A DNA stretch of 64,000 bases. It comes from Arthrobacter silviterrae (GTDB taxonomy: Bacteria > Actinomycetota > Actinomycetes > Actinomycetales > Micrococcaceae). A program made the translations under genes and the position numbers. The stretch spans positions 1 through 64,000 of the forward strand of contig NZ_JAAKZI010000014.1 of NCBI RefSeq assembly GCF_011045165.1, written 5' to 3'. The notes below the pieces were generated by a model. It was not told where the DNA came from. It worked only from the letters and a program-made list of their open reading frames with translations, and ran no database searches. Below are positions 1 through 64,000 of the stretch, piece by piece (position 1 is the first letter of the stretch; the number at the start of each line of letters is the position of its first letter).

Positions 1-747
1 TCTTGGCGCCCTCACGCGGGCCGGAACGATCGCCGTGCCGTAGTGATCGGCCATCTGTCGGTACCTGTCGTTGACGAACCGTGCCGGATCGCCCTTGACC
101 TTCCGGTGGGTCGCGGTCAGTGTGTTATCCGGGACGACGATCTGCGGGATGCCCTGGTAGAACATGAACGCGCAGACATGGGCGTTGACCCAGGCTTCCA
201 CACGCATGTCCGTGAACGCCTGGCAGAACACGTACCCGGAAAATGGGAGCACGGCGACAAACAGATAAGCCTTCACGCTCTTGCCTGCCACGGCGTCGGA
301 GATCGGGATCGTGTCGCCTGCCCAGTCGACAAACATGGCCATGCCCGGCTCGTGGTGGAGCGTCGCGACCAGGTCATTTTGCACCGCGTACCCGCCGAAG
401 AGATGGCAGAACTGTGCGTAGCCGTACTTCCTCAACACGGAACGGGCACCAACATACGTCCTCCATGCCTGCAGCAAGGTGAAATGCGGGTTCGCCTTCA
501 TCGACTTCACCACCTGGGCGAAATCCGGCAGGTCATACCCGGCAGAGACCTTGCTGCGCCCATCCGGGAACAACCCGGCAACCTCCACATCCGACATCTC
601 CGCCAGGGCGGCCGCGCCCAAACCCCGGTCATCGATGGTCTTCCGTGCCGCCGACACATCGCGGTGTGAACACCCCACCGCGTCAACGATCTGCCGATAG
701 CTCCGCCCCTGCAGCAACAGGGTCATAATCGCCCGGTAATCCGCCAT
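1..747 (-). CDS. istA: IS21-family transposase IstA (partial, 3' end outside window)
   Basis: The frame is open from an ATG at 747 to the window edge (249 codons) and continues outside. The protein starts MADYRAIMTLLLQGRSYRQI, a helix-turn-helix typical of IstA N-termini. It then shows the RNase-H-like transposase core with VDWAGD (first catalytic Asp, after EPGMAMF) and VVPDN (second Asp). The third catalytic residue, Glu, would be beyond the edge. GGAGG ends 8 nt before the ATG. IstA cuts and joins the element ends; its ATPase partner IstB is normally encoded just downstream. The coding sequence is less GC-rich than its neighbours, in keeping with a mobile element. Confidence 0.88.
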   Translation of the reverse strand, partial: MADYRAIMTLLLQGRSYRQIVDAVGCSHRDVSAARKTIDDRGLGAAALAEMSDVEVAGLFPDGRSKVSAGYDLPDFAQVVKSMKANPHFTLLQAWRTYVGARSVLRKYGYAQFCHLFGGYAVQNDLVATLHHEPGMAMFVDWAGDTIPISDAVAGKSVKAYLFVAVLPFSGYVFCQAFTDMRVEAWVNAHVCAFMFYQGIPQIVVPDNTLTATHRKVKGDPARFVNDRYRQMADHYGTAIVPARVRAPR

Positions 748-750
748 AAT

Positions 751-794
751 CTTTGCCTCCTTGCAAAGAAACGGCGGCGCCCAGCGCGCCGCCG
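751..794 (-). promoter_or_regulatory. Two leader hairpins in front of istA
   Basis: In the transcribed direction a perfect 9-bp stem (794-786 with 780-772, loop of 5) is followed by TTTCTTT, which looks like an intrinsic terminator. Next comes a 6-bp stem, CTTTGC and GCAAAG (768-751), whose 6-nt loop is the Shine-Dalgarno AAGGAG itself. Together they could terminate read-through transcripts from outside and hide the ribosome site. This is structure seen by eye; the function is inference. Confidence 0.6.
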
Positions 795-813
795 TAAATG
801 ACAGAAAACCACG

Positions 814-879
814 AACACCCAGCCGGCGCTACCAACAACCCAGAACCGTGCTACCAACTAGCCAGACGATCACTACCAT
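814..879 (-). repeat. Three 22-bp IS21 terminal repeats
   Basis: On the minus strand three units start at 879, 857 and 835, exactly 22 bp apart. They begin ATGGTAGTGATCG, TTGGTAGCACGG and TTGGTAGCGCCGG and share a TGG triplet further on. IS21 elements carry multiple short terminal repeats that are IstA binding sites, so these are most likely those sites. Confidence 0.8.
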
Positions 880-1297
880 CTGGGGCTATGCGCCATGAAT
901 AACTTTACCTTCACTTCTCCGGGAAGTGTTCACCATTACCGGTGTTGCTGTCATCCTTTTCGGGATGGCGCCGTTCGATGAGAATAAGGGAAGCAGCCGT
1001 GTGCGTCCTGAACTATTTGCGGGCCACAAATCATCACAAGCTAACCCGGCTGCCCTGTCTGGTCATGAAGAGCCGGAGGCATTCGACGGATACATTGAGT
1101 CCGTTTCGCCAACGAGAACGGGCACGCCAATCAGCCGCCCTCGAACCACCCGGACCTTCACAGGGCTCCTGCTTCAAGGAGCGACTTATTCCCGGTTCAG
1201 CAGTACATGATTACCCCAGGAACGCAGTCGCCTCCCGCACTGTCCGGACGGAGATGCGGGAGCGTTCGCCAAAACACACTGAAAGGTGAGGGAGGAT
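879..1297. other. Intergenic stretch without a recognisable gene
   Basis: About 420 bp between the insertion sequence and mnmA. Short open frames exist (for example 942-1289 on the plus strand) but none shows a known motif, good codon bias or a convincing ribosome site. Base composition is lower in GC than the neighbouring genes. It may be debris from earlier insertions. Confidence 0.5.
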
Positions 1298-2437
1298 CTA
1301 CGCGAGCTCCGGGCGGGCCAGCGACCTGGCTGAATCGATCGTGGCCTGGCCCAACACGCGGGTGCCCTGGTAGAGGACTACGGTCTGGCCCGGGGCCACG
1401 CCGCGCAGCGGCTCGCCCAAGGTGACCGTCAGGCTTTGGCGGGAAACGCCGTCGTCCATCACCTCGGTGACATACGCACGGGCCGGCACGGGGTCCCCGT
1501 GGGCGCGGACCTGTGCGTGGCAGTCAAACTCCTCGCCCGTGGCCACCTCGGCGATGGGCAGCCCCGCCCAGGAAACCTTGATGCCCTTGAGCTCGTCGAT
1601 GGCCAGCAGTGCGTGCGGGCCCACCACCACCTTGTTTTCCTTGGGCCGGATTTCCAGCACAAAGCGGGGCTTGCCGTCCGCCGCCGGGGTGCCCAGCTTC
1701 AGGCCGCGCCGCTGGCCCACCGTGAACTGGTTGGCGCCGTCGTGCCCGCCCACCTTCGCACCGGTCTCATCGACAATGTCGCCCGCGGTCATGGTGATTT
1801 GCTCGGCCAGCCAGCCGGCCGTGTCGCCGTCGGGAATGAAACAGATGTCGTGGCTGTCCGGCTTCTTGGCCACGGACAGGCCGCGGCGCTCCGCCTCGGC
1901 GCGGACCTCGGCCTTGGACGGCGTGTCCGCGAGCGGGAACATGGAGTGGCTGAGCTGCTCATGCGTCAGCACGCCCAGCACGTAGCTCTGGTCCTTGGCC
2001 CAGTCCGCGGCGCGGTGCAGTTCCGGGTTGCCGTCGGCGTCGGTGATGACCTTGGCGTAGTGGCCCGTGCAGACGGCGTCGAAGCCCAGCGCGATGGCCT
2101 TCTCCAGCAGCGCGGCGAACTTGATGCGCTCGTTGCAGCGCATGCACGGGTTCGGGGTGCGGCCGGCGGCGTATTCGTCGATGAAGTCCTGGACCACGTC
2201 CTCCTTGAACCGTTCGGAGAAGTCCCACACGTAGTACGGAATGCCGAGCAGGTCGCAGGCGCGCCAGGCGTCATTGGAGTCCTCCACGGTGCAGCAGCCG
2301 CGGCTGCCTGTCCGGAGGGTCCCGGGCATGCGGGAGAGCGCCAGGTGGACGCCGACGACGTCGTGCCCGGCATCCACTGCCCGTGCTGCAGCTACAGCGG
2401 AGTCAACCCCGCCACTCATGGCAGCCAATACTCGCAT
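1298..2437 (-). CDS. mnmA: tRNA-specific 2-thiouridylase MnmA
   Basis: MnmA puts sulfur on C2 of the wobble uridine of Lys, Glu and Gln tRNAs, using ATP to activate the uridine. The 379-residue protein has the PP-loop SGGVDS at 8-13. The two reactive cysteines are visible: C98 in PNPC and C199 in [13 protein letters not shown] motif follows at 125-127 and the C-terminus has the beta-barrel domain normal for the family. Length is typical. It lies 110 bp downstream of a cysteine desulfurase on the same strand, its likely sulfur source. This is the common actinobacterial arrangement. Confidence 0.95.
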
Positions 2438-2547
2438 TACATACCTTTCACTGTTCTTTGGATCTCTTGCGGCTCAATTACCGGCGTGATTTCGACATCC
2501 CGGGTTTCGACAAGCTCAACCGCCGGATTGCGCTCAACCGGAGGGCG

Positions 2548-3768
2548 CTATTTGGTGCTGGCGGTTTCAATGGTGGATTTATGGCCCGCCATGCCGGCCT
2601 GTTTAGCGCGCGCGTGGGCCTGCGGCAAAGCCGCCACAAAGGCGTCAACGTCCGCGGGGCCGGATGTATGCCCCAGGCTGAACCGCTGGGCGCCGCGGGC
2701 CGTGTCCTCGTCCAGGCCCATGGCCAGCAGCACGTGGGAGGGACGGGGCACCCCGGCCGTGCAGGCGGAGCCGGTGGAGGACTCGATCCCGGCCATGTCC
2801 AGCAGGAACAGCAGCGAATCCCCTTCGCAGCCCGGGAAGGTGAAGTGGGCGTTGCCGGGGAGCCGTCCGCCGGGGCTAACGGCCGGGTCCACGCCCCGCA
2901 GAACGGCTTCGGGGACCAGTTCCCGGACGGCGGCGATGATGCGGTCGCGGAGCCCGGCAATCCGGGCGCCCTCCACATCCAAGTGCGAGGTGACGTCCTC
3001 GGCAGCCGCGGCAAAGGCGGCAATGCCGGCGGTGTCCAGGGTGCCGGAGCGGACCTTGCGTTCCTGCCCGCCGCCGTGCTGCACGGGGGTGAGGTTCACG
3101 GCGCGTCCCAGCAGGAGGGCGCCAACGCCCACCGGCCCGCCGATCTTGTGGCCACTGATGGACATGGCGGCCAGGCCCGATTCGCGGAAGTTGATGGGCA
3201 CCGAGCCGAAGGCCTGCACCGCGTCCGAATGCACGGGAATGCCGTGGGCGGCGGCGAGCGCCACGACCTCAGCGATGGGCTCCACCGTGCCCACCTCATT
3301 GTTGGCCCACATGCACGTAATGAGGGCCACGGTGTCCGCGCCGCCGCTGTCCAGTTCCTTTTTCAGCGCGTCCAGGTCCAGCACGCCGGTGGCATCCACC
3401 GGGATCCAGACGGCCTCGGCGCCTTCCTGCGCTTCGAGCCACTCCACGGTTTCGTGCACGGCGGCATGCTCCACGGTGGAGACCAGGATCCGGGTGCGGC
3501 GGGGATCGGCTGCGCGGCGGGACCAGAACAGGCCCTTGACGGCGAGGTTGTCCGCCTCTGTGCCGCCGGAGGTGAATATGACCTCGCTGGGGTGGGCGCC
3601 GGCCGCCAGGGCGATGGTTTCGCGCGCCTGCTCCACCGTGGCCCGGGCACGGCGGCCTGCGCCGTGCAGGGAGGACGGATTGCCGCTACGGGAAATAACG
3701 GAGGTCAGTGCGGCGAGGGCCGGGGCCGAAATAGGCGTGGTCGCCGCGTGGTCAAGATACACGGGCAC
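2548..3768 (-). CDS. Cysteine desulfurase, NifS/IscS type
   Basis: A PLP enzyme that takes sulfur from cysteine and passes it on as persulfide. Visible features in the 406 residues: N-terminal YLDHAATTP, PLP-stacking H101, D182 in HSDAVQ, the PLP-lysine K208 in SISGHKIGGP, and the persulfide cysteine C336 in STGSACTAG, within the long class-I loop. The start MPVYLDHAATTP is at the expected place. The gene precedes mnmA on the same strand, so a main job is probably tRNA thiolation, but Fe-S cluster assembly is also possible. No IscU- or Suf-type scaffold gene is in the window. Confidence 0.93.
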   Translation of the reverse strand: MPVYLDHAATTPISAPALAALTSVISRSGNPSSLHGAGRRARATVEQARETIALAAGAHPSEVIFTSGGTEADNLAVKGLFWSRRAADPRRTRILVSTVEHAAVHETVEWLEAQEGAEAVWIPVDATGVLDLDALKKELDSGGADTVALITCMWANNEVGTVEPIAEVVALAAAHGIPVHSDAVQAFGSVPINFRESGLAAMSISGHKIGGPVGVGALLLGRAVNLTPVQHGGGQERKVRSGTLDTAGIAAFAAAAEDVTSHLDVEGARIAGLRDRIIAAVRELVPEAVLRGVDPAVSPGGRLPGNAHFTFPGCEGDSLLFLLDMAGIESSTGSACTAGVPRPSHVLLAMGLDEDTARGAQRFSLGHTSGPADVDAFVAALPQAHARAKQAGMAGHKSTIETASTK

Positions 3769-3924
3769 CGGTCAATTCTACGGCATCAAGGCGGCGTGTC
3801 TCCCGCCGGCCCGGGCCCCGGGCAGGGACACGCCAGCGCCGGTGTCAAATTTGTCAATCCCACAGGCCGATGGCAGGATCTGGCGTGTCCGACATCACTC
3901 AATAATCCATGGGGGATTAACAAC

Positions 3925-5421
3925 ATGAAGACAGCTTTGTTCCGCCGAACGTCGGCGGCTGCCTTGTGCGCCGTCGCCGTCGCCGCCACCACCCTGTTCA
4001 GCGGCAGCGCCATGGCGGCGCCCGGCCAGCAGTCCACACCCATCGACTTTGCCGCGCCCGACGGCGTGCTGATGAGCTATGTGGTCAATGCAAAGGCCCA
4101 GAACGCCAACAAGACTGAAAAGGTCCTGGAGGCCGTGAAGGCCGCGGGCGGAGTCACCGTGCAGGAGTGGCCGGAGATCGGCGTGGTCATTGTCCAGTCA
4201 GACCGCGCCAGTTTCCGTGCGGATGTGCTCAAGTACGGCAATTCCTCGGTGGAGTCGGTGGGCGCCACCCGCACCATCGCCGTCGCCGAGGGCACCCCGG
4301 ACGGCATCGCCACGCCGTGGCAAAAGGCGCCCCAGCTGCGCAGCAAGCAGCTGGCCAACGCCGACCTGGCCTATGGCGATGCCACGTTCGACGGCGTCGC
4401 CCTGGACCCCCGCGAGGTTGAGCAGTGGAACCTTGCCCAGGTCAAGGCGGATGCTGCACACCAGCTCACGGACGGATCACGGAACGTGCTGGTGGGCGTC
4501 CTGGACAGCGGCATCGACCCGAACCACCCGGACCTGAAGGCAAACATCGACGTTGCCAACTCGGTCAACTGCACCAATGCCGGCCGCCCGGACACCTCGC
4601 CCACGGGCTGGAACCCCACCAGCTCCTCGCACGGCACCCACGTGGCCGGGATCATCGGCGCCGCACGCAACGGCGTGGGCATTGTGGGCGTGGCACCCAA
4701 CGTCCGCATGGCCTCCGTCAAGGTGGTCAACGACGCCGGTTCCATCTACCCTGAATACGCCATCTGCGGCTTCATGTGGGCAGGCATGAAGGGCATGGAC
4801 GTCACCAACAACAGCTACTACATTGACCCGGTGCAGTTCTGGTGTGACGACCAGCCGGACCAGCTGGCCGTACGCGTGGCCGTGGAGCGGGCCGTCAACT
4901 GGTCCACGGACCAGGGCGTGGTGCACGCCGCGGCCGCCGGCAACTCCTCCTACGACCTGGCCAACAAGACCACCGACAACGTCAGCCCGAACGACGCCAC
5001 CGGAATTGCCCGCCAGATCAACAACCACTGCAAGGACATGCCCACCGAGCTGGACGGCGTGGTGACCGTTGCCTCCACCGACCAGGCGGGCAAGCTGTCC
5101 AACTTCTCCAACCGCGGCCTGAACGTCATCGATGTGGCGGCACCGGGATCCCGGATCCTTTCCACGCTGCCGAACAACAAGTACGGGCTGCTCAGCGGCA
5201 CCTCCATGGCCTCCCCGCATGTGGCCGGCGTCCTGGCCCTGATGAAGTCGGAGCACCCCGGCTGGAAGCCGAATCAGCTGATCTCCCAGCTGCGCAAACA
5301 GGCCGATGACCAGATCTGCATGCTTTCGGCCGCACCCAAGGGCGCTGAATGCGTGGGCTCCCTGGGCAACAACAGCTACTACGGCGACGGCATCGTCAAC
5401 GCCTTGGCGGCCGTGCAGTAG
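3925..5421 (+). CDS. Secreted subtilisin-like serine protease (S8 family)
   Basis: A 498-residue exported peptidase. A signal peptide covers residues 1 to about 31, with a likely cut after AMA. A propeptide of roughly 150 residues follows. The mature domain has the full triad: D194 in VLDSGID, H236 in SSHGTHVAG and S427 in SGTSMASPHVAG. The oxyanion Asn is in AAAGNSS. The reading frame is open far upstream (to 2383), but the signal peptide fixes the ATG at 3925; a G-rich run lies about 9 nt before it. It is probably a monocistronic nutrient protease; a strong hairpin follows the stop codon. Confidence 0.93.
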   Translation: MKTALFRRTSAAALCAVAVAATTLFSGSAMAAPGQQSTPIDFAAPDGVLMSYVVNAKAQNANKTEKVLEAVKAAGGVTVQEWPEIGVVIVQSDRASFRADVLKYGNSSVESVGATRTIAVAEGTPDGIATPWQKAPQLRSKQLANADLAYGDATFDGVALDPREVEQWNLAQVKADAAHQLTDGSRNVLVGVLDSGIDPNHPDLKANIDVANSVNCTNAGRPDTSPTGWNPTSSSHGTHVAGIIGAARNGVGIVGVAPNVRMASVKVVNDAGSIYPEYAICGFMWAGMKGMDVTNNSYYIDPVQFWCDDQPDQLAVRVAVERAVNWSTDQGVVHAAAAGNSSYDLANKTTDNVSPNDATGIARQINNHCKDMPTELDGVVTVASTDQAGKLSNFSNRGLNVIDVAAPGSRILSTLPNNKYGLLSGTSMASPHVAGVLALMKSEHPGWKPNQLISQLRKQADDQICMLSAAPKGAECVGSLGNNSYYGDGIVNALAAVQ

Positions 5422-5437
5422 GCACCATCCACCCGGT

Positions 5438-5484
5438 TTCCGGCGGCTGCCCCTTGGTTCACAACCCAAGGGCGGCCGCCGGAA
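5438..5484. terminator. Bidirectional terminator hairpin
   Basis: TTCCGGCGGC (5438-5447) pairs with GCCGCCGGAA (5475-5484), and the inner part pairs as well with one bulge. It lies between the convergent S8 protease gene and the regulator gene and is well placed to end both. Confidence 0.75.
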
Positions 5485-5489
5485 CTGCT

Positions 5490-6176
5490 TTATGGGCCCT
5501 TCGGGACAATCCGCGCACAGCAGTGCGAGAGGTTGCTGTCCGGCTCAATGACGTGGCTGTTGTCCCCGCAGCCGGCCAGCACCCCGTTCAGGAGCGCGCC
5601 GTTGAGCGAGCAGACCACCCCGGTGTGCTCCCGGGAAAGCTGGTGGAACGGACAGTTGGCCATGATGGTCCCGCCTTCGCCGTCCGGGCCTGGATCGTAC
5701 CCGGTGTTTTCCAGGACGACGGCGATGCTGCCAGCCTGGGCACCCAACTCCCTGCCGGCGTCGAACGCCACGGTGGCCAGCGCATCCCGGACCTCAACGC
5801 CGGAATCCATGGAATGCTGCACGGCGGCGGCCAGGAGCTCGGCAGCCAGGTCATAGTGGCGGGCCGGGACGGAGACGCCAACCTCGGCCAGCGCCACGGT
5901 GTACAGCTTGGTGGGGCGGCCGGAACCGGGGCCCGTCCGCACCCCCACCTTGCGGAAATCCACGTCCAGGATCCGATCGGCCACCATCCTGTCCAGGTGG
6001 GCGCGGACGGTGCTCTTGGGCAGGTCCAGCGCTTCGGCGCAATCATCCCGGCTGAGGGCCCGCGGACTCCGGCGCAGCAGCTCAAAAAGCGTCTTGCGCA
6101 CCGGATCGCCCAGGGACGCCACGGCACTGAGCCGCTCCGCCTCGCTCAGGGATGCCTGTTGCTGGACTTTGTTCAT
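5490..6176 (-). CDS. SufR-like HTH regulator with Cys-rich C-terminus
   Basis: A 228-residue regulator. Residues 15-75 form an ArsR/DeoR-type winged helix (LGDPVRKTLFELL, then STVRAHLDRMV), followed by GSGRPTKLY, a signature of SufR-like proteins. Near the C-terminus are C175, C189, C203 and C219-C220, with spacings C-X13-C-X13-C-X15-C. This is close to the Fe-S ligand pattern known for SufR (C-X12-C-X13-C-X14-C). It probably binds a cluster and represses the divergent folE cluster; an inverted repeat lies over the folE -10 box. No suf genes are nearby, so its target is likely the pterin cluster. Cluster binding and target are inference. Confidence 0.75.
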   Translation of the reverse strand: MNKVQQQASLSEAERLSAVASLGDPVRKTLFELLRRSPRALSRDDCAEALDLPKSTVRAHLDRMVADRILDVDFRKVGVRTGPGSGRPTKLYTVALAEVGVSVPARHYDLAAELLAAAVQHSMDSGVEVRDALATVAFDAGRELGAQAGSIAVVLENTGYDPGPDGEGGTIMANCPFHQLSREHTGVVCSLNGALLNGVLAGCGDNSHVIEPDSNLSHCCARIVPKGP

Positions 6177-6231
6177 GACTGCGTGCCTTCAATTGTGTTG
6201 TTGTCCGGGGCCGTCCTTTATGACGCCCCAC

Positions 6232-6280
6232 TTGACGCTTCGAGCCTGCGCTTCTAAAGTCAAGAATACAAGATTTAGAA
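6232..6280 (+). promoter_or_regulatory. folE promoter with operator-like inverted repeat
   Basis: TTGACG (6232-6237) and TAAAGT (6255-6260) are spaced by exactly 17 bp, a good primary-sigma promoter. TTCTAAA (6252-6258) and TTTAGAA (6274-6280) form a perfect 7-bp inverted repeat that covers the -10 box and the likely start site. This suits repression by the divergent regulator. Confidence 0.65.
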
Positions 6281-6291
6281 AGGATCAGCAC

Positions 6292-6897
6292 ATGTCAATT
6301 ACTAGTGCCGCCCTCCCCGACCTCCTCGCCTATGAGGAATCTGCTCTGGATGCAGCGCCATCCATTGACCTTCCAGCGGCACAAGCGGCCATTGCCGATT
6401 TCCTCCGGGCACTGGGCCGTGACGTTGACAGCCCGCACCTTTTGGACACTCCGCGCCGCGTGGCAGCAGCCTACGCTGAAATGCTCACCCCGCGCGACAC
6501 CACGTGGACAACGTTCCCCAATGAGGAAGGGTACGCCGGGCTGGTGCTGGTCAAGGACATCCCCTTCCACTCCCTGTGCGAGCACCACCTGCTGCCATTC
6601 CGCGGCGTGGCCCATGTGGGCTACCTGCCGGGCGAAAGGCTGTTCGGCCTCTCCAAGCTGGCCCGCGGCGTGGAACTTTTTGCCCGCGACCTCCAGGTCC
6701 AGGAACGATTGACCCAGCAAGTGGCAGACTGGCTGGAAGAGACGCTCTCACCCCGGGGCGTCGGGGTGGTCCTGGAGGCTGAGCACATGTGCATGTCCCT
6801 GCGCGGCGTGGAAGTTTCCGGCTCCCTGACCCGCACCTCGGTGTTCACCGGCGAGCTGGCGGGCGAAGGCCCCCTGCGCGCACAATTCCCGGGCTAA
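6292..6897 (+). CDS. folE: GTP cyclohydrolase I
   Basis: Converts GTP to 7,8-dihydroneopterin triphosphate, the first step of folate and pterin synthesis. The 201 residues show TPRRV at 53-57, zinc ligands C96 and H99 in SLCEHHLLPF, and H165/C167 in EHMCMSLRG, the third zinc ligand being C167. The ATG at 6292 has AAGGA eight nt upstream; the open frame runs further up but crosses the promoter. It heads a run with a reductase, a DHPS paralogue and a RibD-like reductase, without folB or folK. It may be a second copy with the housekeeping folate operon elsewhere; that cannot be checked here. Confidence 0.92.
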   Translation: MSITSAALPDLLAYEESALDAAPSIDLPAAQAAIADFLRALGRDVDSPHLLDTPRRVAAAYAEMLTPRDTTWTTFPNEEGYAGLVLVKDIPFHSLCEHHLLPFRGVAHVGYLPGERLFGLSKLARGVELFARDLQVQERLTQQVADWLEETLSPRGVGVVLEAEHMCMSLRGVEVSGSLTRTSVFTGELAGEGPLRAQFPG

Positions 6898-6909
6898 CAC
6901 CCCACATTT

Positions 6910-6938
6910 TTATTCAGGAAACGCGTTATTCAGGAAAC
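6910..6938 (+). repeat. 13-bp direct repeat upstream of the reductase gene
   Basis: TTATTCAGGAAAC-type units occur at 6910-6922 and 6926-6938, 16 bp apart, identical over at least 12 bp. They fill the short gap between folE and the reductase gene. They could be a small duplication or an RNA/protein site. Confidence 0.6.
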
Positions 6939-6966
6939 AAGGACTTCCACGGAAAGAGTTTCAATC

Positions 6967-8205
6967 ATGAGTGAATCAACCACCACCCCCGGCATGGTCA
7001 TCATTGGCGGAGGCCTCACCGGCGCCACGGCAGCCGAGACCCTCCGCAAGGAAGGCTACGCCGGTCCGGTGACGATTGTCGCCGACGAACCCGAGATTCC
7101 CTACCAGCGCCCGCCGCTGTCCAAGGGCTTCCTGTCCGGCAAGGAGGGCGAGGATGCCCTGCTGCCGCTGGCCGCCACCTGGTACGGCGAAAACAATGTC
7201 ACAGTGCTCACCTCCACGGCAGCCACCGCCGTGGACCCCGCCGCGCACACCGTCACGCTCGCCAACGGCGAAACGCTGCCCTACGCCAAGCTGCTGATCG
7301 CCACCGGAGCCTCGCCGCGCGTCATCCCCTTCAAGGGTGTGGAGCTCGACGGCGTGCACTACTTCCGCAGCAAGGCGGACTCGGTTGCCATGAAGGAACT
7401 GCTTTCCGCCGGCGGGCACAACCTGGTCATGATCGGTTCCGGCTGGATCGGCATGGAAATTGCCGCCACGGCCCGCGAGCTGGGCAACAACGTGGCTCTG
7501 CTGGGACTGGAGGACGTGCCGCTGTCCATCGCGATCGGCAAGCAGCTGGGCGGGGTGTTTGCCGCCCGCCACGAGGAGGCAGGCGTGAAGTTCGTGCTTC
7601 CCTCCAGTGCCGCCGAAATCCAGGGCACGGACGGGAAGGTCAGCTCCGTGCTGACCACCACCGGGGAAGTCCTGCCGGCGGACCTGGTGGTTGTCGCCGT
7701 CGGCGTTGTCCCGAACATTGGGCTGGCCAAGGATGCCGGGCTCACCATCAACAACGGCATTGAGGTCACCGGCAGCCTGGCCACCTCGGACCCGGACATT
7801 TTTGCCGCCGGCGACGTGGCCAACTCCCTGCACCCGGTGACCAACGCCTACGCCCGCTCCGAGCACTGGGCCAACGCCATTGCCAGCGGCAAGGTGGCCG
7901 CCAAGTCCATGCTGGGCCAGGACGCGGTTCTGGATGACATCCCCTACTTCTACACCGACCAGTTTGACCTGGGCATGGAGTACTCCGGCTTTGGCGCGCT
8001 GACCAAGGACGCCGACGTGGTGGTCCGCGGGGACCTCGCCGCCCGCGAATTCATTGCCTTCTGGGTGCTGGAGGGCCGCGTTGTGGCAGGGATGAACGTG
8101 AACATCTGGGACGTCCAGGACGCCATCAAGGACCTCATCTCCTCCGGCCGCACAGTCGACACGGCCAAGCTGGCTGACCCGAAAACGCCGCTAGAGGCTA
8201 TTTGA
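6967..8205 (+). CDS. FAD/NAD(P)-dependent ferredoxin-type reductase
   Basis: A 412-residue flavoprotein of the rubredoxin/ferredoxin reductase type that moves electrons from NAD(P)H to a small iron-sulfur or other acceptor. The FAD-binding Rossmann motif GGGLTGATAAETL is near the start, followed by YQRPPLSKGFLSG. A second Rossmann motif for NAD(P)H, GSGWIGMEIA, lies near residue 157, and AAGDVAN closes the FAD site. The C-terminal part matches the reductase C-terminal domain. No ferredoxin, P450 or Rieske gene is adjacent. Its place between folE and the DHPS paralogue suggests a redox step in pterin chemistry, which is inference. Confidence 0.88.
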   Translation: MSESTTTPGMVIIGGGLTGATAAETLRKEGYAGPVTIVADEPEIPYQRPPLSKGFLSGKEGEDALLPLAATWYGENNVTVLTSTAATAVDPAAHTVTLANGETLPYAKLLIATGASPRVIPFKGVELDGVHYFRSKADSVAMKELLSAGGHNLVMIGSGWIGMEIAATARELGNNVALLGLEDVPLSIAIGKQLGGVFAARHEEAGVKFVLPSSAAEIQGTDGKVSSVLTTTGEVLPADLVVVAVGVVPNIGLAKDAGLTINNGIEVTGSLATSDPDIFAAGDVANSLHPVTNAYARSEHWANAIASGKVAAKSMLGQDAVLDDIPYFYTDQFDLGMEYSGFGALTKDADVVVRGDLAAREFIAFWVLEGRVVAGMNVNIWDVQDAIKDLISSGRTVDTAKLADPKTPLEAI

Positions 8206-9185
8206 TGGAGGGGATGACTACTCTGCAGCCCTCCACCACCGCAGCCGGCTCAGCGGCGCCGTTTTACACGCCGCCGCTGCTCCACGCCGTTCACCACTTT
8301 GGTGCCCGGACCCTGGACTTCAGCCGGCAGGTGGCGCTCATGGCCATTGTGAACCGGACTCCGGATTCGTTTTACGACGGCGGCGCCACCTTTGCGCTCG
8401 ACGCCGCGGTGGCTGCGTCGCTGGCCGCCGCGGAGCAGGGCGCCGACTGGGTTGACATTGGCGGGGTCCCGTTTGCTCCGGGCCCGCCGTTGACCGCAGG
8501 CGAGGAGGGCGACAGGGTGGTCCCCGTCATTGAGGCGGTTTCGGCTGCCAGCGACGTGATCATTTCCGTGGACACGTTCCTGCCGGAGGTGGCGGCGCGC
8601 AGCATTGCCGCCGGGGCGCACGTCATCAATGACACCACGGGGCTGGCCAATCCCGAGCTGGCCTCCGTGGTGGCGGAGTCCGGCGCGCACCTGATCATCA
8701 CGCATTCACTGGCCAGGCCGCGCACCGTCTACCCGCATCCGCACTATGTGGATGTGGTTGCCGAGGTGGCCGCCTTCCTGCAGGAAAAAGTGGAGCTGGC
8801 CGTCTCCCTGGGCGTCCCGGCCCAGAAGATCATCATCGATCCGGGGCACGACCTCAACAAAAACACGCTGCACACCCTGGAAATCACCCGCCGGTTCCAG
8901 GAAATTGCCGCCCTGGGCTACCCGACCCTGGCCGCCGTGTCCAACAAGGACTTCATCGGCGAAACGCTCAACCAGGACAAGTCGGAGCGCCTGGAGGGTT
9001 CCCTGGCCAGCGGCGTCATTGCCATCCTGGGCGGCGCCCGGATTCTGCGCATGCACAATGTGGCCTCCGCCAACTCCGCCATCCGCATGACGGAGGCCGT
9101 GCTGGGCTGGCGCGCCCCTGCGTACCTCAAACACAACATGGGTGACGTCAACGAGCCGGCCCACCCCGCAGGAAACCAGCAGTGA
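8205..9185 (+). CDS. FolP2-type dihydropteroate synthase paralogue
   Basis: A pterin-binding TIM barrel of the DHPS family, 326 residues. It has MAIVNRTPDSFYDGG (about 46-60), VDIGGV where true DHPS has a DIGGES-type loop, VDTF, INDTTG, and DPGHDLNKN where FolP has a DPGxGFxK loop. The RTPDSFYD wording is that of mycobacterial FolP2, which did not replace FolP in published tests. The pABA side therefore looks altered while the pterin pocket is kept. The start is taken as ATG 8205 (AGAGG 7 nt upstream, overlap with the previous stop); ATG 8214 is possible. It overlaps the next gene by 4 bp. Confidence 0.85.
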   Translation: MEGMTTLQPSTTAAGSAAPFYTPPLLHAVHHFGARTLDFSRQVALMAIVNRTPDSFYDGGATFALDAAVAASLAAAEQGADWVDIGGVPFAPGPPLTAGEEGDRVVPVIEAVSAASDVIISVDTFLPEVAARSIAAGAHVINDTTGLANPELASVVAESGAHLIITHSLARPRTVYPHPHYVDVVAEVAAFLQEKVELAVSLGVPAQKIIIDPGHDLNKNTLHTLEITRRFQEIAALGYPTLAAVSNKDFIGETLNQDKSERLEGSLASGVIAILGGARILRMHNVASANSAIRMTEAVLGWRAPAYLKHNMGDVNEPAHPAGNQQ

Positions 9186-10030
9186 TTGAGCGGGTCTTCC
9201 CGGCGGCGGACGGCTCCGAAGCGCTTCCCGGTTCCGAAGCGCTTCCCGGGGCCCTGCCTGCCGAAGGACTGTCTCCCGGGGCCCTGCCTTCCGGGGGGCT
9301 GTCTGACAGCGGGCTGCTCAAGCTGTACGCCGCGGGCCGCCCGGCGGAGGCGGCCTCCCCCTGGGTGAGCTTCAACTTCGTCGCCAGCATAGACGGTGCG
9401 GCCACGGTGGACGGCCGCTCCGGCACGCTGGGCAACGCCGCCGACCAGCACATTTTCCAGCTGCTGCGCCGCCATGCCGACGTGATCCTGGTGGGCGCCC
9501 AGACCATCCGCACCGAAGGCTACGGCGGCCAGCTCCTCAGCAAGCAGGCACAGAAATGGCGCCGGGAACACGGGCTGGTGCCGCATCCGCCACTGGCCAT
9601 CGTGTCCGGGTCGCTGGACCTTGACCCGCGGCTGCCTGTCTTCCACGACGCCCCGGCCACCCCCTATGTCTTCACCACGGCGGCAGCGCCGGCCGACCGC
9701 CGGGCCGCACTGTCCGGCGTCGCGCAGGTCATGGATGCCGGGGCGGAGGCGCTCGACGCCGGCACCCTCCTGGCTTTGCTGTCCTCGCTGGGGATGCCGC
9801 GCATCCATTCCGAGGGCGGGCCCACCCTGCTGGGCACCTTCCAGGCTGCGGGCCTGGTGGACGAGCTGTGCCTGACCGTGTCGCCGCTGCTGGCGGGTGG
9901 ATCGGCGCGGCGCATCTCACATGTGCATCCGGGTGCGGCCCATGCAACAGGCCCGCAGCGGATGGAGCTGGCCCACATCCTGAAGGCCGAGTCGATGCTG
10001 TTCCTGCGCTACCTTCGCCCCCGTCCCTGA
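9182..10030 (+). CDS. RibD/DHFR-fold reductase (pyrimidine reductase family)
   Basis: A 282-residue RibD C-terminal-domain protein starting at GTG with a GTGA overlap. Core motifs: WVSFNFVASIDGAATVDGRS, then VILVGAQTIRTEGYG, and IHSEGGPTLLG followed by LVDELCLTVSPLLAGG. The family reduces a uracil riboflavin precursor, but the related mycobacterial Rv2671 acts on dihydrofolate. Beside a GTP cyclohydrolase and a DHPS paralogue, a pterin substrate is plausible. The N-terminus has a low-complexity insert of imperfect tandem repeats (GSEALP twice, then GALP units; DNA about 9208-9310) ahead of the fold. Substrate remains unknown. Confidence 0.82.
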   Translation: MIERVFPAADGSEALPGSEALPGALPAEGLSPGALPSGGLSDSGLLKLYAAGRPAEAASPWVSFNFVASIDGAATVDGRSGTLGNAADQHIFQLLRRHADVILVGAQTIRTEGYGGQLLSKQAQKWRREHGLVPHPPLAIVSGSLDLDPRLPVFHDAPATPYVFTTAAAPADRRAALSGVAQVMDAGAEALDAGTLLALLSSLGMPRIHSEGGPTLLGTFQAAGLVDELCLTVSPLLAGGSARRISHVHPGAAHATGPQRMELAHILKAESMLFLRYLRPRP

Positions 10031-10059
10031 CCGCATCCGGCCACCACAGGCACCGGACC

Positions 10060-10824
10060 TCAGGAGGTGGGCGGGGCCACTGCGAGCTTCGCCATGAGTT
10101 CCGGGGTGGTCCTGGCCAGCAGGGCATCGGTCGGGCAGGACAGGCTGACCACCAGCCCCGTGCCCGCAGTGCCCAGGAGCCTGCCCCACACCATGCTGGC
10201 CGGCACGCCCGCCGCGGCCTTCGTGCGGTAGGCGAGGAAGCTGATTGAAGGGGCCTTCCGGCCGGCTTCCGATGACCACGGCAGGGACGATTCCTGCAGG
10301 GCCTCCGGGACAACCGAGGGAATCAGGTATTTCATCAGGTTCTCGGTGGAGGCCTTGTCATCACCGGCCGCTGTGAGCGGGCCCTGGTTGGACGTGACCC
10401 AGTAGGCCGCCGCGCAGCCGGCAGCATTGGAGTACTGGGTTTCCCCGGCCACATTGTTCTTCACGAGCTTCCACGCGGGAGGCAGCTGGGTCCCGTCCGC
10501 GGACTGGCCAGGCTGGTCCAAAACACTGGCAAAGCCGACGGCGACGTTGGGCGAAAGGGTGGCACCGGCGTCGAACGTCATGTTCTTCGCGGCCACGGCA
10601 GCGGCGTTGTGCCCGGCCTGGATGGTGGGCACGGCATAACTTGCGGCTGCCGTGGGGCGGGAGGTCACGGCAGGCTGCGGGGCCGGCAGGGCAATGGTGC
10701 AGCCGGCCAGGGCCATGGACAGGGCAGTTGCGGCAACCGCCACGGCGCCGCTCTTGCCGTCCGCCCGCCGGGCCCAACGGGCAGTTGTGGACGGGCCCGC
10801 CGTGTCCCCCAGGAATCGATTCAC
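10060..10824 (-). CDS. Putative lipoprotein of unknown function
   Basis: A protein of about 254 residues if read from GTG 10824, which has AAGGTGGGG just upstream. The frame is open further (to 10977) but that part runs into the divergent gene's promoter. A hydrophobic stretch ends in ALAGC, a lipobox, so it is probably a membrane-anchored surface lipoprotein. The mature part contains Cys pairs (GCAAAYW, SLSCPTD) and no family I recognise. It does not share the strand of its neighbours. Confidence 0.65.
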   Translation of the reverse strand: MNRFLGDTAGPSTTARWARRADGKSGAVAVAATALSMALAGCTIALPAPQPAVTSRPTAAASYAVPTIQAGHNAAAVAAKNMTFDAGATLSPNVAVGFASVLDQPGQSADGTQLPPAWKLVKNNVAGETQYSNAAGCAAAYWVTSNQGPLTAAGDDKASTENLMKYLIPSVVPEALQESSLPWSSEAGRKAPSISFLAYRTKAAAGVPASMVWGRLLGTAGTGLVVSLSCPTDALLARTTPELMAKLAVAPPTS

Positions 10825-10957
10825 GCACCCCACCTTACCGACAGGCGGCCGCCCCGGGCACCTCCCGGGGCACCGTCCTTTGCGCGCGGCACCGTGCGAA
10901 TCCCCGCAGGGCGCCCCGCTAGAATGGCAGAATCCCGGCGCAATCGAAAGGTCCCCA

Positions 10958-11935
10958 GTGGGCGAGCAGTTCCTCACGCATTACCAGGTCCTCGGCGTGC
11001 CCAGCACGGCGACCCAGCGCGATATCAAGATTGCGTACCGCAAGGCGGCCAGGATTTCCCACCCGGACCACGGCGGCGACCCGGCCATGTTCCGCAAGGT
11101 CACCGAGGCGTACGAGGTCCTCAACGATCCCGATGCGCGGCGCAGCTACGACAGAAGCTACCGGCCCGCCACCGGCCGCGCCACAGCCACGGGGGGTTCA
11201 GCAGGAAGTTCGGGCCGAAGCGGGGCCGGCGAGCCGTTTTCCGGTGCGGGGTTCAACGGCACCTTCAGCACCCGCCGCGGCCAGGAGACCCGGAACACCG
11301 CGGGCGATCCCGCCGTGTATGTTCCGCCCTACGACTCCACGGCCGACGGCGGCGTGCCCCTGCTGCCCCGGTCCGTCGCCGCCCAGCCCGTCCACGGCGC
11401 CCCGCGCAAACGCGGCGTTTTTGGGGCCTCCTCTCGGCTGGCCAGGGAGGCGCGCACAGCCCAGCTGATCATGCAGCAGGTGCTGCCGGGCATCCCGGCG
11501 GCCCGGCTCATCAACGGGCTGGCTGCCCCCGGCGGCCGCGGCTACCTGGACCATGTGCTGGTCTCCGGGTACCGCATTGCCGTGGTGGGTTCCATGCTGG
11601 TGCCCGACGGCGCCTTCCGCTGGGACGGCAGCATGCTGATTCACGGGAGCCGGGTGGCCGCTCCCCCGCAGCTGATTCCGGCCACGCGGGCCCTGCAGGA
11701 ATTGTTCCCCGAGTGCAATGTGACCTCCTGGGTTTGCGTGCACAGCAGCACGGGAAACCTGTTTGAGCCGGTCATCGACTATGTGCGGGGCGGTGAACCG
11801 GACGGGTCAGCCGTGGTGAACGTGGCCAACGCGGCCCGGTTTGTGCGCGAGGCGAAGCACTTTTTGGCATCGGGCCCCCTCCCCAACGTGGTTGACCTGC
11901 AGGTGCTCAGCCGGCTGCTCGGCGGCATGTACTGA
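10958..11935 (+). CDS. J-domain protein with unassigned C-terminal domain
   Basis: A 325-residue protein from GTG 10958 (AAAGG 7 nt upstream; TAGAAT at 10920-10925 is a possible -10). Residues 5-68 are a J domain with helix II KIAYRKAARI and the HPD motif at 35-37, so it should stimulate a DnaK-type ATPase. No Gly/Phe region, zinc finger or DnaJ C-terminal domain follows. A Ser/Gly-rich linker leads to a domain of about 170 residues (LDHVLVSGYRIAVVG, then IHGSRV) that resembles the start of nuclease-related NERD domains, but without clear catalytic residues. The function is open. Confidence 0.75.
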   Translation: MGEQFLTHYQVLGVPSTATQRDIKIAYRKAARISHPDHGGDPAMFRKVTEAYEVLNDPDARRSYDRSYRPATGRATATGGSAGSSGRSGAGEPFSGAGFNGTFSTRRGQETRNTAGDPAVYVPPYDSTADGGVPLLPRSVAAQPVHGAPRKRGVFGASSRLAREARTAQLIMQQVLPGIPAARLINGLAAPGGRGYLDHVLVSGYRIAVVGSMLVPDGAFRWDGSMLIHGSRVAAPPQLIPATRALQELFPECNVTSWVCVHSSTGNLFEPVIDYVRGGEPDGSAVVNVANAARFVREAKHFLASGPLPNVVDLQVLSRLLGGMY

Positions 11936-11952
11936 CACGGTAAGCTGAAACG

Positions 11953-12426
11953 GTGTTTCGCATCTTATTTGTCACCCCGGAGATCCCCGGCAATACCGGC
12001 AACGCCATCCGCCTGGCGGCCATCACGGGGGCGGAGCTGCACCTGGTGGAACCCCTGGGCTTCGACTTTTCCGACGCCAAGCTGCGCCGGGCCGGGCTGG
12101 ACTACCACGACCTGGCGGTGGTGACGGTCCACAAGTCCCTCGACGCGGCGTGGGAGGCGCTGGCCCCGGAACGGGTCTTTGCCTTCACCTCGGACGGGGA
12201 AACAGGCTATTCCGACATCGCCTACCGGCCCGGCGACGTGCTCATGTTCGGCCGAGAGTCGGTGGGCCTGCCCGATTCCGCCAAGCACGACCCCCACGTG
12301 ACGGCTCGCGTCCGGCTGCCCATGCTCCCGGCCCTGCGCTCCTTGAACCTGGCCAACTCCGCCTCCATCGCGGTGTACGAGGCCTGGCGGCAGAACGGCT
12401 TTGCCGGGGCGCAATTGCAGCCCTGA
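11953..12426 (+). CDS. trmL: tRNA 2'-O-methyltransferase TrmL (SPOUT family)
   Basis: Methylates the ribose of the wobble base in leucine tRNAs using S-adenosylmethionine. The 157-residue length and motifs fit: PEIPGNTGNAIRLAA at the N-terminus, LMFGRESVGLP in the middle and SLNLANSASIAVYEAWRQ in the C-terminal knot. It begins at GTG 11953; TAAGCT lies 6 nt before it and no ribosome site is seen, so the mRNA may be leaderless. The neighbouring J-domain and methyltransferase genes show no obvious functional link. Confidence 0.92.
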   Translation: MFRILFVTPEIPGNTGNAIRLAAITGAELHLVEPLGFDFSDAKLRRAGLDYHDLAVVTVHKSLDAAWEALAPERVFAFTSDGETGYSDIAYRPGDVLMFGRESVGLPDSAKHDPHVTARVRLPMLPALRSLNLANSASIAVYEAWRQNGFAGAQLQP

Positions 12427-12481
12427 CCCGGGCCGCATCCGCCCCACCTTTCATCCACAGTTCCAACCACCGGAGGTATAC

Positions 12482-13285
12482 ATGTCCGCTCGCGATCCTG
12501 GCCTGGCTTTCACCGACGGGGCCCTGCAATTTGAGTTGTGGGCGGACAAGCTGTGGGACCCCATGGGCCGCGACGTGGCGGAGGCGGCCGTGCTGCAGCC
12601 GGGCGAAAAGGTCCTCGACGCCTGCTGCGGCACCGGGGCGGCCACCCTGCCGGCAGCCTTGGCCGTGGGACCCAACGGGACTGTCGACGGCGTCGACCTC
12701 TCCACCGGGCTGCTGCGCATTGCCGCGGCCAACCTGGCCGAGCGGCACATCCTGAACACCACGCTCACCGAAGCCGACGTCACCCAGTGGCGCGGACACC
12801 GCACCTTCGATGCCGTGCTGTGTTCCTACAGCATGTTCTTTTTCTCCGACATGGAGGCGGGAGTGGAACACCTGGCGTCCATGCTGCGCCCGGGCGGCCG
12901 CCTGGTCGCCAGCACGTGGGTGGAGGGGGCGCTGGAGCCCTTTGCCGGCCGCATTCTGGAGGCCGCCATCAAGGAACGCCCGCGGCTGGCCGGCGTGGTG
13001 CCCCTGCCCAACCAGAACATGGCCAAAATTGCCTCCGCGGAATCCCTGGCCGGCTGGCTGTCGGAGCGCGGACTTGAAGACGTGTCCGTTTCCCGGCACC
13101 CGCTGACCCTGTCCGTGGATGACGACATGGCCTGGAACCTGGTCATGGGCAGCGGGTGGCGCACCCTGCTCCCCCGCGATCCCGAGGCCATCGCCCGGGT
13201 CCGGCGCGACTTCATCCACTCAGTGGGGCCGCAGGTGGAGATGAACTCGGACGCGCTGATCGGCGTCGGCTCCGTCCCTGCCTGA
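12482..13285 (+). CDS. Class I SAM-dependent methyltransferase
   Basis: A 267-residue methyltransferase of the UbiE-like group. Motif I is VLDACCGTGAATLP, the acidic turn after it is VDGVDLS, and motif post I/IV appears as DAVLCSYSMFFF; LRPGGRLVASTW is the next conserved strand. GGAGG lies 5 nt before ATG 12482. The substrate cannot be named. Nearby genes give no hint, so it may act on a small molecule or a quinone-like compound. Confidence 0.82.
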   Translation: MSARDPGLAFTDGALQFELWADKLWDPMGRDVAEAAVLQPGEKVLDACCGTGAATLPAALAVGPNGTVDGVDLSTGLLRIAAANLAERHILNTTLTEADVTQWRGHRTFDAVLCSYSMFFFSDMEAGVEHLASMLRPGGRLVASTWVEGALEPFAGRILEAAIKERPRLAGVVPLPNQNMAKIASAESLAGWLSERGLEDVSVSRHPLTLSVDDDMAWNLVMGSGWRTLLPRDPEAIARVRRDFIHSVGPQVEMNSDALIGVGSVPA

Positions 13286-13372
13286 GCGCCACCAAGCTGT
13301 GAATTTGCTGGCAATAGCCCGCCAGCCGTTGCCAAAGCCGCAACCGGTCTGCCAGTCTCCATCCAGATCGCC

Positions 13373-13413
13373 TTGACTAAAATGTAAAGTCCGTGTGACA
13401 AAAATGTCACACG
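13373..13413 (+). promoter_or_regulatory. Putative promoter-operator of the sedolisin-like protease gene
   Basis: TTGACT at 13373-13378 is a good -35 candidate. A perfect 9-bp inverted repeat, CGTGTGACA and TGTCACACG with an AAAA spacer (13392-13413), covers the expected -10 to start-site region. It contains TGTGA and TCACA half-sites like Crp/Fnr-family sites, but the spacing is 8 rather than 6. Confidence 0.5.
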
Positions 13414-13445
13414 CCGGGCGGTCGTTCACGAAGGAGATTTGGTAC

Positions 13446-14642
13446 ATGAAAAAAATCTTCGCCCTGGCAGGCTCCGGCCTGCTCATGCTGACAGCGCTCG
13501 TCGCAGGGTCCGCGCCGGCGCAGGCTGCGCCGTCGAGCCGGTCGATCCAGGTTTGCGCAACTCCGAAGCACGGGGACGCTGCCTGCACCGCCCGGCAGGC
13601 GGCCGACCCCTCCGGCCGGCCCATCACGAATGCCGCCGCCCCGCCCGCCACCGCCCTCACCCCGGCCCAGCTCAAGAGCGCCTACAAGCTGACGGGCCTG
13701 TCCTCCGGAGGCCGGACGGTGGCGATTGTCGACGCCTACGGCTACCCCAACCTCGAGCGCGACCTGGGCGTCTACCGTGCACAGTTCGGCCTGCCCGCGT
13801 GCACCACGGCGAACGGCTGCCTGAAGATCCTCAACCAAACAGGCGGCACCAAGCTGCCGCGCGCCAACACGGGCTGGGCGCAGGAGCAGGCGCTCGACGT
13901 CGACGCCGTCTCCGCCGCGTGTCCCGACTGCAAGATCGTGGTGCTGCAGGCCACCTCGGCGTCCTTCGGCAACCTCGGCACGGCAGTCCAGACCGCCGCG
14001 GGGCTCCCCGGCGTCGTGGCCATTTCGAACAGCTACGGGGGTTCGGACGCCTCCGATTCCACCTATGGGAAGTACTACAACTTCCCCGGCATTGCGGTCA
14101 CCGCGAGCGCCGGCGACAACGGCTACCAGGGCGCCTCCTACCCGGCGTCGTCGAGCTACGTTGTCGCAGTTGGCGGCACGTCCCTCTCCGCCGCTTCGAA
14201 CACGCGGGGATGGAACGAAACCGTGTGGAGCGGGACTGGTTCGGGCTGTTCAAGCCTGAACGCGGCCCTCACGGCGGCATCCGCCTCAGACACCGGCTGT
14301 GCAGGCCGCGCCATGAATGACGTGGCCGCCGCGTCCGACCCCAACACCGGCGGGCTTGCCGTCTACTACCCGACGTCGAACTCATCCTCGACGTGGGGCC
14401 AGTTCGGCGGCACCAGCGAGGCCTCGCCGATCATCGCCTCGGTGTACGCCCTCAGCGGCAACACCGGCTCCGCCGCCACCGGCAGCTACGCCAATGCGAT
14501 TCCGTACGCCCACGCAGGGAGCCTGTTCGACGTGACCACGGGCTCCAACGGCACGTGCCCCACGACGCAGTGGTGCAACGCACGGGCTGGCTGGGACGGC
14601 ACCACCGGACTGGGCACCCCGAACGGGGTGGCCGGCTTCTAG
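13446..14642 (+). CDS. Secreted sedolisin-like peptidase (S53 family)
   Basis: A 398-residue exported serine-carboxyl peptidase. The signal peptide runs to about residue 27 (APAQA). The catalytic set of the family is visible: E147 and D151 in EQALDVD, oxyanion D224 in SAGDNGY, and S324 in GGTSEASP. Unlike classical sedolisins it has only a short pro-region (about 40 residues). Several cysteines (in QVCATPKHG, AACTA, LPACTTANGC, AACPDC, TTQWCNA) suggest disulfides. AAGGAG precedes the ATG at good distance. It is the second secreted endopeptidase of the window. Confidence 0.9.
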   Translation: MKKIFALAGSGLLMLTALVAGSAPAQAAPSSRSIQVCATPKHGDAACTARQAADPSGRPITNAAAPPATALTPAQLKSAYKLTGLSSGGRTVAIVDAYGYPNLERDLGVYRAQFGLPACTTANGCLKILNQTGGTKLPRANTGWAQEQALDVDAVSAACPDCKIVVLQATSASFGNLGTAVQTAAGLPGVVAISNSYGGSDASDSTYGKYYNFPGIAVTASAGDNGYQGASYPASSSYVVAVGGTSLSAASNTRGWNETVWSGTGSGCSSLNAALTAASASDTGCAGRAMNDVAAASDPNTGGLAVYYPTSNSSSTWGQFGGTSEASPIIASVYALSGNTGSAATGSYANAIPYAHAGSLFDVTTGSNGTCPTTQWCNARAGWDGTTGLGTPNGVAGF

Positions 14643-14658
14643 GGACCGCCGCTTAAGC

Positions 14659-14730
14659 AACTGTGCATCAGAAACTGCAGCAAGATCAACCGTATTAGAT
14701 TGATTCGAGTGCAGTTTCTGATGCACAGTT
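14659..14730. terminator. Long perfect palindrome between convergent genes
   Basis: A 21-bp arm starting AACTGTGCATCAGAAACTGC (14659-14679) is repeated perfectly inverted at 14710-14730, around a 30-nt loop that can pair internally (ATCAA with TTGAT). It is AT-richer than its surroundings. It probably ends transcription of both the protease gene and etfA; it could also be a small mobile palindromic element. Confidence 0.7.
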
Positions 14731-14736
14731 GGGAGG

Positions 14737-15705
14737 CTAGGCGCGGCGGCGCTTGATCTCCTCCACGGCCTGCGGGAGCACCTTGAACAGGTCGCCCACA
14801 ATGCCGAAGTCGGCAATTTCAAACACCGGCGACTCCGAATCCTTGTTGACGGCCACGATCACCTTGGACGTCTGCATGCCGGCCTTTTGCTGGATGGCCC
14901 CGGAGATGCCCACGGAAATGTACAGCTGCGGGGAAACCTTCTTGCCTGTCTGCCCCACCTGCGCGGCATGGGAAATCCAGCCGGCGTCCGTGGCGGCCCG
15001 GGAGGCGCCCACTGCCGCACCGAGCACGTCGGCGAGCTCCTCGACGGGGCCAAAGTCGCCGTCCAGGCCGCGACCGCCGGCCACCACAATGCGGGCATCC
15101 TCCAGCTCCGGCCGCCCCGACGATTCCCTGGGTGTGCGCTTGGTAATCCGAGCCCCCAGGCTGGCCGGGGAGAATGCCACCTCAAGACGTTCGACGGCGG
15201 CAACGGCCGCCCCGGGTGCCGGCGCGGCGTCCACGCTGTGCGCCTTGACGCTGATGACCGACACGGCCGTGGTGGCCCGGGCATCCACGGTCCATGAACC
15301 GGCCAGGACGGATTTATGGGCCACGAGGGCGCCGCCGTCGTTCGACACGCCCACGGCATCGGTGATGACGCCGGCGTTGAGCGCCACGCCCACGCGGGCC
15401 GCGATTTCCTTGCCCTGCGGGCTGTTATCCACCAGCACGGCCGCGGCGGAAACGGCCGCTGCGGCCTGCGCCACCAGCTCGGCCTTGGGCGCCACCAGGT
15501 AATCGGCCAGCTCGGCCTGCCCGGAATGGACCACACGGGCCACGCCGTAGCTGCCCAGCTCGGCGGCCAGTTCGGCGCCCACGGGGCCGGCCACCACGGC
15601 CACGGGCTCGCCGGCGCCGCGGGCCAGGGTCAGCAGCTGGTGGTGGATGGGGTGCAGCTTGCCGGGCGCGTCCACCTGGTCAATGAAAACAACGATTGCA
15701 GTCAT
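14737..15705 (-). CDS. etfA: Electron transfer flavoprotein alpha subunit (first copy)
   Basis: With EtfB it accepts electrons from acyl-CoA dehydrogenases and passes them to the quinone pool. The 322-residue protein has the C-terminal FAD-binding part with GGRGLDGDF, SRAATDAGW, GQTGKKVSPQLYI, GISGAIQQKAGM and VAVNKD, followed by DFGIVGDLF. It is 9 bp downstream of etfB on the same strand. A second, clearly different pair is present at 34.5-36.3 kb. Confidence 0.95.
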   Translation of the reverse strand: MTAIVVFIDQVDAPGKLHPIHHQLLTLARGAGEPVAVVAGPVGAELAAELGSYGVARVVHSGQAELADYLVAPKAELVAQAAAAVSAAAVLVDNSPQGKEIAARVGVALNAGVITDAVGVSNDGGALVAHKSVLAGSWTVDARATTAVSVISVKAHSVDAAPAPGAAVAAVERLEVAFSPASLGARITKRTPRESSGRPELEDARIVVAGGRGLDGDFGPVEELADVLGAAVGASRAATDAGWISHAAQVGQTGKKVSPQLYISVGISGAIQQKAGMQTSKVIVAVNKDSESPVFEIADFGIVGDLFKVLPQAVEEIKRRRA

Positions 15706-15714
15706 GGGAGGTCC

Positions 15715-16521
15715 TTAGATCAGTTTCTGCGCGGCGAGGAAGTCAACGAGCGCAATGCCGGCGTCGCCCGTGTCGGTGACGATGGTTCCGGCCGTGCGGG
15801 CGGGGCGCTCCGCCGCCGCGGTGACGCGGGTCAGCGATCCGGCGGAGCCCACGGCCCCGGCCTCCACCCCGATGTCCGACAGGGACAGCGTCACCACCTT
15901 CTTCTTTTTTGCTGCCAGGATCCCCTTGAAGTTGGGGTAGCGGGGCTCGTTGGCCTGGTCGGTCACGGACACCAGGGCGGGCAGCTGGGCCTGGACCTCC
16001 TCCGAGACGTCGTCGCCGTCGCGCCTGGCAGTGACGGTGGTGCCGTCCAGTTCCAGGGAGGAGGCGAAGGTGACCTGGGGCAGGCCCAGGCGGGCGGCCA
16101 GCTGCGCGGGGACAATGGAGGTTTCCCCGTCCGTCGAGGACATGCCGGTGATGACCAGATCCACGGGTCCCAGCGTCCTGACGGCGGCCGCGAGTGCCAG
16201 CGACGTGGCCGAGGCGTCCGAGCCGGCGAGGGCATCGTCGCTGACGTGGACACCTGAGGTGGCGCCAATCTGCAGCGACTTCTTCACCGCGGCGGCTGCT
16301 GCCGCCGGGCCCAGGGTCAGGGCCGTGACGGTGTTGCCGGCCTTGGCGCCGCCGCGGGCGTCGGCCAGGGCCAGGGCGGCCTCCAGCGCGTACTCGTCAA
16401 GTTCGGAGAGAATGCTCTCGTTCCTGTCCAGGCGGTGGCTTTCACCCGTGAGGTGGCGGTCAAATTGCGTGTCCGGCACGTATTTGACGAGTACCACAAT
16501 GTTCAGTGCTGAGTTTTCCAC
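15715..16521 (-). CDS. etfB: Electron transfer flavoprotein beta subunit (first copy)
   Basis: Binds AMP and packs against EtfA. It starts NIVVLVKYVPDTQ, with ESILSELDEYALEAALAL and ITGMSSTDGETSIVPAQLA, then PALVSVTDQANEPRYPNFKG, the last being the dehydrogenase-recognition region of the family. The start is taken at GTG 16521 (268 residues) because AAAGGA lies 5-6 nt upstream; an in-frame ATG at 16539 has no ribosome site. The gene precedes etfA. A hairpin at 16727-16765 separates it from htrA. Confidence 0.93.
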   Translation of the reverse strand: MENSALNIVVLVKYVPDTQFDRHLTGESHRLDRNESILSELDEYALEAALALADARGGAKAGNTVTALTLGPAAAAAAVKKSLQIGATSGVHVSDDALAGSDASATSLALAAAVRTLGPVDLVITGMSSTDGETSIVPAQLAARLGLPQVTFASSLELDGTTVTARRDGDDVSEEVQAQLPALVSVTDQANEPRYPNFKGILAAKKKKVVTLSLSDIGVEAGAVGSAGSLTRVTAAAERPARTAGTIVTDTGDAGIALVDFLAAQKLI

Positions 16522-16726
16522 TACTGTCCTTTGTGTCATGGGAGCATGGTTCCGCGCCCCGTTTCCAGCGCCTGGGCGGGGCCGGCGGATCGCCCTTGGC
16601 CTTTCGTCTAGTAGTTTAGTTCGTGCCGGGCCCGGGCCGGAATTTAGTGGGTCGAATCTTTACTTCGCCGGCCAGCTTGTCATGGCGGCCGCGCTCGCGG
16701 ACTCGTAAGCCGGCGCGCCGTTAAGC

Positions 16727-16765
16727 ACGGATGGTGCGCCACTGTGAAAGTGGCGCACCATCCGT
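16727..16765. terminator. Terminator hairpin below htrA
   Basis: A perfect 17-bp stem, ACGGATGGTGCGCCACT (16727-16743) with its complement at 16749-16765, loop of 5. It lies just after the end of the HtrA gene and before the etfBA operon on the same strand. Confidence 0.8.
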
Positions 16766-16799
16766 TCCTTGCCGTGCTCTACTCCAATGCCGCTCCGGC

Positions 16800-18515
16800 T
16801 CAGTTGGCCGGCATGGTGTCCAGCGTGACGTCCTTTTCCAGCGTCTTGCCGTTGCGAACCAGCGTCACCTTCACGGTGGCCCCGCCGGCCTCCTCCCGGA
16901 CGGCCGCCGTCAGGGACGAGGCATCGGAGATGGTGCGCCCGCCCAGTGCGGTGATGACATCACCCTTCTGGATGCCCGCCTTCGCCGCGGCACTGCCGGA
17001 GGTCACGTCCGCCACCGTGGCCCCTGCCGAGAACTGGCTGTTGCTGCCCAGGGCCGAGGTGCCGCTGACCGAGACGCCCAGCTGGCCGTGGGTGGCCTTG
17101 CCGGAGGAGATGATGTCGTTGGCGATGCGCTTGGCGTGGTCAATCGGGATGGAGAAGCCCACGCCAATGTTGCCGCTTTGGCTGGTGGAGCTGGAGGAGC
17201 TTCCCGTGGAGGCAATGGCCACGTTGACGCCGATGATCTTGCCCGTGCTGTCCACCAGCGCACCTCCGGAGTTGCCGGGGTTGATGGCCGCATCCGTCTG
17301 GATGACGTTGAGGTTCACGGACCCGGTTGCAGCGGTGTTGCTCTGGCCGCCGCCTGGAGGCGAGAACTGGAAGCCGTTGCCGCCGCCCTGGCCCTGCGAC
17401 GAGTCGTTGGGGGTGGCCGGGACGGCGGAGGAGGCAACCTGGATGGTGCGGTTCAGGGTGGAGATGATGCCCTCGGTGACCGTGGCATTCAGGCCCAGCG
17501 GCGAACCGATGGCAATGACTGTGTCGCCAACGTTGATTTTGGTGGAGTCGCCCAGCGTGGCCGGCACCAGGTTCGGTGCATCAATCTTGATCACTGCCAG
17601 GTCGGAGAGCGGGTCGGTTCCCACCACGGTGCCGGCATATACCTTGCCGTCGCTGGTCTGCACCTGGATGGTGGCGTGGGCGGCGGCCCCGTCCAGCGTC
17701 ACCACGTGGGTGTTCGTGAGGATGTGCCCGGCCGTGTCCAGGATGATGCCCGAACCCGTGCCGCCGGAACTGCCGCTGGTGGCGGAGATGGTCACCACGG
17801 ACGGCATGGCCTTGGCTGCCGCGGCCGATATCTGGTTGACCGAAGTGGGGTTGTTGATGACCAGCGGGGCTGCCTGCTGGTTCGAGGCGGCCACCGTGCC
17901 GGAGTTCTGCGAACCAATCAGGGCCGAGGTGCCGGCTGCCGCGCCTCCGCCAATGAGCGCTGCGGCAATGACGCTGGCTGCAAACATGCCCATGCCCACC
18001 TTCCTGCGCGGCTTGGCCGCCTGGGGGGCGGCTGTCACGGCCGGGGCCAGTGCGTGCGGGTACGTGTTCGACGCCGGGTACCCGGCGTCCGCATGCGTGG
18101 AACCGTTGGGCTGCTGCCCGGTTGATCCATAGGCCTGGCCCTCCGCAGGCTGGCTGTAGGGCTGGCCGTACGGCTGGCCGTAGGACGGTGTTGCCGGGGA
18201 CTGCGCCGAGGGGTACTGGGGCGCGGAGTGCTGCGGGCCCGCGTAGGGCGGCATTGGCCGCGTCTCGGCCTGGGATGCCTCCGGCTGCGTTTCGGCCCGC
18301 TGCGGCTCCGGCTGTTGCGCCTGCGCCGGGGGTTCTGCTGCGGCGGGGTACTGGGCGGTGGGTGCCTGCCAGGCATTTACGGGCTGCGACGGAGCGGGAA
18401 TGGGGGTGGTGTCGCCAAGCGGCGCACCCTGCGGAATGGGGGTGGTGTCGCCCTCCTGCATGCCTGCGGGGCCGTCCTCGTTGCGGATGCCGTCCCCGCC
18501 ATTGATCTCGGACAT
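16800..18515 (-). CDS. Membrane-anchored HtrA/DegP-type serine protease with PDZ domain
   Basis: Envelope quality-control protease of 571 residues. Residues 1-170 are a long Pro/Gln/Ala-rich cytoplasmic region with a YGQPYGQPYSQP run; 174-198 is one membrane segment; a trypsin-like domain follows with H270 in TNTHVVT, D305 in SDLAVIK and S416 in NPGNSGGALV. The protease domain carries an unusual Gly/Asn/Gln-rich loop (SSQGQGGGNGFQF). A PDZ domain occupies about 480-565 (GVSVSG, then AGIQKGDVITALGG). The divergent neighbour is the TPM-domain gene, followed by pspA, which suggests a shared envelope-stress role. Confidence 0.93.
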   Translation of the reverse strand: MSEINGGDGIRNEDGPAGMQEGDTTPIPQGAPLGDTTPIPAPSQPVNAWQAPTAQYPAAAEPPAQAQQPEPQRAETQPEASQAETRPMPPYAGPQHSAPQYPSAQSPATPSYGQPYGQPYSQPAEGQAYGSTGQQPNGSTHADAGYPASNTYPHALAPAVTAAPQAAKPRRKVGMGMFAASVIAAALIGGGAAAGTSALIGSQNSGTVAASNQQAAPLVINNPTSVNQISAAAAKAMPSVVTISATSGSSGGTGSGIILDTAGHILTNTHVVTLDGAAAHATIQVQTSDGKVYAGTVVGTDPLSDLAVIKIDAPNLVPATLGDSTKINVGDTVIAIGSPLGLNATVTEGIISTLNRTIQVASSAVPATPNDSSQGQGGGNGFQFSPPGGGQSNTAATGSVNLNVIQTDAAINPGNSGGALVDSTGKIIGVNVAIASTGSSSSSTSQSGNIGVGFSIPIDHAKRIANDIISSGKATHGQLGVSVSGTSALGSNSQFSAGATVADVTSGSAAAKAGIQKGDVITALGGRTISDASSLTAAVREEAGGATVKVTLVRNGKTLEKDVTLDTMPAN

Positions 18516-18808
18516 TTGCTTTTCCCTTCATTGAAAAATTCTTGGGCTGAACCCTTGCTTGATATTCATCATGGTCTGCAGGGCTGGTGCGTTTACGAAC
18601 GTTCGCTGGAAGGTAGCTGTGAAGGATTCGCCCTGCTTCAATTATGTCCGACGCCGGCACAAACGGCTTCCGCGGCCCGCCCGGCGCCGGGGTGCACGGC
18701 GGTGCGGAGCCCCGCAGGCCGACATGGACGCCGCCAATTTTTCCGCCATAGAATCATGGGTGAGGCACAAGCACGGTCCTGCACAATTGGCGCACATTAG
18801 GGTGGGCG
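18516..18808. promoter_or_regulatory. Divergent promoter region between htrA and the TPM gene
   Basis: No gene is seen in these 293 bp. TAGAAT at 18749-18754 with TGGACG about 18 bp further up could serve the TPM gene. GAAGGGAAAA before the htrA ATG and AGGGTGGG before the TPM ATG are the ribosome sites. Confidence 0.45.
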
Positions 18809-20851
18809 ATGTTTTCAAGGTTCAAGTTGTTTTTCCAGCTGCTCGCGGCGGTGGCGTTTGCCGCGCTGATGGTCTTCCCGGCCGCGGCAGCCCAGGCGGA
18901 TCCTCCCGTGACCATACCGGGGGGCACGTACATCATTGACAATGCCAACGTGCTGGGCAGCAAAAAGGCCGACGTCCAGGCGGCCATCACCAAGTTGCAG
19001 CAGCAGCAGGGAATCACCCTGTTTGTGGTGTACGTGAATTCCTTTGACGGCACGGCCCCCACCGACTGGGCCACTGCCGTGGCCAATCAAAAGCAGTTTG
19101 GCCAACACGACGCCATCCTGGCCGTGGCCGTCAAGGACAGAAAGTATGCGCTGCTTGCGAACACTTCCGTGATCAGCAAGGCCAAAAACGACAATGTCCA
19201 AAAGAACGCCGTGGTCCCCCAGTTGGGCAAGGACGACTGGGCGCAGGCCGCCATTGACACCGCCGCGGCGCTGGGTGACGCCGCCGGCGGAGGCTCCGGC
19301 AACGTACCCAACCCCACGGGAGGGTTCGTGGCGCTGGGAGTCGGCGGCGCCGTCGTGCTTGGCGGTGCGGGAACCGCACTTGCCATCCGGAGCAAGCGGA
19401 AGAAGGCCGCCGCAGAGGCCACGGCCAAGGGCTACGGCCCCGATGGCAAGGCCCTGGACCCGAATGCCGGCATGACCATCGCCGAGCTGCGCTCCAAGGC
19501 CGGCTCGCTCTTGATTGCCGCCGATGATGCCATCAAGAACAGTGAGCATGACATTGGATTTGCCCAGGCTTCGTATGGCGATGAGGCAGTCAAGCCCTAC
19601 CAGGCCGCGCTGAACCAGGCCAAGGTGCACCTGAGCGAATCCTTCAAGCTGCAGCAGCAACTGGACGATGAAATCCCCGACACCATTGACGAGCAGCGCC
19701 AGTGGCTGGGTGAAATCATCAAGCGCAGTGAGGATGCCAATGCGGCCCTTGATGCGGAAAAGAAGTCCTTTGACGAGTTGCGGGAGCTGGAACGCACGGC
19801 GCCGCAGGTCATAGCCCAAGTGCGTGCGGACGCCGCGCAGGCAGGAACCGCCATTGCCTCATCCGAACAGACGCTTTCCGTGCTGGCCGGCAAGTACGCC
19901 GATTCCGCCCTGGCCACCGTGCGCGACAACGTCCAACAGGCGCAGGAGCGGCTGGCCTTTGTGGGCACGGCAGCGGACGACGCCGACGCGAAGCTGGGTT
20001 CCGGCGACACCGCCAACGGCGCCCTTTCCGTCAAGGCTGCGGAGGAGGCGCTGCTGCAGTGCAACGTCTTGCTCGAAGCCATCGGCAAGACGGAAAAGAA
20101 CATCAATGACGCCGCAGCGGCGCTGTCCACGGCGCTGCCGGAGGCCCTCACCGACCTGGAGCGGGCCAAGTCCATGGTGGCCTCCCCCGAGTTCGCCCGC
20201 TACGCGCCCACCGTGGCCGCCGCGGAGGCCGTCCTCCAGGACGCCAAGGCAAAGGGTTCGGCCGGCAAAACTGATCCCGTGGCGCTGCTGGGGGCCGTGC
20301 AGGGCGCCCACAACCAGCTCGACGAGCTGCTCACCGGCATTCGCGACCAGCAGCAGCAAGCCCTGCGCGCGCAGGCGTCCCTGCAGCAGACCATTGCCGG
20401 GGCGCAGGCACACATCTCCGCCGCCCAGGACTTCATTGCGGCCCGCCGCGGCGGGGTCGGCACGGAGGCACGCACCCGGCTCTCGGAGGCCCAGCGCAAC
20501 CTGGAATACGCCATGGCCATCGCTGACAAGGACCCTGCGAACGCCCTGACATACGCACAGCAGGCGCAGGCCCTGGCGCAGCAGGCCATCCAGTACGCCC
20601 AGCAGGACGTGGACAGGTTCGGCGGCGGCGGGTTTGGCGGCGGCTACGGCGGGGGCTATGGCGGCCGTGGCGGATCCGGCATGAACGGGGTAGGCGGCGC
20701 CATCCTCGGCGGCATCATCGGCGGGCTGCTCGGAGGCGGCGGATTTGGCGGCGGAGGCGGCTTCGGCGGCGGGGGCGGCGGCTTTGGCGGCGGCGGTTTC
20801 GGTGGCGGAGATGGCGGAGGAGGCCTTGGCGGGGGCGGCGGAAACTTCTAG
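18809..20851 (+). CDS. TPM-domain membrane protein with coiled coil and Gly-rich tail
   Basis: A 680-residue protein. A signal sequence spans 1 to about 30. A TPM domain (about 38-155; YIIDNANVLG, then TLFVVYVNSFDG, WATAVANQKQFGQHDAIL) is followed by a membrane segment near 172-192 (FVALGVGGAVVLGGAGTALA) and a basic stop-transfer stretch. Some 400 residues are Ala/Glu/Gln-rich and probably helical coiled coil. The last 65 or so are almost only Gly with Phe/Tyr. TPM proteins and PspA occur together in bacterial envelope-stress systems; pspA lies 118 bp downstream. The exact biochemical role is not known. Confidence 0.85.
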   Translation: MFSRFKLFFQLLAAVAFAALMVFPAAAAQADPPVTIPGGTYIIDNANVLGSKKADVQAAITKLQQQQGITLFVVYVNSFDGTAPTDWATAVANQKQFGQHDAILAVAVKDRKYALLANTSVISKAKNDNVQKNAVVPQLGKDDWAQAAIDTAAALGDAAGGGSGNVPNPTGGFVALGVGGAVVLGGAGTALAIRSKRKKAAAEATAKGYGPDGKALDPNAGMTIAELRSKAGSLLIAADDAIKNSEHDIGFAQASYGDEAVKPYQAALNQAKVHLSESFKLQQQLDDEIPDTIDEQRQWLGEIIKRSEDANAALDAEKKSFDELRELERTAPQVIAQVRADAAQAGTAIASSEQTLSVLAGKYADSALATVRDNVQQAQERLAFVGTAADDADAKLGSGDTANGALSVKAAEEALLQCNVLLEAIGKTEKNINDAAAALSTALPEALTDLERAKSMVASPEFARYAPTVAAAEAVLQDAKAKGSAGKTDPVALLGAVQGAHNQLDELLTGIRDQQQQALRAQASLQQTIAGAQAHISAAQDFIAARRGGVGTEARTRLSEAQRNLEYAMAIADKDPANALTYAQQAQALAQQAIQYAQQDVDRFGGGGFGGGYGGGYGGRGGSGMNGVGGAILGGIIGGLLGGGGFGGGGGFGGGGGGFGGGGFGGGDGGGGLGGGGGNF

Positions 20852-20969
20852 CCCCGCCCGCCCGTTCAGCAGGTAACGGAGTCGCTAGACTCAAAGGAAA
20901 TGTTTGGCCAGCACGACGCAAAGAGACCGACCACTGATGTTCTTCAATAGCAAAAATAAGGGGAAAAGA

Positions 20970-21755
20970 ATGGCAAAGCAGTCAATTTTCGGCCGGATTG
21001 CACAGTTGGCGAAGGCCAACATCAATTCGCTGTTGGACCAGGCCGAGGATCCGCAGAAGATGCTTGACCAGATGGTGCGCGACTACAAGGCGAACATCAC
21101 CGAGGCCGAGGGCGCGGTGGCACAGACCATCGGCAACCTGCGCATGCTCGAAGACGACTACAACGAGGACGTGAAGAACGCCCAGGACTGGGGCTCCAAG
21201 GCCCTCGCCGCCAGCCGCAAGGCCGACGAGTTCCGCACGGCAGGCAATCCCACGGACGCGCAGAAGTTTGACAACCTCGCCAAGGTGGCCCTGCAGCGCC
21301 AGATTTCCTCGGAGAACGAGGCCAAGGCTGCCGCACCCAACATTGCCGCCCAGACGGATGTGGTGGACAAGCTCAAGACCGGCCTGCAGCAAATGCAGGG
21401 CAAGCTGTCTGAACTCGCCAGCAAGCGCAACGAGCTGATTGCCCGTTCCAAGACAGCGGATGCCCAGCTGCAGGTCAACGACGCCCTCAAGAGCATCGAC
21501 ATCATGGACCCCACCAGCGAGGTTAGCCGCTTCGAGGACAAGATCCGCCGCGAAGAGGCCAAGGTCCGCGGCCAGAACGAGCTCGCAGCCTCCAGCCTGG
21601 ACGCACAGTTCAACAGCCTGGAGGACCTGGGCGAGCAGACCGAGGTGGAAGCCCGCCTGGCCGCCCTGAAGTCCGGCGGCGCACCGGCACAGGCCGCCAT
21701 CGCGCCGGCTGCGGAGACCGACACCGTCGACGAGGCGGATTTCGACAAGCTCTAG
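20970..21755 (+). CDS. pspA: PspA/IM30 family membrane-stress protein
   Basis: A 261-residue ESCRT-III-like protein that coats and protects stressed membranes. It begins MAKQSIFGRIAQLAKANINS, the amphipathic helix 0, then LLDQAEDPQKMLDQMVRDY, the family signature, followed by long coiled-coil helices and an acidic C-terminus (TDTVDEADFDKL). AAGGGG lies 6 nt before ATG 20970; the frame opens earlier, but conservation starts here. TAGACT at 20886-20891 is a possible -10 box. A 20-bp hairpin follows the gene. Confidence 0.93.
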   Translation: MAKQSIFGRIAQLAKANINSLLDQAEDPQKMLDQMVRDYKANITEAEGAVAQTIGNLRMLEDDYNEDVKNAQDWGSKALAASRKADEFRTAGNPTDAQKFDNLAKVALQRQISSENEAKAAAPNIAAQTDVVDKLKTGLQQMQGKLSELASKRNELIARSKTADAQLQVNDALKSIDIMDPTSEVSRFEDKIRREEAKVRGQNELAASSLDAQFNSLEDLGEQTEVEARLAALKSGGAPAQAAIAPAAETDTVDEADFDKL

Positions 21756-21765
21756 GCGCCGACTG

Positions 21766-21810
21766 CACAGCAATGGCGGGCAGATTCCACATCTGCCCGC
21801 CATTGCTGTG
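21766..21810. terminator. Bidirectional terminator after pspA
   Basis: A perfect 20-bp stem (21766-21785 with 21791-21810), loop TCCAC, starting CACAGCAATGGCGGGCAGAT. It is between the convergent pspA and aldo-keto reductase genes. Confidence 0.85.
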
Positions 21811-21818
21811 CTTTCGGC

Positions 21819-21848
21819 GGATTTGGACCGTCCGGATTTGGACCGTCC
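21819..21848. repeat. 15-bp tandem duplication
   Basis: GGATTTGGACCGTCC occurs twice in a row without a gap, just before the end of the aldo-keto reductase gene. It looks like a recent replication-slippage event. Confidence 0.75.
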
Positions 21849-21858
21849 GGCGGGCGGC

Positions 21859-22710
21859 CTACATCTGCGTGAACGCCGCCAGGGCAGGGTCCGCCCCGAT
21901 GCGTTCGCCTGTTTCGAGGGCTGAGACCAGCTCCAGCTCCTCCGGGGTCAGCGAAATGGCCGCCGCTGCCAGGTTCTCCCGGATGCGCGCGGGCGTGGCG
22001 GACTTGGGGATCACGATGTTGCCCATCCCCAGATGCCAGGCCAGCACGATCTGCGCCGGCTTGGCACCGTATTTCGCCGCCAGACCCGTGACGGCGGCAC
22101 TGCCGAGGTCCTTGCCCTGTCCCAGCGGGCTGTAGGCCTCCACCGCCAGGCCGTGGCTGCGGCTCTTGGCCGCCAGCTCCGCCTGCTGGAACGTGGGGTG
22201 CAGCTCAAACTGGTTGACGGCCGGCACCACGGTGGCTCCGGCCAGCAGCTCGTCGAGGTGCTCCGGCAGGAAGTTGGAAACGCCGATGGCCCGGACCAGG
22301 CCGTCCGCCTGCAGGGACTCCAATTCCTTCCACGCCTGGGTGAACAGCCCCTGCGACGGGACGGGCCAGTGGATCAGGTACAGGTCGATCCAGTCAACGC
22401 CCAGTGCCTTGCGGCTGGCCTCGAAGGCGGCCCGGGGGCTGGACTGTTCGCCATTGCGCAGCTTGGTGGTGATGAAGACGTCCCCGCGCGGCAGGCCTGA
22501 CTCCGCCAGGGCGGCTCCCACGCCGGACTCGTTGCGGTACGCCGCAGCAGTGTCAATGTGGCGGTAGCCTGCCTTGAGGGTCTCCCCCACGGCAACGCGC
22601 GTTTCCTCCGGCGGTATCTGAAAGACGCCGAAACCCAGTTGCGGGATCCGCACGCCGTTGTTAAGGGCCAGCTCCGGTACGGCCGTTCCCTTCGGGGTTG
22701 ATTCAGTCAT
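21859..22710 (-). CDS. Aldo/keto reductase (2,5-diketo-D-gluconate reductase-like)
   Basis: NADPH-dependent carbonyl reductase of 283 residues. The barrel motifs are complete: HIDTAAAY with catalytic Asp and Tyr, TTKL with the Lys and LIHWPVP with the His; then IGVSNF, VNQFELHP, AYSPLGQG and the cofactor loop IPKSATPARIREN. Start chosen at ATG 22710 (MTESTPKG), with AAAGGA 11 nt upstream; ATG 22731 is an in-frame alternative. It is divergent from an MmyB-type regulator gene, which may control it. Confidence 0.9.
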   Translation of the reverse strand: MTESTPKGTAVPELALNNGVRIPQLGFGVFQIPPEETRVAVGETLKAGYRHIDTAAAYRNESGVGAALAESGLPRGDVFITTKLRNGEQSSPRAAFEASRKALGVDWIDLYLIHWPVPSQGLFTQAWKELESLQADGLVRAIGVSNFLPEHLDELLAGATVVPAVNQFELHPTFQQAELAAKSRSHGLAVEAYSPLGQGKDLGSAAVTGLAAKYGAKPAQIVLAWHLGMGNIVIPKSATPARIRENLAAAAISLTPEELELVSALETGERIGADPALAAFTQM

Positions 22711-22876
22711 GTCCAACTTTTTTCCTTTCATGCAAGCCGCCCAGAGAAAGCGGTTTCCCCCAGCCTACGGCCCGCCGGCCGCGGAAGCAGCCACAAGCAG
22801 GTGCGGGCCCATCCTAGGTTTCACAGTCCTACCCACGGCGATGGATTGATCCGCCGTGCCGGGGCACAATGGTGGC

Positions 22877-23770
22877 ATGGGTCAAAGCGTTGAGTTCGGC
22901 AAGTTCCTGTCCGCCATGCGTGCCCGGCTCCAACCGGATCCGGACACCGTCTACAACGCCCGGCGCGTGCCGGGGCTGCGGCGGGAGGAGGTGGCCCGGC
23001 TGGCGGACGTCTCCACCGACTACTACACACGGCTGGAACAGGGCCGCAACATCCACCCCTCCCGCTCCGTGCTGGCCTCCGTGGCCCGCGCGCTGCAGCT
23101 GAGCGAGGCCGAATCGGCCCACATGCTTGACCTGCTGGACAATTGCGGCGGGCAGGCCGTGGACCCGCCGGCCGCCCAGCGGGTGCGGCCACCCGTGCGG
23201 CAGCTGCTGGACGCCCTGGGCGACGTGCCCGCCGTCGTGCTGGGACGGCGCACGGACGTCCTGGCAGCCAACCGGATGGGCCGCCTGCTGCTGGCCGACT
23301 TTCCGGCCATGGCGCGCGAACAGCGGAACTACACGCGGTGGATCATGCTGGACCCCGCCGCCCGGGTGCTGTTCCGGGACTGGCATGGGGCCGCGGCAGA
23401 TGCCGTCGCAGCCCTGCGGGCCGATGTGGGCCGGCACCCCGGCGACCCCCAGGCCAGCGCGCTGGTGGGCGAGCTGGCGGTCAACAGCGAGGACTTCCGC
23501 CAGTGGTGGGCACGCCACACAGTGGCCCGGAGGTCCTCCGGCACGCTGAGGCTGCACCACGGCGTGGTCGGGGACCTTGAGCTCGACTTTGAGCAGCTCC
23601 TGCTGCCGGACGACCCCGAGCAAAGCGTACGGACTTTCACCGCCCGGAACGGCTCCCCGTCGCAGGACGCCCTCAAGCTGCTGTCCTCCTGGGCAGGCAG
23701 CCACGCTGCGGGCAAGCAGGCGCCAGGCGGGCAGCCGGCATCCACCAGTGAAGGGATCAACCTGCCATGA
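22877..23770 (+). CDS. MmyB-type helix-turn-helix regulator
   Basis: A 297-residue regulator. Residues about 25-80 form an XRE helix-turn-helix (RRVPGLRREEVARLADVST, DYYTRLEQGRNIHPS). The rest matches the MmyB ligand-binding PAS-like domain (LGRRTDVLAANRMGRLLLAD, RNYTRWIMLD, HHGVVGDLELDFEQL). In actinobacteria such genes often sit beside the dehydrogenase or reductase they control. This one overlaps the next aldo/keto reductase gene by 4 bp and faces another one divergently. CACAAT ends 6 nt before the ATG, so the mRNA could be leaderless. Confidence 0.9.
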   Translation: MGQSVEFGKFLSAMRARLQPDPDTVYNARRVPGLRREEVARLADVSTDYYTRLEQGRNIHPSRSVLASVARALQLSEAESAHMLDLLDNCGGQAVDPPAAQRVRPPVRQLLDALGDVPAVVLGRRTDVLAANRMGRLLLADFPAMAREQRNYTRWIMLDPAARVLFRDWHGAAADAVAALRADVGRHPGDPQASALVGELAVNSEDFRQWWARHTVARRSSGTLRLHHGVVGDLELDFEQLLLPDDPEQSVRTFTARNGSPSQDALKLLSSWAGSHAAGKQAPGGQPASTSEGINLP

Positions 23771-24738
23771 AGTACACACATTTGGGCCGCAGCGGGCTGA
23801 AAGTTTCGCGGGTGTGCCTGGGCACCATGAACTTTGGCCCGCACACGCAGGAGGCCGACGCCCACCGCATCATGGATGAGGCGCGCGAGGCGGGGCTGAA
23901 CTTCTTCGACACGGCCAATGCCTACGGCGGCGAGGACCACCGGGGCTGGACCGAGGAAATCATCGGCCGCTGGTTTGCCAAGGGCGGCGGACGGCGGAAT
24001 GACACGGTGCTGGCCACGAAAGTCTACGGCTGGATGAGCCACAAGCCCAACGACTCGCACCTGTCCGCGCTGAACATCCGCCGGGCCCTGGATGCGAGCC
24101 TGAAGCGCCTGCAGACGGACCACATTGAGCTCTACCAGTTCCACCATGTGGACCGCGGAACACCGTGGGATGAGATTTGGCAGGCGGTGGACGTGGCTGT
24201 CCAGCAAGGCAAGATCATCTACTCCGGCAGCTCCAATTTTGCCGGCTGGCACATTGCCGCCGCGCAGGAGGCCGCCGCGCGCCGCCCCGTCACCGGCCTG
24301 GTCAGCGAGCAGTCCATCTACAGCCTCATGCAGCGCAGCGTGGAGCGGGAGGTGATCCCGGCGGCCCAGCACTACGGGCTGGGGCTGCTGCCGTGGTCGC
24401 CCCTGCACGGCGGCCTGCTGGGCGGGGTGCTGAAGAAGGAGCACGACGGCGTCCGCCGGTTGGGTGGCCGCGCCGCCCAGGCGCTGGAAGCCTTTGCTGA
24501 CGACATCGCGGCGTTTGAATCGTTTGCCGCACAGCGGGGCCAGGAGCCGGGCGACATCGCCCTGGCCTGGCTGCTGCACCAGCCGGCAGTGACCGCACCC
24601 ATCATCGGGCCGCGGACCTCTGATCAGCTGGCGGCCGGGCTCCGCGCACTGGAGGTCTCCCTGGATGCTGACGCGCTGGCGCAGCTGGACCAAATTTTCC
24701 CCGGCCCCAAGACTGCCCCGGAGGACTACGCCTGGTGA
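23767..24738 (+). CDS. Aldo/keto reductase (AKR11/YajO-like)
   Basis: A 323-residue oxidoreductase. MKYTHLGRSGLKVSRVCLGT and FDTANAYG (Asp and Tyr) open the barrel; VLATKV holds the Lys and YQFHHVD the His. IIGPRTSDQLAAGLRALE is the cofactor-binding end. Its ATG overlaps the regulator stop (ATGA), and its stop overlaps the next gene's GTG. The three genes therefore form one unit, probably handling a carbonyl compound sensed by the MmyB-type regulator. Substrate unknown. Confidence 0.9.
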   Translation: MKYTHLGRSGLKVSRVCLGTMNFGPHTQEADAHRIMDEAREAGLNFFDTANAYGGEDHRGWTEEIIGRWFAKGGGRRNDTVLATKVYGWMSHKPNDSHLSALNIRRALDASLKRLQTDHIELYQFHHVDRGTPWDEIWQAVDVAVQQGKIIYSGSSNFAGWHIAAAQEAAARRPVTGLVSEQSIYSLMQRSVEREVIPAAQHYGLGLLPWSPLHGGLLGGVLKKEHDGVRRLGGRAAQALEAFADDIAAFESFAAQRGQEPGDIALAWLLHQPAVTAPIIGPRTSDQLAAGLRALEVSLDADALAQLDQIFPGPKTAPEDYAW

Positions 24739-25796
24739 GCGGCTACAACGACGACCTGCGGTGGCTGGACCAGCCCGGACCCGGCACCGCACGTCCGGGC
24801 CCACTTGTAGCACTGCCCGGACTGCGGGTGCTGTTTGTCGGGGGGACAGGCGTCATCAGTGCGGCCGCAGTGGCCCGGGCCGTGGCCCTCGGATTCAACG
24901 TCACTGTGCTCAATCGCGGGGTGGGGTCCGAGCGGCCGGTGCCTGCCGGCGTCGAGCAGCTGGTGGCGGATGTCCGCGACCCTGCTGCGGTGTCCGCGGT
25001 GCTTGGGCGGCGGCGCTTTGATGTGGTGGCGGACTTTGTCACCTTTGTGCCGGAGCAGGCCCGGGCGGCTGTGAAGCTTTTTGCCGGGCGCTGCGGGCAG
25101 TACATTTTCATCAGCTCGGCCTCGGCCTACCAGAAGCCGCCGCTGAGACTGCCCATCACGGAGTCCACGCCGCTGCGCAACCCGTTCTGGCAGTACTCAC
25201 GGGACAAGATCGCCTGCGAGGACGTGTTTGTCACTGCGTACCGCTCGCAGGGGTTCCCCGTCACGGTGGTGCGCCCCTCGCACACCTATGACGCGACCCG
25301 GCTGCCGCTGCTGTTTGGCTGGACCGATGTGCACCGCATGCGCGCCGGGCTGCCGGTGGTGGTGCACGGGGACGGGACCTCGCTGTGGACGCTCACGCAC
25401 GCCGACGACTTTGCCGTCGCGTTCACGGGCCTGCTCGGACTGGCCGCGGCCGTGGGTGAATCCTTCACGATCACCTCCGACGAGGTGCTGCCGTGGGATG
25501 CCGTGTACCGCGCCGTTGCCGCCGCGGCGGACGTCGATGACCCCGTGCTGGTTCACGTTGCCAGCGACACGATTGCCGCCGCCGCTCCGGAGCTGGGACC
25601 CGGGCTGCTGGGCGACAAGTCCCATTCAGTCATTTTCGACAACGCCAAGATCAAGCGCTACGTGCCCGGCTTTGCCGCCCGCATTCCGTACGCCACCGGC
25701 GCGCGGCAAATCATGGCGTGGCACGTGGACCACCCCGAGGCCCGCGTGGTGGATGCCGGGCACATGGCACTTTCGGACCGGCTGGCGGGGCTGTAG
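24735..25796 (+). CDS. NAD-dependent epimerase/dehydratase-like protein (extended SDR)
   Basis: A 353-residue protein from GTG 24735 with a GTGA overlap. After about 28 residues comes LRVLFVGGTGVISAAAVARAV, a nucleotide-binding strand with GGTGVI in place of the usual GxxGxxG. Then VVADFVTF, FISSASAYQKPP and QYSRDKIACE: the SxxxxY(x)nYxxxK set of extended SDRs is present in altered spacing, with Y in QYSRDK as the likely catalytic Tyr. Relatives act on sugar nucleotides or RNA-binding roles. It is the last gene of the reductase/regulator unit. Confidence 0.82.
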   Translation: MSGYNDDLRWLDQPGPGTARPGPLVALPGLRVLFVGGTGVISAAAVARAVALGFNVTVLNRGVGSERPVPAGVEQLVADVRDPAAVSAVLGRRRFDVVADFVTFVPEQARAAVKLFAGRCGQYIFISSASAYQKPPLRLPITESTPLRNPFWQYSRDKIACEDVFVTAYRSQGFPVTVVRPSHTYDATRLPLLFGWTDVHRMRAGLPVVVHGDGTSLWTLTHADDFAVAFTGLLGLAAAVGESFTITSDEVLPWDAVYRAVAAAADVDDPVLVHVASDTIAAAAPELGPGLLGDKSHSVIFDNAKIKRYVPGFAARIPYATGARQIMAWHVDHPEARVVDAGHMALSDRLAGL

Positions 25797-25868
25797 CCGG
25801 GACTGAAACTCCCTGCCCGTTCCGCAGTTCCGAGCCGCCGCTGCGGACAGTTCCGAGCCACAATCACC

Positions 25869-25924
25869 GTTTCAGCATCTACGGCTGAAACACCCTTGGA
25901 CTTCCGCAGTTGAGGTTATAGACT
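25869..25924 (+). promoter_or_regulatory. Terminator-like hairpin and mod operon promoter
   Basis: GTTTCAGC (25869-25876) and GCTGAAAC (25884-25891) make an 8-bp hairpin. Right after it TTGGAC (25896-25901) and TAGACT (25919-25924) are spaced by 17 bp. The -10 box ends only 6 nt before ATG 25931 and no ribosome site is present, so the transcript is probably leaderless. The hairpin could end the upstream operon or serve as operator. Confidence 0.6.
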
Positions 25925-25930
25925 GCCGAA

Positions 25931-26338
25931 ATGGCACTAATCCGCGTTTCCGAAGCCGCCCGCTTCCTGGGCGTCAGCGACGACACCGTCCGGCGCTGGC
26001 TGGACAACGGCACGCTCCATGGCCACAAGGACAAGCAGGGGCGCATCGCCATTGAGGGGACGGAGCTGGCGGAACTGGCCAAGGCGCAGTCCCAGTTGCC
26101 GGACGATCCAACAGGCGTGGGCAGTTCGGCGCGCAACAGGTTCGTGGGCCTGGTCACCAGCGTCATCATGGACAAGGTGATGGCGCAGGTGGAATTGCAG
26201 TGCGGCCCGTTCCGCGTGGTGTCCCTCATGAGCAGCGAGGCCGTCCGGGACCTGAAGCTGGAACCCGGCTCCGTGGCCACCGCCGTGGTCAAGTCAACCA
26301 CCGTGATCATCGAAATCCCCCAAGGGGCCAAGCCATGA
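25931..26338 (+). CDS. Small HTH plus Mop (TOBE) molybdate-binding protein
   Basis: A 135-residue protein. Residues 1-50 are an excisionase/MerR-like helix-turn-helix (ISVSEAARFLGV-type: VSEAARFLGVSDDTVRRWLD). Residues about 66-133 are a single Mop/TOBE domain (SARNRFVGLVTSVIMDKVMA, then VVSLMSSEAVRDLKLEPGS and AVVKSTTVI). Such Mop domains bind molybdate or tungstate as oligomers. It overlaps modA by 4 bp and leads modABC, so it may be the molybdate-sensing regulator in place of ModE, or a storage protein that also binds DNA. Confidence 0.85.
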   Translation: MALIRVSEAARFLGVSDDTVRRWLDNGTLHGHKDKQGRIAIEGTELAELAKAQSQLPDDPTGVGSSARNRFVGLVTSVIMDKVMAQVELQCGPFRVVSLMSSEAVRDLKLEPGSVATAVVKSTTVIIEIPQGAKP

Positions 26339-27138
26339 AGAAACTGTTCCGCAAGCCGGCCGCCGCCGCAGCCGCCGTCCTTGTCGCCATGTCCCTGGCC
26401 GCGTGCTCAGGAGGCGCCGCCACACCCGGTGCGTCGACATCGGCGGGCAGCACGGCCGGGCTTTCCGGAACGCTGACGGTGTTTGCAGCCGCGTCGCTGA
26501 AAAAGACGTTTAGCGAGCTGGCTACGCAGTTTGAGGCGGCCAACCCGAAGGTCAAGGTGTCCCTAAGTTTTGACGGTTCCTCCACGCTGGTCACCCAGAT
26601 TGTTGAAGGGGCCCCGGCGGACGTTTTTGCCTCGGCCGACCAGGCAAACATGAAGAAGCTCAGCAATGCCAAACTGGTCTCCGGCACCCCCGCCGTCTTT
26701 GCCACCAACGTCCTGACCATCGTGGTGCCGCCCAACAACCCGGCGGGCATCACCTCCTTTGCCGACCTCGCCAAGCCGGGCGTCAAGGTGGTGGTCTGCG
26801 CCGCCCAAGTCCCCTGCGGGGCCGCCGCCAAGGCAGACGAGGCAAGCGCCGGCGTCGTGGTTAAACCGGTGAGCGAGGAACTTAACGTCACCAGCGTCCT
26901 GGGCAAGGTCACCTCCGGCGAGGCCGACGCCGGCCTGGTGTACGTCACGGACGCCACCACGGCGGGGAGCAAAGTCAAGGCGGTGCCGCTCACGCTCGCA
27001 AACCCCACTGTCAACAAGTACCCGATCACCACGGTCTCCACCACCAAAAACCCGGAATTGGCCGCGGCCTTCATCAAACTGGTCACGGGGCCGGACGGGC
27101 AGAAGGTGCTCGGCGATGCCGGTTTTGGCGCACCATAG
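26335..27138 (+). CDS. modA: Molybdate ABC transporter substrate-binding lipoprotein ModA
   Basis: Captures molybdate outside the cell. The 267-residue protein has a lipoprotein signal ending LAAC with the lipidated C24. The mature part starts [17 protein letters not shown], with [23 protein letters not shown] and VYVTDATT, the usual ligand-binding segments of ModA. Its ATG overlaps the HTH-Mop gene stop, and its 3' end overlaps modB by 23 bp. This tight overlap suggests translational coupling. Confidence 0.95.
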
Positions 27139-28054
27139 CGCGGGACAGTCCGGGCCGGGCCGCCGAAAGGCCGTCAAGAGGTGGGAGTACCAGGCGGTGC
27201 CGCGGTGGGTTTTCGCCCTGGCGGCGGCCGGCGCACTCTTCATCCTGCTGCCGCTGCTGGGCATGGTGGCCAAGGTCAATTGGGGCAACTTCATCCCCCT
27301 CATCACCTCGGATTCCTCGCGTGCCGCCCTGCTGCTGAGCCTCAGGACGGCCGCAGCCAGCACGGGGCTCTGCATTGTTTTTGGCGTCCCGCTGGCGCTG
27401 GTCCTGGCGAGGGCGCGGTTCACCGGGCAGCGGATCCTGCGGGCGCTGATCCTGCTGCCGCTGGTGGTGCCGCCGGTGGTGGGCGGCCTGGCGCTGCTGT
27501 ACACCTTTGGCCGGGAGGGGCTGATCGGCAAGTCGCTGTCCCTGGCCGGAATCAACATCGCCTTTTCCACGACGGCGGTGGTCATGGCGCAGGCATTCGT
27601 GGCCCTGCCGTTCCTTGTGTTGAGCCTGGAGGGCACCTTGCGCACGGCCGGGCAGCGGTATGAGGCCGTCGCCGCCACCCTTGGCGCGCGCCCCTCCACC
27701 GTTCTGCGCCGGATCACGCTGCCCCTGGTGCTGCCCGGGCTGGTGTCCGGGGCCGTGCTGGCCTTCGCCCGCAGCCTGGGCGAATTCGGCGCCACGCTGA
27801 CCTTTGCCGGCAGCCTGCAGGGAGTCACCCGCACGCTTCCACTGGAAATCTACCTGCAGCGAGAGACCGATCCCGACGCCGCCGTGGCCCTGTCCTTCCT
27901 GCTGATCGCCGTTGCCGTGGTGGTGGTGGGGCTGACGTACCGCACACCGAAACTGCCGGCGCCCCGCGGGGCCTCCGGCCGGGGCCTGAATGTTGACGCG
28001 GGCTCCAGCGCCGGCGTTCCGGCGGACACCGGCCCGGATGGGGCCCGGCCGTGA
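27116..28054 (+). CDS. modB: Molybdate ABC transporter permease ModB
   Basis: Inner-membrane channel subunit, 312 residues. About 40 N-terminal residues precede the first membrane segment ([20 protein letters not shown]). Around five to six segments follow, and the cytoplasmic EAA loop is [20 protein letters not shown], which docks on ModC. Later [11 protein letters not shown] and [10 protein letters not shown] are typical of ModB/CysT permeases. The ATG at 27116 lies inside modA; a start a little downstream cannot be excluded. Confidence 0.93.
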
Positions 28055-29118
28055 CACTGGAACTGAAGGCCACCATTGCCGAGCGCCACCTAGACGTGTC
28101 CCTGTCAGTGGGCCCGGCGGAAACCCTGGCCGTCATGGGCCCCAACGGGGCGGGCAAGTCCACGCTGGTGCAGATTGTGGCCGGGCTGCTCAAGCCCGAC
28201 GCCGGCCAGGCCACCTTGGGTGCCCGCACCCTGTTCCGCACGGGGCCGGCACCGCTGTGGCTGCCGCCGCATGCCCGCGGGGTGGGACTGCTGGCCCAGG
28301 ACCCCCTGCTGTTCCCGCACCTGAGCGTGCTGGACAACGTCGCCTTCGGGCCGCGGAGCAAAGGACTGGGCCGGGCGGAATCAAGTGCCGTGGCACGGCA
28401 CTGGCTCGGCGAGGTGGACGCCCTGGAACTGGCCGCCCGCAGGCCCGCCCAGCTTTCCGGCGGGCAGGCCCAGCGCGTGGCCCTGGCCCGGGCACTGGCA
28501 ACCGATCCGGAACTCCTGCTGCTGGACGAGCCCATGGCCGCCCTGGACATCAACAGCGCCCCGTTCCTGCGCAGCCTGCTCAAGCGGGTGCTGGCCGGCC
28601 GACGCGCCATCATCGTCACCCACCATGTCCTCGACGCCCTCATGCTCGCAGACCGGATCATCGTCATGGACCGCGGCCGGATCGTGGAATCCGGGCCCAC
28701 GGCTGCCGTCCTGGCCCATCCGCGGAGCAGCTTTGCGGCCTCGCTGGCCGGGCTGAATGTCCTGACCGGTTCCGTCACCGGCACCTCCGTACAAACGGCC
28801 GACGCCGGCTTGGTCGCCGGCCGCCTGACCGGCGGCTTCGCAGGGGCCGGCACCCCCGCGGACGGTGGGACGGAGGGCCTGGCGGCGTTCCCGCCGTCGG
28901 CCGTGTCAGTGTTCCTGGCTCCGCCGCAGGGCAGCCCACGCAACTGCTTTCCGGTGGCGGTGACGGAGCTGGAACCGCACGGTGACCACATCCGCGTGCG
29001 GGCCGGCCGGCTGGCGGCGGACATCTCCCCCGCGGCCATGGCGGACCTGGGGCTGGAGCCGGGATCGGCCGTTTTCTTTGTGGTCAAGGCTGCCGAGGTG
29101 GCTATTTATCCGGCGTAG
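28051..29118 (+). CDS. modC: Molybdate ABC transporter ATP-binding protein ModC
   Basis: ATPase of the transporter, 355 residues from GTG 28051 with GTGA overlap to modB. Walker A is GPNGAGKST (about 30-38), the Q-loop is in [14 protein letters not shown], the signature is [15 protein letters not shown], Walker B is [11 protein letters not shown] and the switch His is in IIVTHH. The C-terminal part (from about 270) forms a TOBE/Mop-like regulatory domain. A hairpin at 29157-29190 follows. Together with the genes before it this completes molybdate uptake, presumably feeding molybdenum-cofactor enzymes encoded elsewhere. Confidence 0.95.
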
Positions 29119-29156
29119 GGGCGGGCCCGGCAGGCTGCGAATCGCACCCGGAAAAC

Positions 29157-29190
29157 GGAAAGTCCCCGGCGAGCTGGCCGGGGACTTTCC
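29157..29190. terminator. Terminator between modC and the initiator tRNA gene
   Basis: GGAAAGTCCCCGGC (29157-29170) pairs perfectly with 29177-29190, loop GAGCTG. On the minus strand it is followed by CCGTTTTCC. It serves both convergent genes. Confidence 0.82.
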
Positions 29191-29196
29191 TCATCA

Positions 29197-29273
<77 letters not shown>

Positions 29274-29329
29274 TTGCGTCCTCAACAGTACATGCGTTTG
29301 GGCGGATCACCAACTCGGGAGGGTTCGGC

Positions 29330-29391
29330 GGGATGCCGGAACGGACAATGGATCCCGATATATCAAACTCATTTGTCCGTTCCAGCATCCC
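29330..29391 (-). terminator. Terminator-like inverted repeat after the crotonase gene
   Basis: A 19-bp inverted repeat with one mismatch (29330-29348 with 29373-29391, core GGAACGGACAA) surrounds a 24-nt loop. It is just past the end of the crotonase gene on the minus strand. Confidence 0.6.
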
Positions 29392-29421
29392 CGGGTCCCG
29401 ACAGGCTCAGCCGCCGGCAGC

Positions 29422-30198
29422 CTAGCGGTGCTTGAATTCCGCGAGGCGCTTTTCGGTGAACGCCGCCATGCCCTCCTTCTGGTCCTCCGTGGCGAAGCAG
29501 GAGAAGATGAGCCGGCGTTCCAGCCGGACACCTTCGGCCAGGGTGGACTCGTAGGCGGCGTTGACGGCTTCCTTGGCGATCATGGCCACGGGCTTGGACA
29601 TGGCGGCAATGGTGGCGGCGGCGGCCAGGGCCTCATCCAGGAGCGAGTCCACGGGCACCACGCGCGCCACCAGGCCCGCCTGTTCGGCCTCAACGGCGCC
29701 CATGACGCGCCCGGTCAGCACCATTTCCATGGCCTTGGCCTTGCCAACGGCGCGGGTGAGCCGCTGCGAGCCGCCCATGCCGGGGATGACGCCCAGCTTG
29801 ATTTCGGGCTGGCCGAACTTGGCATTGTCGGCGGCGATGATGAAGTCGGCAATCATGGCCAGCTCGCAGCCGCCGCCCAGCGCATGGCCGGCGACGGCGG
29901 CAACCATGGGGGTGCGCACCCGGGCCAGGGCGTCCCACGCGGAGAACCAGTCCAGCTGGTACATCTCCACGGAGGACTTCCCCGCCATTTCCTTGATGTC
30001 CGCACCGGCGGCGAAGGCCCGGGAGGAGCCGGTGATGACAATGGCACCCACTCCAGGGTCGGCGTCGAACGCCTGCGCGGCGGCCAGGATTTCCCGGCCC
30101 ATGGCGTCGTTCAGCGCGTTCAGTGCCTCGGGGCGGTTGAGCGTGATGAGGCCCACCCGGCCGCGCTGTTCGGCAAGGATCAGGGAAAATGTGCCCAT
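29422..30198 (-). CDS. Enoyl-CoA hydratase (valine operon)
   Basis: Crotonase of 258 residues adding water to enoyl-CoA. The oxyanion-hole strands are [11 protein letters not shown] and [15 protein letters not shown]; catalytic glutamates are in [16 protein letters not shown] (E of PEI) and GCELA. It starts at ATG 30198, 13 bp after the mmsB stop, and is the last gene of the operon. In valine breakdown it would act on methacrylyl-CoA, between the dehydrogenase and the hydrolase encoded upstream. Confidence 0.92.
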
Positions 30199-30211
30199 TG
30201 AGGGGTGTGCC

Positions 30212-31150
30212 TTACTCTTCGGGGGCGGCTGCGTGGGAGGCCGCCCGGATGGTGTTGATGATGCCGGAAAAGTCAGTTCCCGCCCCGCCGTCCAGGGCAA
30301 AGTGGCGGTAGATTTCCTCCGCCGCGCGCCCCAGCGACGCCTCGACGCCTGTCGCGTTCAGCGCCTCCACGGCCAGGCCCAGGTCCTTGGCCATCAGGGC
30401 GCCGGCGAATCCGGGCTGGTAGTCGCGGTTGGCCGGGCTGGCCGGAACCGGTCCGGGGACGGGGCAGTTGGTGGTCAGCGCCCAGCACTGGCCGGAGGCG
30501 TTCGCGGCCACGTCGTAGAGCGCCTGGTGGGTCAGGCCCAGCTGCTCGCCGAGCACAAAGGCCTCGCTCACGGCGATCATGGACACGCCCAGGATCATGT
30601 TGTTGCAGACCTTGGCGGCCTGCCCGGCGCCGTGCCCGCCGCAGTGGACAATGCGCCGGCCCATGACCTCGAAGAACTCGGCGGCGTCGGCAAAGTCCTC
30701 CGCGGTCCCGCCCACCATGAACGTCAGCGTCCCGGCCTCGGCGCCCATGACGCCTCCGGAGACGGGCGCGTCCAGGCTGTGGTGGCCGGCGGCCAGCGCC
30801 ATTTCATGGGCCGTCCGGGCGTCCTCCACGGCAATCGTGGAGCACTCCAGGAACAGGGAGCCGGGCTTGGCCGCGGCGAGCAGCCCGCCGCCGGGGCCGT
30901 CGCCTTCGTAGGCGGCAAAGACATGCTTTCCCGCCGGGAGCATCGTGATGACCACATCCGCGCCCGCGGCAGCCTCGGCGGAGGATGCCGCCACCGCAAC
31001 CCCGGCCGCCCGTGCCGCCTCCAGGGCCGCCGGGACCACGTCAAAGCCGGTGACCTGATACCCGGCCTTCACCAGGTTCGCGGCCATGGGCCCTCCCATG
31101 TGCCCCAGCCCGATAAACCCAACAGTCCGCTTCGCTGCATCGTTGCTCAT
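30212..31150 (-). CDS. mmsB: 3-hydroxyisobutyrate dehydrogenase
   Basis: NAD-dependent enzyme oxidising 3-hydroxyisobutyrate to methylmalonate semialdehyde. The 312-residue protein shows [20 protein letters not shown] (cofactor fold and signature), [20 protein letters not shown] (substrate loop) and [15 protein letters not shown] with the catalytic Lys, then KDLGLAVEA. Its ATG overlaps the upstream hydrolase stop (ATGA). All neighbours belong to the same pathway; a methylmalonate-semialdehyde dehydrogenase gene is not in the window. Confidence 0.94.
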
Positions 31151-32214
31151 TGCCCTGCCACCGTTCCCTTCCGTAGCTTTCCCAGGCCCAGTTCATGCGG
31201 GCCGAGGTCTTCAAATGCGCGTGCCACGACGTCGGCCGGCACGTCGGCAAGCGTTGCCGGGGACCAGGCCGGGTTGCGGTCCTTGTCCACCAGCTGCGCC
31301 CTGATCCCCTCTGCAAAGTCGGGCCAGCGCAATGCCCGCAGGGACACCCTCAAATCCTGGTTCAACGCGTCCTCGAGCGAGTCGAGCGCACGCGCCCGCC
31401 GCAGCGCCGCCAGCGTCACAGTCACCGCGGTGGGCGACTTGGCCGCAATGGTTGCCGCGGCCTTGGCGGCCAGCGGCTCGCTGCGGCGCGCCAGCCGCGC
31501 AAAGATGGCGCCGGCGTCGTCCCCGGCATAGGCGTCATCAATCCAGGCCCGCTCGGCCAGCAGTGCCGAGGCCGGCGGTACCTGCCCGTAAAGTGCGACG
31601 GCGGCGCTTGCGGTCCGCTCGGACAGTGCGGCCACCAGCGGGGCCAGGTTCGCGGCGTCCACGAAGTGGTCGGCCAGTCCCATGGCCACGGCGTCCGCGC
31701 CGCTGACCATGCCGCCGGTGAGCGCTGCGTGCGTGCCCAGCTCCCCGGGGGCGCGGGAGAGCAGGTAGTTACCGCCCACGTCCGGGACAAAGCCGATGCC
31801 GGTTTCCGGCATGCCCACGCGGGAGCGTTCGGTGACCACCCGGTGGGAGGCGTGGGCGGAAATCCCCACTCCCCCGCCCAGGACCACCCCGTCCATGAGC
31901 GCCACGACGGGTTTGGGGTAGCGCCTGATGCGGGCGTTGAGGTGGTATTCGTCCCGCCAGAACTGTTCGGTGGCATTGCCGCCGGTGCGGGCGTCGTGGT
32001 AGATCGTGACGATGTCCCCGCCGGCACACAAGCCCCGCTCGCCGGCACCGGAAATCAGCACGGTGGCAACGGCGTCGTCGCTCTCCCACGCGTCCAGGGC
32101 CCGCGCCACGGCCACCACCATGCCGTGGTTGAGCGCGTTCATGGCCTGCGGCCGGTTGAGCACCACATGCCCCAGGTGTCCCGTGCGCTGCACCAGAACG
32201 TCAGTGTTCTCCAT
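31147..32214 (-). CDS. 3-hydroxyisobutyryl-CoA hydrolase
   Basis: Crotonase-fold thioesterase of valine degradation, freeing 3-hydroxyisobutyrate from CoA. Signature motifs are GLCAGGDIVTIY, VALMDGVVLGGGVGIS and MPETGIGFVPDVGGNYLLS, the last specific for this group against ordinary hydratases. The start is set at ATG 32214 (355 residues), with GGAGG 8 nt before. An in-frame ATG at 32283 overlaps the upstream stop and would add 23 poorly structured residues; it is possible too. Confidence 0.92.
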   Translation of the reverse strand: MENTDVLVQRTGHLGHVVLNRPQAMNALNHGMVVAVARALDAWESDDAVATVLISGAGERGLCAGGDIVTIYHDARTGGNATEQFWRDEYHLNARIRRYPKPVVALMDGVVLGGGVGISAHASHRVVTERSRVGMPETGIGFVPDVGGNYLLSRAPGELGTHAALTGGMVSGADAVAMGLADHFVDAANLAPLVAALSERTASAAVALYGQVPPASALLAERAWIDDAYAGDDAGAIFARLARRSEPLAAKAAATIAAKSPTAVTVTLAALRRARALDSLEDALNQDLRVSLRALRWPDFAEGIRAQLVDKDRNPAWSPATLADVPADVVARAFEDLGPHELGLGKLRKGTVAGQ

Positions 32215-32279
32215 GGACCCATCCTCCTGCAACTTGCCGCCCTGCGCACCTTCACTCGCGGCACGGTCCCTGGTGGTGC

Positions 32280-33419
32280 TCATGCCTTTTCCACGGCCAG
32301 GCGGCCCACAATCAGGCGCATGATTTCATTGCTGCCCTCCAGGATTTGGTGCACGCGCAGGTCCCGGACAATCTTCTCCAGGCCGTATTCGGAGAGGTAG
32401 CCGTAGCCGCCGTGGAGCTGGAGTGCCTGGTTGGCCACGCGGAAGCCGGTGTCGGTGGCCACGAGCTTGGCCATGGCGCAGAGCCTGACCAGGTCCGCGT
32501 CCTTGTCCTCCAGCGCTTCGGCGGCGCGCAGCAGCATGGTGCGGGCGGTTTCCAGCTCGGTGTCCATGTCCGCCAGCTCGAAGAGGAGGTGCTGCTGCTT
32601 GATGAGGGGGCCGCCGAAGGCCTGGCGTTCCTTGAGGTAGGCCACGGACTTTTCAAAGGCTGCCCGTCCCCCGCCCAACGAACAGGCGCCAATGTTGACG
32701 CGGCCGCCGTTGAGCCCCTTCATGGCGATCATGAAGCCGTCGCCCTCCTCGCCCAGCCGGTTGGTGACAGGGACGCGGACGTTCTCAAAGACCACCTGGC
32801 GGGTGGGCTGGGCGCGCCAGCCCATCTTCTTCTCCTCCGCGCCGAAGGACAGGCCGGGCGTGCCGTTGGGGACGATGATGGCGGAGATGCCGTGGCTGCC
32901 GGTGTCCTGGGTGCGGGCCATGACCACGTACCACGCCGAGGTGCCGGCCCCGGAGATGAACTGCTTGGTGCCGTTGATGACGTAGTCGCCGCCGTCGCGC
33001 ACGGCACGCGTTGCCAGGGCACCGGCGTCGGAGCCCACCCCGGGCTCGGTGAGGCAGTAGCTGCCCAGCTCGGTCATGGCGGTCAGCCCCGGCAGGCAGC
33101 GGGCCCGCTGGGCGTCATTGCCAAAGGCGTCGATCATCCAGGCCACCATGTTGTGGATGGAGATGTAGGCGGCGATGGAGGGATCGGCCGCCGCCAGCTC
33201 CTCAAAGATCAGCACGGCGTCCGTGCGGGTCATCCCGGAGCCGCCGTAGTCCTCGCCCACGTAAATGCCGCCCATGCCCAGGGCCCCGGCCTCGGCCAGC
33301 ACGTCCACCGGGAAGTGCTTGTGCTCGTCCCAGTCGGCGGCGTGGGGGGCCAGCGACGTGGCGGCAAAGTCACGCACCATTTCCACAATTGCCTGCTGGT
33401 CCTCGGTGAGTGAATACAT
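32280..33419 (-). CDS. Acyl-CoA dehydrogenase (probably isobutyryl-CoA)
   Basis: FAD enzyme forming the 2,3-double bond of an acyl-CoA and giving electrons to ETF. The 379 residues contain YCLTEPGVGSDAGAL (flavin-binding), FISGAGTSAWYVVMART, RQAFGGPLIKQQH, QLHGGYGYLSEY and LEGSNEIMRLIVGR, with the catalytic Glu in the last segment (SNEIM area). AAGGGAG precedes the ATG. It heads the operon with the hydrolase, mmsB and hydratase, so isobutyryl-CoA is the likely substrate. An ETF pair lies a little upstream on the same strand. Confidence 0.93.
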   Translation of the reverse strand: MYSLTEDQQAIVEMVRDFAATSLAPHAADWDEHKHFPVDVLAEAGALGMGGIYVGEDYGGSGMTRTDAVLIFEELAAADPSIAAYISIHNMVAWMIDAFGNDAQRARCLPGLTAMTELGSYCLTEPGVGSDAGALATRAVRDGGDYVINGTKQFISGAGTSAWYVVMARTQDTGSHGISAIIVPNGTPGLSFGAEEKKMGWRAQPTRQVVFENVRVPVTNRLGEEGDGFMIAMKGLNGGRVNIGACSLGGGRAAFEKSVAYLKERQAFGGPLIKQQHLLFELADMDTELETARTMLLRAAEALEDKDADLVRLCAMAKLVATDTGFRVANQALQLHGGYGYLSEYGLEKIVRDLRVHQILEGSNEIMRLIVGRLAVEKA

Positions 33420-33495
33420 GGCGTCTCCCTTGACGTTTGCGGGCCTTGGCCCATCGTTCCGTCCCGCCCGTGCCTGGTGGGCCGGGTGCGGGACC

Positions 33496-34428
33496 TTACT
33501 TGCTGACCTTGCCCGTCAATGAGGCGATCGGCCTCAGGAACAGGGGGCGGGCAGCGAACCAGGCGCCCACAATGACCAGCAGGGAGAAGGCAAAGATGCC
33601 AAAGCCCCACCAGTTCACGGCGTCGCTGGAACCATACATGTGGTTGAGGTTGCGCAGGGCGCCGGTGGCCAGCACCAGCGTCACGTGCACAATGATGAAC
33701 AGGACAAAATACAGCATGACGGGGAAGTGGACCCTGCGGGCCAGCTCAATGGGGTAGGCCCTGTTCAATGCCTTGGCGTTCTTCGGCCAGGCGCCCGACA
33801 TCCGGATGCCCGTGAGGATGGCCAGCGGCGCGGCAATGAACACGGTCAGGAAGTAGGTGAGCAGCTGCAGCGAGTTGTAGTTCACCCAGCCGTTCTCCGT
33901 GGGCCAGTTCAGGGACAGGTACTGCAGCCCGGCCGAGACGGCGTTGGGGAACACGTCCCAGCTGGTGGGCACAATGCGCAGCCACTGTCCGGTGGCGAGG
34001 ATGACGATGATGAATATCAGCCCGTTGAGCACCCACAAGGCATCCAGGCTCAGGTGGAACCACAGGTCCAGGCTGATTTTGGTGGGCGGGTTATTCGTCT
34101 TGATGAGGCCCTTGTTGTTGCGGATCCAGTGGGCCGGGGGCCGCTTGGAGGTGCGCACCTGCCAGCCGGACCGGATGATCAGAACAATGAAGAACACGTT
34201 CAAAAAGTGCTGCCAGCCCAGCCAGGCCGGGAACCCGACGGGCGCCGTGGCGGGCAGTTCGGACTGGCCCGGGTACGTCACCATCCACGACTTCACCCCG
34301 TCCAGGCCCGTGAACCAGCGCGCGGCCAGCACCAGCACCAGCAGGACAAGGACGACGCCGGCCCCCACCATGGCAGGCTTGGCCCACCGGTTGCTGCTCC
34401 CGGACTTATTCTTTGCGGGGGTCGACAT
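33496..34428 (-). CDS. Cytochrome b/b6-domain membrane protein
   Basis: A 310-residue integral membrane protein with about five segments (near 17-37, 72-92, 130-150, 195-215, 228-248, 275-295). Likely haem-ligand histidines are in [30 protein letters not shown] and FIIVHVTLV. This looks like the cytochrome b561/Ni-Fe-hydrogenase b-subunit group that links a redox partner to the quinone pool. No molybdoenzyme or hydrogenase is next to it. Instead it lies between etfBA and an acyl-CoA dehydrogenase operon on the same strand, so a role in passing ETF electrons on is possible but not shown. Confidence 0.8.
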
Positions 34429-34536
34429 CAGTTATGAACCTCTTTCGGGAAAACTTCCTGCGGCACCGCGGGCGCCTTTCAACTGCCTTATTTCTAACAG
34501 GTCTGGGAGGCAGATGCCCGCTGGGGCCGGCCACCG

Positions 34537-35502
34537 TTACGCCTTTCGGGCCGCCAGTGCGTCCATCAGCTGCGGCACCACGGTGAACACGTCGCCCACC
34601 ACGCCAAAGTCGGCCACGTCAAAAATGGGCGAGTCGCCGTCCTTGTTGATGGCCACAATGGTCTTGGCGGTCTGCATGCCCGCCCGGTGCTGGATGGCGC
34701 CGGAGATGCCGAGAGCAATGTAGAGCTGCGGGGATACGCTGACGCCCGTCTGGCCCACCTGCGCCGTTTGGGCCACATAGCCGGCGTCGACGGCGGCACG
34801 GGATGCCCCGACGGCCGCGCCGAGCGCGTCGGCCAGCTGTTCCACCAGGACAAAGTTTTCCTTCGAGCCCAAGCCGCGCCCGCCGGAGACCACCGTCTTG
34901 GCGGCCCGCAGCTCGGGGCGGCTGCTGGTTGCCGGGGCGTCGTTGGCGGAGTCGATCCGGGCCCCGCTGCCGGGTGCGAGCGCCACGGTGCTGACTTCGG
35001 CCGTGGCAGCGGGGGCGGCACCGTCGATGGCTCCCTGGCGGATGGTGATGACGGGCAGGCCGCCGTCGACCGCGGACTCCACTGAATATGTGCCGCCAAA
35101 GACCGAATGCCCAGCCACGATCCGCCCGGCGTCCTCCCGCACGGACACGGCGTCCGCAATCAGCGCCCCGCCCGTCCGAACGGCGAGCCGGGCTGCAACC
35201 TCGCGCCCGTCGACGGAGTGCGCGGCCAGCACGGCGGCGGGCGCCAGGGCTGCCACGGCGTTGGCCAGCGCGTCCACGGCGGGCGTGCCCAGCACGGTGT
35301 CGGCATCCGCCCCCACAGCCTGGTAGATCGCGGTGGCGCCCAGCCCGCCCAGGTGGGTGACGGCGTCGTCGGTCAGGTTTGCCGGGGACGCCACCACGGC
35401 CACGGGGGTGCCCAGGGATGCGGCCGCAGCCAGCAGCCCGCGGGCCGAGGCCGAAACGCCGCCCTGGCGGTTCAGTTCAACAAAAACCACAATGTTTGCC
35501 AT
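34537..35502 (-). CDS. etfA: Electron transfer flavoprotein alpha subunit (second copy)
   Basis: A 321-residue EtfA. The FAD part is clear: [52 protein letters not shown] and DFGVVGDVF. It follows the second etfB by 12 bp. The sequence differs at many positions from the first EtfA (14737-15705), so the copies are not a recent duplication. Neighbouring branched-chain acyl-CoA genes suggest this ETF serves them. Confidence 0.95.
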
Positions 35503-35514
35503 GCCCAGCCCTTC

Positions 35515-36282
35515 CTAGACCAAACGGTTTTCAATGAGGTATTCGGCCAGCAGCGTGCCGGCGTTGCCCTCGTCAACAATCTTGGTGCCCGCCACACGGG
35601 CCGGCCTTTCTGCACTGGAGACAATCACCGTGCGGGCAGGGGTTGCCGGAACGTCCAGCCCGGACACCGCCAGGGTGGCCACGGGCTTGCGCTTTGCGGT
35701 CAGGATGCCCTTGAAGTTGGGGAAGCGGGCCTCGGCGGCGCGCTCGGTCACGGTCACCACGGCGGGGAGCCCGGAACTGACGGACAGCGTTCCGTTGTCG
35801 TCCTGGCGCTCCCCGGAAACCTTGTCTCCAGCCAGCGTGATGGTGGACAGCGAGCCTGCCAGGGGCAGGCCCAGGTGTTCGGCGATCATGGCCGGGACCA
35901 CGCCGCCGCGGCCGTCGGTGGACTCGTTGCCTGCCAGGATGACGTCGGCGGCAGTGTCCTTCAGCGCGGCGGCCAGGACGGCCGCCGTCCTGACGGCGTC
36001 GGCCCCGGCGAGGGAATCGTCCAGGATGTGGATGCCGGAATCGGCTCCCATGGAAAGCGCCTTGCGGATGGCTTTGGCAGCTTCGGCAGGCCCCATGGCC
36101 AGCACCGCCACCTCGGTGGACTTGTCCTTGTCCTTGACCTGGAGCGCCACTTCCAGGGCGCGCTCGTTGATCTCGTCCACGATGTTGTCCCCGGCGTCTC
36201 GGTTGAGCCACCCGGTGGAAGGGTCAAGCGTTCGTTCATCCGAGGTGTCAGGCACTTGCTTGATCAACACAACGATCTTCAT
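35515..36282 (-). CDS. etfB: Electron transfer flavoprotein beta subunit (second copy)
   Basis: A 255-residue EtfB starting MKIVVLIKQVPDTSDERTLD, with VDEINERALEVALQVKDKD, LAGNESTDGRGGVVPAMIAE (AMP site) and VVTVTERAAEARFPNFKG. The start ATG 36282 has AAAGGGG 6 nt before it; an ATG 27 nt upstream is less likely. It is the first gene of the etfBA-cytochrome unit and is divergent from a marR gene, with three phased TACTAG boxes in between. Confidence 0.95.
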   Translation of the reverse strand: MKIVVLIKQVPDTSDERTLDPSTGWLNRDAGDNIVDEINERALEVALQVKDKDKSTEVAVLAMGPAEAAKAIRKALSMGADSGIHILDDSLAGADAVRTAAVLAAALKDTAADVILAGNESTDGRGGVVPAMIAEHLGLPLAGSLSTITLAGDKVSGERQDDNGTLSVSSGLPAVVTVTERAAEARFPNFKGILTAKRKPVATLAVSGLDVPATPARTVIVSSAERPARVAGTKIVDEGNAGTLLAEYLIENRLV

Positions 36283-36331
36283 GTACAGCCCCTTTGCTGG
36301 AATTGCCAAAATGGTGGCACTGCGTCCAGAT

Positions 36332-36357
36332 TACTAGGAACTACTAGTATTTACTAG
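36332..36357. promoter_or_regulatory. Three TACTAG boxes, 10 bp apart
   Basis: TACTAG occurs at 36332, 36342 and 36352, one DNA turn apart, on the same face of the helix. The middle copy lies in ACTAGT, itself palindromic, and GGAA/TTCC flank the set. It is in the divergent region between etfB and marR and is a candidate operator for the MarR protein or another regulator of acyl-CoA catabolism. Confidence 0.6.
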
Positions 36358-36475
36358 GTATTCCAAGTAAATTGTTGCTTAGCTGCGGGTCACCCGCCCC
36401 AGTTCCGGCCCCACCGCCGGCCCCAGCTGCCAGTCCGACCGCCGGCCGAACCGCCAGCCGCGAGAAAGGATTCCC

Positions 36476-37012
36476 ATGGCCGCTTCAGTTCCCTTGCCCA
36501 TGGACCCCATCGCCGAGGCCAGGCGCCAGTGGATTGTGCACGGCTGGACGGATGCGGCGGACGGCATGGCCGCTTTCTCTTCCGTGATGCGGGCCCACCA
36601 GCTCATGTACAGCCGGGTCGACGCCGTGCTCAAGCCGCTGGGGCTGTCCTATGCGCGGCTGGAAATGCTGCGCCTGCTGTCCTTTTCCCGTGACGGGGCG
36701 CTTCCCATGGCCAGCGCCAGCGCCCGCCTCCAGGTGCATCCCACGTCCGTGACCAATGTGGTGGACCGGCTGGAAAAGGACGGCTTCGTGCGCCGGGAGG
36801 CCCACCCCACCGACGGCCGTGCCACCCTGGTGGTGCTGACCGGCACCGGGCGCACGCTGGTGGAAAGGGCCACCCGCGTGCTCAACGGCGCCGTGTTTGA
36901 ACAGCCCGGCATTCCCGAGGAGGACCTCCTCACGCTGACCGGCATCCTGGCCCGCTTCCGCCGCGCCGCGGGCGATTTCACGGACCCGCCGGAGCGCCCC
37001 GAGCCGCTGTAG
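36476..37012 (+). CDS. MarR-family transcriptional regulator
   Basis: A 178-residue winged-helix regulator. Recognition elements are LSYARLEMLRLLSFS, SASARLQVHPTSVTNVVDRL and the wing VRREAHPTDGRATLVVLT, followed by the dimer helix. AAAGGA precedes ATG 36476. It faces the second etfBA operon divergently and may control it together with itself. MarR proteins commonly respond to aromatic or acyl-CoA ligands; the ligand here is unknown. Confidence 0.92.
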   Translation: MAASVPLPMDPIAEARRQWIVHGWTDAADGMAAFSSVMRAHQLMYSRVDAVLKPLGLSYARLEMLRLLSFSRDGALPMASASARLQVHPTSVTNVVDRLEKDGFVRREAHPTDGRATLVVLTGTGRTLVERATRVLNGAVFEQPGIPEEDLLTLTGILARFRRAAGDFTDPPERPEPL

Positions 37013-37081
37013 GCCTTGCCGCATTGCTGGCAGCACCTGCGTGTTGCCGGATCGGCGGTGCAGCACCTGCCTCACCAGTTT

Positions 37082-38119
37082 TCAAGGAACCCGGGAGGCG
37101 CCGCGGGGGATGTCAATGTCCACGGTCGCACCCTGCCCGCGCAGGTACACCAGGTGGCTGGCCGTTTCGGCGAGCGCCAGGCGCAGGGTGAAGTGGCGCA
37201 GCGAGTCGAAACCGCGTGACCAGGTTAGTTCCTTCGCCACGTCCCACACCGTCCGGGCGTTCCCGGCCACCAGCACGGCTGCCACCTCGCCGGAGCGCCC
37301 CAGGGTGTGGCGGCGCAGTTCGGCAACCCTTGCCGCGAGCCCCCGGAAACGGTATTCGTGGGCCGGCAGCACCTCCATGGCGTTCCCGTCGGCCAGGACG
37401 TCCAGCGAACGGAGGTAGTCCCCCACAGGATTGTCGTGCCCGTGCGCCTCGAGGGAGACATGCGGGGTGATCCGCGGCAGGACGTGGTCCCCGGTCAGGA
37501 GCAGTGAGTTTTTCGTGTCGAGCAGGCAGATGTGCCCCGGCGTGTGGCCCGGTGTGGCAAGCACGCGCACGGCCAGGCCCGCCACAGGCAGCACGGCACC
37601 GTCCGCCAGCCTGAGCTCGGGCTCCGCGATGCTGCGCAGCCCCTCCCACTGCCCCGCCCGGAACGTCACCTCCCCCAACACGGCCTCCGGCACACCCCAC
37701 GCCGTGAACTGTGTGCGGTCGCCGGCCACAAACGTCCCCATGTCCGCCGACCATTCCGCCGGCAGCCGTTCCCTCTCGCCGAGGGCCATCCAGCTGCTCC
37801 CGCCAGCCCGCAGCCGCGCCGCCATGCCCAGGTGGTCGGGGTGGTAGTGGGTGGCTACGACGCCTGTGATGTCCGACGCCGTTGCCCCCGACGCGGCCAG
37901 GCCCGCCTTGAGTGCTTCCCACCCTTCGGCGGAGTCCCAGCCCGGGTCCACGAGCGCCGCCTCGCCGTCACCCAGCAGGAGGTAGGCGAGGGTGTAGCGC
38001 ATGGGGTTGCCCGGGAACGGGACTGGGATGGACCACACGCCCGGGCGGACTTCCTCCACGGGCGGCATCACCTTGTTCTGCCACGCCGTGAACTGGTCGT
38101 TGCCCGTAACGCTGATCAT
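37082..38119 (-). CDS. Metallo-beta-lactamase-fold hydrolase
   Basis: A 345-residue MBL-fold enzyme. The metal-binding motif [10 protein letters not shown] is complete, with [22 protein letters not shown] and LPAHEYRF giving the further His/Asp ligands. A C-terminal helical part (about 260-330) resembles winged-helix ends of LACTB2-like proteins. The ATG overlaps the CaiB-type gene stop (ATGA). As the last gene after an acyl-CoA ligase and a CoA racemase-like gene it may act as a thioesterase or lactonase in the same pathway; the substrate is not known. Confidence 0.85.
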
Positions 38120-39249
38120 GGTGCCCTCCAGGCGTTGAGAATTGACTCGATGTCCGCAGCCGCCACATCCGTCCCAGGCGGCGGCGCTGCCGATCGGGAA
38201 AAACGCGGAGCCGGGGCAGCCACAATGTCAGCCCCGGAGCCTGAAAGCGTCCCGCGGGCGGCCACGTGGGGATGCAAGGCGGCTTCGGCAAACGTCAATA
38301 CGGGCGTCACGCAGGCGTCGGTGGCTTCGAACAGTTCCGCCCATGCGTCCCGTGTCCGCGTTGCAAAGGCGGCCGCCAGGACTGCGGCGAGCGTCGGCCA
38401 CTGGGAGGGGTCGTCCCGGTCGGGCAGGCCTGCACTGCCGGACCCGGAACCGGCGCTTCCGGAACCGGCGCTTCCGGAACCGGCAAGCCCCAGTCCCTCC
38501 AGCAGCGCCGCGTAAAACTGCGGCTCGATGGCGCCCACGGCAACGAATCCGCCGCCGGCGCATTCATAAGTGCGGTAAAAGGGGGCGGCGCCGTCCAGCA
38601 GGTTGGCTCCGCGGGTGTCGTTCCACAGCCCCACGGAGCGCAGCTCGAGGATGAGCTGGGAGAGCACGCTGACGCCGTCGACCATGGCCGCGTCCACCAC
38701 CTGGCCCAGCCCCGAACGCTCCCGCTCCCAGAGGGCGGCCAGGATGCCGGTGACCACAAACAGGGAGCCGCCGCCAAAGTCGCCCACCAGGTTCAGCGGC
38801 GGGACTGGCCGGTCTGCCGGGCCCATCGCATGGAGGGCCCCGGTCAGGGCAATGTAGTTGATGTCGTGCCCGGCCCGCTGCGCCAGGGGCCCGTCCTGGC
38901 CCCAGCCGGTCATGCGGGCGTATACAAGCCGGGGGTTGGCGGCCAGGCACTCCGCGGGACCCAGCCCCAGCCGTTCCGCGGTCCCGGGGCGGTAGCCCTC
39001 CAGCAAAACGTCGGCGGCGGCGACAAGGGACCGGACCGAGGCCAGCTCGCCGTCGTTCTTCAGGTCTGCGCGCACCGTGGTGCGGGAGCGCTGGAGGTGG
39101 GTGTCCACACGGTACCCGCCCACGGGAGGTGCCGGGCCCACCACGCGCACCACCTCGGCGCCCAGGTCCGCCAGCATCATGGCCGCGTGCGGGGCAGGCC
39201 CCATGCCGGACAGTTCCACCACCCTCAGGCCCGCCAGCGTTCCACCCAC
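38116..39249 (-). CDS. CaiB/BaiF family, alpha-methylacyl-CoA racemase-like
   Basis: A 377-residue protein of the CoA-transferase III family. It starts at GTG 39249, sharing its G with the ligase stop codon. [29 protein letters not shown] is typical (first part [17 protein letters not shown]), and [14 protein letters not shown] carries the Asp (and neighbouring His) used by alpha-methylacyl-CoA racemases, which makes racemase more likely than transferase. A Gly-Ser-Ala tandem stretch (near 38440-38490) interrupts the family sequence; DNA repeats there suggest slippage. It probably converts R/S methyl-branched acyl-CoAs for beta-oxidation. Confidence 0.88.
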
Positions 39250-40829
39250 TACCCCTGCGCCCCGGCCGTTTCCTGTGCCGCCGTTTCCTGAGCCGCCGCG
39301 TAGCCCTCCCGCAGCTCCCGCTTCAAGATCTTGCCGGCGCCGGACACTGGCAGCGCCTCCAGGAATTCGAAGCTGCGCGGCACCTTGTACCCGGCAATGT
39401 GCTCCCTGCAAAAGGCTTGCAAGGCCGCCGCGGTGGCCGCCTCCCCTTCCGTCCCAGAACCGGCGGCCAGCACCACCACGGCGTGCACGCGCTCGCCGTA
39501 GTTCTCATCGGGAACGCCAATGACGGCTGAGGACGCCACTGCCGGGTGCATGCTGAGCGCGTTTTCCACCTCCGCCGAATACACGTTTTCGCCGCCCGTG
39601 ATGATCATGTCCTTGAGCCGGTCCACCACGAACACAAAGCCGTCGGCGTCAAGGTAGCCCAGATCCCCGGTGTGCAGCCAGCCCCCGCGCAGGGCTTCGG
39701 CGCTTTGTTCGGGCTTGTTCCAGTACCCCTGCATGACGTGGGCGCCGCGGCAGCAGATTTCCCCGACGTCGCCGTCCGCCACAGGGCGCCCGTCCAGGTC
39801 CAGCACGGCCACCTCCGAGTGCGGCGCCGCCCGGCCGCCGGAGCGCAGCCAGTCGCCGTGGTGGTCCTCCGGCAACAGCAATGTGACTACCGGCGAAGCC
39901 TCCGTCTGCCCGTAGGCCTGCACCAGGCGCAGTCCCGGCAGCCGCTCCATGGTGCGCCGGAGCACGCCCTCGGCGATGGAGGAGCCGCCGTACAGCATCC
40001 GCTTCATGGAGGACAGGTCGTAGTTCGCCGACTCCGGGTGGTCCACCAGGACCTGGATCATGGTGGGCACCAGCAGCACGTCGGTGGGCCGGTGTTCCTG
40101 GATGGCGGCCATGACGGAAACCGGCTCGAAGAACGGCACCATCAGGTGTGTTCCGCCCAGGATGGTGAGCCCGCTCCAGGCGGCCAGGTCTGCCAGGTGG
40201 AACATGGGTGCTGCGTGCAGCAGCGTGGCGCCGGCCTCCAGCAGCTCGCCCGTGGCCACGGTGCCCAGGCCCGAGGTCACGAAGTTCGTGTGGCTGAGCA
40301 TGACCCCCTTGGGGAAGCCGGTGGTGCCGCCGGTGTAGTAGATCCCGGCCAGGTCCTCCCCGTGCCGGTAGGCGTCTTCCACCGGTTCCGATCCGGCCAC
40401 CAGCTCCTCATAGGAGAGCATGCCGGCCGGGGTGGGGCCGTCGCCGCAGTGGATGTACGTCTGGACGCCCGGGGCGGCCTCCCGCAGCACGGCCGCCATG
40501 GGGGCGAAGGCGTCGTCGAGCAGCAGCACCCTGGTGCCGGAATCGTTCATGGCATACGCGACTTCAGCGGGCGTCCAGCGGATGTTGATGGGCGTCACGG
40601 CGCCACCCGCCCACGGCACGGCCATCAGGTATTCGGCAAAGCGGTCGGAGTTGAGCGAGACAATTCCCACCCTGTCCCCGGCAGCCACACCCAGTTGTTG
40701 CAGGGCCCCGGCAAGACGCGCCACCCTGTCACCATGTTCGGCATAAGTGCGCTACCGGTCCTTGTAAATGGTGGCAATGGCGCGGGGCGTGGCTTGCAGC
40801 GAACGGTGCAGTCCTTGGGTCAGATACAC
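39249..40829 (-). pseudogene. AMP-dependent acyl-CoA ligase with in-frame amber codon near the start
   Basis: From GTG 40829 (GAGGAG 5 nt upstream) the frame reads VYLTQGLHRSLQATPRAIAT, IYKDR, then TAG at 40754-40752 (codon 26), then RTYAEHGDRVARLAGALQQL onwards without break to 39249. The rest is a normal ligase: GIYYTGGTTGFPKGVMLSHT (P-loop), QAYGQTEASPVV, GWLHTGDLGYLDADGFVFVVDRLKDMI and the C-terminal Lys in [11 protein letters not shown]. Only codon 26 is wrong. Restart at GTG 40724 would lose 35 residues. It may be inactive, translated from the later start, or a read error. Confidence 0.8.
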
Positions 40830-40888
40830 GGTGACTCCTCAATCCATGTCGTGGGTGACAATCAAAAAAGCAGTGTGTAAAACGGCGC

Positions 40889-40904
40889 CCGGCACGGCTG
40901 CCGG
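40889..40904 (-). terminator. Terminator after the fad operon
   Basis: On the minus strand CCGGCA and TGCCGG (40904-40889, loop of 4) is followed by GCGCCGTTTT and, further on, a run of six T. It separates the crotonase gene from the ligase operon. Confidence 0.6.
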
Positions 40905-40928
40905 ACGGTTGGCGTTCGACGCCGGCCC

Positions 40929-41804
40929 TCACCTTCCCCGGAATTCGGCAGGCCTGCGTTCCCCGAGGGCCGCAACGGCCTCCGCGAGGTCCCCGCTGTG
41001 GAGGAACGCCGAGTTCCACAGGGCCACGTGGCGCAGCCCGCGGGCAATGCGCTCCTCCCGTTCCTCGTTCAGCACGGCCTTCGTGCCGGCCACCGCCAGC
41101 GGCGAATTGGCGGCCATCTCAGCGGCCATTTCCAGCGCGGCCGACAGCAACGACTCCGGGTCTGGGTAGACATCGTTGACCAGGCCGATTTTCTCCGCAC
41201 GCTGCGCCGAAATGTCCTTGCCCGTCAGTGCCAGCTCGCGCAGCTGGCCTTCGCCGATGATGCCGCGCAGGCGCTGCAGGCTGCCGACGTCGGCCACGAT
41301 GGCAAGCCGTGCCTCCCGGACGCTGAACTTCGCCTCCGCCGAGGCAAGGCGCACATCCGCGGCGCTGATGAGGTCCACCCCGCCCCCGATGCACCAGCCG
41401 GAGACCGCCGCGATGACGGGCTTGCGGCAGGCCGCGACGGAGGTGACGCCGTCCTGCAATTGGCCTATGAGCCGCAGCAACTCGGACCGGACGGCCGCCG
41501 TGGGGCCGGTTTCGGCATTGAGCTTCAGCAGCCACGGGCCCAACACCTCCTGCACGTCGAGCCCCACGCTGAAGTGCTTCCCCGTGCCGGCGAGGACCAC
41601 TGCGCGGACGGAGTGGTCGGCGTCGAGCGCGGCGAACAGCAGGGGCAGTTCGGCCCAAAAGTCCAGGCCCATCATGTTGCCCCGGCCGGGCCCGCACAGC
41701 CGGACGACGGCGACACCCGGGGCGGGCCCCGCCTCCACGGTGAACGCCGTCCAGGCCTGGCCCATGGCACCACCGGCCACGGACGCTGCGAAACCGGCGG
41801 CCAT
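40929..41804 (-). CDS. Crotonase family protein (dienoyl-CoA isomerase-like)
   Basis: A 291-residue enoyl-CoA hydratase/isomerase protein. HFSVGLDVQEV and SGWCIGGGVDLISAADVRLA form the oxyanion hole; FSVREARLAIVADVGSLQRL resembles delta(3,5)-delta(2,4)-dienoyl-CoA isomerases, with E and D in the catalytic places. It overlaps the fadB stop by one base and is the last gene of the beta-oxidation operon. It may help degrade unsaturated fatty acids, though a plain hydratase role cannot be excluded. Confidence 0.87.
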   Translation of the reverse strand: MAAGFAASVAGGAMGQAWTAFTVEAGPAPGVAVVRLCGPGRGNMMGLDFWAELPLLFAALDADHSVRAVVLAGTGKHFSVGLDVQEVLGPWLLKLNAETGPTAAVRSELLRLIGQLQDGVTSVAACRKPVIAAVSGWCIGGGVDLISAADVRLASAEAKFSVREARLAIVADVGSLQRLRGIIGEGQLRELALTGKDISAQRAEKIGLVNDVYPDPESLLSAALEMAAEMAANSPLAVAGTKAVLNEEREERIARGLRHVALWNSAFLHSGDLAEAVAALGERRPAEFRGR

Positions 41805-43972
41805 CAGTACTTTTCCCCGCGCCCGGCCTTGGCCTCGAGCGAGTCCGGGGGCAGGAAACGGTCGCCGTACCGGGCGGCAAGCTCACGGGACCTGGCCACA
41901 AAACCGGCCAGGCCGCCCGCATACCCGTTCATGAACTGGACCACCCCGCCGGTCCAGCCGGGGAAGCCGATGCCCAGGAGGGAGCCGATGTTGGCGTCCT
42001 CCACGCTGCGCAGCACCCCCTCGTCCAGGCACTTGACGGTTTCCAGGGCCTCGGCAAAAAGCATGCGCTCTTTCATGTCCTCGAAGGGGATTTCCGCCGT
42101 GCCGCCCCAGTTTTCCGCCAGGCCTTCCCAGAGCCCGGTGCGGTGGCCGCCGTCGTAGTTGTAGAAGCCGGCACCGCCCAGCTTGCCCTTGCGCCCAAAT
42201 TCCCCGATCATCCGGTCCAGAAGCTCGTAGGCGGGGTGGGGCTGGTACTTTTGCACGCCGCCGTCGTGCTCCAGGCCTGCCTTGGTTTCCTTCTGGATCT
42301 TCGACATGAGGGTCAGGTTCAGCTCGTCGGCCAGCTGCAGCGGCGGGGCCGGATACCCGGCCTGCGCACCGGCCTGTTCCACGGAGACCGCGGAAATGCC
42401 CTCGCCCACCATGGCGATGGCCTCGTTCAGGAACGTTCCGATCACGCGGGAGGTGAAGAAGCCGCGGGAATCGTTGACCACAATGGGCGTCTTGTGGATC
42501 TGCTGGGCAATGTCGAAGGCGCGCGCCAACGTCTCGTCGGAGGTGTTTTGGCCGGCGATGATTTCCAGCAGCGGCATCTTGTCCACAGGCGAAAAGAAGT
42601 GCAGGCCGATGAAGTGGGGCTGGTCCCGGACGCCGCCGGCCAGTTGGGTGATGGGCAGCGTGGACGTGTTGGAACCGAGCACGGCGCCTTCGGCCACCAG
42701 GTCCTGGATCTCCTGGAAGGCCTGTTGCTTGACGTCCACGTTCTCAAACACGGCCTCGATGACCAGGTCCGCACCCGCCGTGTCCGACGCATTCGCCGTA
42801 GGGGTGATCCTCGCCAGCAATTCATCGGCTTGGGCCTGCGTGGACTTGCCGCGGGACACCGCCTTGTCGGTCAGCATCCGCGAGTGCTCCTTGCCGCGCT
42901 CCGCCGCCTCCAGCGACACGTCCTTGAGCACCACCTCCATGCCGCCGCGGGCGCACACATGGGCGATGCCGGCCCCCATCTTGCCCGCCCCGAGGACGGC
43001 CACCTTCCTGGCGGTGTATTTCCCAAATCCTTGCGGGCGGCTGCCGCCGGCCTTGATGTGCGCCATGTCGAAGAAAAACGCCTTGGTCATGTTGGTGGAG
43101 ACCTGGCCGGCCACCACCTCCACGAAGTAGCGCGACTCAATTTCCAGGGCCGTGTCGATGTCCACCTGGGTGCTTTCGACGGCGGCCGCCAGGATGGCCC
43201 GCGGGGCCGGGTAGTTGGCGCCCTTGAGCTGCTTGCGCAAGTTTGCCGGGAAGGACGGCAGGATGGCGGCAAAGCCTGGGCTGGCGGGGGTGCCGCCGGG
43301 AATCCTGTACTTGGGCTGGTCATAGGGCTGGACGGCGTCCGGGTGTGCGGCAATCCACGCCTTGGCGGCGGGGATGAGCTCCTCCACGGTGTCCACCACC
43401 TCATCCACCAGCCCAATGGCCTGGGCCTCGCGGGGCTTGTACCGCTGGCCCTGCAGCAGCACCTTCATGGCGGCGTCGGCCACGCCCATGAGGCGGACGG
43501 TGCGGACAATTCCGCCGCCGCCGGGCAGCAGGCCCAGGGTGACTTCGGGCAGGCCGATCACCGAGCCGCGGGTGTCCGCCGCAATCCTGTGGTGGGCGGC
43601 CAGGGCAATTTCCAGGCCGCCGCCCAGCGCTGCGCCGTTGATGGCGGCCACCACGGGGCGGCCCAGTGTTTCCAGCGCGCGCATCGGGGCCTTGATGGCC
43701 TGGCCGAGGTCGAAGATCCGCTGGGCGTCCCCGGGCCCTGCAGCAATGAGGTCGTTGAGGTCCCCGCCGGCGAAGAATGTCTTCTTGGCGGAGGTGAGGA
43801 TGACGCCGGTGATGGAGTCCTTTTCTGCCGTGAGCCGCGCCACGGCGGCCTGCATGGACGCCGAGTAGGCGTCATTCATGGTGTTCGCAGACTGGTCCGG
43901 GTCGTCCATGGTGAGGATGACCACCCCGTCGGCGTCCCGGTCCCAGCGGATGGTGTTCTTGGTGTCAGTCAC
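41804..43972 (-). CDS. fadB: Bifunctional enoyl-CoA hydratase/3-hydroxyacyl-CoA dehydrogenase
   Basis: Large beta-oxidation subunit, 722 residues from GTG 43972 (4 nt after the thiolase stop, GAGAGGG upstream). The N-terminal crotonase domain has FFAGGDLNDLI and GAALGGGLEIALAAHH with VIGLPEVTLGLLPGGGG. After a linker comes the NAD domain VAVLGAGKMGAGIAHVCARG, then NTSTLPITQLA, FIGLHFFSPVDKMPLLEII with the catalytic His, and VNDSRGFFTSRV. The C-terminal helical 3HCDH repeats follow. It works in complex with the thiolase encoded just upstream. Confidence 0.94.
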   Translation of the reverse strand: MTDTKNTIRWDRDADGVVILTMDDPDQSANTMNDAYSASMQAAVARLTAEKDSITGVILTSAKKTFFAGGDLNDLIAAGPGDAQRIFDLGQAIKAPMRALETLGRPVVAAINGAALGGGLEIALAAHHRIAADTRGSVIGLPEVTLGLLPGGGGIVRTVRLMGVADAAMKVLLQGQRYKPREAQAIGLVDEVVDTVEELIPAAKAWIAAHPDAVQPYDQPKYRIPGGTPASPGFAAILPSFPANLRKQLKGANYPAPRAILAAAVESTQVDIDTALEIESRYFVEVVAGQVSTNMTKAFFFDMAHIKAGGSRPQGFGKYTARKVAVLGAGKMGAGIAHVCARGGMEVVLKDVSLEAAERGKEHSRMLTDKAVSRGKSTQAQADELLARITPTANASDTAGADLVIEAVFENVDVKQQAFQEIQDLVAEGAVLGSNTSTLPITQLAGGVRDQPHFIGLHFFSPVDKMPLLEIIAGQNTSDETLARAFDIAQQIHKTPIVVNDSRGFFTSRVIGTFLNEAIAMVGEGISAVSVEQAGAQAGYPAPPLQLADELNLTLMSKIQKETKAGLEHDGGVQKYQPHPAYELLDRMIGEFGRKGKLGGAGFYNYDGGHRTGLWEGLAENWGGTAEIPFEDMKERMLFAEALETVKCLDEGVLRSVEDANIGSLLGIGFPGWTGGVVQFMNGYAGGLAGFVARSRELAARYGDRFLPPDSLEAKAGRGEKY

Positions 43973-43976
43973 GTTT

Positions 43977-45200
43977 TTAGACCCTCTCAATCAAGGTTGC
44001 CACGCCCATGCCGCCGCCTATGCACAAGGTCAGGACGGCGCGCCGGGCATTGCGCCTTTCCAGCTCGTCCACCATGGTGCCCAGGATCATGGCGCCCGTG
44101 GCGCCCAGCGGGTGCCCCATGGCGATGGCGCCGCCGTTGACATTGAGTTTGTCGTCCGGGATGCCGAGGTCCTTTTGGAACTTAAGCACGACGGCGGCGA
44201 AGGCCTCGTTGATCTCGAACAGGTCAATGTCGTCCACTGTCAGCCCGGCCGTTTTCAGCAGCTTCCGGGTGGCCGGGGTGGGGCCGGTGAGCATGATGGT
44301 GGGGTCGGCACCGGACGTTGCAGTGGCCACAATCCGGGCCCGGGGCACCAGCCCCAGCCGCTCCCCCATGTCGGCGCTGCCCACCAGGACCAGGGCGGCG
44401 CCGTCGACAATGCCCGACGAGTTTGCCGCCGTGTGGACATGGTTGATGCGCTCCACGGTGTGGAACTTCTGGAGGGCCACGGCGTCGAAACCGCCGGCGT
44501 CGCCCATGCCCGCGAAGGAGGGCTTCAGGGCCGCCAGGGACTCCACCGTGGAGTCCGGGCGCATGTGCTCGTCATGGTCCAGCACCACCAGGCCGTTGCG
44601 GTCGCGGACCGGGATGACGGAATTGGCGAAGCGGCCCTCCCGCCAGGCCGCTGCCGCCAGCTGCTGCGAACGCACCGCGTAGCTGTCCACGTCCGTTCGG
44701 CTGAAGCCCTCGATCGTGGCAATGAGGTCGGCACCCACGCCCTGGGGCACAAAGTAGGTGTCGAAGTTGGTGGCGGGGTCCATAGCCCAGGCGCCGCCGT
44801 CGGACCCTATGGGCACGCGGGACATGGACTCCACGCCCCCGGCAATGATGAGGTGGTCCCAGCCGGAAAGGACCTTTTGGGCCGCGGTGTTCACCGCCTC
44901 CAGCCCGGACGCGCAAAAGCGGTTGATCTGCATGCCGGCCACGGTGTCCGGCATGCCGGCGGCCAGCGCGGCCGTGCGGGCAATGACGGCGCCCTGGTCC
45001 CCCACCGGGGAGACAACGCCCAGGATGAGGTCGTCAATGAGGTTTTCATCCAGCCCCGGGTGGCGCCTGCGGAGTTCGTTGATCAGGCCCACCACCAGGT
45101 CCACGGGCTTGGTGCCGTGCAGCGATCCCTTCTTGCCGCGGCCTCGCGGGGTCCTGATGGCGTCATAGACAAATGCTTGTGTGTTTCCTTGTGGGCTCAC
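43977..45200 (-). CDS. fadA: Acetyl-CoA acyltransferase (thiolase)
   Basis: Last enzyme of the beta-oxidation cycle, splitting 3-ketoacyl-CoA. The active-site cysteine is C96 in [11 protein letters not shown]; the others are in [23 protein letters not shown] (His) and [11 protein letters not shown] (second Cys). The start is uncertain: GTG 45200 (407 residues) leaves a short gap to fadE, while ATG 45260 would overlap the upstream gene. It is followed at 4 nt by fadB, a normal coupled pair. Confidence 0.93.
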
Positions 45201-45243
45201 CTTGGGCCAGGTCCTTCCAATCGGTTTGAAGCGTTGTGGGTTT

Positions 45244-46401
45244 TTAGAGCGAACGGGCAATGAGTTCCTTCATGACCTCGTTGGCCCCGGCCAGCACGCG
45301 CAGCACCCTGTTGTCGGCATACATGCCGGCGATCGGGTATTCCAGGCAGTAGCCGTAGCCGCCAAAGAGCTGCTGGCAGCGGTCCACCACTTCCCCGGTC
45401 CTGTCGGTGATCCAGTACTTGGCCATGGAGGCGGTGGCGGCGTCGAGCCCGCCAGCGACGTGCCGGGTGATGCAGTCGTCCAGGAAGACGCGGTTGACCC
45501 GGTTGATGGTGGCGCATTCGGCCAGTTCAAAGCGGGTGTTTTGCAGTTCAAAGAGCGGCTTGCCAAACGCCTCGCGGCCCTTGGTGTACTCGAGCGTGGC
45601 GGCGAGTGCGGCCTCCGCGATGCCCTGGGCCATGATGGCGGTGATGAGCCGTTCCTGCGGCAGCTGGTTCATGAGCTGGTAGAAGCCCTGTCCCTCGGTC
45701 CCGCCCAGTATGTTCGCGGCCGGGATGCGCAGTCCGTCAAAGAACAGCTCCGAGGTGTCCTGCCCCTTCAGCCCGATCTTGGCCAGGTTGCGGCCCCTTG
45801 TGAAGCCGGGAGTTTCATCGCCCACCTCTGCCACCAGGAGGGATACGCCCTTGGCGCCCTGGCTGGTGTCCGTCTTGACGGCAATCACCACCAGGTCGCA
45901 CAGCTGGCCGTTGGAGATGAAGATTTTGGAACCGTTCACCACGTAGTGGTCCCCGTCGAGGCGTGCCCGCGTGGTGATCCCCTGCAGGTCGGAGCCGGCG
46001 CCGGGCTCGGTCATGGCAATGGAGCCGATCCATTCGCCGCTGCACAGCTTGGGCAGCCAGCGCAGCTTCTGCTCCTCGGTGGCGTAGGCCAGCAGGTAGT
46101 GGGCCACAATGCCCTCGCTGACGGCAAAGCCCAGGGAGCCCGCTCCGGCTGCGGTTTGCTCCTGCAGCAAAAGTGCCAGGTTGGCAAAGGTGCCGCCTCC
46201 GCCACCATATTCCTCAGGGATGCTCATGCCGCACAGGCCCAGCTCCCCCGCCCGCGCATACAGTTCCCGGTCCGGGTGGCCCTGGGCCTGGAATTTTTCT
46301 TCCAGCGGCGCCACTTCCTTGACGAAATAGTCCTGCAGCAGCGCGGCAACGTCGCGCAAATCCTCATCGATCCATGGCGCGGAATAAGTACTTGTTGACA
46401 T
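45244..46401 (-). CDS. Acyl-CoA dehydrogenase (first gene of beta-oxidation operon)
   Basis: A 385-residue FadE-type flavoenzyme. [60 protein letters not shown] and [17 protein letters not shown] mark FAD and acyl-CoA binding; the Glu in ANEVM is in the place of the catalytic base. It starts the operon fadE-fadA-fadB-crotonase. Two overlapping palindromes lie directly upstream, and the divergent unit encodes a TetR regulator, so fatty-acyl-responsive control is likely. Confidence 0.94.
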
Positions 46402-46403
46402 AC

Positions 46404-46437
46404 TGCCAATAGTGCTTAACTATTGACAGCGTGTCAA
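46404..46437. promoter_or_regulatory. Overlapping palindromes in the fadE/crotonase divergent region
   Basis: TGCCAATAGT and ACTATTGACA with a 5-bp centre (46404-46428) form a 25-bp palindrome with one mismatch. TTGACAGCGTGTCAA (46423-46437) is a second, perfect 6+3+6 palindrome overlapping it. Size and shape suit a TetR-type operator, most likely for the regulator encoded at 47320. Confidence 0.62.
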
Positions 46438-46471
46438 TGGCACGCCGGGGTTAATCGGGAAAGTGATGATA

Positions 46472-47323
46472 ATGAGCACGTACACCGCCATCAAATGCAC
46501 GTTCGACGCCGGGGTTGCCACGGTGTCGCTGAACCGGCCCGGGGCCCGCAACGGCTACACGCCCACCATGGCCCATGAACTGGAGCGCGCCTTGAAGGCG
46601 GCCGACGCCGACCCCGCCGTCCGCGTGGTGGTCCTCACCAGCGAAGGGCCGGACTTTTCCGTGGGCGCCGACCTCAGCGGCGGCGGCTTCGACCTGGTCC
46701 CGGAGGGAGTGGACCCCGAATCGTGGCAGGAGCCGGCGGGGCGTTGTTCCAAAACCATTTATGGCATGGACAAACCCGTCATCGCGGCCCTGCGCGGGGT
46801 GGCCGTGGGGGGCGGCATCACCATCACCCTGTCCTGTGACTTCCGCCTGGCCTCCACCGACTCCCGCTTTTCCTTCCCGTTCAGCCGTCGCGGCATCTTT
46901 CCCGAAGGTGCTTCGGTGTGGTACCTGCCGCGACTGGTGGGCATGACGCGCGCTGCGGACTGGATGTTGACGGGCCGCCTCTTTGGCGCGCAGGAAGCGC
47001 TCGACGCCGGTTTGGTCACCTCCGTCCACGAACCGGACCAGGTGCTGGAGGCGGCGCATGCCCTGGCCCGAGACCTCATCGCCAACACGTCCGCGGTCTC
47101 CACTGCCGTGATCCGGCAAATGCTCAACCGGCTCAGCGGAATGGAATCGCCCTACCCCGCCCATGCGGTGGACTCACGACTCATCGCCGGGCTGGGATCC
47201 AACCCCGACGCCGCGGAGGGAGTGGCCTCCTTCCTGGAAAAACGGGCACCGCGGTTCCCCCTGGCCGTTCCGGCCGACCTCCCGCCGTGGCTGCCCTGGC
47301 GCTCCGCAGGGACCACGCCGTGA
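46472..47323 (+). CDS. Enoyl-CoA hydratase/isomerase family protein
   Basis: A 283-residue crotonase. DFSVGADLSGGG and GVAVGGGITITLSCDFRLA form the oxyanion hole; FSFPFSRRGIFPEGASVWYL is near the catalytic region and resembles the hydratases found beside TetR genes in actinobacteria. ATG 46472 is preferred (GGGAAAG 8 nt before); GTG 46463 and ATG 46466 are in frame. Its stop overlaps the TetR gene start. It is divergent from fadE and shares the palindromic control region. Confidence 0.9.
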   Translation: MSTYTAIKCTFDAGVATVSLNRPGARNGYTPTMAHELERALKAADADPAVRVVVLTSEGPDFSVGADLSGGGFDLVPEGVDPESWQEPAGRCSKTIYGMDKPVIAALRGVAVGGGITITLSCDFRLASTDSRFSFPFSRRGIFPEGASVWYLPRLVGMTRAADWMLTGRLFGAQEALDAGLVTSVHEPDQVLEAAHALARDLIANTSAVSTAVIRQMLNRLSGMESPYPAHAVDSRLIAGLGSNPDAAEGVASFLEKRAPRFPLAVPADLPPWLPWRSAGTTP

Positions 47324-47991
47324 ACGCGGCCCCCGTGCGGCTCCGCACCGACCCGGAGACCGAGGTGCCCGGCGTCGAACTTTCCGGTGGCGGGACGGGC
47401 CCCCGGCGGCAGCGCCTGGCCCCCGACCAGCGGCGCCAGCAAATTTTTGCCTGCGCCCAGCGGCTGTTCAACGACCGGCCGTATGAGGACGTGTCGGCGA
47501 CGGACATTGCGGCCGCTGCCGGGGTGGCCCGGGGGCTGGTGAACCACTATTTCGGCAACAAGCGCGGGCTGTACCTGGAGGTGGTGCGGCTGAACTCCAC
47601 GGTCCCCGAAATGGCCGTGGCCGGGCTGCCGGAGGGAAGCTTGGACCAGCGGATCGACGCCTCAGTGCACTGGTTCCTGGAGGCGCTGGAGCGCACAGGC
47701 GGCACGTGGCTGGCGCTGGGCTCCGGCGGCATGGGCCGGGATCCGGACCTGGAACGCATCCTGGTGGAGGCGGAAAACGACTCCGTGGAGCGGCTGTTGG
47801 AGGCCATGGGGCTGGCCGGACGCCACACGGGGCAGGAGGAGGTGCGCGCCATGATGCGGGTCTATGCCCAGCTGGCGCGCAGCGGCGCCCGCGAGTGGCT
47901 GCTGCGCAAGACGCTGACCCGGGCCCAGGCGCACGCGCTGCTGTCGAGCACCCTGCGCGTCATAGTGAAGGAAGCCATCCCGGCCATCTAA
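47320..47991 (+). CDS. TetR-family transcriptional regulator
   Basis: A 223-residue repressor from GTG 47320 (GTGA overlap). After a 35-residue arm comes the helix-turn-helix: RRQQIFACAQRLFNDRPYED, VSATDIAAAAGVARGLVNHY, FGNKRGLYLEVVR. The C-terminal part is helical and probably binds an acyl-CoA. Its likely targets are its own unit and the divergent fad operon through the palindromes at 46404-46437. A 32-bp repeat array follows the stop. Confidence 0.92.
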   Translation: MNAAPVRLRTDPETEVPGVELSGGGTGPRRQRLAPDQRRQQIFACAQRLFNDRPYEDVSATDIAAAAGVARGLVNHYFGNKRGLYLEVVRLNSTVPEMAVAGLPEGSLDQRIDASVHWFLEALERTGGTWLALGSGGMGRDPDLERILVEAENDSVERLLEAMGLAGRHTGQEEVRAMMRVYAQLARSGAREWLLRKTLTRAQAHALLSSTLRVIVKEAIPAI

Positions 47992-47994
47992 CCC

Positions 47995-48286
47995 CGACGC
48001 TCCATCACCTTTCGGGGCCTCCCAGCCGACGCTCCATCACTTTATGCGGTCTCCCGGCCGACGCTCCATCACCTTATGCGGTCTCCCGGCCGACGCTCCA
48101 TCACCTTTCGGGGCCTCCCAGCCGACGCTCCATCAGCTTCCGGCACGAATTCCGCGACTCGGCACCACTAAGTGCAGACGCGTCGGGGGAAAGACCGCAT
48201 AACGTGACCGAGCGTCGGGGGAAAGACCGCATAACGTGATGGAGCGTCGGGGGAAAGACCACATAACGTGATGGAGCGTCGGGTTA
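47995..48286. repeat. Array of 32-bp repeats in two opposite halves
   Basis: Forward units start at 47995, 48027, 48059 and 48091, exactly 32 bp apart, with a partial fifth at 48123; each begins CGACGCTCCATCA. Units 1 and 4 are identical, and units 2 and 3 differ at one base. After about 45 bp of other sequence the same family returns inverted at 48180, 48212 and 48244, again 32 bp apart, with a partial copy at 48276 that runs into the next gene's stop codon. Forward and inverted units agree at about 27 of 32 bases. There are no unique spacers, so it is not a CRISPR array. The region can fold into one long hairpin between two convergent genes. Confidence 0.85.
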
Positions 48287-49162
48287 GGGGTTCAGGTACA
48301 AGTCGGGCATGAGCTCCGCGGACGGGTCCACCGCGTACTGGCCGAAGTCTTCCATGCCACGTTCCCGCAGCACGTCCTCGTCGATGAGCACCTGCCCCGT
48401 CAGCTCCCGTGCCGGCGTGGTGAGGATGGCGTGGGCGGCATCCGCCACAATCTCCGGCGTGCGCGAGCGCCGCACCATCTCCGCCCCGCCTAGAATGTTG
48501 GCTACGGCGGCCGTGGCGATCGTGGTGCGCGGCCACAGCGCGTTGGCGGCCACCCCCTGGCCGGCGAATTCGGCGGCGAACGCCAACGTGCACAGCGTCA
48601 TGCCGTACTTGGCCAGCGTGTAGGCCGGGTGGCTGCCCAGCCACTGGGGTGCAAGGTTCAGCGGCGGGCTCAGCGTGAGGATGTGCGGATTCCCGGCGTG
48701 CAGCAGGTGCGGCAGCGCGGCCCGCGTCAGCATGTACGTCCCCCTCACATTGACGTCCTGCATGAGGTCGTAGCGCTTGGGCGTCAGCTCAAGGGTGCCC
48801 GCCAGCGTGAGCACGCTGGCGTTATTAAGCACGACGTCGATGCCCCCAAAGGCGCTCACCGCCCCTTCCACTGCGCGCGAGACGGCTTCGTCGCTGCGCA
48901 CGTCCCCCACGACGGGCAGCACCCTGCCGCCGGCCGCTTCAATGGCGGCGGCAGCCGTGTGGATGGTGCCGTCCAGCCGCGGGTCAGGCTTGTCCGTCTT
49001 GGCCAGGAGGACCACATTGGCCCCGTCCCGGGCGGCGCGCAGCGCGATCGCCAGGCCGATTCCACGGGACCCTCCCGACATCAGGATTGTCTTCCCGGCC
49101 AGGCTGGCAGCACCTGCGTCTGGGCCTGCGTCTGTGCCTGCTTCATGGTCCGTCGCTGCCAT
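48284..49162 (-). CDS. HSDL2-like short-chain dehydrogenase
   Basis: A 292-residue SDR. ILMSGGSRGIGLAIALRAA is the cofactor motif, NNASVLTLAGTLELTPKRYD and NVRGTYMLTRAALPHLL follow, and HILTLSPPLNL with AYTLAKYGM give the Ser and YxxxK of the active site. The wording matches hydroxysteroid-dehydrogenase-like protein 2 relatives, which are linked to lipid metabolism. Start ATG 49162 has GAGGAGGAG upstream; the frame opens further. Its stop codon lies inside the last copy of the 32-bp repeat. Confidence 0.9.
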   Translation of the reverse strand: MAATDHEAGTDAGPDAGAASLAGKTILMSGGSRGIGLAIALRAARDGANVVLLAKTDKPDPRLDGTIHTAAAAIEAAGGRVLPVVGDVRSDEAVSRAVEGAVSAFGGIDVVLNNASVLTLAGTLELTPKRYDLMQDVNVRGTYMLTRAALPHLLHAGNPHILTLSPPLNLAPQWLGSHPAYTLAKYGMTLCTLAFAAEFAGQGVAANALWPRTTIATAAVANILGGAEMVRRSRTPEIVADAAHAILTTPARELTGQVLIDEDVLRERGMEDFGQYAVDPSAELMPDLYLNP

Positions 49163-49267
49163 GGCTCCTCCTCGTGGTCCCGTGAGGCCACTGTACGGCG
49201 CCAGCCATGCGGGCAACAGTCCCTGTGGGAAAGTCTGCGTGGGAAAGTCGGGGCCCGGAGTTAAACT

Positions 49268-49301
49268 GGAAAGTTCCCGGTCCGAGGACCGGGAACTTTC
49301 C
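49268..49301 (-). terminator. Terminator after the second initiator tRNA gene
   Basis: A 14- to 16-bp stem starting GGAAAGTTCCCGGTCC (49268-49283, complement up to 49301). It has the same layout as the hairpin after the first tRNA-fMet gene (29157-29190), though the sequence differs. Confidence 0.78.
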
Positions 49302-49310
49302 ATATTTTCG

Positions 49311-49384
<74 letters not shown>

Positions 49385-49473
49385 ATGTGGTCTCAACTTT
49401 ACGCCGGGGCGCCCCTGCCGCCAAATTTGCGCCACGTGACGTTCGTCTCCCGTTCATCCGGCGGCCACGTAAA

Positions 49474-49509
49474 GCTGGCAGGGCACCCCTTCAGGGATGC
49501 CCTGCCAGC
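49474..49509. terminator. Terminator after the UPF0182 gene
   Basis: GCTGGCAGGGCA (49474-49485) pairs with TGCCCTGCCAGC (49498-49509), and the loop can pair further (CCCT with AGGG). It is 17 bp past the UPF0182 stop codon on the minus strand. Confidence 0.78.
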
Positions 49510-49525
49510 CGTGTGGGTCCGTCGC

Positions 49526-52500
49526 CTACGGCGTCGGGGTTGCCTTGGCGCTGGGACTGGCCGTGGCGCCGGGGCTGGCGCTCGGCGTCGTGCCTGTCTT
49601 GGCGGCCGCACCCTCCGCGGCGATGGCCGCCTGGAGTGCGGCGTCCAGGGCCTTCTGTGCCACGCCGTAGGCGGCAAAGTCGCCCTTGGTCAGGGCCGTC
49701 TGGCTGTCCTTCATCGCCTGGCTGGCATCATTGAGCGCCTTGGTCAGTGCCGGGTTTGAACCCGTGGCCCCGCCGGTGCCGCCCGTAGTGGAGCTGCCCG
49801 CCGCAGACTTGTCCTTCTGGACATTCGCGTCACCCGCCTGCGCACCCGAGTCGCCCTGGAACAGCTGGTCTAGCGCCTGGTTGAGCGTGGCGGCGTACCC
49901 AATCTTGTTGCCGAAGGCGACCAGTACGCGCTGCAGCGTCGGGTAGGACGTGGAGCCGGTGGACTGGACGTACACGGGCTGGACGTACAGCAGGCCGCCG
50001 CCCATGGGCAGCGTGAGCAGGTTGCCGTTCTTGATGTCGGACTGTCCCAGCTTGAGCAGGTTCAACTGCTCCGAAACGGTGGGGTCCGACTGGAAGGTGT
50101 TTTGCACCTGACCCGGTCCGGGCACCTGGGTGTCCGGCGGGAGTTCGAGCAGTTGCAGCTTGCCATAGTCGGGGCTCTTGACACCCTTGACATTGCCGGC
50201 GTCGCCATTGGCGGCCATGAAGCCGTACAGGATGTTCCGGGATTCGGTGCCCGACACCACCTGCGGGATGAAGTCGGTGGTCAGGGAGAACGCAGTCTTT
50301 TGCTGGCCGGGCATCTTCAGGGACAGGTAGTAGGGCGGCTGCTTGTCCACGGCCGCCGTGGTGGGATCATCCGGCACGCTCCACGCGTACGTGTTGTTGT
50401 AGAACGTCTTCGGATCGGTCACGTGGTAGCGGCCCAGGAGCTCGCGCTGGACCTTGAACAGGTCCTCCGGATAGCGAACGTGGGACATGACGTCCGCGGA
50501 CATGTCCGTCAGCGGCTTGACCGTGGTGGGGAAGATGTTTTCCCACGACTTCAGGATGGGGTCCTCGGTGTCCCAGGCGTACAGCTGCACCGAACCGTCA
50601 TAGGCGTCAACCGTGGCCTTGACCGAGTTGCGGATGTAGTTGACGGACGTGTTGGGCAGGGCGCCCACGCCGTTCGCGGTGGTCAGTGAGTCGGTGGTGG
50701 CGTCCTGGAGCTGCTGCTGCTGCGAATACGGGTAGTAGGAGCTGGTGGTGTAGCCATCCACGATCCACTTGATCCGCCCGTCGACGACGGCGGGGTACGG
50801 GTTGCCGTCGATGGTCAGGTACGGGGCCACCTTGGACACGCGCTGTTCCGGGGTGCGGTCGTAGAGGATCTGCGACTTGCTGTTGACCCCGTTGGTCAGC
50901 AGCAGGTCGGAGGACTGGAACTTCAGGGCGTACATGAGCCGGTTGAACCAGTTGCCCACGCTGGGGCCGCCGTTGCCGGTGAAGGTGGTCATGGACTCTC
51001 CGGCCGTGCCGGTGGTGTCGGTGGAGGTGGTGCTGGAACCCTGAGGGCGGTCCAGTTCCACGTGGGTGGCGCCTTCGGGTGCGCCAACAATGGAGTAGTC
51101 CGTCATGGACTGGCCAAAGTAGGTGCGCGGCTGGTAGCTGGTGTCCGTGCCGAGCACGCCCGTCGAGGGGACGCCGGATTGCATGAACACCGGCTTGCCG
51201 TCGGAGGTGACGGTGTTGCCGTAGGCGGCCACCACGCCATAGCCGTGCGTGTAGACCAGGTGCTGGTTGTACCAGGTCTGCTGGCCGGGGTTGATGCCTG
51301 CCGGGTTGAGTTCACGCACGGCAATGACGGCGTCCTGAACCTTGCCGTCAATGGTGTACCTGTCCACATTGAGCGTCTTGGGGAACTCGTAGTACGGCCG
51401 GTACTGTTCCAGCTGTGCAAATGTTGAGGAGATCAGGTTGGGGTCCAGCAGCCGGATGTTCGCTGCGGTGTCGGCGTCCTTGCGCAGGGCCCCGGCAGTC
51501 GCCGTCGTCGTCGCGTTGTAGGGGGTCACCGTCATGTCGGAAAGGCCGTAGGCCTGCCTTGTCATGTCGATGTTGCGGCCGATGTAGGTGGCTTCCACGT
51601 CGCCCTCGGAAGGCTTGACCTGCCATTGCTGGATGGCGTAGGGGTAGATCCCGCCGGCCACGATGGCCGTGACCACCAGCATCCCGGTGCCGATGAGGGG
51701 AAGCTTCCACCGGCCCATGAACGCGGCCACGACGAACAGGATCGCCACGATGATGGCGGCTGCAGCCAGGATGGACTTGGTGGGGATGACGGCGTGCACG
51801 TCAGTGAACATGGCGCCGGCACGGTAGCCACCGTTGTCTTGGAGGGTGGCGTAGCGGTCCAGCCAGAAGTTGATGCCCAGCAGCAGCAGGAACACGGCGG
51901 CTATGACTGCCATGTGGATCTGCGCCTGGCGGGAGGTGAAGATGCCCCGCTCGGTCAGCCGGACGGCACCGTAGAGGTAGTGCGTGAGGAGGCCGGCAAT
52001 GAAGGAAACGACGGCGACACTGATGAACAGCCCGATCAGCAGGCCCAGGAACGGCAGGGTGTTCGTGTAGAAGCTGATGTCCAGTTGGAATTGCGGGTCG
52101 GTGCTCCCGAACGGCACCCGGTACAGGAACAGCAGCACCTTCTCCCACTGCGCCATGGCGGCGGTGCCGGCGAACAGCCCAAACACCACAGGCACGCCCA
52201 CCATCACCACGCGGCGGATGGGTTCCAGCTGCACCTGGTAGCGGTTGAGGTTGTCGTCGCGGGCGTTGTCCGGGGCATAAATGGGGCGGGCCCGGTACGC
52301 AACGCGGATGGAGAAGTACACGGCAACGGCCATGACCAGGAAGGCTGCGAGGAAAATGATCAGCTTGGCCAGGCGCTCTCGCCAAAACACGGTGCTGTAG
52401 CCCAGCTGGTCAAACCAGAGGAAGTCCGTGTAGACGCCGGCGAAAATCACCAGGCCAATGACCAGCGCTGCCACCACGATGATGGTGGGCAGGAGGGCAC

Positions 52501-52555
52501 TGCGGCGTCTGGGCCTGGCGGAACTGCTCGGGGACGGTGCTGGGCGGGATGTCAC
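49526..52555 (-). CDS. UPF0182 family large membrane protein
   Basis: A 1009-residue protein found across actinobacteria. About seven membrane segments lie in the first 330 residues (first one [20 protein letters not shown], then [11 protein letters not shown], a family signature). The remaining 650 or so residues form a large, probably extracellular domain. The C-terminus is rich in Ala, Ser, Pro and Thr ([17 protein letters not shown]). The function is unknown. It lies next to a PDZ/Lon membrane protease and a metalloprotease-like gene in the order conserved in mycobacteria (Rv3193c-Rv3195). Confidence 0.92.
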
Positions 52556-52671
52556 TCTTACCTCTGCTTACTGGTGGTGATTCGACGGTGGTGCCGGGCG
52601 GTCCTTGCGCAATCCGGCCACACTGGTGCCACGAATGGCGGCGCGGCCGGGTTCCGCATGATGCTCAATTG

Positions 52672-53775
52672 TTACTTGCATGTGGGCAGGCTGGATCCGT
52701 CCTTGCCGGAGCCAATGGCAGAAACAGCGTCATATGCTTCCTTCAGGGTAGCGACTTTGATGACCTGAAGCCCGTTGGGGACGTGGCCCACCACGTCCGT
52801 GCAGTTTGCGGCAGGTGCCAGGAAGTAGTCGGCACCGCTGTTGCGGGCGCCCACCATTTTTTGCGCAATGCCCCCAATGGCGCCCACATTGCCCGTGTTG
52901 TCAATGGTTCCCGTGCCGGCAAAGTGCCGCCCGCCCGTCAGTTCGCCGGGTGTCAGGGTGTCCATGATGCCGAGGGCAAACATCATGCCGGCGCTGGGGC
53001 CGCCAATGTTGCTCAGCGAAATTTTCACGTCGAACGGAAAGGTGTACTTGTTTTGCAGCGCAATCCCGAGGAGGTATTTTCCGTCCGTGCCTTTGCGGGG
53101 CGTGACCGTGACGGACTTGGCAGCCCCGCCGCGCAATACGTCCACCGTGACGGGGGCGCCCTGGCCGGCAGCCAGCACGCCCTGGATGGTGGTTAGCGCA
53201 GAGGCGGGCTTGCCGCCAATGGAGACCAGGACGTCGTCGGGCTTGAGGATGCCGGCGGAGGCGCCGTCGGCCGGCACGGAGGCCACGGCCAGCACAGTCT
53301 TGTAGCCGATGTTCAGCGCGGTCAGGGCCGCGGCCGTGGCGTTTTCCTGGGAGCCGGTCATGGCCGCGGTGTTTTCACTGTTGACAGCCTGCTGGCTGAC
53401 GCCGGGCGCATAAATGAGCTCCTCGGGGTAAATCGAGTCCGAGGGGTTGAGCCAGGCAGCGAGGACCTCGAAAAGGTTCACCTGGCTCCCGGGCAGCCCG
53501 CCGGTGAGGTGCACCGTGGTCAGGTCAAGGCTGCCTGTGTTGGCCGGGAAGCTGTCGTGGCCCGCAACGCTGATGACTGGCTGGTTGTCCACCTTGCCGA
53601 TCGTGTTGATGGCCGGGCCGGGCGATTCAACCACGTAGGGAACCGGTATGGCCAGGGCCGCAACGGCCAGCACCAGGGCCACCACGCCGGAGACCGCCAT
53701 GAGCGGCAGCCGCCTGTCGCGGGTCCCTGTGCGGGGTGCGGCGGCGGGCCGGTCCTCCTGGTTCTGCTGGCTCAA
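52672..53775 (-). CDS. Membrane PDZ-domain/Lon-type (S16) protease, YlbL family
   Basis: A 367-residue protein with one N-terminal membrane segment (LMAVSGVVALVLAVAALAI). After a linker comes a PDZ domain (LAVASVPADGASAGILKPDD, VLVSIGGKPAS) and then a Lon protease domain with catalytic Ser in NIGGPSAGMMFALG and Lys in GIAQKMVGAR. The start is taken as TTG 53775, with GGAAAGG about 9 nt upstream; the frame runs further up to 53841. It probably cleaves envelope proteins. The position beside UPF0182 is a conserved actinobacterial arrangement. Confidence 0.9.
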   Translation of the reverse strand: MSQQNQEDRPAAAPRTGTRDRRLPLMAVSGVVALVLAVAALAIPVPYVVESPGPAINTIGKVDNQPVISVAGHDSFPANTGSLDLTTVHLTGGLPGSQVNLFEVLAAWLNPSDSIYPEELIYAPGVSQQAVNSENTAAMTGSQENATAAALTALNIGYKTVLAVASVPADGASAGILKPDDVLVSIGGKPASALTTIQGVLAAGQGAPVTVDVLRGGAAKSVTVTPRKGTDGKYLLGIALQNKYTFPFDVKISLSNIGGPSAGMMFALGIMDTLTPGELTGGRHFAGTGTIDNTGNVGAIGGIAQKMVGARNSGADYFLAPAANCTDVVGHVPNGLQVIKVATLKEAYDAVSAIGSGKDGSSLPTCK

Positions 53776-54018
53776 TTCTTTGTACCTTTCCAGGCTGCGC
53801 GGCGGTGGGCCCTGTGCCGCCGGGCGGCGAACACCATCCACCAGCCTACTGTGTCAGCCCGTGTCCGGGCTGTGAATGCACCGGGAACAGGTGCCCGGTT
53901 TTGTGGCGGTTTGGGGCACCTTTGCCTGTAGCGAACAGGACCGACCCGCGGGGAGACAAGCGTGCACGGCGGCGGTAACGTGAACCTCATCAGCATCCCC
54001 TGCAACGATCGGGCCATC

Positions 54019-55437
54019 ATGTCACCCACACCAGCAAACAACGACGACGACGACACGCCGAAGGATCCGCTGTCCGAAATGCTGGCCAATCTGCTGGGTG
54101 GACAGGGCATGGAGGGCTTTGATGCTGCCGAACTGGCCAAGGCTGCCGGCCTGCCGTCGGACCCCAAGGTCCTGGCCCAAATGTTCTCCCAGGTCCAGGC
54201 CATGATGAGCGGATCCTCCGACACCCCCGTCAACTGGGACCTGGCCCGGGACGCCGCCAGGAAGGCGGCCGCCGGCGATGACCCGTCCGTGTCACCGGCC
54301 CAGTCCCGTGAGGTGGATGAGGCGCTCCGGCTGGCCGAAATGTGGCTGGATCCGTTCACCGAGTTGGCCGCCACGGCGATCATCGGCAAGGCCTGGTCCC
54401 GCGCGGAATGGGTGGAGGAAACCCTCGGCACCTGGCAGCGCCTCACCGAGCCCGTGGCCAACAGCATTGCGTTCGCCATTTCCACCGCCATGAATGAGCA
54501 GCTCCCCGAGGAAATGAAGTCCATGATGGGCGGTGCGGCCTCCATGATGCAAAACATGGGAGGGGCCCTGTTCGGCCTGCAGCTTGGTGCTGCCGTGGGT
54601 GCGCTGGCCAAGGAAGTGGTGGGCTCCACCGACATCGGTATACCGCTGGCGGACCTGCAAATGGCGCTGCTGCCGGCAAATGTGAAGGCGTTTGGTGAAG
54701 GGCTGGAGGTTCCCGAGCAGGAAATCCGCTTGTTCCTGGCCCTGCGCGAGGCCGCACACGCGCGGCTGTTTGTGCAGGTGCCGTGGCTGCGCGGGCACCT
54801 GCTCGGCGCCATTGAGTCCTACGCCCGCGGCATCCACATCGACATGTCCCGCATCGAGGACCTGGCCCACAACCTGGACCCCTCCAACCCTGAGGCAATG
54901 CAGGCCGCCCTGTCCGAAGGCGTCTTCATGCCGGCCCGCACGCCGGAACAGGAAGCCGCCCTGTCCAAGCTGGAAACGGCCCTGGCACTGGTGGAGGGCT
55001 GGGTGGATGAAGTCACCTTCGCCGCGGCCGCGAACCTGCCTGCCGCGGCGGCCATCCGCGAGACCATCCGCCGGCGCCGGGCCACCGGCGGCCCCGCCGA
55101 GCACGCGTTCGGCTCCCTGGTGGGCCTGGAGCTGCGCCCGCGGCGCCTGCGCGAGGCTGCGGCGCTGTGGTCCTCCCTCAAGGAACAGCGCGGCATTGCC
55201 GGGCGCGACGCCATCTGGGCGCACCCCGACCTGCTGCCCACCTCCGCGGACCTGGATGACGCTGCAGGCTTCAGCGCCCGCCGCTCCGCCTCGGATGCGT
55301 CCGAGTCCGACGTTGACGCGGCCCTGGCGAAGCTCCTGGACGGCGGCTTTGACGAAGTCCCCCCGGAAGAGACCACTGAAGGGCCTGAGCACCCGGAAGG
55401 GCCTGAGCACCCGGAAGGGCCTGAGACGGGCCAGTAA
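54019..55437 (+). CDS. Zinc-dependent metalloprotease-like protein (DUF2342/zincin family)
   Basis: A protein of about 472 residues, mostly helical. The family core is ALREAAHARLFVQVPWL, where the E-x-x-H part resembles a zincin motif, preceded by LQLGAAVGALAKEVVGS and followed by ESYARGIHIDMSRIEDL. The start is uncertain: ATG 54019 fits the conserved region, but GTG 53962 has GGGAG 6 nt before it and would add 19 residues. The C-terminus ends in a tandem GPEHPE repeat encoded by 18-bp DNA units (55380-55430). Homologues (Rv3195) are conserved but poorly understood, and peptidase activity is unproved. Confidence 0.85.
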   Translation: MSPTPANNDDDDTPKDPLSEMLANLLGGQGMEGFDAAELAKAAGLPSDPKVLAQMFSQVQAMMSGSSDTPVNWDLARDAARKAAAGDDPSVSPAQSREVDEALRLAEMWLDPFTELAATAIIGKAWSRAEWVEETLGTWQRLTEPVANSIAFAISTAMNEQLPEEMKSMMGGAASMMQNMGGALFGLQLGAAVGALAKEVVGSTDIGIPLADLQMALLPANVKAFGEGLEVPEQEIRLFLALREAAHARLFVQVPWLRGHLLGAIESYARGIHIDMSRIEDLAHNLDPSNPEAMQAALSEGVFMPARTPEQEAALSKLETALALVEGWVDEVTFAAAANLPAAAAIRETIRRRRATGGPAEHAFGSLVGLELRPRRLREAAALWSSLKEQRGIAGRDAIWAHPDLLPTSADLDDAAGFSARRSASDASESDVDAALAKLLDGGFDEVPPEETTEGPEHPEGPEHPEGPETGQ

Positions 55438-55442
55438 CTGCC

Positions 55443-56234
55443 TCAGAACAGTTCGGCGGCCCACTGCTCCCCGGAGCCCGGTCCGCCGGCGTCCCCGTCG
55501 ACGCCGTCCCCCTGGTCCCCCGGTGATTCCCCGTCACCGGGGGATTCGTCGTCCAGGTCGCCGGCCATGCCCTGGATGTTGCGCGCCGAGGCAAAGGAAG
55601 CCCCCTCCAAAAATGCCTTGGCGCGCTCCAGGTGGGGGTAGCCGGCAAGCTCCGCCCAAAAGGCTGCGCTGTGGTTGGGGTGGATCAGGTGGGACAGCTC
55701 GTGCAGCAAGACATAGTCCAGGACCCATTCGGGCATTCCCTGCACATGGTGTGAAATGCGGATGGTCCGGCGTGCGTGGGTGCACGAGCCCCACCGGCCG
55801 TTTTGGTTGCGCACCCACCGCACGGAATCCGGTTCGGCCCGCGAACCCAGGTACCGCGCCGACAGCAGCCGGCACCGCTGCATCAGCGCGTCATCGCTGG
55901 CGGGCGCAGCACGACGCCGGCCCCCGGCCCTGGCGCGCGTGTCGGCATCCAGGCGGGAGACCATGTGGGGCACCCAGTAGTCCTCATCCTCCAGGGTCAT
56001 GCGCGCCGGCACGGCGATGACGGCCCGGCCCGCTTCCCAAAACGCGGCGATGCCTGTTTTGCGACGGCGGGTGCGCCTCACCACCACCGGGGCACCGTTC
56101 GCTGCACGGTGCGCGGAGATGGAATCGCCGAGCGGCCCCGGCGTTCCCCTGCCCAGGGGCGCACGGCGGGGCTCGGGCCGCTGCTGGCCGGGCTGCGGCG
56201 GACGGTTGGAGGCCGGAAGGATTTGTGCTGCCAT
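55443..56234 (-). CDS. M48/YgjP-type zinc metallopeptidase
   Basis: A 263-residue protein with VVVRRTRRRKTGIAAFWEAG at the start of the conserved part, NQNGRWGSCT and the zinc motif LLHELSHLIHPNHSAAFW (HExxH plus a third His), as in YgjP/SprT-like peptidases. The C-terminus is a Gly/Asp-rich tail (GDGESPGDQGDGVDGDAGG) that looks disordered. It is convergent with the zincin-like gene, only 5 bp apart, and divergent from the ThiF-like gene. Substrate unknown. Confidence 0.85.
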   Translation of the reverse strand: MAAQILPASNRPPQPGQQRPEPRRAPLGRGTPGPLGDSISAHRAANGAPVVVRRTRRRKTGIAAFWEAGRAVIAVPARMTLEDEDYWVPHMVSRLDADTRARAGGRRRAAPASDDALMQRCRLLSARYLGSRAEPDSVRWVRNQNGRWGSCTHARRTIRISHHVQGMPEWVLDYVLLHELSHLIHPNHSAAFWAELAGYPHLERAKAFLEGASFASARNIQGMAGDLDDESPGDGESPGDQGDGVDGDAGGPGSGEQWAAELF

Positions 56235-56348
56235 GCATCGACCGTACTACGCCGGCGGCAGCGCCATCGAACGGAAAAGCCAAATTGTGGACAACTGCCG
56301 CCTGTGGATAACTTCGTGCAGGATTACCGGTCCCGTGCCAAAATCAAG

Positions 56349-56390
56349 GCAGCATCCCTGCCCGGGTCGCGGGCAGGGAGCCAGTGCTGC
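56349..56390 (+). promoter_or_regulatory. Leader hairpin before the ThiF-like gene
   Basis: CCCTGCCCG (56356-56364) and CGGGCAGGG (56370-56378) pair perfectly with a 5-nt loop, and GCAGCA/TGCTGC further out can extend the stem. It ends a few bases before the AGGAGG ribosome site and could affect translation or act as an attenuator. Confidence 0.5.
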
Positions 56391-56401
56391 AGGAGGCCGA
56401 C

Positions 56402-57505
56402 ATGACAACCATCAACCCCGGGCTTCGGGTGGTCCGCCGCGGAGCCCACAGCATCCAAATCGGGGTGGGGGCCGGGGGCACCGTCATTGACGGGCTGCAG
56501 CCGGACGACCTGCTTTTCATTGACGCACTTCGCCGTGGCATCCCTGACGGCCAGGTGGCGGGCTGCGCCGAGTCCCTGGGCTTGACCCAGGGGCGGGCGC
56601 AGGAAATCCTGGCAACCCTGAACGGGATGCTCTTTGGGGACGCAGACCTGGCGGTGCACGGTTTTCGTGCCGAACGGCTCGAGCCGGAACGCTCGGCCAT
56701 GCTGGGCCTGTACCGGACACCCAGCCGGACGTACATCGACAGGCGGGAACACGGCGTCGTGCATGTCATGGGGCTGGGCCGCACGGGGGCGGCGCTGGCC
56801 CGGGCGCTGGTCAGTGCCGGGGTGGGCACCATCCTGCTGGAGGATGACCAAACAGTCACCGCAGTGGATGTCAGCCCGGGATCGTTCAGGTTGGCGGACA
56901 TCGGGCTTGCCCGTTCAGCCGCGGTGCGCCGCCACCTGCTGCGGGAGGATCCCAGCTGCCACGCCCACGTGCTGCACGACGGCGGCTCCGGCGGGCCGGA
57001 CGCCCGGTGCCTGGACTTGGCCGTGGTGGTGGCCCACGACGCCGTCAGCGCTGAAACGGCCGCCCGGTTCATGAGCACTGACCGTCCCCACCTCTTTGTG
57101 TTGATCCGCGAGCAGGACGGCACGGTGGGGCCGCTGGTGCTGCCCGGTGAAACGGCGTGCGCGGAATGTGTGGAACGCCACCGCGGCGCGGGCGATCCCC
57201 TGTGGCACGAGGTCTGCGAGCAGCTCGCCGCGGGCAGTGCCGGGCCTGCAGCGCCGGACGGGCGGCGGCCACGCACGGAATTGCTGGAGGGGGCCGCGCT
57301 GGCCACCGCCCTGGCGGGCACGGCGGCGGCCCAGGTCCTCCTATTTCTGGATGCCGTGAACCAGCCCGGTGCCTGGTCCTCCGTCATGACGTTCCATCCG
57401 GCCAATGGGCGGTGGAGCAGGCAGGAGTACCCGGCCCACCCGGACTGCGGCTGCCAGCTGCAGCGTCAGGCGCTGGCCACGATTTCCAGCACGGCCTCGC
57501 CGTAG
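56402..57505 (+). CDS. ThiF/E1-like protein (orphan, Rv3196-like)
   Basis: A 367-residue protein from ATG 56402 with AGGAGG upstream. About 115 N-terminal residues form a small helical/winged domain. Then comes a ThiF-type Rossmann fold: VHVMGLGRTGAALARALVSA, LLEDDQTVTAVDVSPG. Zinc-like cysteines are present in CAECVERH and CGCQLQ. The ATP-binding Arg and the usual DxDxVxxSNLxRQ strand of active E1 proteins are altered. No ubiquitin-like, ThiS or thiazole-peptide genes are adjacent. The 3' end overlaps the convergent uvrD2 by 40 bp. Synteny matches mycobacterial Rv3196; function unknown. Confidence 0.78.
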   Translation: MTTINPGLRVVRRGAHSIQIGVGAGGTVIDGLQPDDLLFIDALRRGIPDGQVAGCAESLGLTQGRAQEILATLNGMLFGDADLAVHGFRAERLEPERSAMLGLYRTPSRTYIDRREHGVVHVMGLGRTGAALARALVSAGVGTILLEDDQTVTAVDVSPGSFRLADIGLARSAAVRRHLLREDPSCHAHVLHDGGSGGPDARCLDLAVVVAHDAVSAETAARFMSTDRPHLFVLIREQDGTVGPLVLPGETACAECVERHRGAGDPLWHEVCEQLAAGSAGPAAPDGRRPRTELLEGAALATALAGTAAAQVLLFLDAVNQPGAWSSVMTFHPANGRWSRQEYPAHPDCGCQLQRQALATISSTASP

Positions 57506-59613
57506 CGCTCCAGCTTGGAGGGCCCCACGCCGGGCAGGGCGGCCAGCTCCGCCAGGTCCTTCGGGGCGGCCTCGGCAATGGCCATCAGCGTGGCATCCGT
57601 GAAGACCACAAAGGCAGGTACCTCCGCCGAGGTGGCCTCCCCCAGCCGCCAGGCACGCAATTCCTCGAAGACTGCCTCGTCATAGCCGGCGGGGCAGGTG
57701 GAACAGCGGCCGATCTTTCGCTCGGCGCCGGTGGTGAGCACCTTGCCGCACACCCGGCACACGGACGGGGCTGCCGTCTTGCGAGCCTTCCGGGTGGTCG
57801 CCATCCGTGGCCCGGCTGCCGTCCCTGCCGCCGAGCCGGGCCGGAGCCCGTCCAGGAACCGCGACGGCCGGCGGTTGGCCCGCCCGCCCGGCGTGCGGGC
57901 CGTGGACCAGGAAAAGTTCAGAAACTCGCGGGCCCGGGTGATGCCCACATAGAGCAGGCGCCGCTCTTCATCCACGGTTTCCGCGGTGTCGGCAAAAGAG
58001 ATGGGCATGAGGCCCTCGCTCAGCCCCACCAGAAATACTGCGTCCCATTCCAGGCCCTTCGCGGAGTGCAGGGACGCCAGCGTCACGCCCTGGACGGTGG
58101 GGGCGTGCTGGGCTGACGCCCGTTCCTGGAGCTCGGCCACCAGGTCCACCACGGTGAATGCGTGTTCAGGCGTGCTGCGTGAAGTGACCAGGTCGTCGGC
58201 GAGGGCCACCAGCGCCGCGAGGGACTCCCAGCGTTCACGCACGGCCCCCCCGGACTTCGGCGCCTCGGCCTGCCAGCCGAGGTTGGCCAGGATGTCGCGG
58301 ACCAGCTGGCCCAGGGGCTCATCTTCCGCCGAGCGCGAGGCTGCCCGCAACTGCAAAATGGCGTCGCGGACCTCCTTGCGGGCAAAGAAGCGTTCCCCGC
58401 CGCGCAGCTGGTAGCCGACGCCGGCGGATGCCAGGGCGCGCTCGTAGGCTTCCGACTGCCCATTGGTGCGAAACAGCACGGCAATTTCGCTGGCCTGGGT
58501 GCCGTGGTCAATGAGGATCTTGATGCGCCCGGCCACGGCTGCCGCTTCGGCCTCATCGTCGCTGCATTCCAGGAACTCCGGCAACGGCCCGGACGCCCGC
58601 TGCGCCCTGAGTTCCAGCGGCGCGGACCAGAGTGCGTCCGCGGCCAGTCCGCCGCTGCGCCGGCTCTTGAGCAGCGTGTTCGCCAGGCCCACCACTTGAG
58701 GCGTAGAGCGGTAGTCACGGACCAGCTTCACCACGTTGGCCTTGGGATAGCGTGCCGGGAAGTCCAGCAGGTGCCTGGGCGTGGCTCCCGTAAAGGAGTA
58801 GATGGTCTGGCTGGCGTCGCCCACCACGCACAGTTCATCGCGCCCGCCCAGCCACAGGTCAAGCATGCGCTGCTGCAGGGGCGACACGTCCTGGTACTCG
58901 TCGACAACAAAGTGCCTGTACTGCTCACGGACGGTTGCCGCCACCCGGGGGTCCTCCTGCAGGATTCCGACGGTGATGAGCAGGACATCTTCAAAGTCAA
59001 TGAGGTTCCGGTCCGCCTTCACATCCTCATAGGACTGGAACAGCCGGCCCATGGCCAGCTTGTCCAGTCCGCCGGGTTCACCCCGGTCCTCCGCCTTGCC
59101 CACGTAGGTTTCGGGGGTCAGCATGGAGACCTTGGCCCATTCCACCTCGGCTGCCAGGTCACGGATGGCGGCCCTGTCGGTGGGCAGGCGCAGGCGCCGT
59201 GCGGCTTCGGCAATGACCTGGGCCTTGTGTTCGAGCAGCCCGGGCAGCTGGCCGCCCACAGCGTGGGGCCAGAAATACTGCAGCTGCCGCAGGGCGGCGG
59301 CGTGGAAGGTGCGGGCCTGGACGGTTCCCACGCCAAGGTCGCGCAGCCGGGTGCGCATTTCCGCTGCCGCCCGGGCCGTGAAAGTGACGGCCAGGAGCCT
59401 GTTGGGGTTGTAGACGCCGGTGTGGACGCCGTAGGCGATGCGGTGCGTTATGGCGCGGGTCTTGCCGGTTCCGGCACCTGCCAGGACGCAGAGGGGCCCT
59501 GCCAGCGTGGTGGCGACGGCGCGCTGTTCATCGTCCAGCCCGGCCAGGATGCGTTCTTCCGCCGTGCGTTCGTCCATGACCGGAAGGCCTGCCTGCCGGG
59601 GGTCGTACATCAT
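57466..59613 (-). CDS. uvrD2: ATP-dependent DNA helicase UvrD2
   Basis: A 715-residue SF1A helicase. Walker A is AGAGTGKT (45-52), with TFTARAAAEMRTRL (Ia), VDEYQDVSPLQQ (II), GDASQTIYSFTGA (III), LVRDYRSTPQVV (IV), TLASLHSAKGLEWDAVFL (V) and YVGITRARE (VI). After it comes a tetracysteine zinc knuckle (CRVCGK, CSTC) and an HRDC domain at about 640-715 (LAELAALPGVGPSKLERYGE). That architecture is specific to UvrD2 of actinobacteria. It overlaps nudC by 4 bp. Confidence 0.94.
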   Translation of the reverse strand: MMYDPRQAGLPVMDERTAEERILAGLDDEQRAVATTLAGPLCVLAGAGTGKTRAITHRIAYGVHTGVYNPNRLLAVTFTARAAAEMRTRLRDLGVGTVQARTFHAAALRQLQYFWPHAVGGQLPGLLEHKAQVIAEAARRLRLPTDRAAIRDLAAEVEWAKVSMLTPETYVGKAEDRGEPGGLDKLAMGRLFQSYEDVKADRNLIDFEDVLLITVGILQEDPRVAATVREQYRHFVVDEYQDVSPLQQRMLDLWLGGRDELCVVGDASQTIYSFTGATPRHLLDFPARYPKANVVKLVRDYRSTPQVVGLANTLLKSRRSGGLAADALWSAPLELRAQRASGPLPEFLECSDDEAEAAAVAGRIKILIDHGTQASEIAVLFRTNGQSEAYERALASAGVGYQLRGGERFFARKEVRDAILQLRAASRSAEDEPLGQLVRDILANLGWQAEAPKSGGAVRERWESLAALVALADDLVTSRSTPEHAFTVVDLVAELQERASAQHAPTVQGVTLASLHSAKGLEWDAVFLVGLSEGLMPISFADTAETVDEERRLLYVGITRAREFLNFSWSTARTPGGRANRRPSRFLDGLRPGSAAGTAAGPRMATTRKARKTAAPSVCRVCGKVLTTGAERKIGRCSTCPAGYDEAVFEELRAWRLGEATSAEVPAFVVFTDATLMAIAEAAPKDLAELAALPGVGPSKLERYGEAVLEIVASA

Positions 59614-60617
59614 GCCCGCCCGCCTGCGGGGGCGTGTCCGGTGGCCCCGGGTTCCACGGATGCCGCATCTTCCCGGTCCGGGCCTTCCCCGGGTTCCAGG
59701 ATGGTTCCGCCGTACCAGTGTTCAATGAGGGCCCGGGCAATGGAGAGGCGCCGGGAGATGATGGCCTCCCCGCTCAGCACGGCTGCCTGCAGTTCGTCGC
59801 GGCTGAACCAGCGCGCCTCCCGGACCTCCGTCCCGTCCGGGATGGCCAGGGTGTCGTCGGTGTAGGCAACAAAGCCGAGCATGAGGGACCGCGGGAACGG
59901 CCAGGCCTGGGACCCGGCATAGTGGGTGGTGTGCAGGTGGACGCCCACTTCTTCGGCAATTTCCCGGACGGCACCCTGTTCGGCGCTTTCACCTGCTTCG
60001 ATGAAGCCGGCCACGGTGGAGTACCTGTTGGGTTCCCAGGCAAAGTTGCTGGCCAGGAGGATTCGCCCGTCCGCACCAACAACGGCCACGATGGCCGCAG
60101 GATCGGTCCGCGGGAAGTGTTCGGAGCCGTCCTCCGTGCAACGGCGCATCCAGCCCGCGTGTTCCGGGATGGTGGGCGCGCCGCAGCGCGGGCAAAAACG
60201 GTGGCTGCCGTGCCAGTTCGCCACGGCCTGCGCCTGAATGAAAATGGCCGCATCCGTTTCACCCAGCGTGTCGCCCACGTCCCTGTACCCCGAGAAAAAG
60301 GTGCCGGCAGGCACCCAAGGCAACTCACCGGCGTCGTCCGGGACAACCTTCAGGACAAGGTGGGTTCCGGCCGGCAGCGGTCCGGAATCTATGGTTTGGC
60401 CGAGGTAGACGGTCACTGTGCCGGCCGGCAGGCGGCCGGCCACCCCGGCGGGCTCCAGAAAGGCCAGGCCGCCGGACACCACGAGGGCACGGCCTCGGCG
60501 GAAAAGGACGATCCGGTGGTCCGGGCTGCCCTGCACCTGCTCCAGGTACCGGCTTTCGCTGCGTTGTTCACAGTTTCTTTCGAGCACGGCTGCGGGGGAA
60601 GGCAAGGCTTGGATCAT
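59610..60617 (-). CDS. nudC: NAD(+)/NADH pyrophosphatase NudC
   Basis: Splits NAD(H) into AMP and NMN(H) and removes NAD caps from RNA. The 335 residues show a zinc region RFCPRCGAP with a third Cys in RRCTEDG; the fourth Cys usual in E. coli NudC is absent. The Nudix box is GFIEAGESAEQGAVREIAEEVG and the NADH-specific motif is SQAWPFPRS, with Ala for the first Pro of SQPWPFPxS. It overlaps uvrD2 by 4 bp, the same order as in mycobacteria. Confidence 0.93.
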   Translation of the reverse strand: MIQALPSPAAVLERNCEQRSESRYLEQVQGSPDHRIVLFRRGRALVVSGGLAFLEPAGVAGRLPAGTVTVYLGQTIDSGPLPAGTHLVLKVVPDDAGELPWVPAGTFFSGYRDVGDTLGETDAAIFIQAQAVANWHGSHRFCPRCGAPTIPEHAGWMRRCTEDGSEHFPRTDPAAIVAVVGADGRILLASNFAWEPNRYSTVAGFIEAGESAEQGAVREIAEEVGVHLHTTHYAGSQAWPFPRSLMLGFVAYTDDTLAIPDGTEVREARWFSRDELQAAVLSGEAIISRRLSIARALIEHWYGGTILEPGEGPDREDAASVEPGATGHAPAGGRA

Positions 60618-60773
60618 GGTTCTACCGTACGCAGTCTGCCCGACTTTTTACATTCCGGGAAGGCTGCCTGTGGACAGCGGGTGGCGCAGGCCGCGCCGCC
60701 GGCTTATCGCGACTCGCCGCCGCAAGCGCAGCCAGTTGCCAGCTTGGACCTTTACGGTGGAGGGGTGAGACGA

Positions 60774-62054
60774 ATGAGTGCAATCGAATTGGCCGCTGTT
60801 GCCAGCGCGGCTGTGCCCGGCCTTAACGTCACGGCATTTGCCCCGGAGCCGGACGACGCCGCCGATTTCAGCTCCGCCTTGCTGGTGGACTCGGAAAACC
60901 GGCGCTGGCGGGTGCGCTCCCCCAAGCACGTAGAGGCCAGTGCCCGGCTGGAGACAGAACGCCAGGTGCTGCGCGCCTTTGCCCCCGGCATCCGGGCCGA
61001 GCTGCCGTTCCTGCTGCCCACTGTGGCGGGGACTGTGCGCCAGGGCGAACTGATCACCTTTGTGTACTCGCACATTGCCGGGAAGGCCGAGTCCGTGGAG
61101 GAGATGGCCTCCGGCGGTGCCGCGCTGGCCATGGAAATCGGGGCCGCGATCGCCGCGATCCACGACCTGCCGCAGGAGCTGGTCACCAACGCCGACCTGC
61201 CCAGCTACACGGCCAATGAATTCCGCCAGCGCAAGCTCAATGAACTGGACCAGGCGGCCACCACGGGCAAGATCCCGCCGTCCCTGCTGCGCCGCTGGGA
61301 ACATGCCATGGAAGACGTGGCCCTGTGGCGCTTCAATGCCTCGGTGGTCCACGGCGACCTGCACGAGGACAACATATTGCTCGAGGGCACGCAGGTCACG
61401 GCCGTCATGGGCTGGACCGACCTCCGCGTGGGCGATCCCGCCGACGACTTTGCGTGGCTGGTGGCCATTAACAACCCGGAGTTCGTGGACACCGTGGTGC
61501 AGGCCTATTCGGCGGCACGGCGCGAATCCCCTGACCCGCACCTGCTGCGCCGCGCCGCCCTGAGCGCCGAGTTTGCCCTGGCCCAGTGGCTGGTCAAGGG
61601 CTTTGCTGCCGATTCGGCCCGCATGGTGGCGGACGCCGAAGCCATGCTGGCAACCCTGGAGGCAGACATCAACGCCCACGGCGGCCAGCCCATCAGCACC
61701 GAGCCGTCGCCCGTGCCCGAGACTCCCGAGACGCCCGTGCCCGAGTCCGGATCCGGCGGGGAGGCGGTGCCCGGTTCCACTGCCGCCGCCTCCAGTGAAG
61801 CACCCACCGGGGCAATGCCCATTGTCGATGCCCCGGCGGCCGGTCCCGGCGATGCCCCGGAGGCCGGGCCTAGCGAGTCCGAACCGGACGACGACGGCGG
61901 CCCCTCCGCCGTCGAATCGGAAAGTGGCGCTGCCGAACCGGCAGGGGACGACGTCCACGCGGTGGACGAGGGAATGCCAGCCGCCAGTTCCCCCGAGGAC
62001 GTCGACACGACTGCGCTGAAAGTCATTCCCCTCAAGCCGGCCTCCAACAACTAG
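60774..62054 (+). CDS. Aminoglycoside phosphotransferase-like kinase with acidic tail
   Basis: A 426-residue protein from ATG 60774 (GTG 60765 is an alternative; GGAGGG upstream). The kinase fold has LETERQVLRAFAPG, the Brenner motif VVHGDLHEDNILLEG with H193 and D195, and MGWTDLRVGDPADDFAWLV, where Gly-Trp-Thr-Asp stands for the usual metal-binding DFG-like DWE. It resembles macrolide 2'-phosphotransferases. The last 120 residues are Pro/Glu/Asp/Ser-rich and probably disordered. It is a conserved neighbour of the helicase genes in related bacteria, so antibiotic resistance should not be assumed. Confidence 0.85.
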   Translation: MSAIELAAVASAAVPGLNVTAFAPEPDDAADFSSALLVDSENRRWRVRSPKHVEASARLETERQVLRAFAPGIRAELPFLLPTVAGTVRQGELITFVYSHIAGKAESVEEMASGGAALAMEIGAAIAAIHDLPQELVTNADLPSYTANEFRQRKLNELDQAATTGKIPPSLLRRWEHAMEDVALWRFNASVVHGDLHEDNILLEGTQVTAVMGWTDLRVGDPADDFAWLVAINNPEFVDTVVQAYSAARRESPDPHLLRRAALSAEFALAQWLVKGFAADSARMVADAEAMLATLEADINAHGGQPISTEPSPVPETPETPVPESGSGGEAVPGSTAAASSEAPTGAMPIVDAPAAGPGDAPEAGPSESEPDDDGGPSAVESESGAAEPAGDDVHAVDEGMPAASSPEDVDTTALKVIPLKPASNN

Positions 62055-62100
62055 CCCGCCGACTCAAGGGTCTGGGTCACTGTGTTTTCCACGAAATAGC

Positions 62101-64000
62101 TCAACTGCCGGACGAGTACGCGTTGGTGACGATCGCCTCCAATTCCGCCTGCCCTGCCAAGTCCACAGGCCGGATCAGCTTGTCCTGCCCGACGTAGTAA
62201 AAGGCGGCCCTGACCTGTTCCAGCGGCACGCCCTTCAAGCGCGACCAGGCAAGCCGGTAGACGGCCAGCTGCACCCCGCGCACCGCCAGCTGCGCCTTGG
62301 ACGGCACCATGCCGGTCTTCCAGTCGATGAGGTCCCAGCCGCCGTCGTCATCACGGAAGACGGCGTCAATGCGCCCGCGGACCACGACGTCGGCCACCCG
62401 GGTTTCGATGGGGACCTCCAGTTCCGCCGGGGTCCGGCCGGCCCAGGCAGAGTTCCTGAATGTCTCCTGCATGTCCGCCAGGCCGTAGGCCTCGTCAACG
62501 TAGGAGTCGGCCCCCGGGAGCTCGTCCAGGTCCAGCTGGCCCGTGGTGCCAAAGTATTCCTCGATCCAGGCGTGGAACGCCGTGCCCTTGCGGGCCGCCA
62601 TCCCAGGTTTGGCGGGCACGGGCCGGCGCATGGCCCGGGTAACCTTCTCGGCATCCTCCCCCAAGGCCACCAGGCGCGAAGCCGAAATGTGCGGAGGCAG
62701 TTCCACCCGCAGCTGGTCCGATTCGGCCCCCTCCTGCGCCAGCAGCACGGACGCCTCCCGCCCCCACCGGGGGTTGGCGGAAAGAAACGCGGCGCCCCCC
62801 GGCTCGGAGGGGAGGTGGTGATCTCCAACCTCAACGAGGGCGGCGCGGACGGCAGCGGCCGACGCCTCGACGTTCTCGCGCCGGCCCGGCCGGGCGGCAA
62901 CCCCGGGACGGCCCTCAATGACGGGCCCGTTCAGCGGGTCGTACGGCCACTGGGCGGACTCCTCCCCCGCGGCCACCGGGTTCTCAGCGCCGTCCTCCGG
63001 ATCCTCCTCCCAGTGGACCACCTGGGCGGTTTGGGCGGCGCCGGTGCTGAGCGGGAGCAATTCGGCGAGGAACAGTGAGGGTTCAAGCGGCGCCTTCCCG
63101 ATCCCCCACACGGTGGCGCTGCACATCAAAAAGTCCCGCGCCCGCGTGAACGCCACATAGGCCAGCCGGCGTTCCTCCTCCTCCGCATGCAGCTTCACGT
63201 CATCGGCAAACAGCTTCTCGTTCTCCATGAGGGTCTTCACGTCCGGCACGTTCACGTCCCAGGCGGGGAGGTCGTCCCGGTCCCCGCGCAGCGGCCACGG
63301 CAGCGACTTGGCCCCCGTGGTCCACCTGTCGGCCTTGGCGCTGGGGAACGCACCGGTGTTCATGCCCGGCACAAAAACCACATCCCATTCCAGCCCCTTC
63401 GACGCGTGCACCGTCAGAAGTTGCACCGCATCCGGATTCGTCTCCACGGCTGCCAGCTCCAGCCCGCCCTCCTCCGACTCGGCCGTTTCCAGCCAGGCAA
63501 GGAACGCCGCCAAGTCCACCCGTTCGGCGGCCTGCATGAAGCTGGCCGCGGCGTCGGCAAAGGCGTCCAGGTTGCGCCGCGCATGGTGGATGCTGGAGCC
63601 GGGCTTCGAGGCCAGTTCAATGTCCAGCAGCATGGTCCGCTCCACCACTCCCAGCAGGTTGCTGAGGTCGTCGCCCACAAAGGTGCGCAGGACGCGCAGC
63701 TCGTCGCGCAGCGCCAGCAGGCGGGTGCGCGCCGTGTCCGTCAGCGGCCGGGCGGACTCCGGCCAAAAGTCCGGGCTGAGGTAGTCCAGCGCCTCCACCA
63801 GGGATGCGGCATCGACGACGTCGGAGGTCACCACCCGCTCCTCCGCAGGCCCGGTGCCGTCCCCGGCAACGGCTTCGCGGTCCATGTCCGCACCACCAAC
63901 CCCCTCCGCCTGGAGCGCCTCAGCATCAAACGCCACGCCGGCCTTTGCCGCCCACTCCCGCCGCCGGGCCAGGTACCGGGACCAGTCGGCAAAGGCCATG
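62101..64000 (-). CDS. UvrD-like helicase-nuclease (AdnB-like), partial
   Basis: The C-terminal 632 residues of a larger protein; the start and Walker A lie beyond the window edge. Helicase motifs V and VI are LLTVHASKGLEWDVVFVPG and RRLAYVAFTRARDFLM. The C-terminal part is a RecB/PD-(D/E)XK nuclease: His region TAFHAWIEEYFG, RGRIDAVF with Asp, and DLIDWKTG with the active Asp/Lys. By domain order and position after uvrD2-nudC this corresponds to mycobacterial AdnB (Rv3201c), partner of AdnA in double-strand-break resection. AdnA would be expected just outside the window. Confidence 0.85.
   Translation of the reverse strand, partial: MAFADWSRYLARRREWAAKAGVAFDAEALQAEGVGGADMDREAVAGDGTGPAEERVVTSDVVDAASLVEALDYLSPDFWPESARPLTDTARTRLLALRDELRVLRTFVGDDLSNLLGVVERTMLLDIELASKPGSSIHHARRNLDAFADAAASFMQAAERVDLAAFLAWLETAESEEGGLELAAVETNPDAVQLLTVHASKGLEWDVVFVPGMNTGAFPSAKADRWTTGAKSLPWPLRGDRDDLPAWDVNVPDVKTLMENEKLFADDVKLHAEEEERRLAYVAFTRARDFLMCSATVWGIGKAPLEPSLFLAELLPLSTGAAQTAQVVHWEEDPEDGAENPVAAGEESAQWPYDPLNGPVIEGRPGVAARPGRRENVEASAAAVRAALVEVGDHHLPSEPGGAAFLSANPRWGREASVLLAQEGAESDQLRVELPPHISASRLVALGEDAEKVTRAMRRPVPAKPGMAARKGTAFHAWIEEYFGTTGQLDLDELPGADSYVDEAYGLADMQETFRNSAWAGRTPAELEVPIETRVADVVVRGRIDAVFRDDDGGWDLIDWKTGMVPSKAQLAVRGVQLAVYRLAWSRLKGVPLEQVRAAFYYVGQDKLIRPVDLAGQAELEAIVTNAYSSGS

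What the first reader, a model, noticed from the sequence alone, without database searches (positions are those of the whole stretch)
5490..10030. Candidate dedicated pterin pathway under a SufR-like Cys-rich repressor
Seen: folE, an FAD ferredoxin-type reductase, a FolP2-type DHPS paralogue and a RibD/DHFR-like reductase follow each other with 1-4 bp overlaps between the last three, and a regulator with four or five spaced cysteines is divergent. Known: FolP2-type proteins keep the pterin site but failed as DHPS in mycobacteria, and the RibD-like Rv2671 reduces dihydrofolate. Inference: the set makes or repairs a modified pterin (not plain folate), switched by Fe-S or redox state. folB and folK are missing, which argues against a simple second folate operon.
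Basis: partly seen in the sequence, partly recalled or inferred. Interest (0 to 1): 0.68.

Follow-up and report, generated by a model that had tools for sequence, protein, structure and literature searches.

The report
Iron-sulfur-sensor-type regulon for orphan pterin pathway
A soil bacterium carries, besides its normal folate genes, a second small set of pterin genes that seems to be switched, together with one membrane-protein gene elsewhere in the genome, by a regulator resembling known iron-sulfur nitric-oxide sensors; it offers a way into what an unexplained gene shared with mycobacteria (folP2) does.

Summary
In detail: regulator (REG), folE, FAD reductase (FDR), FolP2-type protein and Rv2671-type RibD reductase lie as described, with 1- and 4-bp overlaps between the last three. 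A complete folE-folP-folB-folK operon and a DHFR exist elsewhere, so this is not the folate operon.

(2) All 79 FolP relatives readable there keep the pterin-site residues (one Asp is Glu in 4) but lack the DHPS loop-2 Ser-Thr-Arg. (3) REG's cysteine spacing (23 of 23 genus genomes) equals that of ArnR, a [4Fe-4S] NO-responsive repressor, not SufR. (4) TCTAAA-N15-TTTAGA overlaps the folE promoter; in 23 genus genomes all 42 exact copies lie at two promoters: folE (23) and an unlinked DoxX-like membrane gene (19). A homologue of that gene sits inside the module in one Microbacteriaceae MAG. (5) FolP2 and RibD genes are neighbours in six actinobacterial families.

Best reading: a redox/NO-responsive two-promoter regulon making a non-folate tetrahydropterin. 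Module and regulon are well supported by sequence; repressor binding, signal, chemistry and product are inferred.

The parts
5490..6176 (-). REG: winged-helix regulator with C-x13-C-x29-CC in its C-terminal part; divergent from folE
   Evidence: HTH_20 28.8 bits; Cys positions; motif in 23 of 23 genus genomes
6232..6260 (+). promoter-like site TTGACG-N17-TAAAGT before folE
   Evidence: sequence and spacing; same layout in 23 of 23 genus genomes, read by eye
6252..6280 (.). inverted repeat TTCTAAAG-N13-ATTTAGAA, overlapping the -10 (presumed REG operator)
   Evidence: binding by REG is inferred
6292..6897 (+). FolE: second GTP cyclohydrolase I
   Evidence: PF01227 198.8 bits; NF006826 198.4 (cut-off 162) and NF006825 191.4 (174), below the cut-off of TIGR00063 (171.7 against 181.6)
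6967..8205 (+). FDR: FAD-dependent ferredoxin-reductase-type enzyme
   Evidence: Pyr_redox_2 211.8 bits, Reductase_C 52.9 bits; nearest NCBIfam models HcaD/AndAa, all below cut-off in the part listed
8205..9185 (+). FolP2-type DHPS-fold protein without the loop-2 Ser-Thr-Arg
   Evidence: TIGR01496 250.4 bits (cut-off 162.6); best PDB sequence 2vp8; loop 2; model
9182..10030 (+). RibD C-terminal-type reductase, Rv2671-like, no deaminase domain
   Evidence: PF01872; NF010663 195.3 bits (cut-off 184); best PDB sequence 4xrb

Best explanation
A two-promoter regulon for a non-folate tetrahydropterin. REG, an ArnR-type Fe-S repressor, sits on TCTAAA-N15-TTTAGA at the folE operon and at an unlinked DoxX-like gene and lets go when its cluster is damaged (NO or redox stress). 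The extra FolE raises dihydroneopterin triphosphate; FolB and FolK of the C19 folate operon are shared and give hydroxymethyl-dihydropterin pyrophosphate; FolP2 still forms the pterin cation but joins it to a nucleophile other than pABA; the RibD-like enzyme reduces the product to the tetrahydro form; FDR supplies electrons to keep it, or the enzyme that uses it, reduced; the DoxX-like protein is a membrane redox partner. Shown by sequence: module, operator, two-promoter regulon, loop-2 change, cysteine spacing. Inferred: binding by REG, signal, every catalytic step, product, role of FDR and of the DoxX-like protein.
For: Separate complete folate operon and FolA. FolP2-RibD in tandem in 70 of 80 loci in differing flanks, and neighbours in 11 of 138 class genomes from six family labels (lists read by hand). 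FolP2 rows: pterin-site residues kept, loop-2 Ser-Thr-Arg lost in 79 of 79 readable rows of 80; model superposes on DHPS chains; loops 1 and 2 make the PPi, Mg and pABA site (PMC10328974 passages). All 42 exact operator copies in 23 genomes are at the folE or DoxX-like promoter, against 1 for the reversed control; genomes lacking the DoxX-like gene lack the second site. A homologue of the DoxX-like gene (43 percent identity) lies between REG and folE in L036. Cys spacing as in ArnR. A REG homologue is divergent from FolP-RibD in another family, L166.
Against: No chemistry or expression was tested. FolP passes the DHPS equivalog model TIGR01496. 35 of 80 loci have FolP-RibD without FDR, FolE or REG, so these are not needed for the core function. 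The DoxX-like gene is missing in 2 of 23 genus genomes and broken in 1. L045 has REG and folE but no site within 2 mismatches. REG was not compared with the ArnR sequence itself. No known pterin-using enzyme was found (PF00351 and PF02898: 0 of 23).
Confidence: 0.5

Rival explanations
1. Auxiliary, stress-induced folate synthesis: FolE lifts pterin supply, FolP2 is a slow or sulfonamide-tolerant DHPS and the RibD-like protein a second DHFR, so the module tops up folate under stress.
For: FolP passes TIGR01496; Rv2671 is reported to act as a DHFR (citing papers, passages); three of the genes are folate-type.
Against: Loop-2 Ser-Thr-Arg lost in 79 of 79 readable rows; M. leprae folP2 does not complement an E. 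coli folP mutant (PMC1971073 passage); full folate operon and FolA present; FolB and FolK not included.
Confidence: 0.2
2. Simple tetrahydropterin supply: FolE and the RibD-like reductase make a free tetrahydropterin for an unknown enzyme, and FolP2 only binds, carries or methyl-transfers a pterin.
For: FolE plus a reductase suffices for a reduced pterin; FolP2 keeps the pterin site.
Against: No PF00351 hydroxylase or NO synthase in 23 of 23 genus genomes; the conserved pair is FolP2-RibD, not FolE-RibD; the PPi-side residues Asn, Arg and His are kept in 79 of 79 readable rows.
Confidence: 0.15
3. REG is a metal sensor (ArsR-type, for example zinc) and the module answers metal limitation, not Fe-S or NO stress.
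For: HTH hits are to HTH_20/ArsR-type models, below NCBIfam's metalloregulator cut-off; Zn binding was noted for ArnR preparations (PMC12343034 passages).
Against: Cys spacing equals that of ArnR, whose three Cys are needed for cluster and DNA binding, in 23 of 23 genus genomes.
Confidence: 0.1

Closest known systems
Mycobacterial FolP2 (Rv1207, PDB 2vp8)
   Same: Best sequence match among solved structures; shares NRTPDSFYD, SNKD and GE, and loss of loop-2 Ser-Thr-Arg
   Different: Loop 2 reads GGVKAGPG there and GGVPFAPG-like here; DPGHDLNK here against DPAHDFGK; in class genomes the window type scores 450 bits or more with its profile, the broad FolP2 tier 262-327; no gpgS beside the window gene
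Rv2671 (PDB 4xrb), RibD-like DHFR analogue
   Same: Best sequence match; reductase domain only
   Different: Encoded in tandem with FolP2 here; activity untested
ArnR of Corynebacterium glutamicum
   Same: Winged helix plus C-x13-C-x29-C
   Different: ArnR represses narKGHJI and hmp; here the sites are at pterin and DoxX-like genes; sequences not compared
SufR (Rv1460)
   Same: Winged helix and C-terminal Cys in a similar region
   Different: C203/216/244 is x12/x27 against x13/x29; no suf gene seen beside REG
Folate operon folE-folP-folB-folK
   Same: FolE and a DHPS-fold protein
   Different: Present separately at C19, its FolP1 with GGESTRPG; the module has no folB or folK and adds FDR and a RibD-like gene

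Membership tests
Dihydropteroate synthase (DHPS) | Family model over cut-off | tested here: met
   TIGR01496 250.4 bits, cut-off 162.6
Dihydropteroate synthase (DHPS) | Pterin-site residues (Asn, Asp, Asn, Asp, Lys, Arg positions, roles recalled) | tested here: met
   Kept in the window; in 79 of 79 readable rows of 80, except one Asp that is Glu in 4
Dihydropteroate synthase (DHPS) | Loop-2 Ser-Thr-Arg of the pABA/PPi loop | tested here: not met
   FolP1 GGESTRPG; window GGVPFAPG; 0 of 79 readable rows have it, L055 is gapped there
Dihydropteroate synthase (DHPS) | Makes dihydropteroate from pABA | not testable with these tools
   needs enzyme assay or complementation
Mycobacterial-type FolP2 | Closest sequence relative and shared signature | tested here: met
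   2vp8 best of 35 PDB sequences listed; NRTPDSFYD and SNKD shared
Mycobacterial-type FolP2 | gpgS beside the gene | tested here: not met
   Window neighbours are FDR and RibD; gpgS is beside FolP in L168
Rv2671-type reductase | Single RibD_C domain, family model over cut-off | tested here: met
   RibD_C only; NF010663 195.3 against 184; below the cut-offs of NF010664 and NF010665
Rv2671-type reductase | Reduces dihydrofolate | not testable with these tools
   needs enzyme assay
SufR | Cys spacing x12/x27 | tested here: not met
   REG x13/x29
SufR | Next to a suf operon | tested here: not met
   Neighbours are folE and a subtilase; a lone NifS-type desulfurase gene lies further off at 2548-3768
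ArnR | Three Cys spaced x13/x29 after a winged helix | tested here: met
   23 of 23 genus genomes, 11 of 11 cluster loci (six of these are the same genomes; L047 has lost the REG N-terminus)
ArnR | Sequence relationship to ArnR itself | not tested
   ArnR sequence not fetched
ArnR | Binds a [4Fe-4S] cluster, loses DNA on NO | not testable with these tools
   needs purified protein
GTP cyclohydrolase I | Family model over cut-off | tested here: met
   PF01227 198.8 (27), NF006826 198.4 (162); TIGR00063 not reached
DoxX | Pfam DoxX over cut-off | tested here: not met
   L036 copy 21.3 bits against 23.6; own copy no DoxX match; hence only 'DoxX-like'

The most novel reading that the evidence does not exclude
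FolP2 and the Rv2671-type reductase, two actinobacterial orphans, are consecutive enzymes of one undescribed pathway that makes a new tetrahydropterin conjugate (a folate or methanopterin analogue with a different arm); in this genus it is a nitrosative or redox-stress cofactor, controlled together with a DoxX-like membrane protein by an ArnR-type Fe-S repressor as a two-promoter regulon.
Probability: 0.4. Interest if true: 0.87.

Novelty: new variant of a known kind. Interest (0 to 1): 0.64.

Why it matters
The role of FolP2 has been open at least since M. leprae folP2 failed to complement an E. coli folP mutant (PMC1971073 passage). The operons tie it to a partner (an Rv2671-type reductase), and in one genus to an inducible-looking regulon with a defined operator in a bacterium that is not a known pathogen (judged from named relatives), so the product could be sought by comparing pterins of a REG deletion and an operon deletion. 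It would also give ArnR-type regulators a new kind of target.

Tried and rejected
SufR identity: dropped on cysteine spacing. The REG paralogue at C19:152134 (29 percent identity) was checked for a suf operon; it stands next to a gene with multicopper-oxidase domains, not suf genes by eye. Simple folate operon: rejected by the C19 operon. RibD-like protein as the only DHFR: rejected, FolA at C21. Supply of a pterin hydroxylase or NO synthase: 0 of 23 each. The 8-bp-arm operator scan with up to 3 mismatches in the own genome gave 4 places against 14 for the reversed control, so that scan proves nothing by itself; the exact 6-bp-arm scan of 23 genomes decided. PHROGs scan of REG: nothing. PDB sequence search of REG: only two hits near E 0.5. 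Single-sequence model of the L036 DoxX-like protein: mean pLDDT 60.3, no fold search made. The gene between FolP and RibD in L167-L169 and beside FolP in L170 is one family (37-47 percent identity over the main stretches); no Pfam hit in the three scanned, no NCBIfam hit in the two scanned. Site not found within 2 mismatches in L045 and L047; L045 has an imperfect look-alike by eye, and L047 has lost folE and part of REG. Script errors mended: tags double-counted, redone; wrong cysteine pattern (0 of 35), corrected; column numbers off by one, corrected. The background count (3 hits in 804,264 six-frame residues of 22 loci) includes REG of L026 itself, so 2 chance hits. Literature: ten searches, listings only; passages read in six papers. 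No held paper has both Rv2671 and folP2, none the five-term set for the module; this covers only the held open-access library.
Full report
What is there. The five genes of the finding are real and placed as stated: REG 5490-6176 (-); folE 6292-6897, FDR 6967-8205, folP2 8205-9185 and ribD-like 9182-10030 (all +). FDR and folP2 overlap by 1 bp, folP2 and ribD by 4 bp; folE to FDR is 69 bp. The nearest solved sequences are Mtb dihydropteroate synthase 2 (2vp8) and Rv2671 (4xrb). The organism is an Arthrobacter-type Micrococcaceae, judged by the named relatives.

Is it just folate? No. The same genome has a second folE and folP on contig C19, followed by folB and folK (Pfam FolB 128.5 and HPPK 126.5 bits), and a FolA-type DHFR on C21. 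Pfam finds exactly two FolE and two FolP genes in this genome. Further copies of folB and folK were not searched for.

Conservation. Arrangement by tblastn: FolP-RibD alone 35; FDR-FolP-RibD 20; REG-FolE-FDR-FolP-RibD 10 (in L013 folE is only a remnant); FolP without RibD in tandem 10 (three of these have a RibD-like gene on the other strand nearby); RibD upstream of FolP 2; and three single variants (L009 begins at a contig end before REG; L047 has no folE; L079 has a different folE and no FDR). So RibD is in tandem in 70 of 80 and FDR directly upstream in 32 of 80. The flanks differ: NifS and MnmA-type genes on one side and DnaJ and a SpoU-type methylase on the other in many Micrococcaceae, a two-component pair and helicase-like genes (by eye) in many Microbacteriaceae, which speaks for a functional unit.

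Class-wide. In 138 genomes drawn from the class, the FolP profile A2 scores 451 bits or more in 6 genomes and 262-327 bits in 104 (counted by hand from the list, which was cut further down). FolP and RibD-like places within 5 kb on one strand: 11 of 138 genomes (by hand, both lists cut, so a lower bound), from six family labels. In L168 the order is GpgS (NF010496, 374.2 bits, cut-off 262), FolP, an unnamed gene, RibD, all on one strand: a mycobacterial-type, gpgS-linked FolP2 beside an Rv2671-type gene. The unnamed gene recurs at FolP in L167, L169 and L170. In L166, from another family, a REG homologue (36 percent identity) is divergent from FolP-RibD.

FolP2 site. Of 80 rows, L055 is gapped in this part; in the other 79 the DHPS pterin-site positions N50, N142, D212, K248 and R282 and the neighbouring H284 are kept, and the Asp of SVDT is kept in 75 and Glu in 4 (roles recalled from DHPS). 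Own FolP1 reads GGESTRPG in loop 2; all 79 rows have V or A, P or K, F, then A, S, G or K in place of E-S-T-R; R of SRK is N, and F of DPGIGF is L. The AlphaFold model from 25 rows (mean pLDDT 85.5, pTM 0.84) finds DHPS chains best; in the second look the first row is the Y. pestis transition-state complex (Z 37.3, rmsd 2.0, 273 aligned, 34 percent identity), with the other DHPS rows close behind. PMC10328974 (passages) says that loops 1 and 2 bind pyrophosphate and Mg and form the pABA substructure. So pterin activation is probably kept and pABA use is doubtful. That is inference: FolP still passes TIGR01496.

Regulator. REG has Cys at 175, 189, 203, 219 and 220. ArnR has Cys179/193/223 (PMC12343034 passages), the same x13/x29 spacing; SufR Rv1460 has C203/216/244 (PMC6034842 passages), x12/x27. 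C-x13-C-x29-CC is present in 23 of 23 genus genomes and 11 of 11 cluster loci (six of the 11 are the same genomes), and in L166. Two chance hits occur in 804,264 six-frame residues of 22 loci. A cluster on REG is a good guess, not a result.

Operator and regulon. The spacers between REG and folE share a promoter and an inverted repeat. In 23 genus genomes TCTAAA-N15-TTTAGA occurs exactly 42 times, the reversed control once; base composition predicts about 0.006 per genome. All 42 lie at two promoters: 23 before folE and 19 before a DoxX-like gene (places compared; in G020 folE and REG are on different contigs). The DoxX-like gene is in 21 of 23 genomes. Of the 21, 19 have the exact site, G007 a site one base shorter (by eye), and G003, whose copy carries a stop, none. 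G001 and G012 lack the gene and have only the folE site. At folE the site overlaps the -10; at the DoxX-like gene it lies downstream of a TTGACA and 10-11 bp before the start codon, which fits repression. Independently, L036 (a Microbacteriaceae MAG) has a homologue of that gene, 43 percent identical, between REG and folE, with a one-mismatch site. Among the 68 loci without REG or the module's folE, 2 (L015, L027) have an exact site, both just before FDR-FolP-RibD.

Mechanism offered. As in the best explanation. Rv2671's DHFR activity is taken from citing papers (passages); the primary paper and the M. leprae folP2 paper were not held.

Novelty. Each family is known, and PMC1971073 already suggested that folP2 serves another pathway. 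The FolP2-RibD pairing, the regulon with a DoxX-like gene and an ArnR-spaced regulator over pterin genes were not met in the passages read; one search found no held paper with both Rv2671 and folP2, none with the five terms of the module.

Noticed in passing
L094:8057-8695 (own genome, C19:152134-152706): A REG-like paralogue (29 percent identity) with similarly spaced cysteines stands next to a large gene with cupredoxin and multicopper-oxidase domains; it may be the genome's nitrite/NO-type regulator.
   Followed up: partly
L167:7284-8030, L168:7510-7980, L169:1726-2331, L170:4966-5721: One unnamed protein family is encoded between FolP and RibD (L167-L169) or beside FolP (L170) in other actinobacteria; a third candidate member of the pathway. 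No Pfam hit in three scanned.
   Followed up: partly
G126:C10 (L166) and G126:C121: This genome has a FolP of the usual FolP2 tier (277 bits) and a second FolP (254 bits) that sits with RibD and a divergent REG homologue.
   Followed up: partly
L015:7677, L027:7650: Exact operator copies before FDR-FolP-RibD in two loci that have neither REG nor folE nearby; REG may act from elsewhere in those genomes.
   Followed up: no
L013 and L047: folE is reduced to a remnant (L013) or gone together with part of REG (L047) while FDR, FolP and RibD remain: decay of the FolE/REG part.
   Followed up: no
window 9200-9310: The N-terminus of the RibD-like protein holds short direct repeats (GSEALPGSEALPGALPAEG...), absent from Rv2671 in the alignment.
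   Followed up: no
L091:1290-2320 (own genome, C19 around 80 kb): Translated frames around the DoxX-like gene repeatedly contain HLTWMF...NIHVKCPF, which points to an interspersed DNA repeat.
   Followed up: no
L018: In Arthrobacter agilis UMCV2 folP2 is kept beside nifS but no RibD-like gene was found in the locus.
   Followed up: no
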